Shown one piece after another: positions 1-64,000 of a stretch of DNA of 64,000 nt (position 1 is its first letter; each line of letters starts with the position of its first letter). This stretch comes from Erysipelothrix tonsillarum DSM 14972. GTDB lineage: Bacteria; Bacillota_I; Bacilli_A; Erysipelotrichales; Erysipelotrichaceae. The DNA lies in contig NZ_KB892378.1 of NCBI RefSeq assembly GCF_000373785.1, positions 62,001-126,000 of the forward strand, read 5' to 3'. The position numbers were made by a program, and so were the translations under genes. The notes under the pieces were generated by a model. It saw only the letters and a program-made list of their open reading frames with translations, was not told where the DNA came from and ran no database searches.

Positions 1-168
1 TTCACGAGAGTTAGTCCTAAATAGATGGCACCCAACTCACGTTGCCAACCAAAATCAAATCCCCATATTGAATTTTCAATCATATAACTTGGGAAAACAA
101 GGTGTGAAAGCGCGGCCAAAAAAAAACACCGCTGTCATTACCATCAAATATCCTTTTCTTCTTTTCAT
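1..168 (-). pseudogene. N-terminal part of a membrane protein, frameshifted at a homopolymer; runs off the window
   Basis: A well-placed start (ATG at 166-168, with GGAG eight bases upstream) opens a frame beginning MKRRKGYLMVMTAVFF. It stops after 30 codons at 76-78. A sensible continuation (AALSHLVFPSYMIENS and onward, open to base 1) lies in another frame. The two join if the run of nine A (118-126 on the plus strand, nine T in the mRNA) is shortened to eight. The joined N-terminus looks like one membrane segment followed by an aromatic-rich loop. I do not recognise the family. It may be a true pseudogene, a phase-variable gene or a base-calling error. It lies downstream of mgtA on the same strand. 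Confidence 0.6.
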
Positions 169-209
169 TAATCTAACTCCCCTGCATTTTCTTCATTATA
201 AAGAAGATA

Positions 210-365
210 TCACTCAGGTTCAAGTCCCATACCCAAAATAAAACAGAGCCATTGGCTCTGTTTTATATATTCTTCTTCATCGCTTTGCGCATTATGAAGT
301 TGTTTAATTTTAAGATCAACTGCACAATAAGCAATACAATAAATAATCAACAAAATATAGGTCAT
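210..365 (-). CDS. possible 51-aa membrane microprotein overlapping the mgtA stop codon
   Basis: The start ATG shares ATGA with the mgtA stop, the usual sign of translational coupling. A weak GGTGA sits about 7 bases upstream. The peptide starts [16 protein letters not shown] (one membrane helix), has a charged linker with a DEEE patch, and ends in a second short hydrophobic stretch (WLCFILGMG). Small membrane partners of Mg2+ and K+ P-type ATPases are known in other bacteria (MgtR, MgtS, KdpF), but I see no clear homology to them. Against it, a strong terminator hairpin (241-265) lies inside the last third of the frame, so many transcripts would end before the stop codon. Treat it as a candidate only. 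Confidence 0.35.
238..266 (-). terminator. intrinsic terminator downstream of mgtA
   Basis: An 11-bp perfect stem (AAAACAGAGCC with GGCTCTGTTTT) and a 3-base loop is followed on the minus strand by a T-rich run. A-rich and T-rich flanks would let it act in both directions. It lies within the 51-codon frame that follows mgtA. Confidence 0.75.
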
Positions 366-3055
366 AGTAATTCACCATAACGTCGAATAAAGAACTTCTT
401 AGCAATGGTTGCAAGAACCATGTACGCTAGGATTGTAATTGCGAGCCAACCAAAGAAATTCAAAGGCAGACTTGCAAGACCGATTTGATGACCAAATGAT
501 GTGAATGGAATCGCTGTCAATGCAAAGATACCTGTAAAGGTAAGCAATGTGAGTGGCATTGATGCACGACTTTGAATAAATGGAATTTTTTCCGTACGAA
601 TCATATGAATTACAAGGGTTTGTGACCACATGGACTCGACGAACCAACCAGCTTGGAAAATCGCAATAAATAATGCTTTCATTGATGGATCTGTGATTTG
701 ACTGAATTGCATACCTGTAACTTGTGGACAGATTACATAAAACATTAAGAAGTATGTTGTGATATCAAAGACAGAACTTGTTGGTCCAATAATTAACATA
801 AAATTACGAATTGAAGAAGCATCCCACTTACGTGGTTTTTTAATGTAAGATTCATCTACATTGTCCCATGGAATTGCAACACATGAAATATCGTAGATAA
901 GATTCAACAACACTAAGTGTAGAGCTTCCATTGGTAAGAAGGGTAAAAATGCACTCGCTACTAATACTGAGAATACATTACCAAAGTTAGAACTTGCGGT
1001 CATTTTAATATACTTAATCATGTTCGCATACGTTTTACGACCTTCAATGATCCCTTTTTCCAAAACTTCTAAATCTTTTTCAAGTAAGATTACTTGAGCC
1101 GATTCTTTCGCAATATCAACGCCCGTATCGACCGAAATTCCAATATCGGACACTTTCATAGCAGGCGCATCATTAATACCATCCCCCATAAATCCTACAG
1201 TGTGACCATTTTCTCGCAACATACGCACAACACGGCTTTTTTGTGATGGTGAAAGTTTCGCAAAAATATTTACTTCTTCCACAACACCACCAAGCGCAGT
1301 ATCATCCATTTGTTCAATTTCAGAGCCAAGAACAATACGGTCCGTATTGATATCAATCATGTCACAAACTGCACGTGTAACATGATCATTGTCACCCGTT
1401 AATACTTTTGTCGTTACGCCATAATTAGCGAGTTTTTCAATCGCTGCTTTAGCACTTTCTTTTGGTGGATCGAGGAATGCAAGATAACCCATGAGAACCA
1501 TTTCGCGTTCATCTTTCTTCGAAAACTCGCCCACAGGTGCTGGATTCGTTTTTTGCGCAATTGCAAGAACACGCATCCCACGACGGTTTAAACCTTCAAC
1601 CGTTCTTAAAATTTCTTCATTTCGTGCTTCCGTCAAAGGTACGACTTCACCTTGGTATTCTACAAAATCACAAACGGTAAGCATTTCTTCAACAGCACCT
1701 TTGGTAATCATTTGGCGTTTATTTTGATGATCTGAAACCACCACGCTCATACGACGGCGTGAGAAATCAAATGGCACTTCATCCACCTTAATATAGTCGT
1801 GTTCGAGGTTTTGTAATTCTGGATGCGTAACTGATAATTCTTTGGTACGTTCCACGATCGATTTATCCATTAAATTCTTTAACCCACTTTGATAGTGACT
1901 ATTTAAAAATGCATGACGTAGAACACGTTGGTCTTCATTTCCCATAACATCCAAATGATATTCCAATACAACGCGGTCTTGAGTTAACGTTCCGGTTTTA
2001 TCCGTACATAACACATCCATTGAACCGAGGTTTTGAATTGAATTCAAGCTCTTAACGATGGTCTTTTCTTTACTCATCGCTACAGCACCTTTCGCAAGTG
2101 TAGTAGTAACAATCATTGGCAGCATTTCTGGAGTTAGTCCAACGGCAACTGAAATTGAGAAAAGCAATGCTTCCCACCAATCTCCTTTTGTAAATCCATT
2201 AATGAATAAAACAATTGGAACCATAACTAACATGAAACGAATGAGCAACCAGCTTACATCACTAACACCCTTTTCAAATGTCGTTGGCTCTACTTTATCA
2301 TTTAAACTTTTTGAGATGGAGCCAAATAGCGTACTCATCCCAACATTTACAACAATAGCTTTCGCAGATCCGCTAATTACATCACTACCCATAAAAGCAA
2401 GATTGGCTGTAGATGTAATATGTTCATCAACATCATCGAGCATCCCCGCAACCTTCTCAACATGTTCACTTTCACCGGTTAATGCAGCTTGGGATATAAA
2501 TAAATCCTTCGATTCCAAAAGTCGGATATCAGCAGGAATCATATCACCAGCTGATAGAAAGATAACATCACCAACAACTATTTCATCAACAGGAATTTCA
2601 TGAGGATCTTCACCACGACGCTTTACAAGCGACGTAACCTCAACCATTTCATTAAGTTTTTTAGCGGCATTACCCGATCGAGTTTCTTGAATAAATCTTA
2701 GAAATCCACTAATTAAAACCATTATGGTAATGATGATTACCGTAATGGGGTCACCTTCACCCGGTTCTGCCATCATAACATCAGTCCAAAATGATACTAA
2801 TGCAAGTACCAATAAGATGAGTGTAAATGGATTAATAAAAGCATCAAAGAGTCGTTTGAATACGGTATCTTCTCTGCCTGTTTCAATAATATTTTCCCCA
2901 TACAAACTCCGGTTCTTATCGACCCTCATCATTTGTAGGCCTTGAGGTGTACTGCTCATTGCTTTGGTGAGTGTTTCACCTTCCGTTTGCGCAGCATATT
3001 TCAATCGCTCTTGCGATGTCATTACTTCGTAATCAATTACTTTTTTATTTGTCAT
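362..3055 (-). CDS. mgtA: Mg2+-importing P-type ATPase
   Basis: P3-type ATPase of the inner membrane that moves Mg2+ into the cell using ATP. The 897-residue length fits MgtA/MgtB. Visible elements in order are an N-terminal cation-ATPase region, TM1-2 (about 75-120), the actuator motif LTGES near 193, TM segments with GLTPEMLPM near 306, the phosphorylation site DKTGT (Asp352), the hinge motif MGDGINDAP, and the C-terminal membrane segments. The start has AGAGGAGG directly upstream. An M-box riboswitch and terminator precede it (3216-3412), so expression should rise when Mg2+ is low. A second structured segment (3058-3205) lies between that terminator and the start. Confidence 0.95.
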
Positions 3056-3073
3056 TATACTTTCCTCCTCTAT

Positions 3074-3160
3074 TGCTAGAGAGGTTCGTAAGAATTCATA
3101 TTTCTTTTAGCGGAGCTGGTTGAGCTGCGCCTCTTAGGTTTTTCAGTCTTACGACCTCTA
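3074..3160 (-). promoter_or_regulatory. second structured leader element just upstream of mgtA
   Basis: On the mRNA strand GAGGTCGTAAGA (3147-3158) can pair with TCTTACGAACCTC (3081-3093), giving 12 bp with one bulge. It encloses an inner hairpin made from 3110-3117 and 3123-3130. The CCTC in the 3' arm is also complementary to the mgtA GGAGG, so the stem could compete with sequestration of the ribosome binding site. This is not part of the M-box. Function is inferred. Confidence 0.45.
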
Positions 3161-3215
3161 TATTTCAAACTGTGACTCTGACTCAAACTCAACCACTCCT
3201 TTCATAAATTCAAAC

Positions 3216-3250
3216 AAAAAACCATGCCAAAGATGAACAATAACATGGTT
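3216..3250 (-). terminator. M-box expression-platform terminator
   Basis: A stem AACCATG/CATGGTT, with imperfect inner pairing, is followed by TTTTTTG on the minus strand, directly after the M-box 3' end. This is the switchable terminator expected of a transcriptional Mg2+ riboswitch. Confidence 0.8.
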
Positions 3251-3274
3251 AAAATTAATATTTTATGATGTTTC

Positions 3275-3412
3275 GTCCAAGCTTTAACTCAATAGGGCAA
3301 TGAAATTGCGTTATACAATGCCTTCGTGACATTGTCTGTTCAGACCTGCTCATAATGTCTCCATTATTTTGCGGCAGCAATCCGTATCCCTAAAGTAGCC
3401 TCACCTACCGAT
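3275..3412 (-). promoter_or_regulatory. M-box (ykoK-type) Mg2+ riboswitch
   Basis: Read on the minus strand, the leader holds the conserved M-box 5' block GGTAGGTGAGGCT, then GGGATACGGATTGCTGCCGC, internal hairpins with AATGGAGACATTATGAGCAG, and the 3' block GCCCTATTGAGTTAAAGCTT. The order and identity of these blocks match the ykoK/M-box family, which closes transcription of Mg2+ transporter genes when Mg2+ is plentiful. A terminator and mgtA follow. Confidence 0.9.
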
Positions 3413-3441
3413 TTATTTTGTTTTCAATTATTTCCTTAACA

Positions 3442-3470
3442 AACATAACACTCACCCTAAAACATGTCAA
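3442..3470 (-). promoter_or_regulatory. promoter of the mgtA leader
   Basis: TTGACA (3465-3470) and TATGTT (3442-3447) with a 17-base spacer. The expected start near 3435 lies about 20 bases before the M-box. Confidence 0.75.
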
Positions 3471-3556
3471 CTTTAAATCACACTTTTAAATTATAATTTG
3501 TTCGATTATTATCCTCTCGTCCCTTTAAAACCCTTTGAAAATTAATTAAGTGATTT

Positions 3557-4327
3557 TTAAAAATAAACACTAAAACGGCCGTATTCATGAATGCCACGTG
3601 CATAATTTGTCGCCTTTAAATCCGCAACGATCCTATTTAATGTCTCTAAAAAAGAAGCATCAATCCCCAATTGGTGATGTGATCCGTATATTTTCGTGAC
3701 ACCTTTCAGCTCACTCATTTTTTCGAGCGAACAAACAAGATCAATTGGATTCGTAGATGGATAAAATGCGTAGATGGGTGCATCAAAATATATTAAATCA
3801 CCCGTAAAAAGATAACCCGTACTTGTATCATGGATGCATATATGACCCGGGCTATGACCTGGCGTGTGGTGAATTCGCAGCATTCGACCATCTAAATCAA
3901 TGCAATCTTGGTCATGCAACAGGCGTGTTGGTTTCCCTGTATAAACCGTATACGTATCGATATCAAAATCAGTCGGTAACGGTTGGGTTACATCACGAAC
4001 CAAATCTTTGCGGACAGCATCAAGTGTTCTTCCCTCAATACCGTTGACTAACCACTTCGCATCAGCTTGATGAACATAAATGGATGAAAACTCATGGTGA
4101 CCACCAATATGATCCGTATGAACATGCGTTGTAATGACAGTAATTGGAAGATCAGTCAACGACCTGACAACAGCGCGAATCGAAGCAATGCCAAGACCTG
4201 TATCAATTAAAATTGCTTTTGTGTCTCCAATCAGTAAAAAAGAGTGAACGTGCTCCCAATGTCCCGATTCACTAAGGGCGTAAGTTTTTTCATCAAGTGC
4301 TGTTATGGTAAACCAAGACGTTGACAT
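3557..4327 (-). CDS. MBL-fold metallo-hydrolase
   Basis: A 256-residue protein with the metallo-beta-lactamase fold. The metal-binding motif HVHTDH is at residues 68-73 in THVHTDHIGG, a later zinc region contains HHTPGHSPGHI, and an Asp follows in FTGDLIYFDAP. Substrates of this family vary (thioesters, lactones, phosphodiesters), so the reaction is not assigned. I chose the ATG at 4325-4327, preceded by GTAGGAT, over a longer frame that would run back into the upstream permease gene. It starts 7 bases after that gene's stop and is probably co-transcribed with the ABC pair. Confidence 0.85.
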   Translation of the reverse strand: MSTSWFTITALDEKTYALSESGHWEHVHSFLLIGDTKAILIDTGLGIASIRAVVRSLTDLPITVITTHVHTDHIGGHHEFSSIYVHQADAKWLVNGIEGRTLDAVRKDLVRDVTQPLPTDFDIDTYTVYTGKPTRLLHDQDCIDLDGRMLRIHHTPGHSPGHICIHDTSTGYLFTGDLIYFDAPIYAFYPSTNPIDLVCSLEKMSELKGVTKIYGSHHQLGIDASFLETLNRIVADLKATNYARGIHEYGRFSVYF

Positions 4328-4334
4328 CGCTATC

Positions 4335-5918
4335 CTACTTTCTAATTTTAAATGTTTTTTCAGAAAATAAACGAACGCAGATAACACCAATCACAAAATA
4401 CACCGCTGTAATAATCGATAACCAAGCATTAAGGTTCGGTACATCACTGAGCTTGTTACCATTATAAGCAACCATAACGACAACAACTTTCATAAGGTTA
4501 TAAAGAACACCTTTTTCTTGCATCGATTCATTATAAGGTTGAAGCGTATAGTACATTAATAAATTATGAACACTAAAGAAAATACTCAACAAGACCAAAG
4601 TTCCGATAAACATCCACATTTCACGATGAACCACGCTTATTAGGTTCCCATACACTAAAATAAACGCCCCAATAACAACCGGAATTAAGGGAATTAAGTT
4701 CAAGAACGATAATGATTTAAGACGTCCTACAAACTGCTTCCAAATGATTTCAGGTCGACGATAAAAGGCATAATTCAGCAGTTTAGAATCGCAATTTAAG
4801 TAATACGCACGTGTCATGGATTCACCGATATTAAGTAAATAAACAATAAAAATATAAGGCCCTACCGATCGAAAGATTTCAGTAGCAAGAACACTAGATA
4901 CGTCGATAAAAAGATCTGGAACAAATAATTTCATAACCAACAAAACAACGACAGCTAGTGAAACCACACCCGAAACAATAAGGAAGCGGATTCGAAGCGG
5001 TTTAAACCATAGGCGCCGATGCCGTTCCAAAAAAAGGCGATTCAATAAGTTATAGCCAGTATTACATTCCACAACCTGATTGGATTCTTCAAGACGTATG
5101 TCATCATCAAGCCGCAAGGCTTCTTGAGTCGTTTTGAGATTCACCGATTCAAGCGTCTCTTCCGGATTTGCGTGGTGCAATGTATACAGACCATATGCCT
5201 CATGAAGCGTTTCACTTTTAAAAGGACTGATTACAATCATTCTAATTCCCCCAATAAAAAGAATTATCCCCAGAAAAATAAACAACGCTTGTGTTAATTG
5301 TTGTGTAGCATAGAGACCTAAGCCTAAAACAAGTAAGCATGATAGCAAGAGAACTTTATGTAACACCTTTATTTTAGTATGATAACGTCTAAAATGAATC
5401 AAATCCGCTCCTTCGGAAATCATGGTTATCCCAAATGCCATTAATACCATGATAACCGCAGTCACAACATTTACATCAAAGATGAAAATGGATAACAAAA
5501 GCGTCACTGAATAGAGAATCCGTTCAAGCATTGTTTGACGAAATTTATAGTCATAATATGACTTATAATCCAATTTAAATGAACGAATTAGTGTCCACTT
5601 TTCGGTCGTCGCATCCGAAGAAATCGGGGCGATACAACCACCTAACACAAGAAAAAATAGCCAGATAAACTCTATGGGAACAGTTGGAAACATTGAGCCT
5701 ATGAGTCCGAAAATTATAAATATGTAAAGCAATTTCCCCAAGAAAGTACGTAAAAATCGAAATACAGAAACAACACGACCCAAATGTTTCTTCGTATCCG
5801 TTTTTTCATAAAGGTTAGCAGGAAGTATGCGCCGTAAAGGTTTTATTGCACGTAAATAATAAATTAATTGGTTTGTACGGTTTACCACCGCAATCTCATT
5901 CAATACTTTATGATTCAT
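4335..5918 (-). CDS. ABC transporter membrane subunit, export type
   Basis: A 527-residue polytopic membrane protein with roughly a dozen hydrophobic segments and a charged central cytoplasmic region (about residues 235-300). It starts inside the end of the ATPase gene 5908-6606, an overlap that marks a two-gene transporter unit. The ATG at 5916-5918 is preferred to a GTG three codons earlier because neither has a strong ribosome site and ATG is commoner. It resembles large ABC-2-like permeases encoded with a single ATPase in Firmicutes. The substrate is unknown. Bacteriocin, lipid or peptide export are all possible. Confidence 0.7.
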   Translation of the reverse strand: MNHKVLNEIAVVNRTNQLIYYLRAIKPLRRILPANLYEKTDTKKHLGRVVSVFRFLRTFLGKLLYIFIIFGLIGSMFPTVPIEFIWLFFLVLGGCIAPISSDATTEKWTLIRSFKLDYKSYYDYKFRQTMLERILYSVTLLLSIFIFDVNVVTAVIMVLMAFGITMISEGADLIHFRRYHTKIKVLHKVLLLSCLLVLGLGLYATQQLTQALFIFLGIILFIGGIRMIVISPFKSETLHEAYGLYTLHHANPEETLESVNLKTTQEALRLDDDIRLEESNQVVECNTGYNLLNRLFLERHRRLWFKPLRIRFLIVSGVVSLAVVVLLVMKLFVPDLFIDVSSVLATEIFRSVGPYIFIVYLLNIGESMTRAYYLNCDSKLLNYAFYRRPEIIWKQFVGRLKSLSFLNLIPLIPVVIGAFILVYGNLISVVHREMWMFIGTLVLLSIFFSVHNLLMYYTLQPYNESMQEKGVLYNLMKVVVVMVAYNGNKLSDVPNLNAWLSIITAVYFVIGVICVRLFSEKTFKIRK

Positions 5919-6606
5919 GATGGTCACTTAAGATATCAATAATATCTTGTTCAAACGATGGGTCTTGGAGACGTTTCGAATCCAAAAGTGAAGCTTCGCC
6001 ATGGTGAAGAATAATAACTTCATCACAAATATCTTTAGCAATTTGCATCATATGTGTCGAGAGCACCATGATACAATCTTCTTTGAGAGCAACCAATTGA
6101 CGCTTCATCTCAATCGACGCAACAACATCAAATGATGTCAGGGGTTCATCTAGAAATAACACTTTGGGTTTCAACATCATAATACAAAGCATTTGCAGTT
6201 TATTCTGCATCCCATGGGAATAATCTTTGATTAGCTTATAGCGATCTTCTTGATTAAATTGTATCGCATCAAAATAATGGTGGATGTCATGACGCTCAAA
6301 ACCACGATTTTGATGAATATCCATAAAAAACGTTAAAAACTCAAATCCAGTCATGAATTCAGGTAACATTGGTTTCGTATAGACAAATCCCACGTCTTGG
6401 TGCATCAGTTCACGCCCATCATCAAAAAAGGCAGTGCCACTATCTGATGTAATTTCTTTACTAATACAGTTAAAAAAAGTTGTTTTCCCCGCACCATTTC
6501 GCCCTAAGAGTGCATATATTTTCCCTTTCTCAAGTGTAAGATTAATATCCTTCAAAACTACTTGATGATCAAAAGACTTCGATAGATTGCTAATTTCTAG
6601 TTTCAT
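5908..6606 (-). CDS. ABC transporter ATP-binding subunit
   Basis: A 232-residue ATPase. The Walker A motif GRNGAGKT is at 35-42. The signature is divergent (YSHGMQNK in place of LSGGQ), as is common in ABC-2 export ATPases, and is followed by Walker B in LFLDEPLTSFD and a switch His in LSTHMM. The ATG at 6604-6606 has AGAGGAG at good spacing, while a longer frame adds 13 unlikely residues. It pairs with the overlapping permease gene. The D-loop LTSFD matches the CcmA/YxlF-type group of exporter ATPases. Confidence 0.9.
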   Translation of the reverse strand: MKLEISNLSKSFDHQVVLKDINLTLEKGKIYALLGRNGAGKTTFFNCISKEITSDSGTAFFDDGRELMHQDVGFVYTKPMLPEFMTGFEFLTFFMDIHQNRGFERHDIHHYFDAIQFNQEDRYKLIKDYSHGMQNKLQMLCIMMLKPKVLFLDEPLTSFDVVASIEMKRQLVALKEDCIMVLSTHMMQIAKDICDEVIILHHGEASLLDSKRLQDPSFEQDIIDILSDHHES

Positions 6607-6678
6607 GCTTTGCTCCTCTGTGTCGTTATACCAATACAATATCACAATCAGATAAATCGAGCAAGAAAAAAGTGTACG

Positions 6679-7143
6679 CTATTGCGTACACTTAAAATTT
6701 TGTTGGGTTCGTGTAGAAATCAGTTCATCCAGCGATAATACCTCTTGACCTAAGGTCATAGATACTTTTTTGAGTTCGTCCCGACTCATCAGACTAAATA
6801 AATAACGGTGTGATATTAGAAAGGTTCCCGTTCTAACGTCTTGATCGGTACTCATCATTGCATAACGAAAATTTTCTTGATTCAAAACTTCTTTAAACAT
6901 AACGATTTCTTTTTGAGGCACCTGTGTCAGAAACCACGCTTCTAAATCACTTTGTAATTCAGTGACTTGAAACGTATGCAGACGTTCTTCAGAAACCCCA
7001 TTGGATATCATATCTCGATATGTCTCATGAATGAGTGCTCCATCAATAACATAGTCTTTCTCACACACTAATTGCTTATGAGATTGACAACCGGTCAACA
7101 GTAACAGAAAGACACTCAAAATAATTTTTATATTTCGATGCAC
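6679..7143 (-). CDS. small lipoprotein of unknown function
   Basis: A 154-residue protein. Residues 1-19 form a lipoprotein signal peptide: positive MHRNIK, a hydrophobic core, and lipobox LLTGC with the lipid-modified Cys at about 19. The mature part is polar, with no domain I recognise. It begins with GTG, which overlaps the upstream cyclase-family stop codon by one base (TAGTG), so the two are translationally coupled. It would sit on the outer face of the membrane. Confidence 0.75.
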   Translation of the reverse strand: MHRNIKIILSVFLLLLTGCQSHKQLVCEKDYVIDGALIHETYRDMISNGVSEERLHTFQVTELQSDLEAWFLTQVPQKEIVMFKEVLNQENFRYAMMSTDQDVRTGTFLISHRYLFSLMSRDELKKVSMTLGQEVLSLDELISTRTQQNFKCTQ

Positions 7144-7760
7144 TATTTCAACACGGCATAGGCGCGTACTGGACTAGCCTCGGCTTCAATTTTTAAAGGT
7201 ACCGCCGATATAATAAAATCTTTATGATATCGTAATGAATCCAAATTATTTAAGTTTTCAAGAATCATAATATCTGCATCCATCAAAATATTGTGTACAT
7301 AGTAAGGTTCTACATCTGGTGAAGGCATGTCCATGCCTACCATTTTGATTTGTTTTTCAACGAGAAACAGTGCTAATTCCTCAGTAAATACTGGATGCTC
7401 GTCAAAATAAGCTTGTTCTCCGCGCCGTTCATCAAAGCCTGTATAAAAAACCACGACATCTCCTCGATTTACAATCAATTCGTAATCAGGTTTATAACCA
7501 ATTTCTTTTTGGTTGCGCACATCAATCATGACGCCACGTCCAATAAAACGATCAATTGGAAAATTACTAATATATCGCTCATCGCTCGATAGATGCATCG
7601 GCACTTCAACATGTGTTCCTGTATGTAATGATGAGGTTACTGTATAACCTGTATAGCCATCATCTTCAAAACACGCGTCTAAATCAAATTTTGTTTTGCT
7701 ATCACCTGGGTATACCCCAGTTGCTTCATTAAATGTTTGTGTTAAATCGATTAGTTTCAT
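7143..7760 (-). CDS. cyclase-family (kynurenine formamidase-like) metal hydrolase
   Basis: A 205-residue protein of the cyclase family (PF04199). It carries the metal-binding signature HTGTHVEVPMH (family consensus HxGTHxDxPxH), here with Glu in place of the usual Asp. The opening IDLTQTFNEATGVYPGD and the segment GMDMPSPD are also typical. Members hydrolyse N-formylkynurenine, isatin or other amides. trpP lies just upstream on the same strand, which makes a tryptophan-related role tempting but unproven. An inverted repeat lies upstream (7807-7858). Confidence 0.8.
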   Translation of the reverse strand: MKLIDLTQTFNEATGVYPGDSKTKFDLDACFEDDGYTGYTVTSSLHTGTHVEVPMHLSSDERYISNFPIDRFIGRGVMIDVRNQKEIGYKPDYELIVNRGDVVVFYTGFDERRGEQAYFDEHPVFTEELALFLVEKQIKMVGMDMPSPDVEPYYVHNILMDADIMILENLNNLDSLRYHKDFIISAVPLKIEAEASPVRAYAVLK

Positions 7761-7806
7761 ATATTTTATCCCTCGACCTTATTATAACCAAAATTCAGGT
7801 GAATGC

Positions 7807-7858
7807 TAGTGTGAAATTATCGGAATTTCTACCCTCAAATATCATATTTTCACACTAT
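7807..7858. repeat. 10-bp inverted repeat upstream of the cyclase-family gene
   Basis: Arms TAGTGTGAAA and TTTCACACTA are about 30 bases apart. They lie upstream of a TATAAT element (about 7779-7784) that could drive the cyclase-family gene. It could be a two-site operator. No protein is assigned. Confidence 0.4.
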
Positions 7859-8004
7859 TAAGACTTTTCAATCTCAAATTCAATCTTGATACACTTTTGT
7901 TCCACGGATAAACAACCCACTCACTATGGCCTTTTAGACTCACACATTAAAGCGGAGCCCAAATTATACATCTGAATGCAATCACCAAGTGAAACGAAAC
8001 CATC

Positions 8005-8529
8005 TCAGAACTTATGTTGGAGATTTGTCGTATTTTTACGATTAATCCGATTATATATTTTTCTCACTAGCATGATTAAGAATGTATTCCCTACAATTGC
8101 CGGCAGCACAACCCCCACCATAAGGTAACTGATCGGTAGTTGAATTCCCCCGATGAAGCGTAAAACCATCAAAAACAGTGTCCCTGAAAGGAGTGTGCCA
8201 AGAATTGTCATTACTTGAAAGGCACGCGATTCATTTAGGTAGCGCTGACAGATTTTAAATCCATAAAAAACAATTGGTCCCGAAACGAGTTTATCAATGA
8301 TATTCGCAAACTCCCCTCCAGGAAGCGATGTTGTTAGAGCGGTTAAAAATCCACAGACAACACTGACGACTAATACTTCTTTTATTGTTTCAAGATGAAA
8401 CAAGGAAAAGAAAAACATAGCCAGCATAAAATCCGGTTTCATTAGACCGAGCGTACCAGGAACCATGATATGAAGAACTAATCCAAAGGTTAAGAATAAT
8501 GTTGATATTGTTAAATTTTTAATTTTCAT
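8005..8529 (-). CDS. trpP: tryptophan transporter TrpP
   Basis: A 174-residue membrane protein with about five helices, of the TrpP/YhaG family of small tryptophan uptake proteins. Typical stretches include MKIKNLTISTLFLTFGLVLH, GLMKPDFMLAMFF and the SLPGGEFANIIDK loop. Function is supported by the leader, a T-box whose specifier reads TGG (Trp), so uncharged tRNA-Trp should switch the gene on. The start is preceded by AGGAGAAACTTAAA. Confidence 0.9.
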   Translation of the reverse strand: MKIKNLTISTLFLTFGLVLHIMVPGTLGLMKPDFMLAMFFFSLFHLETIKEVLVVSVVCGFLTALTTSLPGGEFANIIDKLVSGPIVFYGFKICQRYLNESRAFQVMTILGTLLSGTLFLMVLRFIGGIQLPISYLMVGVVLPAIVGNTFLIMLVRKIYNRINRKNTTNLQHKF

Positions 8530-8597
8530 TTTAAGTTTCTCCTTTTTATAATTTATTAAAATCCAATCACTTCATACCACAGTCATCACCTCCTAGA

Positions 8598-8855
8598 AAC
8601 AAAAAAGACCTCACCCATACAGGGCGAAGTCTTCGCGGTACCACCTGAAAATATACGTTTACACGTAACTCAAAAAGAATACAATCATATTCCTGTCCTG
8701 TTAACGGGGACATCCGTCGTAAACTACTTACCGAAGTGTTCATTCCGCCTTTTATGAGGCCATTCATCTTCGAAACAAAATCTGTTCACACCAACCACAG
8801 ACTCTCTGAATTCGCTTCTTGAAGACTACTCGTCTCAATCTTTAAGTTTGTTATT
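8598..8855 (-). promoter_or_regulatory. T-box riboswitch, tRNA-Trp specific, controlling trpP
   Basis: The leader carries the T-box core GGTGGTACCGCG (8634-8645 on the complement), which pairs with the free tRNA acceptor end. A 12-bp terminator with a T tract follows (8600-8634). Further upstream are AGAGAGTC, GGTTGGTG and the specifier context GAATGG, with TGG at 8760-8762. TGG is the Trp codon, matching the downstream trpP. An open frame here (8567-8767) is not a gene. Confidence 0.9.
8600..8634 (-). terminator. T-box-controlled terminator
   Basis: AAGACTTCGCCC pairs with GGGTGAGGTCTT around a short loop, followed by TTTTTTG. It overlaps the T-box sequence, as the antiterminator switch requires. 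Confidence 0.85.
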
Positions 8856-8861
8856 AAAGAA

Positions 8862-8889
8862 ATAATACCATGTATCATCCCAGTGTCAA
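8862..8889 (-). promoter_or_regulatory. promoter of the trpP T-box leader
   Basis: TTGACA (8884-8889), a 16-base spacer and TATTAT (8862-8867), with an extended -10 TGG. The start is expected near 8855. Confidence 0.75.
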
Positions 8890-9093
8890 GTAAATTTTGA
8901 ATTATAATCAAATCTCTATAATAGGCTTTTCATTGCTTTATTGCTCGATAATTTGGGTAATATTTGTATGATTAATAGACAGAGCAAAACAACACCTTAA
9001 ATATATTAATTTAAAATACATGTCAAATTTTCTATTGATACCATCCAATTGATCTTACACGTCTAAAAAAATAGATATTATCGCTAGTATAAA
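8890..9093. other. gene-free stretch between murJ and the trpP promoter
   Basis: About 200 bases of AT-rich sequence. I see no open frame, RNA gene or strong promoter in it on either strand. Confidence 0.5.
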
Positions 9094-9122
9094 GCAAAAA
9101 AGTTCTCCAAAGAGAACTTTTA
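9094..9122 (-). terminator. murJ terminator
   Basis: AAAGTTCTC pairs with GAGAACTTT and a T run follows on the minus strand. The hairpin overlaps the murJ stop codon. Confidence 0.75.
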
Positions 9123-10646
9123 GTGTTTGATAATACTCATCATTTTTGTTTTAACACTTTCAACTGCATGGTCAAATTCATCAATTTTCATAAACTTAAC
9201 AACAATAAAGTATACAAGTATTCCCAGCATTACAACCAGTACTAAACTGATCACTAGACTGAAATTAGGACTGATCATTGGATATGCGAAATAAACACAT
9301 ACCGCCATAATAGAACCTGCAACGATTAATTTGCCCACGGTTTTAAAAATATATTTATTATTAAAATCACCAATCATCTTATACAAGAAGTAGTAAATCA
9401 AGATAAAGTAAACCAGTTTGGAAACACTAGTCCCTAATGTAAGACCCGGCAGACCCATAAATTGAACAAAAATTAGACTTGCGACAATATTTGATGCAAC
9501 GGAAATCGCACCGTAAACAACCGGTCTTCGAGTATCGCCCATCGAGTAGAAAACACGTAGTAGTATCATTGCATTCGCATTGACTACAAGACCCAAGCAG
9601 GACGCTACAAGAACGTTTGACGTTAAGGCTACAGCTTCAGGTGTAAATGCCCCACGGCCAAAGAAAAGTTGAACGAGAGGCTGTGATAAGACCATCATCC
9701 CCAAGGTTGCAGGAACAACAATCATATTAACCGCAACCAATGTATTAGAGATTGAATTCTTTAAGCCCTCATGATCATTGTTGGCAGCAAATTTTGCCAT
9801 AGCTGGAAAGAGCACCGTAATAATGGAACTAACAAATAATCCAATTATCGAATCACTGATTTTATTTGAGTAGTTTACAATTGAAATACCGCCTTCAATA
9901 ATACCGGATGCAATCGTTTTATCAAATATCGCATTCACTTGATCAATGGATGATCCGATAATAATAGGAACCGCCATCACAAGCATAACTTTTATGTGTT
10001 CGTCTCTGACTTTAACTTTAAATTGATGCTTATATCCCGATCGTTTCGCAACAAGAATGATAAATAAAGACTGACACACAATAGAAAGCGTAATTCCATA
10101 AGCAAGCAAGTAAACAGAACTTCCTTTGGATAGTATAATACTAATAACAATAACAATATTTAAAATAACAAAACTGATACCATGTGCCGCAAAACGTTCC
10201 TTAATTTGCAGGTAACCTTGTAACACGGCGAGAATCGCCTGGAAAAAAACTGCAAGCAACGTTATGCGCGTAAAGGAAACCGCTAACGCCATAGTTTCAG
10301 CATTAAACCCCGAAGCAAAAACACGGACCAGGGGCTCAGTAAAGATTTCAGCTAGGATAATTACACCCATAAAGACAATCAACAGTATATTAATAATATT
10401 GCTTGTAAATGCATCGGCCTTTGCTTCACCTTCTTTTTTATGAATCTTACTAAAGATGGGAATAAAAGATGTCGTGATCCCTGTCGCAATAAAACTAAAC
10501 AAGGAGTTAGGAATTGCTGATGCAGTAATGTAGGCATCCGTAATAGCAGTTGCCCCATAATATTTCGCCAATAATAATTCACGGAATATACCGAAGAATT
10601 TATTAAATACCATAAGCAATATTAAAACTATTGCATTTTTTTTCAT
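9120..10646 (-). CDS. murJ: lipid II flippase MurJ
   Basis: A 508-residue MOP-superfamily membrane protein with about 14 helices. The N-terminus MKKNAIVLILLMVFNKFFGIFRE and following AKYYGATAITDAYITASAIPN match MurJ/MviN, and the length fits. It flips lipid-linked peptidoglycan precursor across the membrane. Conserved Arg and Asp residues in TM1-2 (FRE, TDAY) agree with the central cavity of MurJ. A 15-bp perfect palindrome lies 20 bases upstream of the start, before AGAGAGGATT. Confidence 0.85.
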   Translation of the reverse strand: MKKNAIVLILLMVFNKFFGIFRELLLAKYYGATAITDAYITASAIPNSLFSFIATGITTSFIPIFSKIHKKEGEAKADAFTSNIINILLIVFMGVIILAEIFTEPLVRVFASGFNAETMALAVSFTRITLLAVFFQAILAVLQGYLQIKERFAAHGISFVILNIVIVISIILSKGSSVYLLAYGITLSIVCQSLFIILVAKRSGYKHQFKVKVRDEHIKVMLVMAVPIIIGSSIDQVNAIFDKTIASGIIEGGISIVNYSNKISDSIIGLFVSSIITVLFPAMAKFAANNDHEGLKNSISNTLVAVNMIVVPATLGMMVLSQPLVQLFFGRGAFTPEAVALTSNVLVASCLGLVVNANAMILLRVFYSMGDTRRPVVYGAISVASNIVASLIFVQFMGLPGLTLGTSVSKLVYFILIYYFLYKMIGDFNNKYIFKTVGKLIVAGSIMAVCVYFAYPMISPNFSLVISLVLVVMLGILVYFIVVKFMKIDEFDHAVESVKTKMMSIIKH

Positions 10647-10665
10647 AAATATAATCCTCTCTTGA

Positions 10666-10680
10666 ACTCATCGGATGAGT
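10666..10680. repeat. 15-bp perfect palindrome upstream of murJ
   Basis: ACTCATC-G-GATGAGT, 7+1+7, lies between the likely promoter region and the murJ ribosome site. It may be an operator. No regulator is assigned. Confidence 0.4.
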
Positions 10681-10779
10681 CTTTTGATTCACATTTGTAT
10701 AAATTTATATTTGCAATAGACATTATATCATAAATTCATTTGAATACACCTATGCGCCATTGCAAACAATGATAACAAT

Positions 10780-10811
10780 AAAAAAACTCTTGACCTTAAT
10801 TCAAGAGTACA
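10780..10811 (-). terminator. terminator of tRNA-Arg
   Basis: ACTCTTGA pairs with TCAAGAGT around a 7-base loop, with a T run after it on the minus strand. Confidence 0.75.
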
Positions 10812-10817
10812 AATAAT

Positions 10818-10893
10818 TGGTGCGACTTACAAGAATCGAACTTGTGACACAGCGCTTAGGAGGCACTTGCTCTATCCACTGAGCTAAAGCCGC
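10818..10893 (-). tRNA. tRNA-Arg (CCT)
   Basis: A 76-base cloverleaf with encoded CCA. The acceptor GCGGCTT is closed by AAGTCGC with wobble pairing, the anticodon stem AGTGC/GCGCT holds loop CTCCTAA (anticodon CCT), and the T arm contains GTTCGAATC. It reads AGG codons. It lies between coaD and murJ. Confidence 0.95.
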
Positions 10894-10902
10894 ATGGTGC
10901 AT

Positions 10903-11385
10903 CTAAACCTGAATGTCATATTTTTGATAAAGTCGTTTAGCAACACTCTCAGGTACGAATCCTTTGAGATCACCACCATAATGCGCAATTTCACGCGCAA
11001 CACTTGAAGATATATAGGAATACTTAGGTGAAGCTACTAAAAATAGCGTTTCAATTGATTCATTAAGAACCCGATTTGATGTTGCCAATTGCAACTCATT
11101 CTCATAGTCCATGACTGCGCGAATTCCTCGCACTAAAATTGAACAAGATTGATGACGGGCAAAGTCGATGGTAAGTCCTTCACCGATAACAATTTCCACA
11201 TTATCAAGGTGAACCAAGCACTCACGTGCCATCTCTAAACGTTCTTCCATCGTGAACGTTCCTGATTTTTTTTCGTTAAGCATAATTGCAACAACAACAT
11301 GATCAAACATCTTTGAACAGCGCTCAATTAAATCGATGTGGCCTGTTGTGATCGGATCAAAGGATCCAGGATACATTACTCTCAT
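10903..11385 (-). CDS. coaD: phosphopantetheine adenylyltransferase
   Basis: A 160-residue nucleotidyltransferase that makes dephospho-CoA from 4'-phosphopantetheine and ATP, the penultimate step of CoA synthesis. The (T/H)xGH-type motif is in GSFDPITTGHIDLI (residues 7-20). The second nucleotide-binding motif ISSSVARE is near 127-134, and ILVRGIRAVMDYENEL is the usual CoaD core. Length is normal. It starts with ATG after TGAGGTAAGTCT. No other CoA gene is nearby. Confidence 0.95.
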   Translation of the reverse strand: MRVMYPGSFDPITTGHIDLIERCSKMFDHVVVAIMLNEKKSGTFTMEERLEMARECLVHLDNVEIVIGEGLTIDFARHQSCSILVRGIRAVMDYENELQLATSNRVLNESIETLFLVASPKYSYISSSVAREIAHYGGDLKGFVPESVAKRLYQKYDIQV

Positions 11386-11533
11386 AGACTTACCTCACTT
11401 GTTAATATTATACCGTATTCCTTCATTTTAAAAAAGCCAAAAATTCGTCATTCGAGATTGTTTTCATCATAAATTCGTCAGTAAAGTGTTCTAAACCCCT
11501 TAAAAAAGGTGGAACAAGCCATTATTTCGGTCT

Positions 11534-11557
11534 GAATGAACCGATTTTAGTTCATTC
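11534..11557. repeat. 8-bp inverted repeat between coaD and the candidate small RNA
   Basis: GAATGAAC and GTTCATTC with an 8-base spacer. It could be a weak hairpin or an operator for coaD. No T run follows. Confidence 0.35.
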
Positions 11558-11566
11558 ACAACAAAC

Positions 11567-11600
11567 AAAAAAAACACATCTGGGAGTGATGTGTTTTTTT
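11567..11600 (-). terminator. terminator of the candidate small RNA
   Basis: AAAAAACACATC pairs with GATGTGTTTTTT around loop ACTCCCA, with long T runs on both strands. It could also stop plus-strand transcription. Confidence 0.85.
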
Positions 11601-11698
11601 AAAAGATCCATCGTCAGTATTATTGGAGGAATACTTAATTTATATAATTTTGAGGAAATAGATTATCTATGAGCGATGGTCTAAAGGACAAGTTTTTT

Positions 11699-11717
11699 TA
11701 GATAGTTGAACTATCTA
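11699..11717. repeat. 19-bp palindrome at the small-RNA start site
   Basis: TAGATAGTT-G-AACTATCTA is a perfect 9+1+9 palindrome directly after the -10 box. It would form the first hairpin of the RNA and is equally placed to be an operator. A related 13-base palindrome (ATAGAT-T-ATCTAT) is at 11658-11670. Confidence 0.6.
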
Positions 11718-11724
11718 TGAACTT

Positions 11725-11752
11725 ATTATACTGCTTAAATGTAAAATGTCAA
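11725..11752 (-). promoter_or_regulatory. near-consensus promoter of the candidate small RNA
   Basis: TTGACA (11747-11752), a 16-base spacer and TATAAT (11725-11730). Both hexamers match the sigma-A consensus exactly. No coding gene lies downstream before the terminator. Confidence 0.8.
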
Positions 11753-11797
11753 CTATTTTTACACAAATAATGTAAATTATACATTCTATGAAAGTTT

Positions 11798-12220
11798 TTA
11801 CATTGTCAATAATATCTTCGTTTCCTCATATGCTTCTTTTAATTGCTCTTCCGTAGGTTCCCATTGATATGCGAATTTCCGCTCAACAATACCGCCAGCA
11901 TCAATAATTTCGCGTTCCCAATTCTCAATCCACACACCTTCGCCCCAATCATAGGAACCAAACAGTACGACGCGTTTTCCTTCAAGCATTGGGAGTAAAT
12001 CATCGAAAAATGGACGGAATTCATATTCTTCAACATTTTCGTCATTCATTGCAGGTGAACCTAAAAATAATATATCCGCATCAATCACCGCATTTGCTGT
12101 CACATTGCTTACAAACTCATTACTGCCTTCAATGCCTAAATCCTCCACTGCCTCAAAAATTGAATCGGCTATCATTTGTGTATTCCCTGATCCTGTATAG
12201 TAAACGATATTTATTTTCAT
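11798..12220 (-). CDS. flavodoxin
   Basis: A 140-residue FMN-binding electron carrier. The phosphate loop YTGSGNTQMIA is at about 7-17. Acidic flavin-contact segments follow, with FLGSPAMNDENVEEYEF near 55 and VVLFGSYDWGEGVWIENW near 85. The length fits a short-chain flavodoxin. The start is the ATG at 12218-12220, with GGAGG five bases upstream, rather than an in-frame start four codons earlier. It has no obvious partner oxidoreductase here. A weak hairpin (11769-11785) follows, and the small-RNA promoter lies just beyond. Confidence 0.9.
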   Translation of the reverse strand: MKINIVYYTGSGNTQMIADSIFEAVEDLGIEGSNEFVSNVTANAVIDADILFLGSPAMNDENVEEYEFRPFFDDLLPMLEGKRVVLFGSYDWGEGVWIENWEREIIDAGGIVERKFAYQWEPTEEQLKEAYEETKILLTM

Positions 12221-12256
12221 CTGAACCTCCATCGTAATCTCTATTCATTATAAAAT

Positions 12257-12285
12257 AAAAAATGTTAGTTTTCACTAACATTTTT
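12257..12285 (-). terminator. terminator of the PTS IIB gene
   Basis: AATGTTAGT pairs with ACTAACATT, with T runs either side. Confidence 0.75.
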
Positions 12286-12292
12286 ATAAAAT

Positions 12293-12598
12293 TTACGCGT
12301 CACCTAGAACTTTTTTAACTTCAGCGATAACGGCTTCACCATTCATGGTACCGTATGCACGCATATCGATAACTTCGATTGGTTTTTCAGGTAATTGTTT
12401 TTGAACAGTACTTAAATTAAATCGAACTTGTGGTCCTAATAAAACGATGTCTGCATCAGCGCCAACGCGTGCGGCTTCACTAACAGCGTGAGCTGAAATT
12501 TCTACATCATATCCTTGAGCAGCAGCTGCTTCTTGCATCTTTGTAACAAGGATACTTGTTGACATACCTGCTGAACACAATAAAATAATTTTTCTCAT
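12293..12598 (-). CDS. PTS lactose/cellobiose-family IIB protein
   Basis: A 101-residue cytoplasmic phosphocarrier. The phosphorylated Cys8 lies in ILLCSAGMSTS, the P-loop of the lactose/cellobiose/chitobiose IIB family, and LLGPQVRFNL is the typical second segment. It passes phosphate from IIA to sugar at the IIC channel. It has its own promoter (12622-12650) and terminator. The IIA gene lies 1.7 kb upstream across a HerA-like gene, and a IIC of the same family lies at 36021-37301. Confidence 0.92.
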   Translation of the reverse strand: MRKIILLCSAGMSTSILVTKMQEAAAAQGYDVEISAHAVSEAARVGADADIVLLGPQVRFNLSTVQKQLPEKPIEVIDMRAYGTMNGEAVIAEVKKVLGDA

Positions 12599-12621
12599 AA
12601 TATCCTCCTTGATATGAAACT

Positions 12622-12650
12622 ATTATAACAACAAACAGAAATAGTGTCCA
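12622..12650 (-). promoter_or_regulatory. promoter of the PTS IIB gene
   Basis: TGGACA (12645-12650), 17 bases and TATAAT (12622-12627). Confidence 0.65.
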
Positions 12651-12673
12651 TAAGAAAGCGTTAACAATTGCTA

Positions 12674-14203
12674 TCATTTCTTCCCAGTAAGGATCCCCAT
12701 AATATTTCTTGTAATCGCTTTACCTAATTCATTCCCGATTGTGCTCATCGTACGGTTCATTCCCTTTTCAAGAGGTGTTTGACGATGACGTGTGCTTGTT
12801 TTCTTACGATTTTGTAGTTTTTCTTTTTCTTTTTCTAATTTCATCTTTTCTTTTTCAAAAGCAAGTCGCTCTTTTTCAAGTGCTTGCGTTGCTTCTTCCT
12901 TCGCTTGGTCCACTGCAGCTTGGGCCATTTTTTCCGCTAACGACTCATAAGCTGAAAAACGATCAATTGGTTCACGATATTTTTGATTGTATGGACTCCC
13001 TTGGATTAACATATTGCGCAACCCCAAATCAACCTCAGCCATAAGACTTTGTGGTGGAAGCACAAATGCACGCTCCGCAACTTGAGGTGTCCCTTTTTCA
13101 TCCAATGTCGATATAATTGCTTCACCGGTTCCTAACTCAAGGATTGCTTTCTCCGTATCAAAGCTAGGATTTGTTCTAAAACTTTGCGCAGCAGCTTTTA
13201 CTTGTTTTTGTTCCCCAGGAGTATAGGCACGTAAGGCATGTTGAATACGATTACCTAATTGACTTAACACACGATCCGGGATATCCGAGGGACTTTGCGA
13301 TATAAAGTAAACGCCCACGCCTTTTGAACGAATCAACTTCACAACAAGTTCGATCCGATCTACCAATGCTTTGGGCACATCTTTAAATAATAAGTGTGCT
13401 TCATCAAAGAAGAAAACCATCTTTGGCTTATCAAGATCTCCAACCTCTGGTAATGTTTCGAATAGTTCTGAAAGCATCCATAAAAGGAAGGTCGCATACA
13501 GAGTGGGTTGATGGAATAATTCAACACTATGAAGAACATTGATGATTCCCTTACCATCGCCATCCGTTCGAATCCAATCTTGAATATCTAAAGCTGGTTC
13601 ACCAAAGAAAATAGCTGCACCTTGTTCTTCTAAGAATACCACTTTGCGAATCACTGCCCCGATTGACTGTGTTGACATGAGCCCATATTGTGCAGCCAAG
13701 TCTTTATTATTTTGATAAACAAAATCAAGCATCGATTTTAAATCTTTAATATCTAACAATAACAAACCTTGAGCATCGGCGATTTTAAACACAAGTGACA
13801 GAACACTTGCTTGCGTTTCATTGAGATCCATAAGTTTTGCTAGCATTACCGGACCCATTTCCGAAATCGTGGTACGAACAGGAATGCCACCTTTACCGTA
13901 AATATCCCAAAAAGTAACTGGAAACCCTTTATATTCGAAATCAGTAACACCAAATTTTTCAACACGACTCGATACATTAGAGTTATCAACCCCTGCAGCA
14001 GCAAGACCTGAAACATCCCCTTTGATATCGGCTAAAAACGTTGGCACGCCCAAGTCACTTAATGCTTCCGTTAATACTTTCAAGGTAACCGTTTTCCCTG
14101 TCCCTGTAGCACCCGTAATGAGTCCATGACGATTTAACATTTGCGGTAAAATATACACCGGCTGTTCCCCTTGTGCAATCCAAATTTTATTATCTTTTAA
14201 CAT
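12674..14203 (-). CDS. HerA/FtsK-like ATPase, DUF853 (YjgR) family
   Basis: A 509-residue protein. The Walker A motif GATGTGKT is near residues 27-34 in HGLITGATGTGKTVTLKVL, and Walker B is in PKMVFFFDEAHLLF. A sensor and Arg-finger region includes GVGVYFISQSPSDIPD. The tail (about 420-490) is a highly charged coiled coil rich in Glu and Lys, then a basic segment with RHRQTP. This matches YjgR/DUF853 proteins, HerA-type ATPases of unclear role. The ATG at 14201-14203 has GAGGAGAA upstream. It lies between the IIA and IIB genes but has no clear functional link to them. Confidence 0.85.
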   Translation of the reverse strand: MLKDNKIWIAQGEQPVYILPQMLNRHGLITGATGTGKTVTLKVLTEALSDLGVPTFLADIKGDVSGLAAAGVDNSNVSSRVEKFGVTDFEYKGFPVTFWDIYGKGGIPVRTTISEMGPVMLAKLMDLNETQASVLSLVFKIADAQGLLLLDIKDLKSMLDFVYQNNKDLAAQYGLMSTQSIGAVIRKVVFLEEQGAAIFFGEPALDIQDWIRTDGDGKGIINVLHSVELFHQPTLYATFLLWMLSELFETLPEVGDLDKPKMVFFFDEAHLLFKDVPKALVDRIELVVKLIRSKGVGVYFISQSPSDIPDRVLSQLGNRIQHALRAYTPGEQKQVKAAAQSFRTNPSFDTEKAILELGTGEAIISTLDEKGTPQVAERAFVLPPQSLMAEVDLGLRNMLIQGSPYNQKYREPIDRFSAYESLAEKMAQAAVDQAKEEATQALEKERLAFEKEKMKLEKEKEKLQNRKKTSTRHRQTPLEKGMNRTMSTIGNELGKAITRNIMGILTGKK

Positions 14204-14263
14204 GACATTCTCCTCATTTTTATGTATTTGATTAACTAATTGCATTGTACCATGAGGCCCTAA

Positions 14264-14287
14264 ATAAAAAAAGAGCCACAGCTCTTA
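14264..14287 (-). terminator. terminator of the PTS IIA gene
   Basis: AAGAGC-TGTG-GCTCTT followed by TTTTTTTATTT on the minus strand. Confidence 0.75.
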
Positions 14288-14593
14288 TTGAATTTTCTTA
14301 TGAATGTCAATAAGCTCTGTAGCCATAATTTTTAATACTTCTGCGCTCATCATTTGGTCTTCTGCATGAATTAACAATAAGTTAACTTGAGTAGCACCGT
14401 TTTGAGCTTCTTGTTGGATTAATTGTGCATGAACGCGATGTCCTTCGACAAATTGTTCTTCACCTTCAGCCATAAGTTGTTCTGCTCTTTCAAAGTCGCC
14501 TTCTTTAGCGGCTTGAATCGCTTCCACAAAGCATGAACGAGCGGATCCATTAAACGAAATCATTTGAAAACTAAGTAATTCTAAACCTTCCAT
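14285..14593 (-). CDS. PTS lactose/cellobiose-family IIA protein
   Basis: A 102-residue helical protein that carries phosphate from HPr. The phosphorylated His lies in LLLIHAEDQMMSAEV (near residue 76), the family signature, and SFNGSARSCFVEAI is the usual first helix. The ATG at 14591-14593 has AAGGAG at correct spacing, while a longer open frame adds 27 unsupported residues. A TATAAT lies at 14619-14624. It has its own terminator, so it is transcribed apart from the downstream HerA-like gene. Confidence 0.92.
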   Translation of the reverse strand: MEGLELLSFQMISFNGSARSCFVEAIQAAKEGDFERAEQLMAEGEEQFVEGHRVHAQLIQQEAQNGATQVNLLLIHAEDQMMSAEVLKIMATELIDIHKKIQ

Positions 14594-14768
14594 GATATTC
14601 TCCTTTATGTACATTGTCATTATATCAAATCTATTTTCAAATTGGTAGCCTAATTCTCTGAAATAAAATTTCATTCATTTCGCTTAAACAAAGGATATAA
14701 ACCCCTTACAGTTAATCAATGAGATGAAATCTTATTTCTATATATTTCAGAAAGTTACAAATAGACCC

Positions 14769-14797
14769 TTGACATAGAATGTGATAAACTGTGTATA
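14769..14797 (+). promoter_or_regulatory. probable promoter for the LURP-one-like gene
   Basis: TTGACA (14769-14774), 17 bases, then TGTATA (14792-14797) on the plus strand. The transcript would run antisense across tRNA-Thr before reaching the gene at 14962. Confidence 0.5.
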
Positions 14798-14800
14798 TAT

Positions 14801-14822
14801 AAAAAAAACACCTTCTGGTGTT
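14801..14822 (-). terminator. terminator of tRNA-Thr
   Basis: AACACC-AGAA-GGTGTT followed by T8 on the minus strand. Confidence 0.8.
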
Positions 14823-14829
14823 AAGATTA

Positions 14830-14905
14830 TGGTGCCGGCTAGAGGACTTGAACCCCCAACCTACTGATTACGATTCAGTTGCTCTACCAATTGAGCTAAG
14901 CCGGC
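14830..14905 (-). tRNA. tRNA-Thr (CGT)
   Basis: 76 bases with encoded CCA. The acceptor GCCGGCT pairs with AGCCGGC, and the anticodon stem ACTGA/TCAGT holds loop ATCGTAA (anticodon CGT). The T arm has GTTCAAGTC. It reads ACG. Confidence 0.95.
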
Positions 14906-14961
14906 GTGTTTAAATTGTACAACTCATTCACGAGCAAATCAAGACCTAAGGAGGATTTTTT

Positions 14962-15468
14962 ATGAAATTATATATAAAACAACGCGTCTTTTCATTTCGA
15001 GACCGTTTTGATGTCAAGGATCAGCATGGTACTACTCAATTTCAGGTGCAAGGATCCCTTTTGAGTATTGGTCGTAAATTCACAATCTACGATGTTTCAA
15101 ACCATCCCGTTGCAAGAGTCAAACAAAAGCCCTTTCGCTTTTTATCTAAATATATTCTTGAAACACCTGACCATCAAGCTGCACTCAATCAAAAATTCAC
15201 TTTCTTTAAAATGAAGTTCACACTTCATAACCTCGACTGGCAATTGAATGGTAACATAACGGGTCATAATTACACCGTTGATTCACGTTCCCACGGCCGT
15301 ATCATGACACTCTCAAAAAAATGGTTTAGTTGGGGTGATAGTTATGAATTGGATATTCATAATGATACGGATACGTTAATGTGTCTTTGCATTGCGATTG
15401 CGGTTGACGCAGAACTTGCGTCCTCACGAAACAATCAACAAAATAACGTGCAAAATAACAATCAATAA
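14962..15468 (+). CDS. LURP-one-related (YxjI-like) protein
   Basis: A 168-residue protein of the LURP-one-related family, a tubby-like beta-barrel fold. Supporting pieces are the opening YIKQRVFSFRDRFDVKD, then QGSLLSIGRKFTIYD, and a C-terminal hydrophobic strand with MCLCIAIAVDAEL. The last 15 residues are an Asn/Gln-rich tail. Bacterial members have no established role and may bind membrane or phosphoinositide-like ligands. The ATG follows AAGGAGGA. It is the only plus-strand coding gene in this stretch. Confidence 0.75.
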   Translation: MKLYIKQRVFSFRDRFDVKDQHGTTQFQVQGSLLSIGRKFTIYDVSNHPVARVKQKPFRFLSKYILETPDHQAALNQKFTFFKMKFTLHNLDWQLNGNITGHNYTVDSRSHGRIMTLSKKWFSWGDSYELDIHNDTDTLMCLCIAIAVDAELASSRNNQQNNVQNNNQ

Positions 15469-15497
15469 AAAAGAACGGTTCTTAACCGTTCTTTTTT
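15466..15497. terminator. bidirectional terminator between convergent genes
   Basis: AAAGAACGGTT-CTT-AACCGTTCTTT is an 11-bp perfect stem, with A and T runs serving the plus-strand LURP-one-like gene and the minus-strand DUF296 gene. Confidence 0.85.
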
Positions 15498-15913
15498 TAG
15501 GATTCTTTACAAACATTACCCGTAGCTTCAATCTCCAGTTCTTTATACCCAGAGAGTTCTCCTTTAGTGCGAGTTAACTGATAATGTTCCAATTCTATAA
15601 TCACAATCTCCGCCGTTGATTTTACAATGCATCCTAACGAAACATGGCCTCCAAGCACCTTAAATTCAAGATCACTGACTGAAGCATGGATATGATGTCC
15701 ACCTTTTGAAACCGTACCAACACATGAAACAATTTCATAAGGTCCGTTTAATTGGATTTCTTTCTTATTATGTCCTTTACGAAAAACGATACGGGACAAA
15801 CTCCCAACACACGTCCCAATATATCCGGAAGTAATTTGGAACTTCTTACAATAGGCGTCGATGCCTTGTAAAAGATCATCTCCTGGCATTAATCGAATTA
15901 CATGTTCTTTCAT
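15497..15913 (-). CDS. PPC/DUF296-domain protein
   Basis: A 138-residue single-domain protein. It opens HVIRLMPGDDLLQGIDAYCK and continues with SGYIGTCVGSLSR, the glycine-rich GGHHIHASVSD loop and GGHVSLGCIV, which are hallmarks of the PPC (plants and prokaryotes conserved, PF03479) domain. Plant members are AT-hook DNA-binding proteins, while bacterial ones form trimers of uncertain role. The ATG at 15911-15913 follows GGTGGGAAT. It is not in an operon. Confidence 0.8.
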   Translation of the reverse strand: MKEHVIRLMPGDDLLQGIDAYCKKFQITSGYIGTCVGSLSRIVFRKGHNKKEIQLNGPYEIVSCVGTVSKGGHHIHASVSDLEFKVLGGHVSLGCIVKSTAEIVIIELEHYQLTRTKGELSGYKELEIEATGNVCKES

Positions 15914-16010
15914 ATTCCCACCGTCCTTATTACTTATTCTACTTGGTTTCACGATAAGTCTCAAATATATTTCTACCCATATTCTTCACAAAAAGTTCAC
16001 CCGGGAAATA

Positions 16011-17504
16011 TTACCGCATTTCAGTTAAGCCAGTTTCCGTTAATTCGTAAATCGTTTCGAAGACTGCCTCCAATAACATTCGATCGTGTGTAACCGCGAT
16101 AATGGCTCCCTCAAATTGATTCAAAAGCTCATATACCGCAGCAACACTCATTGGACTTAAATTACGAGTAGGCTCATCTAAAATTAAGACCTTTGGATTT
16201 TGAAGGACGAGTTTTAAGAGTGATACTTTCGCCTTTTGACCTCCAGATAATAAATGCATCGGTGTATTCATCTCTGTCTCGGTAAATTTCAAACTACCAA
16301 GGTGATTGGTAATGAGGCCCCGTTCTTCTCTTGAACCCTGCTGAACACAATTTTCAATCGGTGTGAGATCAAAACAAATGTTTTTCTCATAGGACTGGTG
16401 CATCACACCTACCTCTCCTTCCAGCGCATGAATTAATTTGTGAATCAACGTTGTTTTCCCAACTCCATTTCGACCCACAATAGCAATACGATCGGTACTA
16501 TAGACTTCCAAATGAATTCCGCGGACAAGAATTCGCTGCTCAATTTGTAATGTTTCACATTCGAATTTCAGTATTTTTTTTCGATGAACTTGGCTCTGCG
16601 TTGGAAATGTTAGTTTTATTGCAGATTCTGAATCCAATTTTTCAGGAATGACTTCGCGATTAAAGCGTCGTTCCATAGATTTTATATTATGCATTTTCTT
16701 TTTTAAAAGTCGCCCTTTGGCTGGATCTTGGCGAGTCTGTGTTCGTTGTCGATGTTCAACTTTTTGGTAGAGTTGACGCCACCGATCTTCTTGCTTTTGT
16801 TTTTCCTGTTGTTGCATCTTAACAGCATGGTTGTGTGTGTCATGGTGATGCAAATAGAGATTAGTATAAGCGTCATAGGTACCTTCGAATACGGTGACAG
16901 TGGAACGGGTTTTACGGTGTGTTTGTTCTAGATGAACAATCCGGGTAGCACACCTACGAAGGAGTACTGGATCATGGGATACAAACATAATGGGCGTTGT
17001 TTGGGAAAGCATCCAAGATTCAAGCCACTCCAATGTTTCAAGATCTAAATCGTTGCTGGGTTCATCTAAGAGATAACAATCACAAGGATGCAACATCAAA
17101 CGCATGATTTGTAAGCGAACTCGTTCACCACCACTAAAGGAATGAAGTGGTCGATCCAGGTCTTCAATCCCTAAGGTTGGCAATACCTCCTTAATGATTC
17201 GCCCTAAAGACCCGTAAAGATCCCATTGATCCGAAATGATATAGGATAACGCATCCGTTTCTAATTCATTTTGATTCAACTCTTGATTTAAAGATCCAAA
17301 AACCAAGGATGGCTTACTCATTGTTTTCGTGACCTGTAGGTTTTGAAATTCATCGCGACCTGCGAGCGCTTTGAGGGTGAGGCTTTTCCCATTCCCTTCT
17401 TCCCCAATTAATGCAATACGATCTTTTTGATTTACAGACATAGAAAAAGACGCGATCAGTTCGCGTCCTGTTTCCGTCTTAATATTAAGACTAAAATTAA
17501 ACAT
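16011..17504 (-). CDS. ABC-F ATPase, probable ribosome-protection (antibiotic resistance) type
   Basis: A 497-residue protein with two ABC domains and no membrane segments. Domain 1 has Walker A GEEGNGKS (about 34-41), signature FSGGERVRLQ and Walker B YLLDEPSNDLD. A basic, Gln-rich linker (about 225-290) reaches the ribosome in this class. Domain 2 has Walker A GRNGVGKT and signature LSGGQKAK. Its Walker B region LILDEPTRNLSPMS resembles Lsa/Vga/Msr-type resistance proteins more than housekeeping Uup or EttA. A short leader ORF able to mask its ribosome site precedes it (17510-17558), and a good promoter lies at 17584-17612. Drug spectrum cannot be read from sequence. Confidence 0.88.
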   Translation of the reverse strand: MFNFSLNIKTETGRELIASFSMSVNQKDRIALIGEEGNGKSLTLKALAGRDEFQNLQVTKTMSKPSLVFGSLNQELNQNELETDALSYIISDQWDLYGSLGRIIKEVLPTLGIEDLDRPLHSFSGGERVRLQIMRLMLHPCDCYLLDEPSNDLDLETLEWLESWMLSQTTPIMFVSHDPVLLRRCATRIVHLEQTHRKTRSTVTVFEGTYDAYTNLYLHHHDTHNHAVKMQQQEKQKQEDRWRQLYQKVEHRQRTQTRQDPAKGRLLKKKMHNIKSMERRFNREVIPEKLDSESAIKLTFPTQSQVHRKKILKFECETLQIEQRILVRGIHLEVYSTDRIAIVGRNGVGKTTLIHKLIHALEGEVGVMHQSYEKNICFDLTPIENCVQQGSREERGLITNHLGSLKFTETEMNTPMHLLSGGQKAKVSLLKLVLQNPKVLILDEPTRNLSPMSVAAVYELLNQFEGAIIAVTHDRMLLEAVFETIYELTETGLTEMR

Positions 17505-17509
17505 GACAA

Positions 17510-17550
17510 AACTTCCTCCTATTTTATGATTAATGATTTAGAAAGAAGTT
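17510..17550 (-). promoter_or_regulatory. attenuator stem masking the ABC-F ribosome binding site
   Basis: AACTTCTTTCT (17540-17550), within the leader ORF, can pair over 11 consecutive positions (three G-U) with AGGAGGAAGTT (17510-17520), which contains the ABC-F Shine-Dalgarno. The loop is 19 bases. A ribosome stalled in the leader ORF would break the stem and expose the site. Confidence 0.6.
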
Positions 17551-17558
17551 CTGTTCAT
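17538..17558 (-). CDS. leader peptide MNRTSF upstream of the ABC-F gene
   Basis: Six codons and a TAA, starting at ATG 17556-17558, with AAAGGCGGTGGGAAC as ribosome site. Its coding bases form one arm of the stem that covers the next gene's ribosome site. Leader peptides of this size precede inducible erm, msr and vga-type genes, where drug-stalled ribosomes switch on expression. The role here is inferred from layout. Confidence 0.55.
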   Translation of the reverse strand: MNRTSF

Positions 17559-17583
17559 GTTCCCACCGCCTTTTGTTAATGTT

Positions 17584-17612
17584 ACTGTACAAAATAATAT
17601 CAGCGATGTCAA
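17584..17612 (-). promoter_or_regulatory. promoter of the ABC-F leader
   Basis: TTGACA (17607-17612), 17 bases, TACAGT (17584-17589). The start near 17577 leaves room for the leader ORF and its ribosome site. Confidence 0.7.
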
Positions 17613-17621
17613 CTTTGGGAC

Positions 17622-18107
17622 TTAAAGGCCCAATATTTCACCAATTAATTCAATCAGTGTTTGTTCGTCTGTTACAACTGTACCTTGGAGTTTAATCAAT
17701 CCAACAGTGTAAAGGTTTACGTAAGAAAATTGTGATTCACCAACTTCACGCAATGCATGGATTTTTTCAAGATTTTGAGCACCTTGTTGGCGACTGTCAG
17801 TATAAAGTCCAATCATTGGAATATTGGCTTGATAGGCAACGCCGACTTCCGACGCCACACCCGCATCAATGGTTTGACCATCCAAGACTGCAATCACTAA
17901 ATCCGATTTTAATAATGCATCCGTGTCCGCTTTTGCAATCATCATTGAATTAGCGTAACTATTTTTATCATTAATCTCCATCTGTTCCTGAGGTAGATAG
18001 ATTTCAACTGAAGGATAAGCAGCACGAATTTGTGCCACAACCTCCGCATTATAACGAAACTCCATATGTGTAAAAAGTGGACTTGCAAAATAAATTTTCT
18101 TCATCAT
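17622..18107 (-). CDS. nucleoside 2-deoxyribosyltransferase
   Basis: A 161-residue enzyme that exchanges the base of 2'-deoxyribonucleosides for nucleotide salvage. The family pattern is visible. KIYFASPLF is at the N-terminus, then AKADTDALLKSDLVIAVLDGQTIDAGVASEVGVAY, which carries the substrate Asp, the nucleophile-type Glu (in SEVG) and the DxGxxxE spacing. YTDSRQQ follows. It starts after AAAGGGGGTA, nine bases beyond the Na/Pi cotransporter stop, so it is probably co-transcribed. Two adjacent ATG codons are possible starts. Confidence 0.9.
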   Translation of the reverse strand: MMKKIYFASPLFTHMEFRYNAEVVAQIRAAYPSVEIYLPQEQMEINDKNSYANSMMIAKADTDALLKSDLVIAVLDGQTIDAGVASEVGVAYQANIPMIGLYTDSRQQGAQNLEKIHALREVGESQFSYVNLYTVGLIKLQGTVVTDEQTLIELIGEILGL

Positions 18108-18115
18108 TACCCCCT

Positions 18116-19804
18116 TTAGTGTTCGTCAGAAGTGTGCAATTTTACTGCTGAAAACATATTACGAGCAATATTGACCCCATGATCTCCAATGCGTTCCAAG
18201 ATTCCTAAAATATCAATATAGATCGAACTTGTAACTTTAGCGTCACAGATTCCTTCTGCCATACGTTGGAAATGCTTTTCACGATATTTTTCTTCGATTA
18301 GATCCATATACTCTTCGTCACGACAAAGTGAATCAAAGCCTGATAAATCTTCACGTTCAAAAATCTTTGTAGAACGTCGCAGCATATCCATTAAAAGTTG
18401 GTACATTGTATCCAAGTCACGGAGTGCATCTTCTGAAAACGATTCACGATTCTCAAAACTCATTTTATAAAATTCAACAAGATTTGTCGAGAGATCACTC
18501 ATACGCTCATAGTTTTTAATAATTTCTAAGTTTTTAGTATATTCTTCGGTTATATGTCCAGATACATCCGTTTGTTTTGCTATCTCAAGTAAATATTTTG
18601 TTAAGTCTGTATCAAGACCGTTAACCATTTCCTCAAGTTGCATGACAACGTCATAATCTTCCATATCGCGTGAATGCAAGAACTGGTTTGAGGTTTCTAC
18701 AGATTCAAGCACTAAGTCAGCCATTTTAACGGTTGTGTTACGTGCTAACTGCAAAGCACCTTCCGGGAAGGTTTCAATTAAGCCATAATCCAAAGGCTTA
18801 ATTTTTTCACGTTCTTTAATTTTATCTTCTCCAGGAATTAAGAATTCCATGAGTCGAATAAACGCCGGTACGAACGGTATAATCACGATCGCAAATATCA
18901 GGTTAAAAAAGAAGTGATTAAGTCCAACCGCAAAAGCAGGCGAACCACCAATCAAATCATTAACACGAATGATAAAGGCCGAGTAGGGTTCAATAAGAAT
19001 CATTACAATCATCGCACCCATAAAGTTAAAGATAACATGGAACCAACCTGCTCGACGTGTAGAAACTGATCCACCTATCGAGGCAAGTACCGCTGTAAGG
19101 GTCGTTCCGATATTTGAACCGAACACGAACGCCGATGCAGCTACCATCGACATGCCCCCATTGGCATAGATCTTTTGAACCAATGCAATAACGGCCATTG
19201 AAGAATTAATCACCGCCGTCGCCACAGTCCCAGCCATCAATGCAAGCCATGGATTTTGTGACATCTTAAGCATAAATGCTTCAAAGAATGGGTATTCTTG
19301 AATAAGAATTAATTTATCACTCATGAGTTTTAACCCCACAAATGTAATTCCAAACCCAAATAAAATTTGCCCAATATTTTTATACTTTTTACGTTTCGAA
19401 AAAGCCATGATCATAGCACCGACAAATAAAAAGTAAAATCCTAATTCATCAACATTCAATCCAATCATAAGCGCTGTAACGGTTGTTCCGACATTCGCAC
19501 CGATTGAAATACCAATTGCTTGATCCAAGCGCATTAAACCAGCTCGAACCAAACTAATCGAAATAACCGTTGCGGCAGTACTCGATTGCATGATTGCCGT
19601 AATGGCAATCCCAACTAAAATGGCCATAACGGTATTGCTTGTGTATTTTTCAATATAATCTCGTATTTTAGGTCCTGCAGCTTCTTTTAATCCTTCGCCA
19701 AGAAATTTAATTCCAAGAATAAAAAGGCCGAATCCACCTAGAATGACATTAATACCCAAATCCGAAAACGATGGATTTTGAGTTGCCAAGAATAAACTAT
19801 TCAT
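18116..19804 (-). CDS. Na+/phosphate cotransporter with PhoU-like domain (copy 1)
   Basis: A 562-residue type II Na/Pi cotransporter (NptA, PF02690). It has paired inverted repeats with QSSTAATVISISLVRAGL near 70 and GSNIGTTLTAVLAS near 220, about eight membrane segments, and from about residue 340 a helical PhoU-like C-terminal domain with the EGICDAKV and ILERIGDHGVNIAR helices. The ATG at 19802-19804 follows GGAGGAAAGA. It is a close paralogue of the next gene upstream. Confidence 0.92.
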   Translation of the reverse strand: MNSLFLATQNPSFSDLGINVILGGFGLFILGIKFLGEGLKEAAGPKIRDYIEKYTSNTVMAILVGIAITAIMQSSTAATVISISLVRAGLMRLDQAIGISIGANVGTTVTALMIGLNVDELGFYFLFVGAMIMAFSKRKKYKNIGQILFGFGITFVGLKLMSDKLILIQEYPFFEAFMLKMSQNPWLALMAGTVATAVINSSMAVIALVQKIYANGGMSMVAASAFVFGSNIGTTLTAVLASIGGSVSTRRAGWFHVIFNFMGAMIVMILIEPYSAFIIRVNDLIGGSPAFAVGLNHFFFNLIFAIVIIPFVPAFIRLMEFLIPGEDKIKEREKIKPLDYGLIETFPEGALQLARNTTVKMADLVLESVETSNQFLHSRDMEDYDVVMQLEEMVNGLDTDLTKYLLEIAKQTDVSGHITEEYTKNLEIIKNYERMSDLSTNLVEFYKMSFENRESFSEDALRDLDTMYQLLMDMLRRSTKIFEREDLSGFDSLCRDEEYMDLIEEKYREKHFQRMAEGICDAKVTSSIYIDILGILERIGDHGVNIARNMFSAVKLHTSDEH

Positions 19805-19884
19805 TCTTTCCTCCATAAAAAATTTAGACCATTAACATAATATCACAATATCTATCAAGCATGGTAAATATTTTTTATTAAAAG

Positions 19885-19916
19885 AAAAAGACTGAACACC
19901 TACGTTTCAGTCTTTA
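19885..19916 (-). terminator. terminator between the two Na/Pi cotransporter genes
   Basis: AAAGACTGAA pairs with TTCAGTCTTT around an 8-base loop, and TTTTTCTTTT follows on the minus strand. Confidence 0.75.
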
Positions 19917-19919
19917 AAG

Positions 19920-21623
19920 TTAATTATTTGCTTTTAATGAAATTTCTTCATGCATCTCGTGCACACCCACTGCAGAATTCACATAACGCGCTACATTAAC
20001 GCCATGATCACCAATACGTTCGAGTATTCCAAGAACATCAATAAAGATTGAACTCGCAACTTTTTCATCACAAATACCTTCAGCCATGCGTTGGAAGTGT
20101 TTCTCGCGGTATTTGTCTTCAATAAGGTCTAAATACTCTTCATCACGAATCAACGCCTCAAATCGCGATAAATCCTCGGTATCAAAGATTTTTAACGAAC
20201 GTTTCATCATATCCATCAATAATTTATACATTGTATCCAAATCATGCAGCGCATCGCTCGAAAAATCTTCGCGATTTTCAAATACCATACGATAAAACTC
20301 CACAAGATTTGTCGAAAGGTCACTCATACGTTCGTAATTCTTAATGACTTCAAGATACTTCGTGTAGGTATCCGCAATATGCGAGTCCGAATTACTGTGT
20401 TTCATGATTTCAAGTAAATACTCAGTCAGTTCCGTATCAAGTTGATTAACCATTCCTTCAAGTTGCATCACCACTTCATAATCCTCGTCATCCTTAGAGT
20501 GCAAATATGCATGGGACGCATCAACCGCTTCAAGAACCAAATCACCCATTTTTGTTGTGCGTGCTTTCGCAAGTTGAAGTGCACCTTCTGGATATGTATG
20601 AATAATATCACGATCCAAAGGTTTTAATTTTTCGCGACTGCGAATTTTATCTTCGCCCGGAATTAAAATCTTGAGAAGACGAATGAATGCAGGTACAAAC
20701 GGAATAACAAGAATAGCAAAGAAGAGATTAAAGACAAAGTGCGCAATCCCAACAGCCATTGCATCCGTTCCGCCCATCATACCATTTAACTTTAGAATAA
20801 ATTGTGAATAAGGCGTTACAAAGAGCATCATCGTTACAGCACCAATAACATTAAACATGGTATGGAAAAGTCCAGCACGACGCGTCGCGATGGATCCACC
20901 CATTGACGCAAAGAGTGCGGTTACCGTGGTACCAATATTTGATCCGAAAACAAAAGCTGTGGCGGCCACAATTGACATGCCGCCGTTTCCATAGATTTTT
21001 TGAACGACCGCTATGGTAGCTGAGGATGAATTAATAATACCCGTTAACACCGTACCACCTAACATCGCAAGCCAAGGATGATCCGACAATTGAACCATCA
21101 AAGCCTCAAAGAATGGCATTTGCTGAATCAACATGAGTTTCTCACTCATAATTTGCAACCCTACAAAAGTCAATCCGAACGCAAGTACGACTTGACCGTA
21201 ATTTTTTATATCACGACGTGATGAGAATAGTACCATCATCGCCCCTACAAATAAGAAAAAGTAACCCATCTCATCAATGTTGAGACCGACAATAATCGCC
21301 GTTACCGTAGTACCAATATTCGCTCCCAAGGAAATCCCAATAGCTTGATCTAAACGCATTAAACCAGCACGAACAAGCGAGATTGAAATCACCGTTGCAG
21401 CAGAACTTGATTGCATAATTCCCGTAATCAAGGCCCCAACTAAAATTGCAGAAAAAAGATTGCTCGTATATTTATCAATATAATCCCGCATACGATTTCC
21501 CGCTACTTTTTTAAAGCCATCTCCTAATAGATTAATTCCTAACATAAATAAACCGAATCCACCTAAGATTACGTGGATTCCTAAATCCATAATAGACTGT
21601 GATTGTGCAGCCAATAATTGCAT
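19920..21623 (-). CDS. Na+/phosphate cotransporter with PhoU-like domain (copy 2)
   Basis: 567 residues with the same plan as its downstream neighbour: QSSSAATVISISLVRAGL, GSNIGTTVTALFAS, then a PhoU-like tail ending with ILERIGDHGVNVAR. Long identical stretches show tandem duplication, with changes spread throughout. Copy 1 has SSMAVIAL where this copy has SSSATIAV in the second QSS-type repeat. The ATG at 21621-21623 has GGAGG eight bases upstream. A terminator follows, so the copies can be regulated separately. Confidence 0.92.
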   Translation of the reverse strand: MQLLAAQSQSIMDLGIHVILGGFGLFMLGINLLGDGFKKVAGNRMRDYIDKYTSNLFSAILVGALITGIMQSSSAATVISISLVRAGLMRLDQAIGISLGANIGTTVTAIIVGLNIDEMGYFFLFVGAMMVLFSSRRDIKNYGQVVLAFGLTFVGLQIMSEKLMLIQQMPFFEALMVQLSDHPWLAMLGGTVLTGIINSSSATIAVVQKIYGNGGMSIVAATAFVFGSNIGTTVTALFASMGGSIATRRAGLFHTMFNVIGAVTMMLFVTPYSQFILKLNGMMGGTDAMAVGIAHFVFNLFFAILVIPFVPAFIRLLKILIPGEDKIRSREKLKPLDRDIIHTYPEGALQLAKARTTKMGDLVLEAVDASHAYLHSKDDEDYEVVMQLEGMVNQLDTELTEYLLEIMKHSNSDSHIADTYTKYLEVIKNYERMSDLSTNLVEFYRMVFENREDFSSDALHDLDTMYKLLMDMMKRSLKIFDTEDLSRFEALIRDEEYLDLIEDKYREKHFQRMAEGICDEKVASSIFIDVLGILERIGDHGVNVARYVNSAVGVHEMHEEISLKANN

Positions 21624-21728
21624 AGTATGCCTCCATTTATAAAATTCGACCATCCTCATAATACCACGTGAAAAAACGGTGAATATGAAATAAAATTAAC
21701 ATTTCTCCTGCTCTGACGCCAATCATAC

Positions 21729-21753
21729 AAAAACCATCCTAAAAAGAATGGTT
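21729..21753 (-). terminator. terminator of the GNAT gene
   Basis: AACCAT and ATGGTT arms with a T run after them on the minus strand, overlapping the stop codon. Confidence 0.65.
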
Positions 21754-22186
21754 AAGCAAGTCTCATATGTAAAATAGGGAGGGGACGACCTGCCCCATCA
21801 TATTCTGATCGATCGAACACCTCAAAGCCCAAATGTTCGTAAAATCCTCGAGCTTGGTAGTTTTGTTCATTCACATCAACGCGATCAGCGTTTAATGTCT
21901 TTATGGCATATTGAATGAGGCTCGCACCAATCCCTTGACCACGTGCGACGCCATCAAGGAAAAGCATCTCAATTTTTTGATCTAATACACCCATAAATCC
22001 AGAAACGGTATTATGTTCTTCGTAAACGACTACCGCATCCATTGAAGCAAAAGCAGTATGCACTTCCGGACGCATAGCATCAATCATTTCTTCTGTGACA
22101 AAATCATGGGTATCGCGTACCGACTGTTCCCATACATCCACAAGTCTCATTACATCATAATTATGTACATCAATTGTTTTAATCAT
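21752..22186 (-). CDS. GNAT-family N-acetyltransferase
   Basis: 144 residues. The acetyl-CoA loop is RGQGIGASLIQYA (motif A, near 83-95), preceded by a beta strand with MLFLDGVA, and the C-terminus has NYQARGFYEHLGFEVFDRSEYD, the usual motif B. The layout resembles YiaC/YjaB-type acetyltransferases, but the substrate is unknown. The ATG at 22184-22186 follows GAGGTGGAACT. It stands alone between its own terminator and the tRNA genes. Confidence 0.88.
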   Translation of the reverse strand: MIKTIDVHNYDVMRLVDVWEQSVRDTHDFVTEEMIDAMRPEVHTAFASMDAVVVYEEHNTVSGFMGVLDQKIEMLFLDGVARGQGIGASLIQYAIKTLNADRVDVNEQNYQARGFYEHLGFEVFDRSEYDGAGRPLPILHMRLA

Positions 22187-22282
22187 AGTTCCACCTCTAT
22201 CTTTCATTATAACGGTTAATTTTAAAAATAACGGACATTTCACGGACTGTTCAATGTATTCCTAATAAAAGTTCCCATTAAA

Positions 22283-22309
22283 GAAAAAAAACATGACCGA
22301 AGTCATGTG
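22283..22309 (-). terminator. terminator of tRNA unit Ile-Ala (A)
   Basis: ACATGAC-TTCG-GTCATGT followed by T8 on the minus strand. Confidence 0.8.
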
Positions 22310-22321
22310 TTAATTTATATA

Positions 22322-22397
22322 TGGTGGAGCTTAACGGGATCGAACCGTTGACCTCCTGCGTGCAAGGCAGGCGCTCTCCCAGCTGAGCTAAAACCCC
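22322..22397 (-). tRNA. tRNA-Ala (TGC), copy 1
   Basis: 76 bases with CCA. Acceptor GGGGTTT, anticodon stem CCTGC/GCAGG with loop CTTGCAC (anticodon TGC), T arm GTTCGATCC. It follows tRNA-Ile by 22 bases on the minus strand. Confidence 0.96.
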
Positions 22398-22419
22398 AAA
22401 TCATATTGTCAAGTTAAAA

Positions 22420-22496
<77 letters not shown>

Positions 22497-22516
22497 ATTT
22501 CCTTGACTGCCTTAAT

Positions 22517-22545
22517 AATATACCACCCAAAACATAGTGTGTCAA
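22517..22545 (-). promoter_or_regulatory. promoter of tRNA unit A
   Basis: TTGACA (22540-22545), 17 bases, TATATT (22517-22522), then a conserved AAGGCAG before the tRNA. Confidence 0.85.
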
Positions 22546-22737
22546 TAAGATTTTCAAACAATTATCACTTTTTGTAAGTGCGTTCTTTTACATCACCAAA
22601 ATCAACTTAAACTGGCTTTTGGGTAAACATAAAGGGCAAGCAAGTTATGTCGGATGTGCTTATTTCTATTTCAGAACAAATACCCACGATTGAGCGAACT
22701 CTTGAACTTTGCCTTAACTGTTTCATTCTGCATTCAA
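22546..22737. other. spacer between tRNA units
   Basis: About 190 bases with no gene I can support. A 31-codon plus-strand frame here lacks a ribosome site. Confidence 0.4.
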
Positions 22738-22783
22738 AATAAAAAAAACGCCAGTAATAAGTAATCAATACTCGTTACAGACG
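22738..22783 (-). terminator. terminator of tRNA unit Ile-Ala (B)
   Basis: A long imperfect stem closed by AACG/CGTT, followed by T8 on the minus strand. Confidence 0.6.
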
Positions 22784-22800
22784 TTTGTTTATAAGTAAAT

Positions 22801-22876
22801 TGGTGGAGCTTAACGGGATCGAACCGTTGACCTCCTGCGTGCAAGGCAGGCGCTCTCCCAGCTGAGCTAAAACCCC
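22801..22876 (-). tRNA. tRNA-Ala (TGC), copy 2
   Basis: Sequence identical to copy 1 through the 76-base gene, including CCA. It lies 18 bases after tRNA-Ile copy 2. Confidence 0.96.
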
Positions 22877-22894
22877 AAAATTTATTTAAAGAAA

Positions 22895-22971
<77 letters not shown>

Positions 22972-22990
22972 ATTTCTTAACTGCCTTATT

Positions 22991-23019
22991 AATATACCAT
23001 TCCCACCTAGTCGTGTCAA
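22991..23019 (-). promoter_or_regulatory. promoter of tRNA unit B
   Basis: TTGACA (23014-23019), 17 bases, TATATT (22991-22996), with the AAGGCAG discriminator region shared with unit A. Confidence 0.85.
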
Positions 23020-23097
23020 CAAGTTTTTCGATAAAACTCACAAATAAAAAAGAAACTCAAGAAACGTGATTTTTAGGTTGCACTCACCGATAAATAT

Positions 23098-23129
23098 AAA
23101 AAAAAGTGCGTCAGTTAACGCACTTTTTA
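23098..23129 (-). terminator. dps terminator
   Basis: AAAAGTGCG pairs with CGCACTTTT, with T8 downstream on the minus strand. Confidence 0.8.
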
Positions 23130-23138
23130 AACTGAAAT

Positions 23139-23579
23139 TTAGTCACGGATATAAGCATTAAACATCCATAAGTTTTTCCCAAGATCCTGAGATACCGCCG
23201 TGAAATAATCAGCAGTTCCTGGATCATTTGCAGCTTCCGCAAGTTCAACAAGTCGTAATGCCGAACGATTCATATGCTCGAAGTCCACAATTAAGTGTTC
23301 AAAACCTTCTTTAGCTGTTTTCCACGCTTGATCTAATTCTTTAATTGATGTCATTTTAAGAACTGTTTCAAGATTTCCAACAGGTTTTGCCCCTATTGTA
23401 AGCAAACGTTCCGCTACCTCATCGATGCGTTCTTCTGCTTCTTCATAATACGTATCCATTTGTTCATGAACGGGGAAAAATCCTTCACCTTTAAGGAACC
23501 AATGGATATTATGAATTTTCATCCCTAAAACAATTTGATCTGCTAAAAACAAATTCATTTCTTCATATAAATTATTCAT
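23139..23579 (-). CDS. dps: Dps/ferritin-like iron-storage protein
   Basis: A 146-residue four-helix protein that forms a 12-subunit shell, oxidises Fe2+ with H2O2 and protects DNA. The inter-subunit ferroxidase ligands are in NIHWFLKGEGF (His26) and VHEQMDTYYEEAEERIDEVAERL (His38, Asp42, then Asp53/Glu54 and Glu57). Length is slightly short, with no basic N-terminal DNA-binding tail. It starts after AGGAGGAATGTAGT. CTATA/TATAG arms around the -10 (about 23592-23608) could be a peroxide-regulator site, but they match the PerR consensus poorly. Confidence 0.92.
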   Translation of the reverse strand: MNNLYEEMNLFLADQIVLGMKIHNIHWFLKGEGFFPVHEQMDTYYEEAEERIDEVAERLLTIGAKPVGNLETVLKMTSIKELDQAWKTAKEGFEHLIVDFEHMNRSALRLVELAEAANDPGTADYFTAVSQDLGKNLWMFNAYIRD

Positions 23580-23609
23580 ACTACATTCCTCCTATATAAA
23601 TAGTATAGC

Positions 23610-23921
23610 GCTTAGTTAAGGATATGTAGAATGAAATGCCCATGTTTAAAAACGCGAGTCTTTAATCCATGCTTTAAGACACATTGTTAGCCCGAAAGAG
23701 ACAATACAGATATATTTAACCCTACTACGCTTGGCGAAGTCATATGACCCTTAAAACGAGTGTGTGCGCACATACAAGGCAATAAACATTTCATTTTGTA
23801 CCGAACAATTATATAGATGAAGCTTTATGATTAATCTGCACTTAAATCCATTATATCAAGCACAACTAAAGTTTGGATATCCAAGCAACAAAGACATTAC
23901 GCTAACACACCACAAATATAT
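23610..23921. other. gene-free stretch upstream of dps
   Basis: About 310 bases. I see no open frame with a ribosome site, no RNA gene and no clear repeat. Only the dps promoter region (TATACT about 23598-23603) is recognisable at its edge. Confidence 0.5.
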
Positions 23922-23946
23922 TAAAAAAACGACACAAAGTGTCGTT
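23922..23946 (-). terminator. terminator of the solo tRNA-Ala
   Basis: AACGACAC-TTT-GTGTCGTT followed by T7 on the minus strand. Confidence 0.8.
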
Positions 23947-23960
23947 AATGAATTGAAATT

Positions 23961-24036
23961 TGGTGGAGCTTAACGGGATCGAACCGTTGACCTCCTGCGT
24001 GCAAGGCAGGCGCTCTCCCAGCTGAGCTAAAACCCC
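23961..24036 (-). tRNA. tRNA-Ala (TGC), copy 3, without an Ile partner
   Basis: Identical to the other Ala copies. No tRNA-Ile precedes it. A TTGTTT/17/TATTAT promoter lies about 20-50 bases upstream. Confidence 0.96.
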
Positions 24037-24079
24037 ATGTATTTCATGTATTTATAATATCATAACTTAATCGTAAAAA

Positions 24080-24382
24080 CAATACTTTATAAACAAGATA
24101 TTAGATAAAATAACTGATTTTATTTCTTCGTTGGAACGACCTCTGAACGACCCTTAATCATCTTGTATTTTAACACAGCACTTTTCGAAACTACTTCACC
24201 CCAAAAGAATGCTCAATTTTAGATTATGATTCGCGCCAAATCCATATTGTGATATTTACTGCTCAGCTTCGTTTACCTGCTTGTAGTTATATTCTAGTGT
24301 TTTCATAAGCCATCATCCTATCGATAGAATATTCAGTTAATAATTATGTGTTCTAATAACTATTATCATCTGATAATTTATA
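24080..24382. other. gene-free stretch between tRNA units
   Basis: About 300 AT-rich bases with no supportable gene. It may be the remains of the missing tRNA-Ile of this unit, but I find no recognisable fragment. Confidence 0.4.
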
Positions 24383-24407
24383 CAAAAAAAACCATCCGAA
24401 GATGGTT
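24383..24407 (-). terminator. terminator of tRNA unit Ile-Ala (D)
   Basis: AACCATC-TTCG-GATGGTT followed by T8 on the minus strand. Confidence 0.8.
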
Positions 24408-24420
24408 GTGAATTTAAAAT

Positions 24421-24496
24421 TGGTGGAGCTTAACGGGATCGAACCGTTGACCTCCTGCGTGCAAGGCAGGCGCTCTCCCAGCTGAGCTAAAACCCC
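24421..24496 (-). tRNA. tRNA-Ala (TGC), copy 4
   Basis: Identical to the other Ala copies. It lies 16 bases after tRNA-Ile copy 3. Confidence 0.96.
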
Positions 24497-24512
24497 AAAA
24501 TTTTTAAAGAAA

Positions 24513-24589
<77 letters not shown>

Positions 24590-24608
24590 ATTTCTTAACT
24601 GCCATAAC

Positions 24609-24637
24609 AATATAACATCTAAAAATAAGGGTGTCAA
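24609..24637 (-). promoter_or_regulatory. promoter of tRNA unit D
   Basis: TTGACA (24632-24637), 17 bases, TATATT (24609-24614), then ATGGCAG. Confidence 0.85.
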
Positions 24638-24726
24638 TTGATATCTTGAAATTTGTCATATTTCCTTTCAAAAGTGCTTGTAAGGTGATTTTTAATGTTC
24701 TTTTCCCCCTTAACTAATGGGGGCTC

Positions 24727-24758
24727 CATAAAAAAAACTCCCGCATAAGCGAGAGCTT
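24727..24758 (-). terminator. terminator of the rplM-rpsI transcript
   Basis: CTCTCGC and GCGGGAG arms around TTAT, followed by a T run on the minus strand. Confidence 0.8.
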
Positions 24759-24778
24759 TCCAAACATAAATCGAATGA

Positions 24779-25186
24779 TTAACGTTTTGAGAATTGAGGT
24801 GCACGACGAGCGCCGCGTAGACCTGGTTTTTTACGTTCTTTAGCACGTGGATCACGTGTAACGAATCCAGCTGCTTTTAACAATGGACGGTAATCTGCTG
24901 ATGCTTCCATTAAAGCACGAGTGATACCATGACGGATTGCTCCGGCTTGTCCTGTTAATCCGCCACCTTTTACATTAACGTTTACGTCAAATGTATCTTG
25001 TGTTGAAGTAACTTCAAATGGTGAGCGAACTGTCATACGTAACAATTCTGAAGGTAAATGTTCTTCAATTGGTTTGTGATTAATTGTAATCACACCTGTT
25101 CCAGGAGTTAAATAAACACGAGCAACAGATGTCTTACGACGTCCTGTACCTAGGTATTGTACAGCGTTTTTGTTTTTTGTTGTCAT
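24779..25186 (-). CDS. rpsI: ribosomal protein S9
   Basis: 135 residues. The core [16 protein letters not shown], the [19 protein letters not shown] segment and the basic tail ending FSKR, which reaches the P-site tRNA, are all present. It follows rplM by 8 bases after an AGGAGAAC ribosome site, the usual L13-S9 operon. A few extra N-terminal residues (TTKNKNA) precede the standard start. Confidence 0.97.
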
Positions 25187-25194
25187 ATGTTCTC

Positions 25195-25632
25195 CTATCC
25201 CTTAATAACCATTTCCACAGGCTTTTGAGCTGCGTGAGGGTGGTTTTCGCCCTTGTATACAAATAAGTGTGTACGTTGTTTATCGCCTAAACGTGTGTGT
25301 GGTAACATACCGTGAATAGCTCTTTCAACCCATTCGATTGTGTATGTTTCGCGCATTGTACGTGTTGAACGTTCTCTCATACCACCTGGGTAGTGTGAGT
25401 GATTGTAGTACATTTTCTTATATTCTTGATCTCCACTGACTTTAATTTTGTCAGCGTTGATTACGATAACGTAATCTCCACCATCAACGTTCGGTGTATA
25501 TGTAGGTTTGTGTTTACCACGTAATACATGTGCAACTTCACTTGCAAGACGACCTAGTGTCATGTTCGTTCCGTCGACGATGTACCATTGGCGTACAACC
25601 TCTGCTGGTTTCGTCATAGTTGTTTGACGCAT
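25195..25632 (-). CDS. rplM: ribosomal protein L13
   Basis: 145 residues, standard length. Diagnostic segments are [39 protein letters not shown] and [19 protein letters not shown]. It binds 23S rRNA early in 50S assembly. It starts after TAGGAGGAAATT. Its transcript begins with two small hairpins (25650-25690), a likely autoregulatory leader. Confidence 0.97.
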
Positions 25633-25639
25633 AATAATT

Positions 25640-25690
25640 TCCTCCTAAACCAAAAGTAGTTTCCGGGGCTACTATTGGCATAAAGTGCCG
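25640..25690 (-). promoter_or_regulatory. probable L13 autoregulatory leader
   Basis: Two adjacent hairpins occupy the 5' end of the rplM mRNA: GGCA/TGCC (25677-25689) and CCAATAGTAG/CTACTTTTGG (25650-25678), the second ending just before the ribosome site. Position and size fit the Firmicutes L13 leader, which represses its own transcript through L13. Match to that family is not verified. Confidence 0.6.
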
Positions 25691-25696
25691 ATTACT

Positions 25697-25725
25697 ATTG
25701 TATGCTTTTTAACGCCCCATGTCAA
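25697..25725 (-). promoter_or_regulatory. rplM-rpsI promoter
   Basis: TTGACA (25720-25725), 17 bases, TACAAT (25697-25702). The start near 25690 is at the first leader hairpin. Confidence 0.85.
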
Positions 25726-25736
25726 GAAAACATACT

Positions 25737-26471
25737 TTATTTATATTGAACTTTCATCAAGTACAAACCACATGCATCGATATTGTATGAAACACTGTTT
25801 TTATCTCGTGCTTTAAGCATCTTAGAAATATCTTGTGGTTGACATTTTCCGCTCCCGCAAGCAACACAAGTCGCAACAATCATTCGCACCATATACCGTA
25901 AGAAGCCATCCCCTGAAATTACGAAACGTAAGCAATCTTCTGATTCATACAACTCAAAGTTTGTAATCGTTCGAACTTGATTCGCAATCTCATCAAGCCC
26001 TGTAGCATTAAACGAAGTAAAATCATGAGTCCCTACAAATTCAAACATCGCCGTTCGAACCGCCTTAAGGTCTAAAGGTTTATTATATTGATACACATAA
26101 TTGCGTTCAAAAAGATTATACGGGCCTGTGTTGAGGCGATACTCATACGTCTTCGAAATCACATCAAAACGCGCGTGAAAATCAGGTTCGACCTTTTCAA
26201 CACGAAGAATGTTGATATCCTCCGGTGAGAGCGCATTAAGAGCTCGCCACAGCTGTTCCTCGTTCATTTGGACTAGGTTATCAAAATGAAACGTTTGACC
26301 ATAAGCGTGGACCCCAGCATCGGTACGCCCTGAGCCGCTTATGGGAATAGCTTGCTTATTAATCTTTGCGAGTACGGATTCAAGTTCCGATTGAACACAC
26401 CGTTTTTGTGGTTGTTTTTGCCAACCATGAAACGTTGAACCATCATACTGTACGGTTGCCTTGAATCTCAT
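25737..26471 (-). CDS. truA: tRNA pseudouridine(38-40) synthase
   Basis: A 244-residue enzyme that makes pseudouridine in the anticodon stem-loop of many tRNAs. The catalytic Asp is in SGRTDAGVHAYGQ (near 52). The start RFKATVQYDGSTFHGWQKQ and FNATGLDEIANQVRTI are typical. The ATG at 26469-26471 overlaps the ecfT stop as ATGA, so it is translationally coupled, and a longer frame reading back into ecfT is not used. It closes the ecfA1-ecfA2-ecfT-truA operon. Confidence 0.95.
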   Translation of the reverse strand: MRFKATVQYDGSTFHGWQKQPQKRCVQSELESVLAKINKQAIPISGSGRTDAGVHAYGQTFHFDNLVQMNEEQLWRALNALSPEDINILRVEKVEPDFHARFDVISKTYEYRLNTGPYNLFERNYVYQYNKPLDLKAVRTAMFEFVGTHDFTSFNATGLDEIANQVRTITNFELYESEDCLRFVISGDGFLRYMVRMIVATCVACGSGKCQPQDISKMLKARDKNSVSYNIDACGLYLMKVQYK

Positions 26472-27268
26472 AAAACACGACCAAGGGCAATAACAGTTAC
26501 AAGTACCGCAACACAGAGAAACAATATAAACCAATCTGAAAATTTAATACGTAATTGTTTGTAACGCGTTCTGGTTTTACCAGGATAATAACCACGTGCC
26601 TCCATTGCATCCGCAAGATCTTCCGCACGATGATAAATTGACACAAAGAGTGGAATTAGCATTGAAATCGTTCCATTTATTTTTTCCTTAAACGATCCTT
26701 CTTTTAAGTCCACACCACGGCTTGCCTGTGCATCCATGATTCGTTGCGTATCCTCAATTAACGTTGGAATAAATCGTAGTGCTATCGAAATCATCATAGC
26801 AATTTCATGCGATGGTACACCAATTTTTTTTAGCGGATTTAATAAGTCTTCAATCCCCAACGTTAAATCGAGTGGTGCCGTTGTTGCTGTAAGCAGCGTT
26901 GTGACCATGATCATAAGCACTAATCGTGTCACAATAAATGCGGTTTGGTAAAGGGCACCACTATAAATCTTAATAAAACCTAATTGAATCAGTAACTCAC
27001 CTTCACGAATTAAAAACATATTCATGATGAATAAGAAAAACAACATAAATACCATTGGTTTTAACGATTTAACAATAAATCGAAAAGTTAATTTCGAACT
27101 TAAAATTGCACATACAAAAAAGAAAAACAAAAATAAATTGGCCCATACATTTTTGACCATGAAAATCGACACCATAAGGACCAACATTGCAATTATTTTG
27201 ATCCGCGGATCCAAACGATGAACTTTAGAATCTAAAGGTACGTAACGTCCGAGTGCAATATCGTTCAT
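26468..27268 (-). CDS. ecfT: ECF transporter transmembrane subunit EcfT
   Basis: 266 residues, shared membrane scaffold for vitamin and trace-nutrient uptake. About five helices are visible, plus the two coupling-helix motifs MDAQASRGVDLKEG and DAMEARGYYPGKTRTRY, whose A/S-R-G cores dock in the two ATPases. YVPLDSKVHRLDPRIKI is the usual N-terminus. It starts at the last base of ecfA2. Substrate-binding S components are encoded elsewhere. Confidence 0.95.
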   Translation of the reverse strand: MNDIALGRYVPLDSKVHRLDPRIKIIAMLVLMVSIFMVKNVWANLFLFFFFVCAILSSKLTFRFIVKSLKPMVFMLFFLFIMNMFLIREGELLIQLGFIKIYSGALYQTAFIVTRLVLMIMVTTLLTATTAPLDLTLGIEDLLNPLKKIGVPSHEIAMMISIALRFIPTLIEDTQRIMDAQASRGVDLKEGSFKEKINGTISMLIPLFVSIYHRAEDLADAMEARGYYPGKTRTRYKQLRIKFSDWFILFLCVAVLVTVIALGRVL

Positions 27269-28113
27269 TATAAGTCCCCCTTAATCATCTTAGCAATTTC
27301 TTGAAGATCCAATGATTCCTTAGTATCAAAGCCACAAGACATTAACCGTTGTTTTAGTTGAAGAACCTTAGGGGCCACAAATCCTAGAGCTTCCAGTTTT
27401 TGTGGTTCGTCAAAGAAAGTTCGTACCGGACCATCGTAATATACGGAACCATGGTCTAACACGAGCACATTATCCGCATAACGCAACACATGATCCATAT
27501 CGTGCGTAACCATGATAACGGTCTTTTTCATTTCTGTATTGAGACGTACGAATAAATCCATCATATCTTTACTTCCTTGAGGATCAAGTCCTGCGGTAGG
27601 CTCATCCAAAACAATAACATCCGGATTTGTAGCTAAGACACCTGCAATCGCCACACGACGTTTTTGCCCTCCCGATAAGTCTAAGGGTGATCGTTCCCAT
27701 AATTCAGGTTTAATTCCGACAAGTGTCAATGCTTGGATAACATATTCATGGATTTGATTTTCATCAAACCCAAAATTTTTCGGCCCAAATGCCACATCTT
27801 TATATATGGTTTCTTCAAATAACTGCATTTCAGGAAATTGGAAAACAAGACCTACTTTTGAACGTAACATTTTTAAATTTTTCGTTTTTTCATTCGCTAC
27901 GATCTTATGATCCCCGATTGTTACCGTTCCTTTCGTAGGTTGTATCAAGCCATTTAAATGTTGTACCAAGGTTGATTTCCCACTACCAGTAGCACCAATA
28001 ATCGCTGTGATTTTTCCGGTTTCAATAGAAGTATTGATATCCGTTAAGGCATGGTGCGAAAACGGTGAGTTGGGTGAATACACATAACTTACTTCTTCAA
28101 ACGTAATTGACAT
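27268..28113 (-). CDS. ecfA2: ECF transporter ATPase EcfA2
   Basis: A 281-residue ATPase. Walker A is GATGSGKST (about 40-48), Q-loop VFQFPEMQLFEET, signature LSGGQKRRVAIAG, Walker B VIVLDEPTAGLD, and switch His in MVTHDMD. The C-terminal extension is typical of EcfA2. The reading frame overlaps the end of ecfA1 by 25 bases, and a second in-frame start is not evident. It forms a heterodimer with EcfA1 under EcfT. Confidence 0.95.
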   Translation of the reverse strand: MSITFEEVSYVYSPNSPFSHHALTDINTSIETGKITAIIGATGSGKSTLVQHLNGLIQPTKGTVTIGDHKIVANEKTKNLKMLRSKVGLVFQFPEMQLFEETIYKDVAFGPKNFGFDENQIHEYVIQALTLVGIKPELWERSPLDLSGGQKRRVAIAGVLATNPDVIVLDEPTAGLDPQGSKDMMDLFVRLNTEMKKTVIMVTHDMDHVLRYADNVLVLDHGSVYYDGPVRTFFDEPQKLEALGFVAPKVLQLKQRLMSCGFDTKESLDLQEIAKMIKGDL

Positions 28114-28916
28114 AACTCATCCACCATCCCTTCTAAATCATACGGTGTTGTTAAAACAATACCGTTTTTTTTCATTGCAAGATAGAATTTTAGACTAAAA
28201 GGAATGTCTAAAGAAAGTTTAATAAGTTTGTTTGCTTGAACAAGAATTTCTTCAGGTGTCCCCTGCATGGCAATCTTGCCTTCGTTCATAACAATGACAT
28301 AATCGCTCATCGTCACTTCTTCAATATCGTGAGTAATTGAGAGAATGCTCATTTTATTTTCTGTATGCAACTCGTGAACTAAATCATTAACTTCTTTTTT
28401 CCCTTTTGGATCGAGCATACTGGTTGCTTCATCTAAAACTAAGAGTTCGGGTTGCATTGCCAAAACCCCGGCAATAGCAACACGTTGTTTCTGTCCTCCA
28501 CTTAATTTGGTGGGCTCATGATTTAAAAAATCTTCCATCCCTACTCGCTTCGAGTAAGTTTCAATAAGGGCATCCATCTCCGTTGGATCAATCATTCGAT
28601 TCTCAAGACCAAACGCAATATCATCGCGTACAGTAGAACCAATGAATTGATTATCCGGATTTTGAAAGACAATCGCAATTTTTTCACGGATATCATACAC
28701 ATTATCGGAATTAAGGGTTAACGCATCAATTTCGATTTGACCCTTATTTGCTTCAAGTAACCCGATAATCAATTTAGCAAGCGTTGATTTACCACTTCCG
28801 TTGTGTCCAATTACGGTTACATAATCACCTTTTTTTACATTGAATGAGACGTTATCAACAGCATTGCGCGTGCCATCGTATGAGAACGTCAAATCTTTAA
28901 CTGCTAATTGTTTCAA
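28089..28916 (-). CDS. ecfA1: ECF transporter ATPase EcfA1
   Basis: A 275-residue ATPase. Walker A is GHNGSGKST, Q-loop VFQNPDNQFIGSTV, signature LSGGQKQRVAIAG, Walker B LLVLDEATSMLD, switch His in SITHDIE. First gene of the ECF-truA group, preceded by pepT on the same strand only 16 bases away. In many Bacilli rplQ directly precedes ecfA1. Here the two are about 8.9 kb apart. Confidence 0.95.
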   Translation of the reverse strand: MKQLAVKDLTFSYDGTRNAVDNVSFNVKKGDYVTVIGHNGSGKSTLAKLIIGLLEANKGQIEIDALTLNSDNVYDIREKIAIVFQNPDNQFIGSTVRDDIAFGLENRMIDPTEMDALIETYSKRVGMEDFLNHEPTKLSGGQKQRVAIAGVLAMQPELLVLDEATSMLDPKGKKEVNDLVHELHTENKMSILSITHDIEEVTMSDYVIVMNEGKIAMQGTPEEILVQANKLIKLSLDIPFSLKFYLAMKKNGIVLTTPYDLEGMVDELCQLRLKK

Positions 28917-28932
28917 TTCTAATCACTCCAAA

Positions 28933-30159
28933 CTAACGCTTCGCATTTAATTCTGAAATTGCAATAATAACCTCAGTTGCTTTAGCCATTGTTTCTACAA
29001 CTGCAAATTCATGTTTACCATGGAAATTCTCGCCACCTGTAAAGAGATTTGGCGTAGGTAAACCCATATAAGATAACCGTGAACCGTCCGTACCACCACG
29101 CACTGGGGCAATAATCGGTTCTACATCTACTGATTGCATGGCATTTTTGGCAAGTTCAACAATGCTCATATCTTTCTCTATGATATTTTTCATATTGTAA
29201 TACGTATCTGTTGTATGAACATTAACTGCTTCATAACCATATTTTTGATTTAGTTCTGACGCAATCTTATTTAAGCACGCCTTACGCGCTTCAAATTGAT
29301 CCATATCATGATCACGAATGATGAAAGTCATTTTTGCATCTTCAATGTTCGATGACATTTCTGTAAGCAAGTAGAACCCTTCATAACCTTCCGTATGTTC
29401 CGGTCTTTCTAAAGATGGTATCGCTGCAAAGAATTCATGTGCAACAACTGATGCGTTAACCATTGTATCCTTCGCAGAGCCAGGATGAACGGAAACACCT
29501 TTAATCGTTACTACAGACTCCGCCGCATTGAATGTCTCATATTCCATTTCACCCAGCGCACCACCATCAACTGTATAGGCAAAATCAGCCCCAAAAGCCT
29601 CAACGTTGAAACTTTCAGCACCCGTGCCAATTTCCTCATCAATGGTAAAGGCAACACGAATATCACCATGTTTAATTTCAGGATGTTCAATGAGGTATTC
29701 CATAGCTGTCATAATTTCAGTAATTCCAGCTTTATTATCCGCACCCAGTAATGTTGTACCATCTGTTACAATCAATGTTTTGCCCACATAATCTTTTAAA
29801 CTAGGAAACATGGAAACTGTTGATACGATACCCAAATCTTCATTAAGTATAATATCGTTGCCATCGTAATTTTCAATAACGCGTGGCTGTACATTTTCCG
29901 AATTATAATCTGCCGTATCCATATGAGCGATAAAGCCGATAGTTGGAACATCATAATCAATATTAGAAGGACAAAGTGCTGTCACAATACCATGTTCGTC
30001 AACTGAGACCTTATCCAAGCCAATTCGAATGCATTCATTATAAAGAACTTCCGCAAGATCAAATTGAATTTTTGATGATGGAATCGTATTTGAAGAAGCA
30101 TCCGAACGTGTATTAATTTTTGTATAACGAACTAGTCGTTCAATTAGTGTATCTTTCAT
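28933..30159 (-). CDS. pepT: peptidase T (tripeptide aminopeptidase)
   Basis: A 408-residue M20B metallopeptidase that removes the N-terminal residue of tripeptides in the cytoplasm. Zinc-site segments are GFIAHMDTAD, LLGADNKAGI, FTIDEEIGTGAE (catalytic Glu-Glu) and the late GGENFHGKHEFA. PVRGGTDGSRLSYMGLP is also characteristic. The ATG at 30157-30159 follows AGGTGAGG. An upstream in-frame GTG would add four residues. Confidence 0.95.
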   Translation of the reverse strand: MKDTLIERLVRYTKINTRSDASSNTIPSSKIQFDLAEVLYNECIRIGLDKVSVDEHGIVTALCPSNIDYDVPTIGFIAHMDTADYNSENVQPRVIENYDGNDIILNEDLGIVSTVSMFPSLKDYVGKTLIVTDGTTLLGADNKAGITEIMTAMEYLIEHPEIKHGDIRVAFTIDEEIGTGAESFNVEAFGADFAYTVDGGALGEMEYETFNAAESVVTIKGVSVHPGSAKDTMVNASVVAHEFFAAIPSLERPEHTEGYEGFYLLTEMSSNIEDAKMTFIIRDHDMDQFEARKACLNKIASELNQKYGYEAVNVHTTDTYYNMKNIIEKDMSIVELAKNAMQSVDVEPIIAPVRGGTDGSRLSYMGLPTPNLFTGGENFHGKHEFAVVETMAKATEVIIAISELNAKR

Positions 30160-30221
30160 AGTGTACCTCACCTTTTATTATATTTACTTATGATATTTTA
30201 TCATATTTGTGCCATTAAAAC

Positions 30222-30248
30222 TAAAAAAAGCTTAGTTTTACTAAGCTT
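30222..30248 (-). terminator. terminator of the YtxH-like gene
   Basis: AAGCTTAG pairs with CTAAGCTT around 5 bases, with T7 on the minus strand, overlapping the stop codon. Confidence 0.8.
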
Positions 30249-30423
30249 CTTCCGATTCATCAATTTCTTGTGCAAGTTCGGATACCGTATCTTCTGCAGA
30301 TCGGCTTATATCATCGAGAGTTTCAATCGTTTTCTCAACATGTTTTTTATTATTTTGGTTCATATAATAACCGGCAGCTCCAATTGCGGCACCAATGATT
30401 GCTAATGGAAAGATTTTTTTCAT
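30241..30423 (-). CDS. small YtxH-like membrane protein
   Basis: 60 residues: a single Gly/Ala-rich membrane helix (FPLAIIGAAIGAAGYYM) then an acidic amphipathic helix with EDTVSELAQEIDESEEA. The plan is that of short YtxH-type proteins of Firmicutes, of unknown role. It starts after AGGGAGGGTC, an excellent ribosome site, and has its own terminator, which supports a real gene despite the size. Confidence 0.7.
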   Translation of the reverse strand: MKKIFPLAIIGAAIGAAGYYMNQNNKKHVEKTIETLDDISRSAEDTVSELAQEIDESEEA

Positions 30424-30611
30424 ACATGACCCTCCCTTTCTTTTGTAATACTATTCTAACACAGATACGAAGCGAATTTAAAGTTATAAACCATGGAAGA
30501 TTGTGTAAAATTCGTGTGAATGAAAGACGCAATATCAAAATATTTTTCACCCATTAAATTTTATTTGAGGGTGGAGTATGAATGACACTCTTTTAAAAAT
30601 TTTATTATTTT

Positions 30612-30643
30612 ATAAAAGAAGACTTAGATTTCTAAGCCTTCTC
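30612..30643 (-). terminator. terminator of the surface 5'-nucleotidase gene
   Basis: GAAGGCTTAG-AAAT-CTAAGTCTTC followed by TTTTATAA on the minus strand. Confidence 0.75.
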
Positions 30644-30650
30644 CAATTTA

Positions 30651-32759
30651 TTATTTTCGATGATTACGTTTAAGAAGCATCCATCCCATCGTCGATAGCG
30701 TTGCCCCAAATCCATAAAAGGAATTTGAAACGATTCCAGTCTTTGGTAGCGTTGCTGTATTCGTTTTAGATACATTGGTTTTGACATTATCAACCGGTTG
30801 TTTCGGTGAAACACTTGGTTTTTCGATTACCACGACATCTTTTGGTTTTAAGTTAGCCAACGCACTATCAATTGCCTGAACTGCGGAATCGATATCGTCT
30901 TGCGTCACAGGATGTACCACACGCTTACTTAACTGTGACAATAACGATTCTGCCTTTTCAATTGCATCTGATAAGGTTTGATAACTTTCTTCTGTATATA
31001 CTGTTGGATCAATCTCTTTTGCTTTTTCCATTGCCTTTACGAGATTCTCCGTAACTAAGATTGGTTCTTGTGGAATAACGTAATCTTTCTCAAGCATGGC
31101 AAGAATGCGTTGTGGATTCAAAGTCTCGTTATAAACATTCCAATCTATCGCAGGATTGTTTTCAAGGAATTCCGCAAATACAGTGTCTAAGGATGGACCC
31201 TCTTCTCGTGGCCCCCCTAACATTGTGTATCCGTCCCCACCAGCCGCAAGGAAGTCGTTAGTTGCCATGTGATATGTTTTTGTCAGATCGACTGGCAGAT
31301 ATGTATCTTGAGTGGCGTCATAAATATCAATTCCAAGAACGCGGTTGAATGCTTCCTTGGTTGGGTCAAAATGAATGCGGATTGTGTCCGAAACATGTAA
31401 GAAGCCCCCATTTGAACCCAATTTTGGAAGTCCGTTATGATCGAGTGCTTCTTGAACATCCGTACGCAATGAGAATTCAAACATGTCCCAAACCTGCTGT
31501 CCACTAACGGATATTTGCGACATTACGTTTCCAAACGGTAACACACTAATTACATCTCCTAATGTGAGCGGACCGGCTTTTAAATCTGCACGAATTCCAC
31601 CACCGTTTACAACTGCAAAATCCGTTGGGTTTTTAAATCCTTCTTTGCCATATGCAACCATCGCATCGGTGATAATATTACCGAGGTTGGTTTCTTGAAC
31701 ACGTACAAAATCGCGTTGACCGTTAAAGTTTATTGGATTATTCTCAACAACAATTGCCGAAGTGGTTTCTGCATAAGAAGCATCTGATGCTTTAATGAGA
31801 TCTAGAATGTCAGGATCAGGTTCTATATCCGTTTCCTTAAGGGAAATAAGTTCAGCAGTACTGGATTTAAAATCATCCAGATTTAGCGTTACAACCCCTA
31901 CATTATTCAGGTGCTCTCCGGTCTGAACGAGCACGACATTATCCCCAACATGGATGCCTTCTTCAATCGGTGTATGTGAATGACCATCGACAATCAGAAT
32001 TTTTTTGTCCTTCGTTTGAGCATTTTCAGAGAGTGTCTTTGCAAGCGTATCCGAACGCCATGCTACTTTAGTTTCATTATCAATACCCAAGTGTGTCAAA
32101 ACAACAAAGATATCTGCATCTTTATAAGAATCCTTTGTCATTTCTTCGATAACCATCGGAATTGGGTCTTTCCACGAGATTCCTTCGATATTTTTAGGAT
32201 GGGTTTTTGTCTGAGTTTCTGGCGTGGTCGCACCCATAACAGCAATTTTATATCCCTGTTTCTCAATGAGGGTTGAATGACTATTAGGTTTTTCAATCAT
32301 TTCAGAAGCTTTAAAAACTTGTTTTTGGTCTTCTGTATAGATTGTATTCACAGATAATAGGGGGAAATCTAAAATTTGGCCAAATCCTTCTTCTTTTCCC
32401 AAAGCAACTGCGGTTCCAAAGTCAAATTCATGATTACCAACAACCATGGCGTCATAACCCACGGCATTCATAATATGGGCCATACCTGCTCCCTTATCAA
32501 CATTTGAAATCGGTAATCCTTGAAATGCATCACCGCCATCAACCATGAGTAAGGGGTTTATCTGATTTTTAAGTGTTTTAATATGAGCAAGACCGAGTGC
32601 CTTTGTACCAAATCGGCCATGCATGTCATTTGTATGCATTATCGTTACTGTGTTCTTTTGAACATCAGATTCGTTTGCATACGTCGACTGGACTAAATGT
32701 CCGGGAGAAACAAGCATTAAAAGCGAAAAAACTAAAACCATAATTTTGGATTTTTTCAT
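30651..32759 (-). CDS. LPXTG-anchored 5'-nucleotidase / UshA-type metallophosphatase
   Basis: 702 residues. A signal peptide (about 1-28) is followed by a calcineurin-like domain: HTNDMHGRF, DGGDAFQGLP, VGNHEFDFG and GHSHTPIEEG supply the metal ligands. A 5'-nucleotidase C-terminal domain (about 360-560) has NGGGIRADL and TNDFLAAGGDGYTML. A FIVAR-like helical repeat is near 590-655. The end is a sortase signal LPKTG, a hydrophobic stretch and KRNHRK. It probably dephosphorylates extracellular nucleotides; in pathogens, related enzymes make adenosine. A palindrome covers its promoter (32798-32818). Confidence 0.93.
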   Translation of the reverse strand: MKKSKIMVLVFSLLMLVSPGHLVQSTYANESDVQKNTVTIMHTNDMHGRFGTKALGLAHIKTLKNQINPLLMVDGGDAFQGLPISNVDKGAGMAHIMNAVGYDAMVVGNHEFDFGTAVALGKEEGFGQILDFPLLSVNTIYTEDQKQVFKASEMIEKPNSHSTLIEKQGYKIAVMGATTPETQTKTHPKNIEGISWKDPIPMVIEEMTKDSYKDADIFVVLTHLGIDNETKVAWRSDTLAKTLSENAQTKDKKILIVDGHSHTPIEEGIHVGDNVVLVQTGEHLNNVGVVTLNLDDFKSSTAELISLKETDIEPDPDILDLIKASDASYAETTSAIVVENNPINFNGQRDFVRVQETNLGNIITDAMVAYGKEGFKNPTDFAVVNGGGIRADLKAGPLTLGDVISVLPFGNVMSQISVSGQQVWDMFEFSLRTDVQEALDHNGLPKLGSNGGFLHVSDTIRIHFDPTKEAFNRVLGIDIYDATQDTYLPVDLTKTYHMATNDFLAAGGDGYTMLGGPREEGPSLDTVFAEFLENNPAIDWNVYNETLNPQRILAMLEKDYVIPQEPILVTENLVKAMEKAKEIDPTVYTEESYQTLSDAIEKAESLLSQLSKRVVHPVTQDDIDSAVQAIDSALANLKPKDVVVIEKPSVSPKQPVDNVKTNVSKTNTATLPKTGIVSNSFYGFGATLSTMGWMLLKRNHRK

Positions 32760-32783
32760 TGTATCAATCCTCCTACATTATTA

Positions 32784-32818
32784 AGAATATGTATATTACG
32801 TGCCAAGTTCAAGCACGT
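32784..32818 (-). promoter_or_regulatory. promoter and palindromic operator of the 5'-nucleotidase gene
   Basis: TTGAAC (32807-32812), 17 bases, TATTCT (32784-32789). The -35 box sits in the centre of ACGTGC-N9-GCACGT (32798-32818), so a protein bound there would block the polymerase. Confidence 0.55.
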
Positions 32819-32902
32819 TTCGATGAATAATTACCCTTTTGTGCATTTCCGCAAGTTAAAACAAATGTTGATCATATATTGCGTTATACAAAATCAGTCA
32901 TA

Positions 32903-32951
32903 GTAAAGTTAACTTGACAACAATATCCTCTTAATGTAAAGTTAGGTTTAC
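32903..32951. promoter_or_regulatory. twin 16-bp operators over the XRE-operon promoter
   Basis: GTAAAGTTAACTTGAC (32903-32918) and GTAAAGTTAGGTTTAC (32936-32951) share 12 of 16 bases and are each near-palindromic. They begin exactly 33 bases apart, about three helical turns. The first covers the -35 box TTGACA (32914-32919) and the second covers the -10 TAAAGT (32937-32942). This is the layout of an autorepressed operon. Confidence 0.65.
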
Positions 32952-32962
32952 AGGAGGTTTTT

Positions 32963-33427
32963 ATGAAAAATATACGTAATCGTGTGATTTATGTCACACT
33001 TCTTGTTTGGGGGTTCTTAGGAACCATGCTCCAATTCGATAAAATAAAACGACTCATTGCTGTTGATGCTGGAATTTCACCCGTTGCGTCTCAATTTAAA
33101 ATATCGATTATTTGGGTCGTGGTATTTATCACATTTGCACTCACCGTACTGTTGGTCTATAAGAAAAAAAGTGGAACATCGTGGAGATTATTTTTATTTG
33201 AAGAAATTGATCAACTTGATGAAGATGAACGGAGTATCCTAATTGATGCCCCTGCACGGCGCTTTGCAGGCAATATAATGATATTGGTTGTACTGCTCTT
33301 TCTTTCCCTAATGATGATGGGTCCGATTTCAATCCAAAGTAACACCATTATTGGTGCACTTGGACTCCTTTTCACAATCTATGAACTCTGTTATTACTTT
33401 AAATTGCGTCATTTATACTACCAGTAG
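32963..33427 (+). CDS. unknown membrane protein paired with an XRE regulator
   Basis: 154 residues with four likely membrane helices: two near the N-terminus (residues 9-23 and 45-65) and two near the C-terminus (about 105-120 and 125-142). A cytoplasmic acidic segment with FEEIDQLDEDER lies between. I do not recognise a named family with confidence, though similar proteins sit beside small Cro/C1 regulators in Firmicutes. AGGAGGT precedes the start. It is followed 12 bases later by the regulator gene. Confidence 0.75.
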   Translation: MKNIRNRVIYVTLLVWGFLGTMLQFDKIKRLIAVDAGISPVASQFKISIIWVVVFITFALTVLLVYKKKSGTSWRLFLFEEIDQLDEDERSILIDAPARRFAGNIMILVVLLFLSLMMMGPISIQSNTIIGALGLLFTIYELCYYFKLRHLYYQ

Positions 33428-33439
33428 GAGGTTTAAGCA

Positions 33440-33646
33440 ATGATCATCAATCGAATTCGAGATGTTCGTGAATGCCAGGGTTTAACCCAACAGCTATTTG
33501 CGGAGCAAGTTGGAGTTTCGCGACAAACCATTATTGCATTGGAGAAAGGTTCGTATAACCCCTCTCTAGAGCTATCGTTTAAATGTGCCCAGGTCTTAAA
33601 TTGTTCCCTCTATGATTTATTTGAATATCAAGAAAACACCGTGTAA
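33440..33646 (+). CDS. small XRE (Cro/C1) transcriptional regulator
   Basis: A 68-residue protein that is almost only a helix-turn-helix domain: IRDVRECQGLTQQLFAEQVGVSRQTIIALEKGSYNPSLEL is typical of YozG/YgzD-type regulators, ending CSLYDLFEYQ. It follows the membrane-protein gene after TAGGAGG. The paired palindromes over the operon promoter are the likely binding sites, so it probably represses its own operon. Confidence 0.9.
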   Translation: MIINRIRDVRECQGLTQQLFAEQVGVSRQTIIALEKGSYNPSLELSFKCAQVLNCSLYDLFEYQENTV

Positions 33647-33680
33647 TGAAGATATATCCTTCATCACACGGTGTTTTTTT
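33632..33680. terminator. bidirectional terminator between convergent operons
   Basis: AACACCGTGT and ACACGGTGTT arms extended by ATGAAG/CTTCAT form a long stem with T8 on the plus strand and A/T runs on the other. Confidence 0.85.
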
Positions 33681-34549
33681 TATTTGAGTAAAATATAAGC
33701 TGCATACTCAACAGAATTTGTTTGCTCGATAAAGCAATAGTCTGTATCAAGATGCTTCAAAAGCTCTTCTCGAACGGTTTCATTTTTCAAAAGTACACCA
33801 CCCCCGAAGGCAATCGGTGTTTTACCATTAAGTTCGAAACTATTGGCTAAACGTGCAAGTTCATAACCTGCTGATTGATATACAGAAGCAATATGCTCCA
33901 GATGCACACATGATGCAGCAATTCCACTTATCTGAGCTACAAAATTACGATAGTTTTTAAAATTCTTATTTGCTAATATGACTAAATCATAAGGGGCATT
34001 TAATTCAAAGTGCTTCATGATGCAGTCATAAAAGGCTGTTCGGGGTAACCTACCATCTGCCTCTTGTGTAAAGATGCTCAACAATTGCCGACCAATCCAA
34101 AATGCACTGCCTTCATCACCTAATAAGTAGCCAAAACCACCACGACGATCCATAGCGCAACCAATCTTACGCATTGCAATCGATCCAGTGCCAGCAATAA
34201 GATAGACGCCATCTTGATTCTTTAAAGCAGAGGTCATAGCAAACTGCGCATCACTCATGATAAGTGCTCGAGGAAAGACAGACCAAATTGCTGTTTCAAT
34301 CTGAGCGCATATATGCATATCACTACCATACCCTGCAGTTCCAATCGCGACAGCGACGATATCAAAATCATATCCTAATTTTTCAAAAACAATTCGTCCT
34401 TTGTTTAGAATTGATGCAATACCATCAAACCCAACCTGCATATAATGCATACTCTCAAAGACTCTTGAGTCTAGTGGATTTCCCATATCATCAAACATCA
34501 CAAACCGTGTATAAGTGCCTCCAGCATCAATACCTAAATAATATTTCAT
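33680..34549 (-). CDS. BadF/NagK-type amino-sugar kinase
   Basis: A 289-residue ASKHA-fold kinase. The phosphate-1 motif LGIDAGGTYTRFV is at 4-16, phosphate-2 is in LIAGTGSIAM, and GGFGYLLGDEGSAFWIG is the signature of the BadF/BadG/BcrA group that includes N-acetylglucosamine and N-acetylmuramic acid kinases. The adenosine motif is in IAFGGGVLL. Its start overlaps the MupG-like stop by four bases (ATGA). In this operon it most likely phosphorylates the sugar released by the glycosidase. Confidence 0.85.
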   Translation of the reverse strand: MKYYLGIDAGGTYTRFVMFDDMGNPLDSRVFESMHYMQVGFDGIASILNKGRIVFEKLGYDFDIVAVAIGTAGYGSDMHICAQIETAIWSVFPRALIMSDAQFAMTSALKNQDGVYLIAGTGSIAMRKIGCAMDRRGGFGYLLGDEGSAFWIGRQLLSIFTQEADGRLPRTAFYDCIMKHFELNAPYDLVILANKNFKNYRNFVAQISGIAASCVHLEHIASVYQSAGYELARLANSFELNGKTPIAFGGGVLLKNETVREELLKHLDTDYCFIEQTNSVEYAAYILLK

Positions 34550-35634
34550 AATGTAAAGCTAAACTTTTGCCATGGTTTAATACGATCTAACAAGATGAGT
34601 TCTTGTTCTTTGATATGGCCGACGACATTCGATTTGCCTGTATTTTTCATGTCTTTCATTGCAATCTGCAATTCACCAGCATAATGTCCGAATAAACTGC
34701 TCTCAATGATGATATCTCCACGGCGAATCACGTCAGGAGTGTTAAATACTTTAAAATCATGACCTTTATATTTCACGCGGGACATTGTTGAACGAATAAG
34801 ATAGTCGTTGCGATCACCGCGGTTAAAGTGAGGCTCTTCAAGTACAATTTTCTTTTCGATTTCAGGAATATCTGCAACAAGTTCGACAGACAGATTAAGT
34901 TTTAATAAATTAATTTTTTTAACTGCTTCAAGTTCTGCTTTGCTTGGATAGCAATTTGAAATAATAATGTCATCCACCACATTCATCGCAACATAATCTT
35001 TTATTTGGACATCAAGGGGTAGATATCGATGTTTTTCTAATGTTACGAGTCCATCGGATACAGGCCAAGGTCCATAAGAACCGTCTGCTTGGCTTGTCAC
35101 GAAGGCAGCCGAACGCAAGCCGTATTTTGTAAAGTTTTTAGTACACTTATGGAAGTATTCTTCATTTAAGCCCGAATAAGGATGAGGATAAAAATTATGA
35201 CATGCAATGAGGTTATATTGATTTGGCTGATAATCCATAATGGTATCAATATAGTGTGTATCATTACTCATATTTATTTCTATCTTTAAGTCATACGGAT
35301 TAAAAGTCATCATGGCTTCTTCACTACCACCGAAGCCCGCATCCAACCGTAAACCGTCTGCTTCTATTTCCGCAAAAAACGACAGGTCAGAATAACTAAT
35401 CTCTAAATCTTTAAAAACACGGGGACTTACATCCACAATAATTTCAAAACCTTTTGAACGTGCATAGCGATTAATTTCTAGAAATTCATCTTTGATAACG
35501 TTTTTGGGCTTGTCGACGGATAACAGACACGAAAAGATTCGCGAGAATCCTGCCTCTGCAGCATCGTCGATATAACGTTTCATTTCATCTACTGACGATT
35601 TGTCAGGATATATAGATATACCTAATTTTCTCAT
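34546..35634 (-). CDS. MupG-type 6-phospho-glycosidase (DUF871)
   Basis: 362 residues. A TIM-barrel N-terminal part (LGISIYPDKSSVDEMKRYI, FSCLLSVDKP, IVDVSPRV, GLRLDAGFGG, LIACHNFYPHPYSGL) is followed by a small C-terminal beta domain from about 250. This is the DUF871 family, whose studied member MupG of Staphylococcus aureus cleaves MurNAc-6-phosphate from GlcNAc in imported cell-wall disaccharide. The neighbouring PTS permease and amino-sugar kinase fit that step. Other 6-phospho-disaccharides cannot be excluded. Confidence 0.85.
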   Translation of the reverse strand: MRKLGISIYPDKSSVDEMKRYIDDAAEAGFSRIFSCLLSVDKPKNVIKDEFLEINRYARSKGFEIIVDVSPRVFKDLEISYSDLSFFAEIEADGLRLDAGFGGSEEAMMTFNPYDLKIEINMSNDTHYIDTIMDYQPNQYNLIACHNFYPHPYSGLNEEYFHKCTKNFTKYGLRSAAFVTSQADGSYGPWPVSDGLVTLEKHRYLPLDVQIKDYVAMNVVDDIIISNCYPSKAELEAVKKINLLKLNLSVELVADIPEIEKKIVLEEPHFNRGDRNDYLIRSTMSRVKYKGHDFKVFNTPDVIRRGDIIIESSLFGHYAGELQIAMKDMKNTGKSNVVGHIKEQELILLDRIKPWQKFSFTL

Positions 35635-35643
35635 AAATTCTCC

Positions 35644-35949
35644 TTATATGTATAAAATTTCATAGATCCAGAATACAGATATGAGACCTATTATGAATGA
35701 CAATACAATAAATGTAAGCCAAAATGTTTTACTAAAGCCTTTATCTGTTTCGATAAAGAAGAAACAGAAACAAGTAGAAAATGCAGTTAGTGTGGTGAGC
35801 ACAATTACACGTAGCCATTTTAAATCCAATCCTAATTGATTCAAGATTGCTGGAAAGAAAAATGATCCAACGAGGATGCTTCCAACGATTATAAATGCAC
35901 TTTTAAAACTAACCACGGGTGCTGAATTACTTTTTTCATATCTGTACAT
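35644..35949 (-). CDS. small membrane protein in the PTS operon
   Basis: 101 residues with three hydrophobic segments (about 15-34, 45-62, 72-98) and a polar N-terminus with YRYEKSNSAP. It has no domain I recognise. It lies between the IIC gene and the MupG-like gene with a short gap to the latter, so it is part of the operon. It could assist the IIC channel, but there is no direct evidence. Confidence 0.7.
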   Translation of the reverse strand: MYRYEKSNSAPVVSFKSAFIIVGSILVGSFFFPAILNQLGLDLKWLRVIVLTTLTAFSTCFCFFFIETDKGFSKTFWLTFIVLSFIIGLISVFWIYEILYI

Positions 35950-35959
35950 ATTATACCTC

Positions 35960-35992
35960 TTTTTTATTTAAAGGGACCTTGCATTCGCAAGG
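35960..35992 (-). terminator. hairpin between the IIC gene and the rest of the operon
   Basis: GGGGGCCTTGC-GAAT-GCAAGGTCCC on the minus strand, then TTTAAATAAAA. With no long T run it is more likely a partial terminator or an RNA-processing or stability hairpin that lowers downstream expression. Confidence 0.5.
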
Positions 35993-36020
35993 CCCCCGCT
36001 TAAATTATAATTTTATAATT

Positions 36021-37301
36021 TTAATTCCCTGCTTGTTCTTCTTCAAGAAGTTTCTTGTCATACATTTTGAAGAATGGGTAATAGATTACAACAGACACAA
36101 TAATTAATATAATATTTAAAATTGCTGCTCTGAAATCGCCACCTGTCGCAATGTAGGCACCAATTGGTCCAGGCAATGTCCAAGGTGCTGTAACAATAAC
36201 ACGGCTCACAAGCCCTGCTGATGTTGCTACCCAAGCAATAATTGTTCCTATCATTGGTGTAATGATAAATGGAATAATTAGGATTGGATTCATAACAATT
36301 GGAGCACCGAAGATGATTGGCTCATTAATATTGAAACATGCTGGAATAAATGCGGTTTTTCCTAATGACTTAGCATAAGCTGATTTTGAGAAAAATGCCA
36401 TTGCGATTGCTAATCCGATTGTAGCACCTGAACCACCAATCCAAATAAACCATTGGTAGAAAGGTTCAGCACTAATTGCTGGTAATGGTTGACCTGCTGC
36501 TGAAGCAATTGCATTAGTATCAAGTAGTTGTAACCAAATTGGTCTTGCTAGTGTACCAATGATTGATACACCATGAATTCCAAATGACCAAAAGAAGGTT
36601 ACAAGGAATACGATTACTAATACACTTGGTAATGTATCCGCTGCATGGACAATCGGTGCAACAAGACCAGCAATGAATGTATGCCAGTTAAAACCAATCC
36701 AATAAGTAATTGTTGCCATTAATACTAAAATAATTGCGGTTGGTACAAGTGCTTCAAATGAGCGTGCTACAGATGTAGGCACTTGAGGCGGCATTGAAAT
36801 CTTGAAGTTAGATTTATCCGTCCAACGGAAGATTTCAACGGCTAAGATTGATGTGATGATCCCCACAAACATACCACCACCACCAAGGTTTGCCATTGGT
36901 AGTACCCATCCTGAAACTTCTAATCCAGCATCTGCTGGAACATTTACAGGAATAAATGTTAATAAGAATGCTGCGGTTGCGAGAATTCCCCCTGATAATT
37001 CATCAAGCTTGTATGATTTTGCTAAACTTGATCCAATACCAAATGTAGCATACAAAGTCATAATTGCCATTGTTAATCGGAATGGCAATAGAATTTGTGC
37101 TGCGTTCGCTTTAAGGAATTTATAAATCCCCCAACTTTCTGGTAATGGTGGTGATGCTAGAATTAAAAAGAACGATCCAACTATGATTAGTGGAAGTGTC
37201 GCTATAATCCCGTCACGAATTGCGCGTAAATGACGCTGGTTCGCAAGTTTAGCCATTGGTGCAGATAATTTCTCATCCAAAAACTTTACAAATGCATCCA
37301 T
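36021..37301 (-). CDS. PTS lactose/cellobiose-family IIC permease
   Basis: A 426-residue membrane channel with about ten helices. The family signature FNINEPIIFGAPIVMNP (near 325-341) with the phosphorylation-linked NEP motif is present, along with LANQRHLRAIRDGI at the N-terminus and SFGIHGVSIIGTLARPIWL. IIC binds sugar, and IIA and IIB act through separate proteins, which are not in this operon; stand-alone IIB (12293-12598) and IIA (14285-14593) genes could serve. First gene of the operon, behind promoter 37338-37366. Confidence 0.93.
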   Translation of the reverse strand: MDAFVKFLDEKLSAPMAKLANQRHLRAIRDGIIATLPLIIVGSFFLILASPPLPESWGIYKFLKANAAQILLPFRLTMAIMTLYATFGIGSSLAKSYKLDELSGGILATAAFLLTFIPVNVPADAGLEVSGWVLPMANLGGGGMFVGIITSILAVEIFRWTDKSNFKISMPPQVPTSVARSFEALVPTAIILVLMATITYWIGFNWHTFIAGLVAPIVHAADTLPSVLVIVFLVTFFWSFGIHGVSIIGTLARPIWLQLLDTNAIASAAGQPLPAISAEPFYQWFIWIGGSGATIGLAIAMAFFSKSAYAKSLGKTAFIPACFNINEPIIFGAPIVMNPILIIPFIITPMIGTIIAWVATSAGLVSRVIVTAPWTLPGPIGAYIATGGDFRAAILNIILIIVSVVIYYPFFKMYDKKLLEEEQAGN

Positions 37302-37319
37302 ATTTCTCCTCCTTAGTAC

Positions 37320-37366
37320 GTTAGTACTTCTAACACTAAATTACCTTATTTAACGCATTAAGTCAA
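37320..37366 (-). promoter_or_regulatory. promoter and operator of the PTS/MupG operon
   Basis: TTGACT (37361-37366), 17 bases, TAATTT (37338-37343). GTTAG-N5-CTAAC (37320-37334) lies at the transcription start, and TTAGTAC repeats follow directly. The palindrome is placed to act as a repressor site. No regulator gene is adjacent. Confidence 0.6.
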
Positions 37367-37369
37367 ATA

Positions 37370-37648
37370 AAAATTTCATATTTAAGAATAATATTCTGAA
37401 ATTTTGTTTCTTTCTTCACATTGTTTCACAATATGATGTAAGCGCAACCACTATATACTGGTTTATTTGATGATACGAACAATCTTATCTATCTTTCTTT
37501 TCATAAAAGAAATAATTTACATTTATTTCATATAACCGTAATTATCTTGTTACAATTCGATTTTAAAGCGTCTTTTCCGCTGCACCATATTCGTTTACCT
37601 AATTTTGAATTTGATACCGCTACGACTGTTTAAATCGTTGACAACACA
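37370..37648. other. gene-free stretch between the PTS operon and the rplQ terminator
   Basis: About 280 AT-rich bases. I see no frame with a ribosome site or structured RNA. Confidence 0.5.
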
Positions 37649-37649
37649 T

Positions 37650-37683
37650 AAAAAACCGACTCAGCTAAAGCTAAGTCGGTTTA
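37650..37683 (-). terminator. terminator of the ribosomal protein/rpoA transcript
   Basis: AAACCGACTTAGCT-TTA-GCTGAGTCGGTTT with a T run on the minus strand, 90 bases beyond rplQ. Confidence 0.85.
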
Positions 37684-37772
37684 AATCGAGTATTTAATTG
37701 AGTAGTTCTCGAGACAGAAGCTATAATCCTCTGTGCATCCACTCAGTTATCTGCTCGTACCACTAGAAATTA

Positions 37773-38135
37773 TTAAACGAATTCAATAATTGCCATTGGA
37801 GCTGCATCACCGCGACGCATTTCTGTTTTGATTACACGTGTGTAACCACCATTACGGTCTGCATATTTAGGTCCAATTTCATCAAATAGTTTTTGAAGAG
37901 CTGTTTGACCTGTTTTTTCGTCAGCAACAACGTTAAATACGATTTTAGCTGCTTCACGACGAGCATGTAAGTCCCCGCGTTTTGCAAGAGTTACAAGTTT
38001 ATCAGCAACTGAACGGAGTTCCATTGCTTTCTTTTCTGTTGTTTCAATTCGACCATGAACAATTAAGCTTGTTGAAAGATTGCGTAGCAATGCTTTACGG
38101 TGAGCTGAATCACGACCTAATTTACGGTTTTTCAT
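37773..38135 (-). CDS. rplQ: ribosomal protein L17
   Basis: 120 residues. [22 protein letters not shown] and the helix [27 protein letters not shown] are diagnostic, and [23 protein letters not shown] ends the domain. It sits near the 50S exit tunnel. Last gene of the alpha segment, 11 bases after rpoA. Confidence 0.97.
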
Positions 38136-38146
38136 TCTATTTCCTC

Positions 38147-39106
38147 CTATTCAAATGATTTAAAGCCTAATCCAAGATCATGGAGTTTGTCTTTAACTTC
38201 TTTAAGTGACTTCTTACCTAGATTACGAATGCGCATCATTTCATCTTCTGTTTTAAGTGTTAATTCTTCAACAGTTTGAATACCTGCGCGCTTTAAGCAG
38301 TTATATGAACGAACTGACAAGTCTAAATCTTCGATCATCATTGTTGCCATTGGATTTTCAACGCCTGAAACATCAGGTTTAATCACAGATTCTGTTTCAT
38401 AAACTGAATCCTTGATTGCAACAATTTGTTCTAAATGATCCATTAAGATTTTTGAACCTAATGACAACGCAACTTGAGGTTGAATTGAACCATTTGTCCA
38501 TACTTCCATAATTAAACGATCGTATTTAGAATCTTGACCGACACGAGTCGGTTCGATGTGATACTTAACTCTTTCAATTGGAGTATAAATAGAATCTGTA
38601 AAAATCGTGCCAATTCCTTGTGATGCATTTTGATAGATTAATTTGTTTTCATCAGAACTTACATAGCCACGACCATTACGAGCTTTAAGCTCCATCTCTA
38701 ACACTGCACCTTCTGCAAGTGTTGCAATAATGTGATCTTTATTCAAGATCTCCACATTTGCTGGGCATTCGATGTCAGCTGCTGTAACAACTTTAGGACC
38801 TTTTTGTGAGATTCGAAGTGTATACACTTCTTCATCTTGAACATTTAAAACAAGATCCTTAACGTTGAGAACGATACCTGTAACATCTTCTCCAACGCCT
38901 GCAATTGATGTGAATTCATGATACACACCCTCAATTTTAATTGAGTACACTGCTGCGCCTGGTAAAGATGAAAGGAGTACACGTCTTAGCGCATTCCCGA
39001 TAGTATTACCAAAACCACGTTCAAGTGGTTCGATAACGAACTTACCATAATGTGCTGTTTCATCAAATTCTTTTACTTCAAATTTCGCACGTTCAAACTT
39101 GTTCAT
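38147..39106 (-). CDS. rpoA: RNA polymerase alpha subunit
   Basis: 319 residues. The N-terminal dimer domain has [30 protein letters not shown]. The C-terminal domain (about 245-319) has [18 protein letters not shown] and [15 protein letters not shown], the helix-hairpin-helix that contacts UP elements and activators. An acidic linker joins them. It is placed between rpsK and rplQ as in other Firmicutes, with AGGAGGTATTC upstream. Confidence 0.98.
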
Positions 39107-39138
39107 CTATGAATACCTCCTTGTTATAGTTTATATTA

Positions 39139-39528
39139 TTATCCACGTGGACGTTTTGGTGGACGGCATCCATTGTGCGGAACTGGTGTAACATCATTAA
39201 TTACACTAATTTCTAGTCCTGCTACTTGAAGTGCACGAACTGCCGATTCACGACCTGGTCCAGGTCCTTTAACACTAACTTCAACTGTTTTCATACCATG
39301 ATCAACTGCCGCTTTAGCTGCTGCTTCTGATGCCATTTGAGCTGCATAAGGTGTTGACTTACGTGAACCCTTGAAGCCTAAAGCACCAGCACTTGACCAA
39401 GCGATAACATTTCCTTGTTCATCCGAAATTGTAACAATAGTATTGTTAAATGTCGAATGGATATGTGCAACTCCGCGTGCTATATTCTTGCGGACACGAC
39501 GTTTACGAGCTACTTTTGCTTTTGCCAT
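39139..39528 (-). CDS. rpsK: ribosomal protein S11
   Basis: 129 residues. [39 protein letters not shown] and the C-terminal [18 protein letters not shown] mark S11, which forms part of the mRNA exit site on the 30S platform. The Asn-Gly in PHNG, often converted to isoaspartate, is kept. Confidence 0.97.
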
Positions 39529-39556
39529 TACGTTTTCCTCCTATTAATTAACCTAA

Positions 39557-39922
39557 TTATTTCTTCTTATTCGCTACTGTACGACGAGGTCCCTTACGTG
39601 TACGTGCATTTGTTTTTGTACGTTGTCCACGAACTGGTAAGCCACGACGATGACGGATTCCTCGGTTTGAACCGATTTCCATTAAGCGTTTGATGTTAAG
39701 GTTAACTTCACGACGAAGATCCCCTTCAACTTTGATTGATTCTACTTCACGACGGATTGCATTAACTTGTTCTTCAGTTAAATCTTTAACGCGGATGTCT
39801 TCACTGATTTCGCATTTTGTTAAGATTTCTTTTGATGTTGTTAAGCCAATACCGTAGATATATGTTAATGAGACTACTACACGTTTGTTACGTGGAATGT
39901 CAATTCCTGCTATACGAGCCAT
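39557..39922 (-). CDS. rpsM: ribosomal protein S13
   Basis: 121 residues. [24 protein letters not shown] at the N-terminus, [27 protein letters not shown] in the basic tail. It bridges the 30S head to the 50S subunit. Start follows AGGAGGACGTC; rpmJ lies 15 bases upstream. Confidence 0.97.
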
Positions 39923-39937
39923 TAATATGACGTCCTC

Positions 39938-40051
39938 CTATCCTTGTCTTTGTTTGTGTTTTGGATTTTCACAAATAATCATTACTTTACCTTTGCGTCG
40001 AATAACTCTACATTTTTCACACATTGGTTTTACAGATGGTCTTACTTTCAT
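39938..40051 (-). CDS. rpmJ: ribosomal protein L36
   Basis: 37 residues, easily missed because of its size. It reads [17 protein letters not shown] and onward. The zinc-ribbon ligands Cys11, Cys14, Cys27 and His32 are all present, so this is the zinc-binding form. Standard place between infA and rpsM, with AGGAGGATAAT upstream. The stop is TAG at 39938-39940. Confidence 0.96.
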
Positions 40052-40074
40052 AGTATTATCCTCCTAAAACTATC

Positions 40075-40293
40075 TTATTTATGTCTAAATGTAATGCGCC
40101 CACGTGATAAATCGTAAGGCGAAATCTCAACAGTCACGCGATCTCCCGGTAAAATGCGAATGTAGTGCATACGGATTTTACCAGATACGTGAGCTAAAAT
40201 TTCATGACCATTACTGAGTTCCACCTTAAACATTGCACCTGGCAATGTATCAAGAACTACTCCATCTACTTCGATAACATTTTCTTTGCTCAT
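40075..40293 (-). CDS. infA: translation initiation factor IF-1
   Basis: A 72-residue OB-fold protein. [24 protein letters not shown] and [22 protein letters not shown] are family hallmarks. It blocks the A site during initiation. Start overlaps the map stop by four bases. Confidence 0.97.
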
Positions 40294-41060
40294 GAGTGTT
40301 TAAAAGCCTCCTTTGTTCGAGTTAAAATTTCATAACTATCTTCAAGAATTACTACTGTATGTTCAAAATGAGCTGTTAGGGATCTGTCCTCTGAGACAAC
40401 GGTCCACTCATCATCCAATACAGATGTTTTATTGGTTCCAATTTGAACCATCGGTTCAATCGCAATGACCATATTTTTGCGAAGTAGCGCTCCTTTGTGA
40501 GGAACACCAACATTGGGTACGTAGGGAGCTTCGTGCATCGATGTGCCGACACCGTGTCCTGAGTATTCAACAGGGAGTCCGTAACCATGAGGTTGAACCA
40601 CTGTCATTACTGCATGACCAATATCTCCTATACGATTTCCCGCTACAGCAGCTTCAATTCCTGCAAATAACGACTCTTCAGTTACTTTTAATAAGTTTTG
40701 TGCTTCATCACTTATTTCCCCAACAGGATATGTCCAAGCATGATCGCTGTAATAACCTTTATAAATAGCGCCAACATCAATTGTGATAATGTCGCCATTC
40801 TTGAGGACTACCTCTGAACTAGGAATACCATGAACTAAAACTTCATTTACCGAAGCACATATTGAACCCGGAAATCCATCATAACCAAGAAACGCTGGTG
40901 TTGCACCTTGACTTAGAATATAATTACGTGCAATATCATCTAAGTGTTTAGTTGATACGCCAGGTTTAATTGCCGCTTTGACCGCCTCTTGGCACTCAAA
41001 AGCAATCCTACCGGCTTCACGCATTAAATCTAATTCACGTTCAGACTTGGTTGATATCAT
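40290..41060 (-). CDS. map: methionine aminopeptidase, type I
   Basis: A 256-residue metallopeptidase that removes the initiator Met. Metal ligands can be seen: Asp in [17 protein letters not shown] (two Asp), His in [13 protein letters not shown], Glu in AIEPMV and Glu in [23 protein letters not shown] carries the substrate His. It overlaps adk upstream and infA downstream by four bases each, so the three are coupled. No N-terminal zinc finger. Confidence 0.96.
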
Positions 41061-41707
41061 TTAACCGCCTCCAAGATGTTTTTTATCTCATTCATAACAT
41101 TTTCTGCAGGTTGAGATGCATTAACGTCACGAACTAAACCTTTTTCACGATAATAATCGATAACTGGTTTTGTTTGGTTAATATACTCTTCAAAGCGGAC
41201 TTGAAGTTTTGCTTCATTATCGTCACTTCGTTGGTATAGTTCTCCACCGCAAATATCACATTTAGATTCTACTTTAGGTGGATTGTTGTCAATATGATAG
41301 ATTGCACCACAATCTTTACATAGACGACGGCCCGTAATACGACTTACAAGCTCCTCATATTCTACCTCAAGATTGATAACTAAATCAATAGGGCGGTTAA
41401 TATCATTTGACATTACCTCAAGTGCTTCTGCTTGATGCAAGTTACGTGGATATCCATCCAATAGGTAACCATTCAAGCAGTCATCTTTTGAGATACGCTC
41501 TTTTACCATGCGGTCGGTTACTTCGTCAGGCACAAGCTTTCCTTGATCAATGTAAGATTTTGCTTCAATTCCAACTGGAGTAGCATTTGAGATAGCTTCT
41601 CTAAACATATCTCCAGTTGAAATGTGAGCAACATTGAACAATTCAACAATATGCGCTGACATTGTACCTTTACCACTACCAGCAGGACCCATGATTAATA
41701 AATTCAT
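41057..41707 (-). CDS. adk: adenylate kinase
   Basis: 216 residues, interconverting ATP+AMP and 2 ADP. The P-loop GPAGSGKGT is at 7-15. STGDMFREA and LLDGYPRNLHQAEAL bind AMP. The long lid (about 125-160) has a four-cysteine zinc site, CKDC and CDIC, as in Gram-positive enzymes. It follows secY by 18 bases. Confidence 0.97.
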   Translation of the reverse strand: MNLLIMGPAGSGKGTMSAHIVELFNVAHISTGDMFREAISNATPVGIEAKSYIDQGKLVPDEVTDRMVKERISKDDCLNGYLLDGYPRNLHQAEALEVMSNDINRPIDLVINLEVEYEELVSRITGRRLCKDCGAIYHIDNNPPKVESKCDICGGELYQRSDDNEAKLQVRFEEYINQTKPVIDYYREKGLVRDVNASQPAENVMNEIKNILEAVK

Positions 41708-41725
41708 AAACTGTCCTCCTAATTG

Positions 41726-43024
41726 TTATTTGTTAAATAAACCTTTATATGAACGTTGTGTCATACGACCCTCAAGTTCTTTAACTGTTTCTAGGGCAAC
41801 ACCGACAACGATGATGATACCTGTACCACCGATTGCTGTACTTGCTGGAATTGCTCCTTGTGTAATCATTGGTAACACATGAGGGAGTAGTGCTACAAAT
41901 GTTAAGAATAACGCTCCTAAGACCGTAATACGATTTAGGATTGTACTAATGTAATTTTTGGTATCTTTACCTGGGCGAACGCCTGGGATGTAAGATCCAT
42001 TCTTACCAAAGTCTTCTGCAATTTTCTCAGGATCGACTTGTAAGTGTGTGTAGAAAAATGTAAATGCAATAATTAACAATGCATAAACAATTAATCCCAC
42101 AGGTTGTTGTAAACTCATCGTTGTTGTCATAAATTTATAGAAACCACTATTTTGGTTAATCCAACTCATAACAATAACTGGTGCTTGCATAATTGCTCCA
42201 GCAAAAATTACTGGAATAACTGATGCAGAGTTAATCATTAATGGCAAATGGTTCATGCTCTTACCACGTGTAGTACCACCTACGTTTGATGTATATTGAA
42301 TTGAAATCTTACGAACAGCACCGTTCATATAGATAACAAGAATAATAATCGCTAAGTATAAGAGTACATAAACTGCACACCATACAAAGCCCATAGTTGT
42401 ACCACCTTTAGTCATTTCAGCAAAAGCGCCTTTAAATTGACTTGGTAAATTTGATACGATACCTGCGAAAATGATCATGGACAATCCATTACCAACACCC
42501 TTTTGAGTGATTTGATCGCCAAGCCATAATAGGAACATCGTTCCCGCTGCCATAACAGTTCCCATAAAGAAGTAGTCCGCTACAGTACTGCTCAACAGAA
42601 TCTTATGTTGATTGTTGAGTAAGCTAATAATTCCAATCGCTTGAACGTATGCTAACACCACTCCAAGATAACGTGTAATACGGTCAAGTTGTAATTTACC
42701 TTTTTGACCAGATTTCGTTAACTCAGTTAAATATGGTATAACATCCATTGATAACAATTGGATTATAATTGATGCTGTAATGTAAGGTCCTACACCTAGA
42801 GCGAAAATTGAAAATGATTGGATAAACCCTCCACCAAGAATATTCATCATTCCAACTAATGTATTTGAATTTAGTTCGCTTGCCATTGATCCTGCGACTT
42901 TAACGCTATCGACGTTAGGAACAGGAATAACTGTCCCTAGTCGATAAATCAATAACATTGCAAGTGTGAAAATGATTCTTATTCTGATTTCTTTATTTTT
43001 GAATAAATCAGTAAAAAATCTCAT
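41726..43024 (-). CDS. secY: protein translocase channel SecY
   Basis: A 432-residue protein with ten membrane helices forming the Sec channel. GTVIPVPNVDSVKV, the plug-proximal SIFALGVGPYITASIIIQLLSMDVIP, and the cytoplasmic loop with GKNGSYIPGVRPGKDTKNYI near 340-360 (SecA/ribosome contact) are typical. Starts on the last base of rplO. It places secretion control inside the ribosomal operon. Confidence 0.97.
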   Translation of the reverse strand: MRFFTDLFKNKEIRIRIIFTLAMLLIYRLGTVIPVPNVDSVKVAGSMASELNSNTLVGMMNILGGGFIQSFSIFALGVGPYITASIIIQLLSMDVIPYLTELTKSGQKGKLQLDRITRYLGVVLAYVQAIGIISLLNNQHKILLSSTVADYFFMGTVMAAGTMFLLWLGDQITQKGVGNGLSMIIFAGIVSNLPSQFKGAFAEMTKGGTTMGFVWCAVYVLLYLAIIILVIYMNGAVRKISIQYTSNVGGTTRGKSMNHLPLMINSASVIPVIFAGAIMQAPVIVMSWINQNSGFYKFMTTTMSLQQPVGLIVYALLIIAFTFFYTHLQVDPEKIAEDFGKNGSYIPGVRPGKDTKNYISTILNRITVLGALFLTFVALLPHVLPMITQGAIPASTAIGGTGIIIVVGVALETVKELEGRMTQRSYKGLFNK

Positions 43025-43464
43025 TAGATTACCTCTACTTTTCCACCTAATTTTTCAATACTTTCTACTGCTGATTTTGAGAATGCGTTAGCTTTAACAA
43101 CTAATTTTTTCTCTAATTCACCTTGACCTAAGATTTTAACTCCGTCAAGTGTTTTTTTAATAATTCCTTTTTCTAAAAGTGCTTCAATTGTAACTTCTGC
43201 TCCGTCTTCAAATACGTTTAATGAGCTTAGGTTTACAACTGCGTAATCCACACGGTTAATGTTTTTGAATCCGCGTTTAGGAATACGTTTGAACAATGGT
43301 GTTTGACCACCTTCAAAACCTAGTGCAACACCACCGCCACTACGAGCATTTTGACCCTTGTGACCTTTTCCTGATGTTTTCCCAGTTCCTGAACCTTGTC
43401 CACGACCAAGTCGTTTACGATCTTGGCGTGCACCTTCATTGTATTTTAATTCATGTAATTTCAT
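43024..43464 (-). CDS. rplO: ribosomal protein L15
   Basis: 146 residues. Basic Gly-rich N-terminus ([28 protein letters not shown] in segments), [18 protein letters not shown], and a globular C-terminal domain. It directly follows rpsE with a 12-base gap. L30 (rpmD), usual between the two, is absent. Confidence 0.97.
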
Positions 43465-43476
43465 AAAGGCCTCCTA

Positions 43477-43986
43477 CTATCGTACGTCTTCGACTTTGAT
43501 CTCTCTTAAACTCGCTACTTCATCAACTGTTTTCATTGATTCAAGTGCTTCAAATGTAGCACGAACCATGTTGATTGGTGTACGAGAACCAATACATTTT
43601 GTTAACACGTCAGTAACACCTGCTAACTCCATAACGTCACGAATTGCTCCACCCGCGATAACTCCAGTACCTTCTGCTGCAGGACGTACGAATACTTCTC
43701 CGGCACCATATTTACCTGTGTTTGCGTGTGGCAATGTTCCGTTAATCATCTTAACGTTAATTAAGTTTTTCTTTGCGGCTTCAACACCCTTGCGGATTGC
43801 ATCTGGAACTTCGTTGGCTTTACCTGTTCCGAAACCGACGCGACCTTTTTTGTCACCAACTACAACTAGAGCAGCGAAGCGGAAACGACGACCACCCTTA
43901 ACAACTTTAGTTACACGATTGATGACAACAACGCGTTCTTCGAATTCTTGTTCACGTTGTTCTCTTCTAGGTTTACGATTCATCAT
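43477..43986 (-). CDS. rpsE: ribosomal protein S5
   Basis: 169 residues. [41 protein letters not shown] and [16 protein letters not shown] are diagnostic. It sits near the decoding centre and mRNA entry, and substitutions in its loop 2 affect spectinomycin and fidelity. Next gene is rplO with no rpmD between. Confidence 0.97.
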
Positions 43987-43997
43987 GTTCCTCCTTA

Positions 43998-44354
43998 TTA
44001 AAACTCTAGTCCAGCTTCTCGAGCTGCCTCTGCTAATGCTTTAACACGTCCATGATAAATATAACCACCACGGTCAAACACTACAGATTTAATTCCTTTT
44101 TCTAATGCTAATTTAGCTACAGCGTTACCAACTTGCGCTGCTGCCTCAATATTACCGCCATTTGCGAGTTTCATTTGTACCGATCCTGCTGATACTAATG
44201 TGTTACCTGTAACATCATCAATAACTTGTGCAGAAATGTTTCCATTTGATCGATACACGCTAAGACGTGGGCGTTCTTGCGTTCCACTGACTTTACGACG
44301 AACTCGAGCATGACGACGAACTCGTTCTTGATTTCTTGATAATTTTTTTGCCAT
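43998..44354 (-). CDS. rplR: ribosomal protein L18
   Basis: 118 residues, binds 5S r[30 protein letters not shown] and [23 protein letters not shown] match the family. Spaced 21 bases from rplF with its own AAGGAGAATT site. Confidence 0.97.
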
Positions 44355-44375
44355 CGTTCAAATTCTCCTTTCCCA

Positions 44376-44921
44376 CTATTTCTTAGCTGCTGTTTTACCC
44401 TCTTTGCGACGGATAACTTCATTCTTGTATTTAATACCTTTACCGAGATATGGTTCAGGTTTACGAGTAGCACGAATGTTTGCTGCCCATTCTCCAACGC
44501 GTTGCTTATCAACACCACTGACGTTGATTGCTGTTGCGCTAGGTACTTCGATATCTACACCATCTTCTAGTTCAAACTCGATTGGATGTGAGTATCCAAC
44601 ATTCAAGACTAACTTGTTGTCTGACTTAGATGCACGATACCCGATACCAACTAATTCTAGAGATTTAGTGAATCCTTCACTTACCCCAGTAATCATGTTA
44701 GCGATTAGTGATCGTGTAGTACCATGTAATTGTTTTACTTTTTTAGTATCATTCGGGCGTTTAACGTTGATTTCGCCTTCGTTGATTTCGATTTCGTAAA
44801 GCTCACTGAACTGACGTGTTAAAGTTCCCTTAGGACCTTTTACTGTCACCTCATTGCCAGCTTTTAATTCGACTTCAACGCCTGCCGGAATGGTAATCGT
44901 TTTATTTCCGATACGTGACAT
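44376..44921 (-). CDS. rplF: ribosomal protein L6
   Basis: 181 residues of two homologous domains. [18 protein letters not shown] opens the protein, [12 protein letters not shown] is in domain 1, and the C-terminal rRNA contact is [16 protein letters not shown]. It lies at the base of the stalk by the factor site. Confidence 0.97.
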
Positions 44922-44936
44922 TTAGTGTCTCCTCTC

Positions 44937-45335
44937 TTACCAAACGTAAGCTAAGACTTCGCCACCAACATGTTTAGCGCGAGCTTGCTTGTCTGTTAGC
45001 ATACCTTCTGAAGTTGAAATGATTGCAATTCCAAGTCCGTTAAGAACACGTGGAACTTCATTTGTCTTCGCGTATACGCGTTTACCAGGTTTTGAAATTC
45101 GTTTTAACCCGCTAATTACTCGTTCGTTGTTAGGACCATATTTAAGTACAATTGTAATTGTCTTTTTGATTCCTTCACCACTAACTAGGTAGTCGCGGAT
45201 AAAACCTTCTTCTTTCAAAATTCTAGCGATTTCTGTTTTTTCTTTACTTGCTGGAATTTCAACTACATCGTGTTTTGCTTGAATAGCATTACGAACACGT
45301 GTAAGTAAATCAGCGATTGGATCTGTTACATACAT
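44937..45335 (-). CDS. rpsH: ribosomal protein S8
   Basis: 132 residues. [27 protein letters not shown] and the C-terminal [31 protein letters not shown] are standard. In E. coli S8 feeds back on this operon; no matching structure was identified here. Confidence 0.97.
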
Positions 45336-45356
45336 CTGAAAAGCTCCTCCTTTATA

Positions 45357-45626
45357 CTACCAGCTTGCCTTTTTAACGCCTGGAATTTGCCCTTTATGAG
45401 CAGCTTCGCGGAAGCGAATACGAGACATACCGTATTTACGTAAGTATCCGTGAGGGCGTCCGTCAACCATATCGCGGTTGTGAAGACGTACAGGTGATGC
45501 GTTACGTGGAAGTTTTTGAAGTCCTTCGTAATCACCTTTGGCTTTTAACTCAGCACGTTTTTCTGCGTAGCGATCTACGATCTCTTGACGTTGTTTTTCA
45601 CGAGCGATTTTTGATTTCTTAGCCAT
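45357..45626 (-). CDS. rpsN: ribosomal protein S14, zinc-free long form
   Basis: 89 residues. [44 protein letters not shown] in its parts and [18 protein letters not shown] are S14. There is no CxxC zinc ribbon, so it is the long C-minus form. Many Firmicutes carry the ~61-residue zinc form at this operon position and the long form elsewhere; here the long form holds the operon slot. Confidence 0.97.
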
Positions 45627-46171
45627 TAGTTACCCTCCTTTTTAAATGGCATGCCTAACATTGATAGTAAAGCATAACCTTCTTTATCTGTTTTAGCTGT
45701 AGTAACGATAGTGATATCCATACCACGAACTTTGTTCACTTTATCAAAATCGATTTCTGGGAAGATTAATTGTTCTTTAACACCCATTGTAAAGTTACCA
45801 CGACCGTCAAATGATCCACCGTTAATACCACGGAAGTCACGTACACGAGGAAGAGCAACTTTGATAAGTTTTTCTAAGAAGTCATACATTTTTTGACCAC
45901 GTAGTGTAACTTTACATCCGATTGGCATATCTTCACGTAATTTGAAGTTAGCAATAGATTTCTTTGCTCTTGTGATAACTGGTTTTTGTCCAGTGATAAT
46001 TTCTAGATCAGCAACAGCATCATCTAAGAATTTAGTGTTGTTGATTGCTTCTCCAACACCCATATTAACTACGATTTTTTCGAGTTTAGGTGTTTGCATT
46101 ACTGAAGTATAGTTAAATTCTTCAACTAATTTAGCAACTACTTCATTTTTGTATTGTTCTTTTAAGTTCAT
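45626..46171 (-). CDS. rplE: ribosomal protein L5
   Basis: 181 residues. [32 protein letters not shown], and [20 protein letters not shown] are diagnostic. It binds 5S rRNA and touches the P-site tRNA. Its stop overlaps the rpsN start by one base. Confidence 0.97.
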
Positions 46172-46185
46172 TTAGCTATACCTCC

Positions 46186-46494
46186 TTATTTTACTGCTGC
46201 GCCTGATTTTTTATAGACGCGAACTTTTTTACCTTTTTCTTCTTTGTAAGCTACACGGCTTGGAGCTTTCGCTTTAGCATCGTATAACATTACGTTTGAA
46301 ACATGAATCCATGCTTCTTGTTCAATAATACCGCCATCTGGGTTCATTTGGCTTGGTTTCATGTGTTTTTTAATTAAATTAACACCTTCAACCTTAACTT
46401 TGTCATGTTTAGGTGAAACTTCGATGACATCACCAATGGTGCCCTTGTATGAGCCTGTAATTACTTGAACATTATCTCCACGTTTGATTCTCAT
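46186..46494 (-). CDS. rplX: ribosomal protein L24
   Basis: 102 residues with a KOW motif: [48 protein letters not shown] follows. It starts 50S assembly. It lies 14 bases before rplE. Confidence 0.97.
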
Positions 46495-46503
46495 AAAAGC
46501 CTC

Positions 46504-46872
46504 CTATAACACTTCCGGTGCTAATGATACGATTTTCATGAAATTGTGTTCACGAAGCTCGCGAGCTACCGGTCCAAAAATACGAGTTCCGCGAGGAGTC
46601 ATATCATCTTTTAAGATAACAACTGCGTTGTCATCGAAACTAATGTATGATCCATTTTCACGACGTACACCGTATTTAGTACGAACTACTACCGCTTTAA
46701 CGACATCACCTTTTTTAACTGTTCCACCAGGAATAGCGTGTTTTACTGTTCCAACAACAATGTCTCCAATGCTTGCTGAACGACGACGGCTACCACCTAG
46801 GCAACGAATTACTAAGATTTCCTTAGCACCAGTGTTGTCAGCGACTTTACATCTTGATTCATTTTGTATCAT
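46504..46872 (-). CDS. rplN: ribosomal protein L14
   Basis: 122 residues. [27 protein letters not shown] and [28 protein letters not shown] are the usual ends. It forms an intersubunit bridge and is the binding site of the RsfS silencing factor. Confidence 0.97.
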
Positions 46873-46884
46873 CTTGACAACCTC

Positions 46885-47145
46885 CTACAATACTTCGGCT
46901 TTTTCAACTAATTTAGTTACGCGGCAGAATTTAGTTGCTGATAATGGACGAGTTTCCATAATTTCAACAATATCTCCAACTTTGATTTCATTAGTTTCAT
47001 CATGAGCCTTGAATTTTTTTGAATAGTTTACACGTTTTCCATACAATGGATGACGTTTTGACGTTTTTACTTCTACTACTACCGTTTTATCCATTGCATC
47101 AGATACAACAGTACCACGGTAAACTTTGCGCTTGTTTCTTTCCAT
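46885..47145 (-). CDS. rpsQ: ribosomal protein S17
   Basis: 86-residue OB-fold protein. [21 protein letters not shown] and [19 protein letters not shown] are diagnostic, ending in a short basic/helical tail ([10 protein letters not shown]). Binds 16S rRNA early. Confidence 0.97.
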
Positions 47146-47159
47146 CGCGTTGTGACCTC

Positions 47160-47363
47160 CTACTTATTGTCACTAAGCTCGCGCTCAGTGATCACTGTCT
47201 TAATCCGAGCAATCGTTTTACGGATTTCTCTTAATCGAGCAGGATTTTCAAGTTGACCAATTGCTTGTTGGAAACGTAAATCAAATAACTCTTCCTTTAA
47301 AGCATCAATTTCAACTAATAAATCAGCGTCATTTTTTTCACGGATTTCTTTTACTGTTGTCAT
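47160..47363 (-). CDS. rpmC: ribosomal protein L29
   Basis: 67 residues, two helices: [29 protein letters not shown] and [20 protein letters not shown]. It is at the tunnel exit where nascent-chain factors dock. The ATG overlaps the rplP stop by four bases. Confidence 0.97.
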
Positions 47364-47782
47364 ACTTGTTCCTCCTCTCCCTTTTTAACAAATCGAGTTT
47401 TAACTGCTAGCTTGTGTGAAGCTAAGCGGAATGCTTCGCGTGCTACTTCTTCAGGAACACCTGCGATTTCAAACATTACTCGACCTGGCTTAACAACGGC
47501 TACCCAACCTTCAGGTGCACCTTTACCAGAACCCATTCGAACTTCTAATGGTTTTTTAGTGATTGCTAAGTGAGGGAATATTTTAATCCAAACTTTCCCA
47601 CCACGTTTCATATAACGAGTCATTGCAATACGAGCAGATTCGATTTGACGGTTACTTACATAGTTTCCTGATTCAGCAACCAAACCGTATTCCCCAAAAG
47701 CAACTGTACGTCCAGCTTTTGAGCGTCCCTCGTATGAAAGACGATGTGGTTTTCTATATTTAGTACGTTTTGGCATTAACAT
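47360..47782 (-). CDS. rplP: ribosomal protein L16
   Basis: 140 residues. [14 protein letters not shown] start, [13 protein letters not shown], and [24 protein letters not shown] are diagnostic. It organises the A-site tRNA elbow. It starts two bases after the rpsC stop. Confidence 0.97.
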
Positions 47783-47784
47783 AA

Positions 47785-48561
47785 CTAGTTACCTCCTTGC
47801 TCGTCTTTTGATGCAGCTGGTGCTGCTGGTTTAGCATTACGTGGGTTGTTGTTTGGACGACGGTCGTTACGACGACGACGTGGACGATCAAACTTACCAC
47901 CCTTAGGTGCTTCAGGTTCTTGAACCTTTTGTCCTGGTAATACTTCACCGCGGCAGATCCAAACTTTAACACCTAAGATACCAAATTGAGTATTAGCTTC
48001 ATAGTGTGCATAGTCAATGTCTGAACGAAGTGTATGTAGAGGAACGATTCCCTCTGAATATCCTTCGGAACGAGCCATATCTGCTCCACCTAAACGGCCT
48101 GAAACGGCTGTTTTGATTCCTTTAGCACCTGCGCGCATTGTACGTTGAATTGTACGTTTTTGTGCAGTTCTAAATGATGCACGTTGTTCTAGTTGTTCAG
48201 CAATATTACGAGCAACTAAATGAGCATCTAAATCTGGGTTAGCAACTTCTAACACTTTAATGTTAACTGTGTTGCCTTCTGAGATTTTTGCAATATCTTT
48301 TTTAACTTTTTCAATATTTGCACCATTAACTCCAATAACAACTCCTGGGCGAGCTGTACGGATAATGATGTCAACACGATTCTTTGATCGTTCGATTTCT
48401 ACGCGTGATACATATGCATCTTTAAGATTTTTGAAAATATAGTCACGAATTAATTTATCTTCGTGTAATAGATTTGCAAAATCTTTTTCAGCATACCAAC
48501 GTGATTCCCAATCACGAATGACACCAACGCGCATACCGATCGGATGTACTTTTTGTCCCAT
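47785..48561 (-). CDS. rpsC: ribosomal protein S3 with extended basic tail
   Basis: 258 residues, about 40 longer than typical Firmicutes S3. [24 protein letters not shown] in parts, a KH domain with [20 protein letters not shown], and [19 protein letters not shown] mark the family (mRNA entry, helicase activity). After residue ~218 the tail is low-complexity, with [13 protein letters not shown] and an Ala/Pro stretch. The tail is in frame and ends right before rplP. Confidence 0.96.
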
Positions 48562-48575
48562 TGTCTGTCCTCCCT

Positions 48576-48911
48576 TTAGGCGCGTTCCGAAACCACAACA
48601 GTGATGTGGCTTGTACGCTTCATGATTGGCGCTGCAGAACCTTTAGCACGAGGTCTGAAACGCTTCATTGTTACACCTTCGTCAGCATAGCATGCTGAGA
48701 TGTAAAGTTTTTCTTCATCTAATTGATGATTGTTTGTTGCATTTGCAATTGCTGAATCTAAGACTTTAGCAATTACTTTTGAAGCAGAATTAGGTGTATA
48801 TCTTAAGATAGCTGCTGCATGATCAACATCAAGTCCACGAATTTCATCTAGAACAAGACGTGCTTTACGTGGAGTAACACGAACTGTTTTAACTATTGCT
48901 TTTACTTCCAT
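48576..48911 (-). CDS. rplV: ribosomal protein L22
   Basis: 111 residues. [25 protein letters not shown] at the start and [26 protein letters not shown] at the end, which forms the hairpin lining the exit tunnel. The ATG at 48909-48911 directly follows the rpsS stop; a longer frame reading into rpsS is discounted. Confidence 0.96.
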
Positions 48912-48912
48912 A

Positions 48913-49188
48913 TTAACGACCCGCCTTCTTGTCAGCTGCGTGACCTGTATAACGACGTGTTGGTACGAACTCACCTAATTTATGTCCTACCATGTCTTCA
49001 GTAACAAACACTGGAACGTGTTCTTTACCATTATGCACCGCAAACGTATGCTCAACGAATTGAGGGAAAATAGTTGAACGGCGTGACCATGTTTTAATAA
49101 CTTCTTTTTTGCTTTCAGCATTTAATTTTTCAACTTTATTCATCAAATGAAGATCACAAAATGGTCCTTTTTTTAAACTACGACTCAT
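48913..49188 (-). CDS. rpsS: ribosomal protein S19
   Basis: 91 residues. [47 protein letters not shown] in segments, and [17 protein letters not shown] are diagnostic. It contacts the A-site tRNA from the 30S head. Confidence 0.97.
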
Positions 49189-49209
49189 ATCTTTCTTCCT
49201 TCCTTTCGT

Positions 49210-50046
49210 CTACTTATCATTGCGTCGACGTACAATTAACTTAGTCGATGCTTTTTTATCTCTACGAGTTTTAACACCCATAGCTTTTTTACCCCAAGGT
49301 GTCATAGGTGACTTACGTCCGATTGGAGTACGTCCTTCCCCACCACCATGAGGGTGATCAACAGGGTTCATTGCAGAACCACGCACAGTTGGGCGAACAC
49401 CCATGTGACGTTTACGTCCAGCTTTACCAATATTTACAAGTGAGTGTTCTGAGTTTCCAACTTCACCGATTGTTGCACGGCATGTTGATAAAATCTTACG
49501 AACTTCACCTGATGCTAATTGAACAGTAACATGTTTGTCTTCTACACCAAGAACTTGTGCTGATGTTCCAGCTGAGCGCACTAATTGTGCTCCGCGTCCT
49601 GGTTTTAATTCGATATTATGTACTAATGTACCTTCAGGCATTTGACCTAATTCTTTAGCGTTACCAACTTTAATATCAGCTGTTGCACCACTATAGATTA
49701 CGTCGCCTACTTTTAGTCCTTTAGGAGCTAAAATATAACGTTTTTCACCATCAGCATAGCTTAGTAAAGCAATGTTTGCTGAACGGTTTGGATCATATTC
49801 GATTGTAGCAACTTTTGCTGGAATATCATCTTTGTTACGTTTAAAGTCAATAATACGGTATTGACGTTTATGTCCACCACCGATGTGACGAGTTGTAATA
49901 CGGCCTGTATTACCACGTCCACCAGTTTTACTTAGTGGAGCTACTAATGAACGTTCTGGTTTTACATTTTTAGTTAACTGTTCGTTAGCTAAAGTTGTCA
50001 TCCCACGACGTCCAGGAGTAGTTGGCTTATAATGTTTAATTGCCAT
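49210..50046 (-). CDS. rplB: ribosomal protein L2
   Basis: 278 residues. [55 protein letters not shown] (the conserved His near peptidyl transfer) and [19 protein letters not shown] identify L2, one of the most conserved 50S proteins. A 70-base gap separates it from rplW. Confidence 0.98.
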
Positions 50047-50116
50047 GTAATAATTCCTCCCTACGCAAGTTATCCGGAAATAGCGTAATTCTTCCGATAT
50101 GTTTATTGATTATTAA

Positions 50117-50401
50117 TTAAAGTACGTCAATGTTTGAGCCTTCAGCAAGTTTAACGATCGCTTTGCGAACTGCGTTTGTTTTGCCTTCGTAACGTCCTAC
50201 ACGTTTTTTACGTGGTAAAACATTAATAACGTTGATTTTTTCAACTTTAACATTGAAAATTTCTTCGATAGCTTGACGAATTTCGATTTTATTTGATCCT
50301 TTAGCTACTTCAAAAGTAACTTTGTTATCGTTTTGTTGCATCGCTACTGTTTTCTCAGTAATAATTGGACGAACAATAATATCTCTAGGGTTACGTTTCA
50401 T
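50117..50401 (-). CDS. rplW: ribosomal protein L23
   Basis: 94 residues. RDIIVRPIITEKTVAMQ, VEKINVINVLPRKKRVGRYEGKTNAVRKAIV. It is at the tunnel exit and is the dock for trigger factor and SRP. Overlaps rplD by one base. Confidence 0.97.
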   Translation of the reverse strand: MKRNPRDIIVRPIITEKTVAMQQNDNKVTFEVAKGSNKIEIRQAIEEIFNVKVEKINVINVLPRKKRVGRYEGKTNAVRKAIVKLAEGSNIDVL

Positions 50402-51030
50402 TATGCAAGCACCTCCCCAGCTTCGATAGCTGCTTTTTCAGTGAATACAATTTGATCGCAATTTACGATATCATAAACGTTTAAACCTTGAACATCTAAC
50501 ATCATTGTGTTTGATAGGTTACGCATTGATAAGTAAGCATTATCAACATTTTCTTCAGCTGAAACAACAAATAGAGTTTTCTTGTTTAATTTAAGTGCAT
50601 CCATCACTGTGATGAATTCTTTTGTCTTAACGTTTGCAACTGTTAAGTTTTCAACGATTGACATTTCTGAATCCATAACTTTTTGTGATAAAGCTGAACG
50701 TAAAGCTAAACGACGAACCTTACGGTTAAGGTTGTATTTGTAGCTTCTTGGAGTAGGTCCGAAAACAACTCCACCACCACGCCATTGAGGAGAACGGATT
50801 GACCCTTGACGAGCACGACCTGTTCCTTTTTGACGCCATGGTTTACGTCCACCACCACGAACCTCTGTACGGTTCTTAGTTTTGTGTGTTCCTTGACGAA
50901 GTGAAGCTTGTTGCATAACAACTGCTTCAAAGATTGTTTGATTATTTGGTTCAATTCCAAATACTGCTTCGTTTAATTCAAGTTCACGAAGACTCTTGCC
51001 TTCAAGGTTTAAAATATCTAACTTAGGCAT
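50401..51030 (-). CDS. rplD: ribosomal protein L4
   Basis: 209 residues. PKLDILNLEGKSLRELEL start, then the tunnel-lining loop TKNRTEVRGGGRKPWRQKGTGRARQGSIRSPQW in segments. The ATG at 51028-51030 overlaps the rplC stop and has GGAGG upstream inside rplC; a start 10 codons earlier is less likely. In E. coli L4 represses its own operon. Confidence 0.96.
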   Translation of the reverse strand: MPKLDILNLEGKSLRELELNEAVFGIEPNNQTIFEAVVMQQASLRQGTHKTKNRTEVRGGGRKPWRQKGTGRARQGSIRSPQWRGGGVVFGPTPRSYKYNLNRKVRRLALRSALSQKVMDSEMSIVENLTVANVKTKEFITVMDALKLNKKTLFVVSAEENVDNAYLSMRNLSNTMMLDVQGLNVYDIVNCDQIVFTEKAAIEAGEVLA

Positions 51031-51715
51031 TTTCGGAATCCTCCTTAACTGCAAAGTCAACTAATTCCACTGGATCTTTTGATTTAACGCGTTTAACTGT
51101 TGATTTAACAATTACGAAACCTTTTTTAGGTCCAGGAATGTTTCCTTTAATTAATAGATAGTTACTTTCTGTATCAACTTTGATAACTTCTAATTTTTGA
51201 TTTGTTGTTGTGTATCCACCATGTTGTCCTGGTAAAATACGTCCTTTTTTAATTACAGCAGGGTTTAATCCACCTGTTGCAAGTGAACCAACTCCACGGT
51301 GGTATCCTGAACCGTGAGCTTTAGGTCCGATTTTTTGGTTCGCACGAACGATTGAACCTTGGAAACCATGTCCACGTGATGTTCCTGTTACGTCAACATA
51401 ATCCCCTACGCTGAATAAATCAGCTTTAATTTCTGAGCCAACCTCGAAATTCATCATTTCTGAGCCAGCAATTTCACGAACAAATTTCTTTGGAGCAGTG
51501 CTTGCTTTAGCAGCGTGAGCAATCTCAGATTTGTTTGCACGTTGTTCCTTCACATCGAAGGCACCTAATTGAACTGCTTCATAGTTGTCTGATTCCATTG
51601 TTTTCTTTTGAAGAACAACGTTTGGCAATACTTCGACAACACTAACTGGAATTAATTTTCCGTCAGTTGTGAAGACTTGTGTCATTCCTAATTTACGTCC
51701 TAGTAATCCTTTCAT
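51023..51715 (-). CDS. rplC: ribosomal protein L3
   Basis: 230 residues. KGLLGRKLGMTQVFTTDGKLIPVSVVE, VTGTSRGHGFQGSIVRAN and GHRVGVGSLA-like GYHRGVGSLATGGLNPAVIKKGR reach toward the peptidyl-transferase centre. The C-terminal tail (VDFAVKEDSENA) is slightly acidic. Confidence 0.97.
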   Translation of the reverse strand: MKGLLGRKLGMTQVFTTDGKLIPVSVVEVLPNVVLQKKTMESDNYEAVQLGAFDVKEQRANKSEIAHAAKASTAPKKFVREIAGSEMMNFEVGSEIKADLFSVGDYVDVTGTSRGHGFQGSIVRANQKIGPKAHGSGYHRGVGSLATGGLNPAVIKKGRILPGQHGGYTTTNQKLEVIKVDTESNYLLIKGNIPGPKKGFVIVKSTVKRVKSKDPVELVDFAVKEDSENA

Positions 51716-51730
51716 GATAACTCCTCTCTA

Positions 51731-52042
51731 CTAAAGTTTGATCTCGATATCAACACCGCTTGGTAGATCTAAACGACTTAATGCGTCGATAGTTTCTGCC
51801 GTTGGGCCAACAATTTCAATCAATCTCTTGTGAGTTCTTGATTCAAATTGTTCACGAGAATCCTTATTAACGTGTACTGATCGTAAAATTGTTACGATTT
51901 GTTTTTCTGTTGGTAATGGTACTGGACCTACTACCTTTTGAGCGCCGTGATCGTTTGCTGCTTGAACAATTTTTTGAGCTGCACTATCAATAGTACGGTG
52001 TTCATAAGCTTTTAAACGAATACGAATAAAATTCTTTGCCAT
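51731..52042 (-). CDS. rpsJ: ribosomal protein S10
   Basis: 103 residues. [51 protein letters not shown] and [14 protein letters not shown] match. It also serves as NusE in antitermination. First gene of the S10 segment, with its own promoter and structured leader. Confidence 0.97.
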
Positions 52043-52059
52043 GGAAATTCCTCCTTCTA

Positions 52060-52140
52060 CTGTCTATTTCCAATAGACCTGCTCTGTACAAATTCCCCGG
52101 CTTCTCACTGACCATGACAACGCTATTCAGTGTGCCGGCA
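52060..52140 (-). promoter_or_regulatory. structured leader of the S10 operon
   Basis: Two hairpins: CCGGC-CACTGA with TCAGTG-GCCGG (52097-52138) and GTCTATT/AATAGAC (52062-52078), the second ending just before the rpsJ ribosome site. They are placed as a likely autoregulatory leader. Which protein binds is not evident. Confidence 0.55.
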
Positions 52141-52169
52141 ACCTTGCACTTCTATGCAGTCGCTTTAGT

Positions 52170-52197
52170 ATTATACACTATCTATCTGTAAATTCAA
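52170..52197 (-). promoter_or_regulatory. rpsJ (S10 operon) promoter
   Basis: TTGAAT (52192-52197), 16 bases, TATAAT (52170-52175). Confidence 0.75.
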
Positions 52198-52248
52198 GGG
52201 GTTTTAACGCTTTATTTTGAAATAAATTAAAACACTTCTTTACTCAAT

Positions 52249-52278
52249 AAAAAAACCGACTGTTAAGCGTCGGTTTTA
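52249..52278 (-). terminator. terminator of the HdeD-like gene
   Basis: AAACCGAC and GTCGGTTT arms with T7 after them on the minus strand. It ends the transcript just before the S10 promoter. Confidence 0.8.
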
Positions 52279-52292
52279 CTATATATAGTCTA

Positions 52293-52823
52293 TTATTTGA
52301 TGCTATCGGTGGGGATAAATGTAATTACCATACGTTCAATACCCGCGATGATAAATTGGAATCCCACTGCAGTAATGAGAACACCACTTGCAAGGATTGG
52401 GTTAAATAAAACATACACACCCAAGCCAATCGTAATGATATTCAAAATAATGGAAAAAATTGCCATACCTCCACGGCTAATTGCTGATACAAATGAAATA
52501 TGCACGATAGAACTAATAATCATCGTGAATACTAATAAGTATCCCAATACCGCACTCGCAATGAACTGATTTCCAAAAGCAAATAATCCACCAATGATCA
52601 TTTGCATAATCCCTTCGATCATTAGAAGCGATTTTCCGGGAATAAATGCCGGAATGCGAATAGAATCAATAACAGCCACAAATCCAGATACAAGAAGGAA
52701 AATACCAATTACTAAAATTAATGATACAAGTGCTTCTTGGGGATTTGCAATAATAATGAATCCAACAATTGCTAAAATAATTCCTACTACAAAAGATAAT
52801 ACTCTATCTTTCCAACTACCCAT
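52293..52823 (-). CDS. HdeD/DUF308-family membrane protein
   Basis: 176 residues with six membrane helices in three repeated pairs, as in DUF308 (HdeD). The repeats show G-I-x-L-xx-G and N-P signatures, such as GIILAIVGFIIIANPQEAL, EGIMQMIIGGLFAF and GLGVYVLFNPILASG. HdeD is an acid-resistance protein in E. coli, but the family role in Gram-positives is unknown. It lies between tuf and rpsJ, which are adjacent in Bacillus. Confidence 0.85.
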   Translation of the reverse strand: MGSWKDRVLSFVVGIILAIVGFIIIANPQEALVSLILVIGIFLLVSGFVAVIDSIRIPAFIPGKSLLMIEGIMQMIIGGLFAFGNQFIASAVLGYLLVFTMIISSIVHISFVSAISRGGMAIFSIILNIITIGLGVYVLFNPILASGVLITAVGFQFIIAGIERMVITFIPTDSIK

Positions 52824-52945
52824 ATTTACACCTCCTTAATAAATAAATTATACGTTTCCACTTATAAAAAAAAGAATGTTGTAACAAGATTGCTAATTCT
52901 TGTTATTAAAATCTTTCTTTTTTTTCTGGTCCAAAAACAATAAAG

Positions 52946-52973
52946 AAAAACCTCTACGATGTAGAGGTTTAAG
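52946..52973 (-). terminator. tuf terminator
   Basis: AAACCTCTAC-ATC-GTAGAGGTTT, then a T run on the minus strand. Confidence 0.85.
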
Positions 52974-52980
52974 TGTTAAA

Positions 52981-54165
52981 TTATTTAACGATTTCTGTAA
53001 CGTTACCAGCACCAACAGTACGTCCACCCTCACGAATTGAGAATGTTGTACCTTGCTCTACAGCGATTGGAGCGATAAGTTCTACAGTCATTTCTACGTT
53101 ATCACCAGGCATAACCATATCAACACCTTCAGGTAATTGAATTGTTCCGGTTACGTCTGTTGTACGGAAGTAGAATTGAGGACGGTAGTTGTTAACGAAT
53201 GGAGTGTGACGTCCACCTTCTTCTTTGCTTAAGATATAAACTTGAGCTTTGAAGATTTTGTGAGGTGTAACTGAACCTGGTTTAGCAAGAACTTGTCCAC
53301 GTTCGATTTCTTCACGGTTAACACCACGTAGAAGTGCTCCAACATTATCACCAGCCATAGCTGAATCTAACATTTTGTGGAACATTTCGATACCTGTAAC
53401 AACAGTTTTTGATGTAGGGTGAATACCAACGATTTCAACTTCTTCGTTAAGTTTCAATTCTCCACGTTCAACACGTCCTGTAGCAACTGTACCACGACCT
53501 GAGATTGTGAATACGTCTTCTACTGACATCAAGAATGGTTTGTCTGTATCACGAACTGGTTCTGGAACATTAGCGTCGATAGCATCCATGAGTTCGATAA
53601 TTTTTTCTTCCCATTGTGCTTCGCCTTCTAATGCTTTAAGAGCTGATCCGCGGATAACTGGACAGTTATCGCCATCATAATCGTTTTCTGATAATAATTC
53701 ACGAACTTCCATTTCAACTAAGTCGATTAACTCTTCGTCATCAACCATGTCGCATTTGTTCAAGAATACTACGAAGTAAGGAACACCTAATTGTTTTGCA
53801 AGTAGGATGTGCTCACGAGTTTGAGGCATTGGACCATCTGTAGCTGAAACAACTAAGATAGCACCATCCATTTGTGCAGCACCTGTGATCATGTTTTTAA
53901 CGTAGTCAGCGTGACCTGGACAGTCAACGTGTGCGTAGTGACGTGCTTCTGTTTCATATTCAACGTGTGAAGTTGAGATTGTGATTCCACGTTCTCTTTC
54001 TTCAGGCGCTTTATCGATTTGGTCGTAAGCTTGAGCAGCCCCGCCACCTTTTTTAGCTAATACGTTTGTAATAGCAGCTGTTAATGTAGTTTTACCATGG
54101 TCAACGTGTCCTAATGTACCAACGTTAACATGGGGTTTGGAACGATCAAATTTTTCTTTTGACAT
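52981..54165 (-). CDS. tuf: elongation factor Tu
   Basis: A 394-residue GTPase that brings aminoacyl-tRNA to the ribosome. G1 GHVDHGKT, switch [15 protein letters not shown]4 NKCDMVD and G5 SALKALEG are present, as is [19 protein letters not shown] in domain 3. The ATG at 54163-54165 follows AGGAGG at slightly long spacing; a start 13 codons earlier is not supported. It follows fusA by 90 bases. Confidence 0.98.
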
Positions 54166-54255
54166 GTGCAATTTTCCTCCTATGTTTAAAATATTGCCTA
54201 TCAACTATATATTAAGATAATCTTGATATAAAATCAATACGTAAATATCAACTGG

Positions 54256-56322
54256 TTATTTTTTCTTTTTAGCAACTGTTTCTGCAATGCTCTTTGGCAC
54301 TTCTTCGTAGTGATCAAATTGCATTGATGAGCTACCGCGACCTTGTGTAAATGAACGAAGGTCAGTTGTATATCCAGACATGTTTGAAAGCGGAACCCAA
54401 GCTTTGACGATAACTGCGTTACCGCGTTCTTCTTGATCACGAATTTGTCCACGACGTCCTGAGATATCTCCCATAACTGCTCCCAAATATTCATTTGGTG
54501 CTGTGATTTCAACATTCATGATTGGTTCTAACAATACTGGATTACATTTTTTAGCAGCTTCCTTGAAAGCCATGCTAGCAGCGATTTTATAAGCCATTTC
54601 TGAGGAGTCAACATCATGTGATGATCCATCGAATAATGTAGCTTTAATGTCAATTGCAGGATATCCAGCAATTAGACCATTTTGAAGTGCAGCTGTAAGC
54701 CCTTCTTGTGCTGGTTTAATAAATTCACGAGGAACGGTTCCACCAACAACTTTATCAACCCATTCAAATCCTTTTCCTGGGTTTGGTTCGAATTTAATCC
54801 AAACGTGACCGTATTGTCCACGACCACCGGATTGACGTACGAATTTACCTTCACAGTCTGCTGCACTGCGAATTGTTTCGCGGTAAGCAACTTGTGGAGC
54901 TCCTACGTTTGCTTCAACTTTGAATTCACGTTTCATACGATCAACAAGAATGTCTAAGTGTAACTCACCCATCCCTGCAATGATTGTTTGACCTGTTTCA
55001 TCATCAGTATATGTTTTAAATGTTGGATCTTCTTCTGCTAATTTAGCAAGCGCTAGACCCATCTTATCTTGGTCACCTTTTGATTTTGGTTCAACGGCAA
55101 CGTTGATAACTGGTTCTGGGAACACCATTGATTCAAGAACAATTTCATTCTTTTCATCACATAGAGTATCTCCGGTTCCTGTTACTTTAAGACCAACGGC
55201 AGCAGCAATTTCTCCAGCATAAACATTTTCGATTTCTTCACGGTGGTTAGCATGCATTTGCATGATACGACCGAAACGTTCACGTTTTTGTTTAACTGAG
55301 TTATATACTGGTCCACCTGAAGTAGCAACACCTGAATACACACGGAAGTATGTAAGACGTCCTACAAATGGGTCTGTCATAACTTTAAATGCTAAAGCAG
55401 AGAATGGTGCTTCATCACTTGCTTCACGAACTGCTTCGTCACCATTTGGTAAAGTACCATTTACTGGTGGGATGTCAACTGGTGAAGGTAAGTAATCAAT
55501 AACAGCATCAAGCATTGCGATAACACCCTTATTCTTATAAGCAGCACCACAAAGTACTGGGAAGAATTCACCGCTGATTACAGCTTTACGAATTGCAGTC
55601 TTGATTTGTTCAACTGTTGGTTCAACACCTTCAAGAATAAGCATCATAAAGTCTTCATCAAAGTCAGAGATTTGTTCAAATAACACTTCACGAGCTTCAG
55701 CTACTTGAGCTTTATACTCTTCAGGGATTTCAACAATATCATCTGTTTTTTGTGACACGTCAGCAAACATATGTGCTTCTTGCTGAACGATATCAATAAG
55801 ACCATCGAAATAGTCTTCAACCCCGATAGGGATTTGGATTGGTGCGGATTTAGCTCCTAAACGATCAACAATAGTTTTTGCTGACATATAGAAATCTGCT
55901 CCGGTTGCATCCATTTTATTAACAAATACAATACGAGGTACGTTATATTTCGTTGCTTGACGCCAAACAGTTTCTGTTTGAGGTTCAACACCTGATTTAG
56001 CATCAAGTACTGTAACCGCACCATCAAGAACACGTAATGAACGTTCAACCTCAACAGTAAAGTCAACGTGACCAGGAGTATCGATAATGTTTACACGGTG
56101 GCCCTTCCAAGCAGCAGTAGTAGCAGCGGACGTGATTGTAATACCACGTTCTTGCTCTTGCGCCATCCAGTCCATCGTTGCAGCACCATCATGAGTTTCC
56201 CCGATCTTATGTGTACGACCTGTATAATAGAGAATACGTTCTGTTGTAGTTGTTTTACCAGCATCGATGTGAGCCATGATACCGATATTACGCATTTTAT
56301 CTAATGAAAATTCTCTTGCCAT
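54256..56322 (-). CDS. fusA: elongation factor G
   Basis: A 688-residue five-domain GTPase that drives translocation and helps recycle ribosomes. G1 [15 protein letters not shown], switch [26 protein letters not shown]4 NKMDATGAD. Domain IV has [16 protein letters not shown] with the usual loop, and domain V ends in [11 protein letters not shown]. Standard gene order rpsL-rpsG-fusA-tuf. Confidence 0.98.
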
Positions 56323-56352
56323 AAGATGTAAGTCTCCTTTCCTACGTTAATC

Positions 56353-56823
56353 TTACCAACGGTAGTGTGCGAATGCTTTATTGGCTTCAGCCATTTTATG
56401 CACGTCGTCACGTTTCTTAACTGATGCACCAACACCGTTTGAAGCATCGATGATTTCTGCAGCTAAGCGTTCTTCCATTGTTTTTTCTCCACGTGTACGT
56501 GAATATTGTACAATCCAACGAAGTCCAAGTGTCAATCGACGTTCTTGAGTTACTTCAATAGGAATTTGAATGTTTGATCCACCAACTCGGCGAGCTTTGA
56601 GTTCTAAGACTGGTAATACGTTGTCTAAAGCTTCCTCAAATACTTCCATTGGTTGACGACCTGTTTTTTCTTCAATAATTGCAAAAGCGTTATATAGAAT
56701 TGATTGTGCTAAACCTTTTTTACCATCAATCATGATTCTGTTAATTAAGCGTGTTACTAATTTTGAGTTATATATTGGATCAGCAACTACGTCGCGCTTT
56801 GGAACATGTCCTTTTCTAGGCAT
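56353..56823 (-). CDS. rpsG: ribosomal protein S7
   Basis: 156 residues. [30 protein letters not shown] in segments, and the C-terminal AHYRW. It nucleates the 30S head; the beta-hairpin [33 protein letters not shown] reaches the E site. 30 bases from rpsL. Confidence 0.97.
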
Positions 56824-56853
56824 TTAATTCACTCCTCTCATTTTTGATGTTAA

Positions 56854-57273
56854 TTAATCTTCTTGTCTTGGTTTTTTAGTACCGTATAGTGAACGGCTTT
56901 GACGACGGTCAGTTACACCAGCACAGTCCATTGTTCCACGAACGATGTGGTAACGAACCCCAGGTAAGTCTTTTACACGACCACCACGAATAAGAACAAC
57001 ACTATGTTCTTGCAAGTTGTGACCGATTCCTGGAATATAAGCCGTAACTTCCATACCATTACTCAAACGAACACGTGCATATTTACGTAATGCTGAGTTA
57101 GGTTTCTTAGGTGTCATTGTACCAACACGTGTACATACTCCACGTTTTTGTGGACTATTTACTTTTGTAGTTTGACGTTTAATCGTATTTAAACTACGAC
57201 CTAATGCTGGTGATTTCGATTTGTAAACTCGTTTTGTACGACCTTTTTGAATCAATTGGTTAATTGTAGGCAT
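56854..57273 (-). CDS. rpsL: ribosomal protein S12
   Basis: 139 residues. [23 protein letters not shown], then the decoding-centre loops [20 protein letters not shown] and [16 protein letters not shown], where streptomycin-resistance changes occur in other species. The Lys of PKKPN is the wild-type residue. First gene of the str segment. Confidence 0.97.
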
Positions 57274-57297
57274 TAATTTTCTCCCTTCTTAAAATAA

Positions 57298-57366
57298 TCT
57301 GTGCACACAGTTCCATGTGTGCCACGACTCACATATTAATTAGGTTTCCCACATGAGAAACCCACT
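57298..57366 (-). promoter_or_regulatory. structured leader of the str operon
   Basis: Two hairpins on the rpsL mRNA: GGGTTTC/GAAACC (57343-57363) and an imperfect GTGCACACA/TGTGTGCCAC stem (57301-57325), which ends just before the ribosome site. Possible feedback element; no family match established. Confidence 0.4.
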
Positions 57367-57386
57367 ATTAATTCATAAGCCTTTAC

Positions 57387-57414
57387 ATTCTATCACACTA
57401 ATTGCTCTTGTCAA
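57387..57414 (-). promoter_or_regulatory. rpsL (str operon) promoter
   Basis: TTGACA (57409-57414), 16 bases, TAGAAT (57387-57392). Confidence 0.8.
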
Positions 57415-57443
57415 CATATTGAACAAAAATACTTAGAAAATTT

Positions 57444-57470
57444 AAAAAGGAGGCGTTCACCTCCTTTTAT
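57444..57470 (-). terminator. terminator of the AI-2E family gene
   Basis: AAAAGGAGG-TGAACG-CCTCCTTTT, flanked by T/A runs. Confidence 0.8.
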
Positions 57471-57486
57471 AAAAATCGATGATCAA

Positions 57487-58587
57487 TTACACAATTTCTG
57501 ATTCTATCGATTCTTCATCGCTTTTAAATAACGTTATTTTCCCTTGATCATGCAGCGTTTTTAAAATTGTAGCCGAAATTGGAAGAGCAAATAATCCGAT
57601 AAAACCAAACATCTTTAATCCTACATATATAAGGATTAGTGTTGCAAGCGGATGAAGTCCGATTTGATCACCCACAATTTTCGGTTCAAGAATATTACGA
57701 ATAACTGTGATAACAACATAAGTTATTAACAATCCAATCCCCAGCGGCGTATTGCCCATGATGAGTTCAATAATAAACCAAGGAATCATCACGGTTCCTG
57801 TACCGAGCACTGGTAAAATATCGATGATGGCCACCATGAATGCTAGTCCAATCGGATTATTAATACCAAGAATAAAGAATGCAATTGATAGTTCGACAAA
57901 GGTTAACGACATCAGTTTTGCATAAGCACGTAGATATTTACCAAGGACCGATATTAATCCATCTTTAACATCCAAGATAAGTGTTCTTTGTCTCTCCGGA
58001 ACCATGCCCATTACTGTATTTACTATACGATGGTAATCTAAGGTAAAGAAGAATGATGAAATGATTGCGATTAAGATTGAAATTAAAACGCTTGGTATTG
58101 AAGCGATTAGTTTGGTAATGAAGTTAATGGTTCCTCCTGAAATACCCTTAAAGATCCCATCAATACTTTGTACGACCGAACGTCCAATCGACTCAATAAT
58201 ATCAATGACATCAGGATCTAAATTTACAACGGCCCCTTCTACCCAAGTAATAATTGATTCAATTGCCGGTAAGAGCGTTGTTTGGTAAAAACTCGGTACT
58301 GCCTTAGCAAAATTCTGAATACCTGCAATAACCGCCACCAGAATCCAAAATATAGCCGCCGCCAATAATATATAGAAAAGAATCACAACCAAAAGCGAGG
58401 ATCCTTTTTGATTTCCAATTTTTTTTGTAAGTTTAGAAATCACTGGTTTTAATAAGAATGCAATAACAAACCCAATAATAAAAGGCATGAGATATTGCGT
58501 TGAGAATTTAAAGACAAGTGCAGCAAGACCAATGCTTATAGCGAAATATAAAACATTGATTATAAAATTTTTACGTTTTTCGATCAT
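57487..58587 (-). CDS. AI-2E family transporter (PF01594)
   Basis: A 366-residue membrane protein with about eight helices. The long amphipathic middle (FVSYQTTLLPAIESI-like residues 90-160) is followed by FFFTLDYHRIVNTVMGMVPERQRTLIL and the C-terminal helices with DILPVLGTGTVMIPWFI and PKIVGDQIGLHPLATLI, all PF01594 hallmarks. Family members export AI-2 or act as Na+/H+ antiporters; the substrate here is open. The ATG at 58585-58587 follows GGAGGGAATT. Confidence 0.9.
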   Translation of the reverse strand: MIEKRKNFIINVLYFAISIGLAALVFKFSTQYLMPFIIGFVIAFLLKPVISKLTKKIGNQKGSSLLVVILFYILLAAAIFWILVAVIAGIQNFAKAVPSFYQTTLLPAIESIITWVEGAVVNLDPDVIDIIESIGRSVVQSIDGIFKGISGGTINFITKLIASIPSVLISILIAIISSFFFTLDYHRIVNTVMGMVPERQRTLILDVKDGLISVLGKYLRAYAKLMSLTFVELSIAFFILGINNPIGLAFMVAIIDILPVLGTGTVMIPWFIIELIMGNTPLGIGLLITYVVITVIRNILEPKIVGDQIGLHPLATLILIYVGLKMFGFIGLFALPISATILKTLHDQGKITLFKSDEESIESEIV

Positions 58588-58627
58588 AATTCCCTCCATC
58601 TACACTTTATTTTAGAGATTTAGCGCT

Positions 58628-59164
58628 TTAATGTCTACCCTTATCATCCCAGATCCCTACCTTTTGCCTTTTCGCTTCTGATTGCAAGCGATTTAAACGA
58701 TCAACATAGAGGTAATCCCCATAAATATATTTAACCTTAGCGTAACCATCAGTAATTAATAATTCTTGTAATAATACATCATCTACATAAACCCATGCGA
58801 TTACACGACCATATTTATCGTATTGGTCCGCCTCTGGATCGTACTCAAGTTCAATGCGCTCGGCTGTTTTTAAATGATTACACGTAAATTCGCGCGCTTC
58901 TTCCGCATAAAATTGTGGATTGTATCGGTCGTTTTGCCTTAACTCCGGTGTATCAACAGCTATAAACCTTACTTTCTCTTTTTTTCCACTAATGTTTAGC
59001 TGAGCAGTATCCCCGTCAATGCACTTATTAAATGTTACACGTTCTCTTTCTGTTTCATTTTGAGGTAGAGCATATTCGGAAAGAATAAATCCGAGCACTA
59101 AGATACCTAAAACAGTGATTTTAAGTAACATATTCTTTGTATTTTGTTTGATTTTATTGTTCAT
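58628..59164 (-). CDS. membrane-anchored thermonuclease (SNase family)
   Basis: 178 residues. One N-terminal helix (about 12-29) would anchor or export it. The SNase fold follows, with catalytic segments CIDGDTAQL (metal Asp), VRFIAVDTPELRQ (Arg and Asp) and YDKYGRVIAWVYVDD, where Glu and Arg act. It ends QSEAKRQKVGIW. It cuts DNA and RNA outside the cell with Ca2+. Ribosome site is weak. It may share a transcript with the AI-2E gene 40 bases downstream. Confidence 0.92.
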   Translation of the reverse strand: MNNKIKQNTKNMLLKITVLGILVLGFILSEYALPQNETERERVTFNKCIDGDTAQLNISGKKEKVRFIAVDTPELRQNDRYNPQFYAEEAREFTCNHLKTAERIELEYDPEADQYDKYGRVIAWVYVDDVLLQELLITDGYAKVKYIYGDYLYVDRLNRLQSEAKRQKVGIWDDKGRH

Positions 59165-59195
59165 AGACCCATTATACCTTAAACGACTACAAATA

Positions 59196-59224
59196 AATAA
59201 AAAAAGGCAAAAATCCTATTGCCT
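59196..59224 (-). terminator. terminator-like hairpin upstream of the thermonuclease gene
   Basis: AGGCAA and TTGCCT arms with T7 after them on the minus strand. No minus-strand gene lies behind it, so it could be an attenuator in the thermonuclease leader or chance. Confidence 0.35.
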
Positions 59225-59247
59225 AAGACCTATTGTTGTGATAATAT
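59219..59247 (+). promoter_or_regulatory. promoter of tRNA unit Ser-Asp-Gly
   Basis: TTGCCT (59219-59224), 17 bases, TAATAT (59242-59247) on the plus strand. Confidence 0.65.
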
Positions 59248-59284
59248 GAATGAGCACTCAAAGAAGAGCGCATGAAACAAACTT

Positions 59285-59375
59285 GGAGATGTACTCAAGT
59301 GGCTGAAGAGGTGCCCCTGCTAAGGGTATAGGTCGGGTAACTGGCGCGGGAGTTCAAATCTCCCCATCTCCGCCA
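59285..59375 (+). tRNA. tRNA-Ser (GCT)
   Basis: 91 bases, class II with a long variable arm, encoded CCA. Acceptor GGAGATG/CATCTCC. Anticodon loop CTGCTAA gives GCT, reading AGC/AGT. Confidence 0.95.
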
Positions 59376-59396
59376 TTATTTTGTTTCAATAAAAAT

Positions 59397-59472
59397 GGTC
59401 CAGTGGTGTAGCGGTTAACATGCCTGCCTGTCACGCAGGAGATCGCGGGTTCGATTCCCGTCTGGACCGCCA
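59397..59472 (+). tRNA. tRNA-Asp (GTC), copy 1
   Basis: 76 bases with CCA. Acceptor GGTCCAG, anticodon stem CCTGC/GCAGG with loop CTGTCAC, T arm GTTCGATTC. Confidence 0.96.
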
Positions 59473-59479
59473 TTTTTTT

Positions 59480-59553
59480 GCAGGTGTAGTTCAATGGTAG
59501 AACACGACCTTGCCAAGGTTGAGGCGGGGGTTCAATTCCCCTCACCTGCTCCA
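59480..59553 (+). tRNA. tRNA-Gly (GCC), copy 1
   Basis: 74 bases with CCA. Acceptor GCAGGTG, anticodon stem CGACC/GGTTG with loop TTGCCAA, T arm GTTCAATTC. Confidence 0.96.
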
Positions 59554-59565
59554 AATATTTACAAC

Positions 59566-59590
59566 AGAACATAATTTGTTCTTTTTTTTT
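59566..59590 (+). terminator. terminator of tRNA unit Ser-Asp-Gly
   Basis: AGAACA pairs with TGTTCT, then T9 on the plus strand. Confidence 0.75.
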
Positions 59591-59591
59591 G

Positions 59592-59790
59592 ATTCTTTAG
59601 TCGTGTTCCGATTCCATATCCTCAAAAATTGCACATCGGAATCCCAAAGTCCACCTTCTTCCAAAATAACTCGATTAAGATTTTAAAAGGCATTTAAACT
59701 TTGTTTTAAGCCCTTCTGTTGACTCTAAGGCGTCATTCCATTCGGATTTAATGGGGAAACAAAAAAAACTGATTTATGTTGTAAAAAAGG
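59592..59790. other. spacer between tRNA units
   Basis: About 200 bases with no supportable gene. Only the downstream promoter is recognised. Confidence 0.4.
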
Positions 59791-59791
59791 C

Positions 59792-59820
59792 TTGGAATAA
59801 GATTTTATCTATGGTAATAT
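59792..59820 (+). promoter_or_regulatory. promoter of tRNA unit Asp-Gly-Asp-Gly
   Basis: TTGGAA (59792-59797), 17 bases, TAATAT (59815-59820), the same -10 as the first unit. Confidence 0.65.
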
Positions 59821-59853
59821 ATATGAGCGTTAAGAGATTAACGATTTGCAAAT

Positions 59854-59929
59854 GGTCCAGTGGTGTAGCGGTTAACATGCCTGCCTGTCACGCAGGAGAT
59901 CGCGGGTTCGATTCCCGTCTGGACCGCCA
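59854..59929 (+). tRNA. tRNA-Asp (GTC), copy 2
   Basis: Identical to copy 1 over 76 bases, with CCA. Confidence 0.96.
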
Positions 59930-59933
59930 TTTT

Positions 59934-60007
59934 GCAGGTGTAGTTCAATGGTAGAACACGACCTTGCCAAGGTTGAGGCGGGGGTTCAATTCCCCTCACC
60001 TGCTCCA
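59934..60007 (+). tRNA. tRNA-Gly (GCC), copy 2
   Basis: Identical to copy 1 over 74 bases, four bases after tRNA-Asp. Confidence 0.96.
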
Positions 60008-60028
60008 AATAATTTAAAGAATGCAAAT

Positions 60029-60104
60029 GGTCCAGTGGTGTAGCGGTTAACATGCCTGCCTGTCACGCAGGAGATCGCGGGTTCGATTCCCGTCTGGACC
60101 GCCA
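60029..60104 (+). tRNA. tRNA-Asp (GTC), copy 3
   Basis: Identical to the other Asp copies. The bases just upstream (GCAAAT) repeat those before copy 2, marking a tandem duplication. Confidence 0.96.
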
Positions 60105-60107
60105 TTT

Positions 60108-60181
60108 GCAGGTGTAGTTCAATGGTAGAACACGACCTTGCCAAGGTTGAGGCGGGGGTTCAATTCCCCTCACCTGCTCCA
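60108..60181 (+). tRNA. tRNA-Gly (GCC), copy 3
   Basis: Identical to the other Gly copies. Last gene of the unit. Confidence 0.96.
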
Positions 60182-60193
60182 AATATTAATTTT

Positions 60194-60223
60194 AACTCTA
60201 TAAGTAACTTATAGAGTTTTTTT
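60194..60223 (+). terminator. terminator of tRNA unit Asp-Gly-Asp-Gly
   Basis: AACTCTATAAG-TAA-CTTATAGAGTT followed by a T run, 11-bp perfect stem. Confidence 0.85.
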
Positions 60224-60305
60224 ATATCTGTTTTCAATCTATATTTACAATCATCACCCCATATTTCGCATATTGCGATATAATAGCATCTAAAGGAGGT
60301 TTTTT

Positions 60306-61004
60306 ATGACTCAATATCATTATATTTTTAATATTATGGACAGTTATCAAATTGTCGTTGCTATCATTAGTTTATCCGGTGTCTTGCTGAGTTCTATTTT
60401 CGGTTATATCAGTTCTTATCTTGGTCGAAAGCAATCAGCGCAAACAGAACTCAAGAAAATAAAAGAAAATCATAAAAAACAAATCGATCAGGAGAAAAAA
60501 CTTGAAAAAGATACCAAACTCCGTATTGTACTTCAAGAATTGACACAAGGATACTACGCACTGAATTACGATTTATCTATCCCCGGTACTTATTTCAATA
60601 CCCATGAAGGTCAAGAGGTCTTTAATCGTGTTATGTCTTTCATTACCGCTTATGGGAATGAACAATCCGTTCAAACAACTATTTACCTTCAAAAAGCAAT
60701 TTTTGGTAGTCATTTATTGAGCAGTTATTACACTACATTATCAGAGTATGTCAAAGATGATTTATCATATAAAATTGATTGGATTCGTTATGAAACCAAT
60801 GCCCTCACATCAATCCTGATTGCTCAACTCCGCTACGACATTAGCGACGAGCTCCTAAATCCAAAAGACTTGATGATGGTTAAATATAATAATAATAACC
60901 CAGTCCTTAGAGAGTTCTTTGAATCTGGCGTCGATCTTTTTATAGAATTACTTCAACTCGAACATTTTTATCCATACATGCATAAGCATGACCCCCTCAT
61001 TTAA
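60306..61004 (+). CDS. unknown protein with N-terminal membrane helix and coiled coil
   Basis: 232 residues. A membrane helix (about 14-38, IVVAIISLSGVLLSSIFGYI) is followed by a strongly charged coiled coil (about 40-75, with KKIKENHKKQIDQEKKLEKD) and a helical cytoplasmic domain. I recognise no family. An AAAGGAGG site precedes the start and a perfect bidirectional terminator follows, so it is a real gene. The plan (one helix, coiled coil, helical domain) recalls accessory or defence-related membrane proteins, but nothing specific supports such a role. Confidence 0.7.
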   Translation: MTQYHYIFNIMDSYQIVVAIISLSGVLLSSIFGYISSYLGRKQSAQTELKKIKENHKKQIDQEKKLEKDTKLRIVLQELTQGYYALNYDLSIPGTYFNTHEGQEVFNRVMSFITAYGNEQSVQTTIYLQKAIFGSHLLSSYYTTLSEYVKDDLSYKIDWIRYETNALTSILIAQLRYDISDELLNPKDLMMVKYNNNNPVLREFFESGVDLFIELLQLEHFYPYMHKHDPLI

Positions 61005-61036
61005 AAAGAAACATTCATGATGTGAATGTTTCTTTT
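61004..61036. terminator. bidirectional terminator
   Basis: A 14-bp perfect stem, AAAAGAAACATTCA with TGAATGTTTCTTTT, between the convergent unknown gene and the FtsX-like permease. Confidence 0.9.
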
Positions 61037-63044
61037 ATCCATGTTTTGTATTGATAATTCGCTTGCTGTTGAGATAGGTTGTCATAAAATAAATTAAATA
61101 GAGTACAAAAATAATTGCCACGGTCGTTAATGTGAGTGTCACAGACGCCTGTCCCAAATTCAACAGACTTAAATTTCGCTCAATCGCGATGAGACCCACT
61201 ACCGTATGAATTAGCGCCACAACAAGCGGTATAAAGAAGTAAAGAGCGGTTTGTTTTAAGAGTGCTTCATGAATCATTTTATTGGGTACACCAATTTTTC
61301 GTAGTATATGATATCGACTTTGATTATCACTGGCTTCGGATAGTTGTTGTAGCGCAAGAATCACAAGACTTACAATCAGCAAGACAATCCCAATATAGAG
61401 TCCAATTGCCGCTATAATAATTTCTGTTCCCATCCCAGTTAGACCTGCATTATAGATTGTAAGTGTTTCAGTACTGTAGTACTCAGTCTTATCTTCATTT
61501 TGCTGGATGGCAATCGCAGCAATAATCCGATCAATATTTTCTTCTGAATTATCCAAGACATCCCCACTTACAATCGATTTAATAAACACGTCAGGCCATG
61601 TATTTTTAATTGCCTCAAGATCTGTTTGATTCGCTACCAAGATTGGATACCCATTTGATTGGTTTGAAAAAATCACAAAATTTTGGTCGTCATAAGGTTG
61701 TAATGTATATGCAGTCGATCCCAGAATTAAAGGCTTGTTATAATTTAAAACATCAACCATTTTAGGTCGAATCGTGATTAAACTATTGTAATCCGGTTGA
61801 AAATAGACTTCCCCAACATTCAATACAAGCTCTGGTTTGTCCTGCATATTTCGTACTTTATTATAGTCTTCCACACTCATTAATCCTAATGGCTCATCAG
61901 CTGGTTCTTCAGAATCATTGAGTACCCATGATGGCTTTAAAATACTGGTTCGAAATGCATCTGAACGATAAAGATTTACCTGAAAACCTTGAGTGAACGA
62001 CTTGTCTAAGCCCAATGAATGAAGATACTCTTTAGGCGCGCCTGGATCATCATACATATAGTTAAAGGTACAATCGTAGGGGATGGTCTCTTTCGCAAAA
62101 TAGGAAATCCGTTGATTAAGATTTAACCCTGTTGTGAGAATTGTAATACCAAATAATAATGTAATAGAAACCACAGCCATAACTTTGTATGTTGAGCGGA
62201 TTTTATTCGAAACTTGCCGAGTTACAAAGAAGTTCAATTTGTTGTAATATCGTGACGGATGTAGGCGAACAAAATACTCCACAAACCCTGCCATCGACTT
62301 AAAAAGAAGGATTGTCGCGAAAATACCAATCCCAACAATAATTGGCAGGTAAAAGAATAACTGTCCAGCTTGTAAAACCCATAAGTAGTCAAAAACAAGC
62401 ATCACGATAGCACTAACAAGTTGAAACACAGTCCAACCAATATGACCAGCTTCGATCATCTCATTGGTACGATGCGCATTGAACAATTCATTCAGTGTGA
62501 TTTTGCGCAATTTTCGTTGATTTAAAAACATTACCAAAATAAAGATACCACTAAAACACGCAGCGGTCCGTTGCGCACCCTTCATCGAAAAGATAAATTG
62601 ATAATGGATTGGGACTGCCAAAATACTTCCCATCAACACCCCCGTTATTTGCGTTAAAACATAGCCCGCAAACAAACCCATGATAAGCGCAATAAGACCA
62701 ATGAGAAATGTTTCAAGAATAAGGACCAAGGACATTTTAAATCGCGACATCCCCAAAAGCATATAGAGCCCAAATTCTTGTTTCCGCCGGCCAATGATAA
62801 AATTATTTGCATAAACAACGAGAAACGCAAAAATAATCACAACAATCACCGAGATAACATTAAGGGCTTGTGAAACCAGTTCAAAGGTGCGTCCAAGATG
62901 GTTTCCTAGTTCTAAGATTGAAGATTGGTCTTCAAACGACCCAAAAACATAAAAAAGAGCAACAGAAAAAGCAAGCGTTATAAAATAAACGGTATAATCT
63001 TTATAACTTTTGCGTACATTATTCAGGGCCATTTTTAAAACCAT
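61035..63044 (-). CDS. BceB/FtsX-type ABC permease
   Basis: A 669-residue permease with ten helices. The first four are near the N-terminus (LKMALNNVRKSYKDYTVYFITLAFSVALFYVF opens in parts), and a large extracellular domain (about 320-530) lies between helices 7 and 8. C-terminal FtsX core with LALQQLSEASDNQSRYHILRKIGV. This is the BceB family, which with a BceA ATPase senses or removes cell-wall antibiotics such as bacitracin and lantibiotics. No ATPase gene adjoins it here. It has a paralogue at the window edge (63593-64000). Confidence 0.88.
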   Translation of the reverse strand: MVLKMALNNVRKSYKDYTVYFITLAFSVALFYVFGSFEDQSSILELGNHLGRTFELVSQALNVISVIVVIIFAFLVVYANNFIIGRRKQEFGLYMLLGMSRFKMSLVLILETFLIGLIALIMGLFAGYVLTQITGVLMGSILAVPIHYQFIFSMKGAQRTAACFSGIFILVMFLNQRKLRKITLNELFNAHRTNEMIEAGHIGWTVFQLVSAIVMLVFDYLWVLQAGQLFFYLPIIVGIGIFATILLFKSMAGFVEYFVRLHPSRYYNKLNFFVTRQVSNKIRSTYKVMAVVSITLLFGITILTTGLNLNQRISYFAKETIPYDCTFNYMYDDPGAPKEYLHSLGLDKSFTQGFQVNLYRSDAFRTSILKPSWVLNDSEEPADEPLGLMSVEDYNKVRNMQDKPELVLNVGEVYFQPDYNSLITIRPKMVDVLNYNKPLILGSTAYTLQPYDDQNFVIFSNQSNGYPILVANQTDLEAIKNTWPDVFIKSIVSGDVLDNSEENIDRIIAAIAIQQNEDKTEYYSTETLTIYNAGLTGMGTEIIIAAIGLYIGIVLLIVSLVILALQQLSEASDNQSRYHILRKIGVPNKMIHEALLKQTALYFFIPLVVALIHTVVGLIAIERNLSLLNLGQASVTLTLTTVAIIFVLYLIYFMTTYLNSKRIINTKHG

Positions 63045-63130
63045 ATCACAATCTCCTTTTTACTATTTTACCATACTTGTTTCGCGCCTCACCTTACAAT
63101 CTCGTAATAAAAAAAAGAATAACACGTATG

Positions 63131-63529
63131 TTATTCTACAGCGATAAAGATCTCAATGCGTCCATCTTCATGATACTTTTCAAAATCAATTGTATAAGCG
63201 CGTTTGAGTGTTCCCGATTCTTCCATGGCCCAAATTGATTTCCATGTGTTTAAAACACCGTGTTCATCCGATGGATCCACGGCAAATACTTTGTAATCAT
63301 TGCGTTCATCAATTACGAGTAATTCACTGGTTTGTTCGTATTCTGTCGCAAGTCCTAAAGAATACATGCCTTTATAGTCCGTTTTATAGTCGGTATACAC
63401 TGCATACTTTGCCGCATCATAGTGCGGTAACGAAGTATCAAACCGTTCCCACATTCCTAAAAGCTTTTCTGTAAGCTCTGGATCATCAAAATTATGCGTA
63501 CGAATATCTTCTCTTATAAATAAATTCAT
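63131..63529 (-). CDS. GyrI-like effector-binding-domain protein
   Basis: 132 residues of the GyrI/AraC-effector-binding fold: MNLFIREDIRTHNFDDPELTEKLLGMWERF in parts, then YTDYKTDYKGMYSLGLATEYEQ and a C-terminal segment with YTIDFEKYHEDGRIEIFIAVE. It has no DNA-binding domain, so it is a stand-alone ligand-binding member. It sits between two BceB-like permease genes. A link to the permeases is suggested only by place. Confidence 0.75.
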   Translation of the reverse strand: MNLFIREDIRTHNFDDPELTEKLLGMWERFDTSLPHYDAAKYAVYTDYKTDYKGMYSLGLATEYEQTSELLVIDERNDYKVFAVDPSDEHGVLNTWKSIWAMEESGTLKRAYTIDFEKYHEDGRIEIFIAVE

Positions 63530-63573
63530 GGATAACTCCTTTTATACTACAACTATAATACAACATTCTATAA

Positions 63574-63602
63574 AAAAAACTAGATTAAATCTCTAGTTTC
63601 CT
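63574..63602 (-). terminator. terminator of the second permease gene
   Basis: AAACTAGA pairs with TCTAGTTT, T7 downstream on the minus strand, overlapping the stop codon. Confidence 0.75.
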
Positions 63603-64000
63603 TTAATAATTGACTTACTGCCTTTATAAGTGGCAATGAAGTAAATCAAGTAGATGATCAATACACCCGACACCGTTAAAATAGTAGGTATCAAACTGGT
63701 AGCTTTTAATCCCATTAAGTCGAGATTAATATTAACCGCCCGTATTCCAATATAAGAATGAATTAAGGCTATCGCCAAGGGAATGAAAAAGTAGAGTGCA
63801 TTTTGTTTAAAGATGGATTGATCCATCATCACATCGCTGGCACCAATTTTAGAAAGAACACGATAACGTTGTTGGTTATCATTTGCTTCCGAAAGTTGTT
63901 GTAACGCAAGGATTACACCGCTGCTAATTAAGAATACAACGCCCAAGTAAAGACCGATATAGGTAAACACAAGTTCAATTCCTAACAAGGATTCATACAA
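63593..64000 (-). CDS. BceB/FtsX-type ABC permease, C-terminal part (runs off the window)
   Basis: The 135 residues seen are the last three helices of an FtsX-type permease, with VILALQQLSEANDNQQRYRVLSKIGAS and a C-terminal IYLIYFIATYKGSKSIIKGN. They match the end of the 61035-63044 permease closely, so the two are paralogues. The start and any partner ATPase lie beyond base 64000. Confidence 0.88.
   Translation of the reverse strand: MYESLLGIELVFTYIGLYLGVVFLISSGVILALQQLSEANDNQQRYRVLSKIGASDVMMDQSIFKQNALYFFIPLAIALIHSYIGIRAVNINLDLMGLKATSLIPTILTVSGVLIIYLIYFIATYKGSKSIIKGN

Follow-up and report, generated by a model that had tools for sequence, protein, structure and literature searches.

A putative drug-sensing leader attenuator at an ABC-F gene of Erysipelothrix tonsillarum, with a conserved terminator-like hairpin inside the coding sequence

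How might a six-codon open reading frame placed just in front of an ABC-F ATPase gene control that gene, and which signal would it sense? This question is raised by a locus of Erysipelothrix tonsillarum DSM 14972 situated in a window of 64,000 nucleotides (the whole stretch of DNA that was analysed, 62001-126000 of its contig; the genome measures 1.93 Mb). An earlier reading of the sequence, hereafter the original prediction, had reported a promoter, a ribosome site, an ORF encoding MNRTSF and a complement to the Shine-Dalgarno (SD) sequence of the ABC-F gene, and all of these are present on the minus strand. The elements are arranged as follows:

17584..17612, minus strand: predicted sigma-A promoter, TTGACA-17-TACAGT (10/12 matches)
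17564..17572, minus strand: ribosome binding site of the leader ORF, AAGGCGGTG, read from the sequence
17539..17562, minus strand: 5' arm of the masking hairpin, containing the leader start and codons (RNA fold)
17538..17558, minus strand: leader ORF MNRTSF including its stop, ATG AAC AGA ACT TCT TTC TAA
17520-17515, minus strand: SD of the ABC-F gene, AGGAGG, preceding the ATG at 17504
17499..17521, minus strand: 3' arm of the masking hairpin, containing the ABC-F SD, spacer and AUG (RNA fold; leader/SD swap test, p<5e-5)
16011..17504, minus strand: ABC-F ATPase gene, 497 aa, with two ATPase domains and linker helices at 210-256 and 261-283

The leader is a short upstream ORF with a ribosome site of its own, and the position of the promoter suggests that it is co-transcribed with the ABC-F gene. 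The leader RNA comes to ~73 nt and the whole layout to ~135 nt.

In RNA folds the leader codons pair with the ABC-F SD, in agreement with the proposed masking. The pairing is real, but it was originally described as an 11-position complement with a 19-base loop, whereas the hairpin actually comprises 23 bp, interrupted by a single bulged A, and closes on a loop of 17 nt; along with the SD it buries the start codons of both the leader and the ABC-F gene. Its energy was -27.1 kcal/mol (z -6.2), a stability reached by 0 of 200 shuffled sequences, and a separate run gave z -6.7 with 0 of 500 shuffles equally stable. With the leader free, the unpaired probability of the SD was 0.00; it was ~0.5 when a ribosome footprint, modelled as -14 to +15 of the P-site codon, was placed on any of the six leader codons. 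A footprint at the leader AUG suffices to open the stem, as judged by the constrained folding. As background we used 400 kb of the same genome, comprising 289 genes with an ATG and an SD, and the longest complement between a leader ORF and an SD was that of the ABC-F gene in the window (16 contiguous pairs; the runner-up, from a GTG ORF, had 13). The masking hairpin was also considered as a terminator in its own right (stem followed by UUUAAUUUUAG) and rejected, as its base is AU-rich and the terminator scan did not call it. An Rfam search of the region gave sub-threshold matches only, the best being Phe_leader with 21.8 against 55 bits, which we take as chance.

The arrangement is found in related species as well. 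An ortholog of the gene (group A, 49-71% identity) occurs in eight of the 12 other genomes of the genus, and a more distant ABC-F gene forming a paralog group (group B, 43-46% identity) in seven; two genomes lack both at this threshold, and one, G005, holds only a 36% homolog. In all eight group A orthologs the position of the MNRTSF leader is taken by a short ORF that starts with ATG and has a ribosome site to itself. Counting the window gene, AAGGCGGTG is identical in 7/9 group A genes, the remaining two having variants, and a TTGACA/TTGACT-17-TAnnnT promoter lies 77-81 nt 5' of the gene in 8/9. The leaders read as follows:

Group A orthologs: MDRNSF, MDRKSF, MDRISF, MYNSSYTA (two genomes), MRTTPTH, MKIALS, MNSSSIN
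Group B: MGNAPTLKHNN, MGNAPTLKHNK, MGNAPRLKT, MGKLPH, MGQFLII, MGENSVDKK (some TTG-started)

The peptide sequence varies among both groups while the complementarity to the SD is kept, the leader codons of group B (seven genomes) being complementary to their own SD. The original prediction had looked to close relatives for conservation of the leader ORF and the complementarity, and every group A or B relative keeping the gene was found to have both. Because indels make MAFFT place the arms wrongly when the leader regions are aligned, covariation was judged by a swap test between leaders and SDs. The mean duplex energy was -19.3 kcal/mol for native and -15.3 kcal/mol for swapped combinations, with permutation p<5e-5 for 14 sequences and 4.5e-4 for the divergent subset. 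It should be underlined that the stability of the hairpin differs considerably: z-scores range from -6.7 to -0.9 across the two groups, the weakest in group A being that of G003 (L008, z -0.9), and those of group B are mostly modest (-1.4 to -2.9 in 6/7). The conservation with co-evolution spans ~50% protein divergence plus a paralog group. The gene is flanked by a nucleoside deoxyribosyltransferase-like gene upstream and a PCC-domain gene downstream, and since these neighbours are common only to the three closest genomes, leader and gene stay together in differing surroundings.

In a terminator scan of 17380-17760 the interval from the leader ORF to the ABC-F start gave no intrinsic terminator, the sole terminator-like site lying inside the ABC-F ORF:

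17444..17469, minus strand: intrinsic-terminator-like hairpin AGGACGCGA-ACTGA-TCGCGTCTT, with the T tract running to 17444, at ABC-F codons 12-21

This hairpin is GC-rich, carries a T5 tract and lies 36-61 nt into the ORF. A hairpin followed by TTTTTC or TTTTAC is present at codons 12-21 in 16/16 group A and B genes, with a bulge in that of G001. The codons change in pairs, Gly-Arg being combined with Ala-Pro, Ala-Ser or Thr-Ser (GGG CGC+GCG CCT, GGA CGC+GCG TCT, GGA CGT+ACG TCT), and two base pairs have changed on both sides (GC/AU in seven and CG/UA in five sequences). Sliding the partners lowered the pairing from 87.5% to 44-71%. Moreover, each of the 16 hairpins was more stable than synonymous recodings drawn from the codon usage of the genome (z -2.1 to -5.3; p <0.0005 to 0.036), and of the gene's 384 windows, those at codons 16-26 showed the largest excess of synonymous identity when groups A and B were compared. 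Among the 289 gene starts of the 400-kb background, only three of which score at all, the window gene has the top terminator score. Selection at the RNA level on codons 12-21 is well supported by sequence, and the hairpin would most likely terminate transcription. A comparable in-ORF terminator was found in none of ~79 other homologs of the family, which have five other terminator-like sites, mostly located elsewhere. Most of these homologs are preceded by very short ORFs (MKN, MKK, MRN, MYRK, MYKHK and others), and in Erysipelotrichaceae their leaders are often long and structured (upstream regions L012-L022 and L117-L196). Within this sample, the combination of a short compact leader with an in-ORF hairpin appears to be limited to the genus.

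With regard to the relation between the two hairpins, they are predicted to coexist, the terminator core keeping a probability of 1.0 whatever the state of the leader in the window gene. Folding found no antiterminator pairing of the freed leader arm with the in-ORF hairpin in any leader state, and no mutually exclusive terminator and antiterminator structures for the window gene.

The original prediction took the locus to be a translational attenuator. That part holds in so far as leader codons mask the main SD, but a purely translational switch is unlikely to be the whole story because of the conserved terminator-like hairpin within the coding sequence. We find it reasonably probable that the ABC-F gene is controlled by a leader attenuator of the translational cat/erm kind that responds to drugs, and that termination within the gene is probably coupled to it. 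As the masking and the in-ORF hairpins are both conserved in related species, they suggest a two-layer switch, with ABC-F on only when drugs stall ribosomes. In the absence of drug, the six-codon leader would be translated and its ribosome quickly released, after which the leader codons would refold onto the ABC-F SD and AUG as in the computed structure. The ABC-F start being untranslated, the polymerase would meet a naked GC-rich hairpin and U tract at codons 12-21 and stop, leaving an RNA of ~134 nt when counted from the predicted start site. A ribosome held by drug on the leader would block the 5' arm and free the SD, as constrained folding indicates. A second ribosome could then start on ABC-F and, at about codon 8 or beyond, would presumably keep the in-ORF terminator unfolded, which would allow full-length message and protein to be made. 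A polarity-like coupling is the simplest reading of this sequence of events.

Since a stall at the leader AUG opens the stem, drugs halting ribosomes at or soon after initiation would do, namely lincosamides, pleuromutilins and streptogramin A, and since arrest at this AUG would be enough, the leader peptide would be free to vary. Phenicols or oxazolidinones could act at the Ser/Thr codons 4-5 of the leader; these codons are no independent evidence, because UCU-type codons are forced by the pairing with GGAGG. As the hairpins coexist without an antiterminator, termination could be relieved only by a ribosome that arrives on the main ORF in time. This timing is the weak point of the explanation we consider best, because the second ribosome must load while the polymerase covers ~60 nt, a demanding step should the polymerase run ahead. 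The in-ORF U tract, which is only five long, the weak masking hairpin of G003, the modest ones of most group B genes and the failure of the ABC-F protein to match any curated resistance family also count against it.

Other explanations were weighed against this coupled attenuator. The leader hairpin may do all the work, as in attenuators of the cat-86/ermC type, the in-ORF hairpin being a polymerase pause site or an element of mRNA stability. The masking of the SD is clear and the in-ORF hairpin folds independently of the leader state, both of which agree with such a reading, and pause hairpins play such a role in vmlR (PMC9226507). On the other hand, a GC-rich stem kept with covariation directly before the T tract in every group A and B gene, and outscoring all other gene starts of the background, speaks against this reading, which we regard as rather unlikely. 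We hold as improbable a further variant in which the in-ORF terminator is a functional check: full-length transcription would be obtained only if an ABC-F ribosome passes about codon 8 despite the drug, and ABC-F, by rescuing such ribosomes, would promote its own transcription, so that a positive-feedback attenuator would sense in the leader and test in the ORF.

The leader ORF and the hairpins may also serve no drug sensing at all, fixing a constant low expression or answering general translation or temperature stress. The unconserved leader peptide fits this proposal, as does a stem that would open for any slow ribosome on the leader; yet ABC-F genes with short leaders have repeatedly been found to be drug-induced (PMC9226507, PMC10201436, PMC10314930), and short leaders stand upstream of most homologs of the family, so a role of this kind seems distinctly improbable. 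As for the reading that the hairpin arose by chance in AT-rich upstream sequence and that the leader is not translated, a short SD-preceded ORF is indeed common upstream of genes (81/289 in the background). Co-evolution over such protein divergence and in a paralog group, the swap test, and a complement exceeding that of every other background gene all disfavour chance, which we judge extremely improbable.

The ABC-F protein contains two complete ATPase domains with a helical linker between them and no transmembrane part. Among solved folds, VmlR2, PoxtA, Uup, YbiT and Sal(B) come nearest to it, VmlR2 also being first among sequence matches to solved ABC-F chains. The label 'Lsa/Vga-like' of the original prediction is not borne out, as the protein scored 127.6 bits against a cut-off of 750 for Lsa and 234.6 against 725 for Vga in NCBIfam. 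It was under the cut-off of every curated NCBIfam resistance family (Lsa, Vga, Msr, Sal, CplR, OptrA, VgaF), and the closest model was ribo_prot_ABC_F (297 versus a cut-off of 380). Identity is only ~29% to plasmid-borne relatives such as Vga(A), and ~30% or less to reference resistance proteins. The genome has several full-length ABC-F genes; the one in the window is probably ribosome-protecting, and a function in resistance is likely on the basis of its regulation. The protein is 67-71% identical to its three syntenic orthologs and the neighbouring proteins are 90-97% identical, indicating that the ABC-F protein evolves unusually fast.

The closest parallels in layout are cat-86 and ermC, where the short leader ORF likewise has a separate ribosome site and the main SD is held in a hairpin until a ribosome stalled on the leader opens it. 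In cat-86 the leader region itself forms one arm of the hairpin, as in the window gene. Unlike these systems, the one in the window controls an ABC-F gene, its stem buries both start codons and it has an additional terminator-like hairpin within the ORF. Transcription-translation coupling in Gram-positives is debated, and an SD-masking leader ORF combined with such a hairpin would tie read-through by the polymerase to the start of translation in an organism of this group. The layout is compact and conserved in two paralog groups, and it adds an uncharacterised Erysipelotrichaceae ABC-F clade to the candidates for drug-inducible intrinsic resistance.

Leader ORFs of ABC-F genes sensed by PTC drugs include vmlR MIN (PMC9226507), cplR MRI, lsaA MAGN and vmlR2 MK[L/Q] (PMC10201436) and msrD MYLIFM (PMC10314930), and regulation of ABC-F genes has been described as an abortive termination of transcription that stalling on the leader relieves (PMC10201436). 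Drug induction through leader stalling is the natural inference for the window gene too. The cplR gene of Clostridioides difficile (uORF MRI) is likewise a chromosomal ABC-F gene with a short leader ORF, SD sequestration and premature termination (PMC10201436), but a single hairpin both masks its SD and terminates, ends at the start codon and has an antiterminator alternative, whereas the masking and terminator-like hairpins of the window gene are separate and coexisting, with the latter within the ORF. In Bacillus subtilis, vmlR (uORF MIN) shares the leader ORF and an SD-sequestering hairpin (PMC9226507); its 219-nt leader carries an anti-antiterminator, a pause hairpin and an upstream terminator, none of which is present in the much shorter leader of the window gene. 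The msrD gene also has a six-codon leader (MsrDL, MYLIFM; PMC10314930), but in its case the ribosome on the leader itself unwinds the terminator, which is placed between the leader and the gene. The terminators of vmlR, cplR and msrD precede or reach the start codon, in contrast to the one inside the window gene. An intrinsic terminator that is situated within coding DNA and governed by ribosomes in the presence of drug is known from bmrB-bmrCD of Bacillus subtilis (PMC4191407), where it is located in the leader ORF, and not in the regulated gene, and has antiterminator alternatives.

The leader and its arrangement had been thought to be undescribed. Leader ORFs before chromosomal ABC-F genes are in fact well described, and it is for this arrangement and clade that we found, provisionally, no description: neither Erysipelothrix nor its family is mentioned in PMC10201436 or in the uORF4u paper (PMC10219788), and no such leader appears in the titles and abstracts of the papers retrieved for Erysipelothrix and ABC-F, in a search that covered few subscription papers.

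Three further observations concern the surroundings of these elements. A second ABC-F gene of this genome (L217, G000:C2:207180-208586), located outside the window, is CplR/Vga-like and above the generic ribo_prot_ABC_F cut-off; a possible three-codon leader ORF, MNK, lies ~200 nt upstream of it and resembles the cplR and vmlR leaders. Group B leaders (L011, L023-L028) contain a conserved short hairpin, ACTAGAAAGGTAGCA...GCTAnCCGGTGA, just 5' of the leader ribosome site and ~50-90 nt upstream of the ABC-F genes, which is absent in group A. Finally, in 7/9 group A genes the ribosome site of the leader, AAGGCGG, shows complementarity to CGYCUU in the 3' arm of the in-ORF hairpin (17574-17564 and 17455-17444 in the window). 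Two orthologs break this match, which is possibly the reason why the non-consensus C of the ribosome site has been kept.
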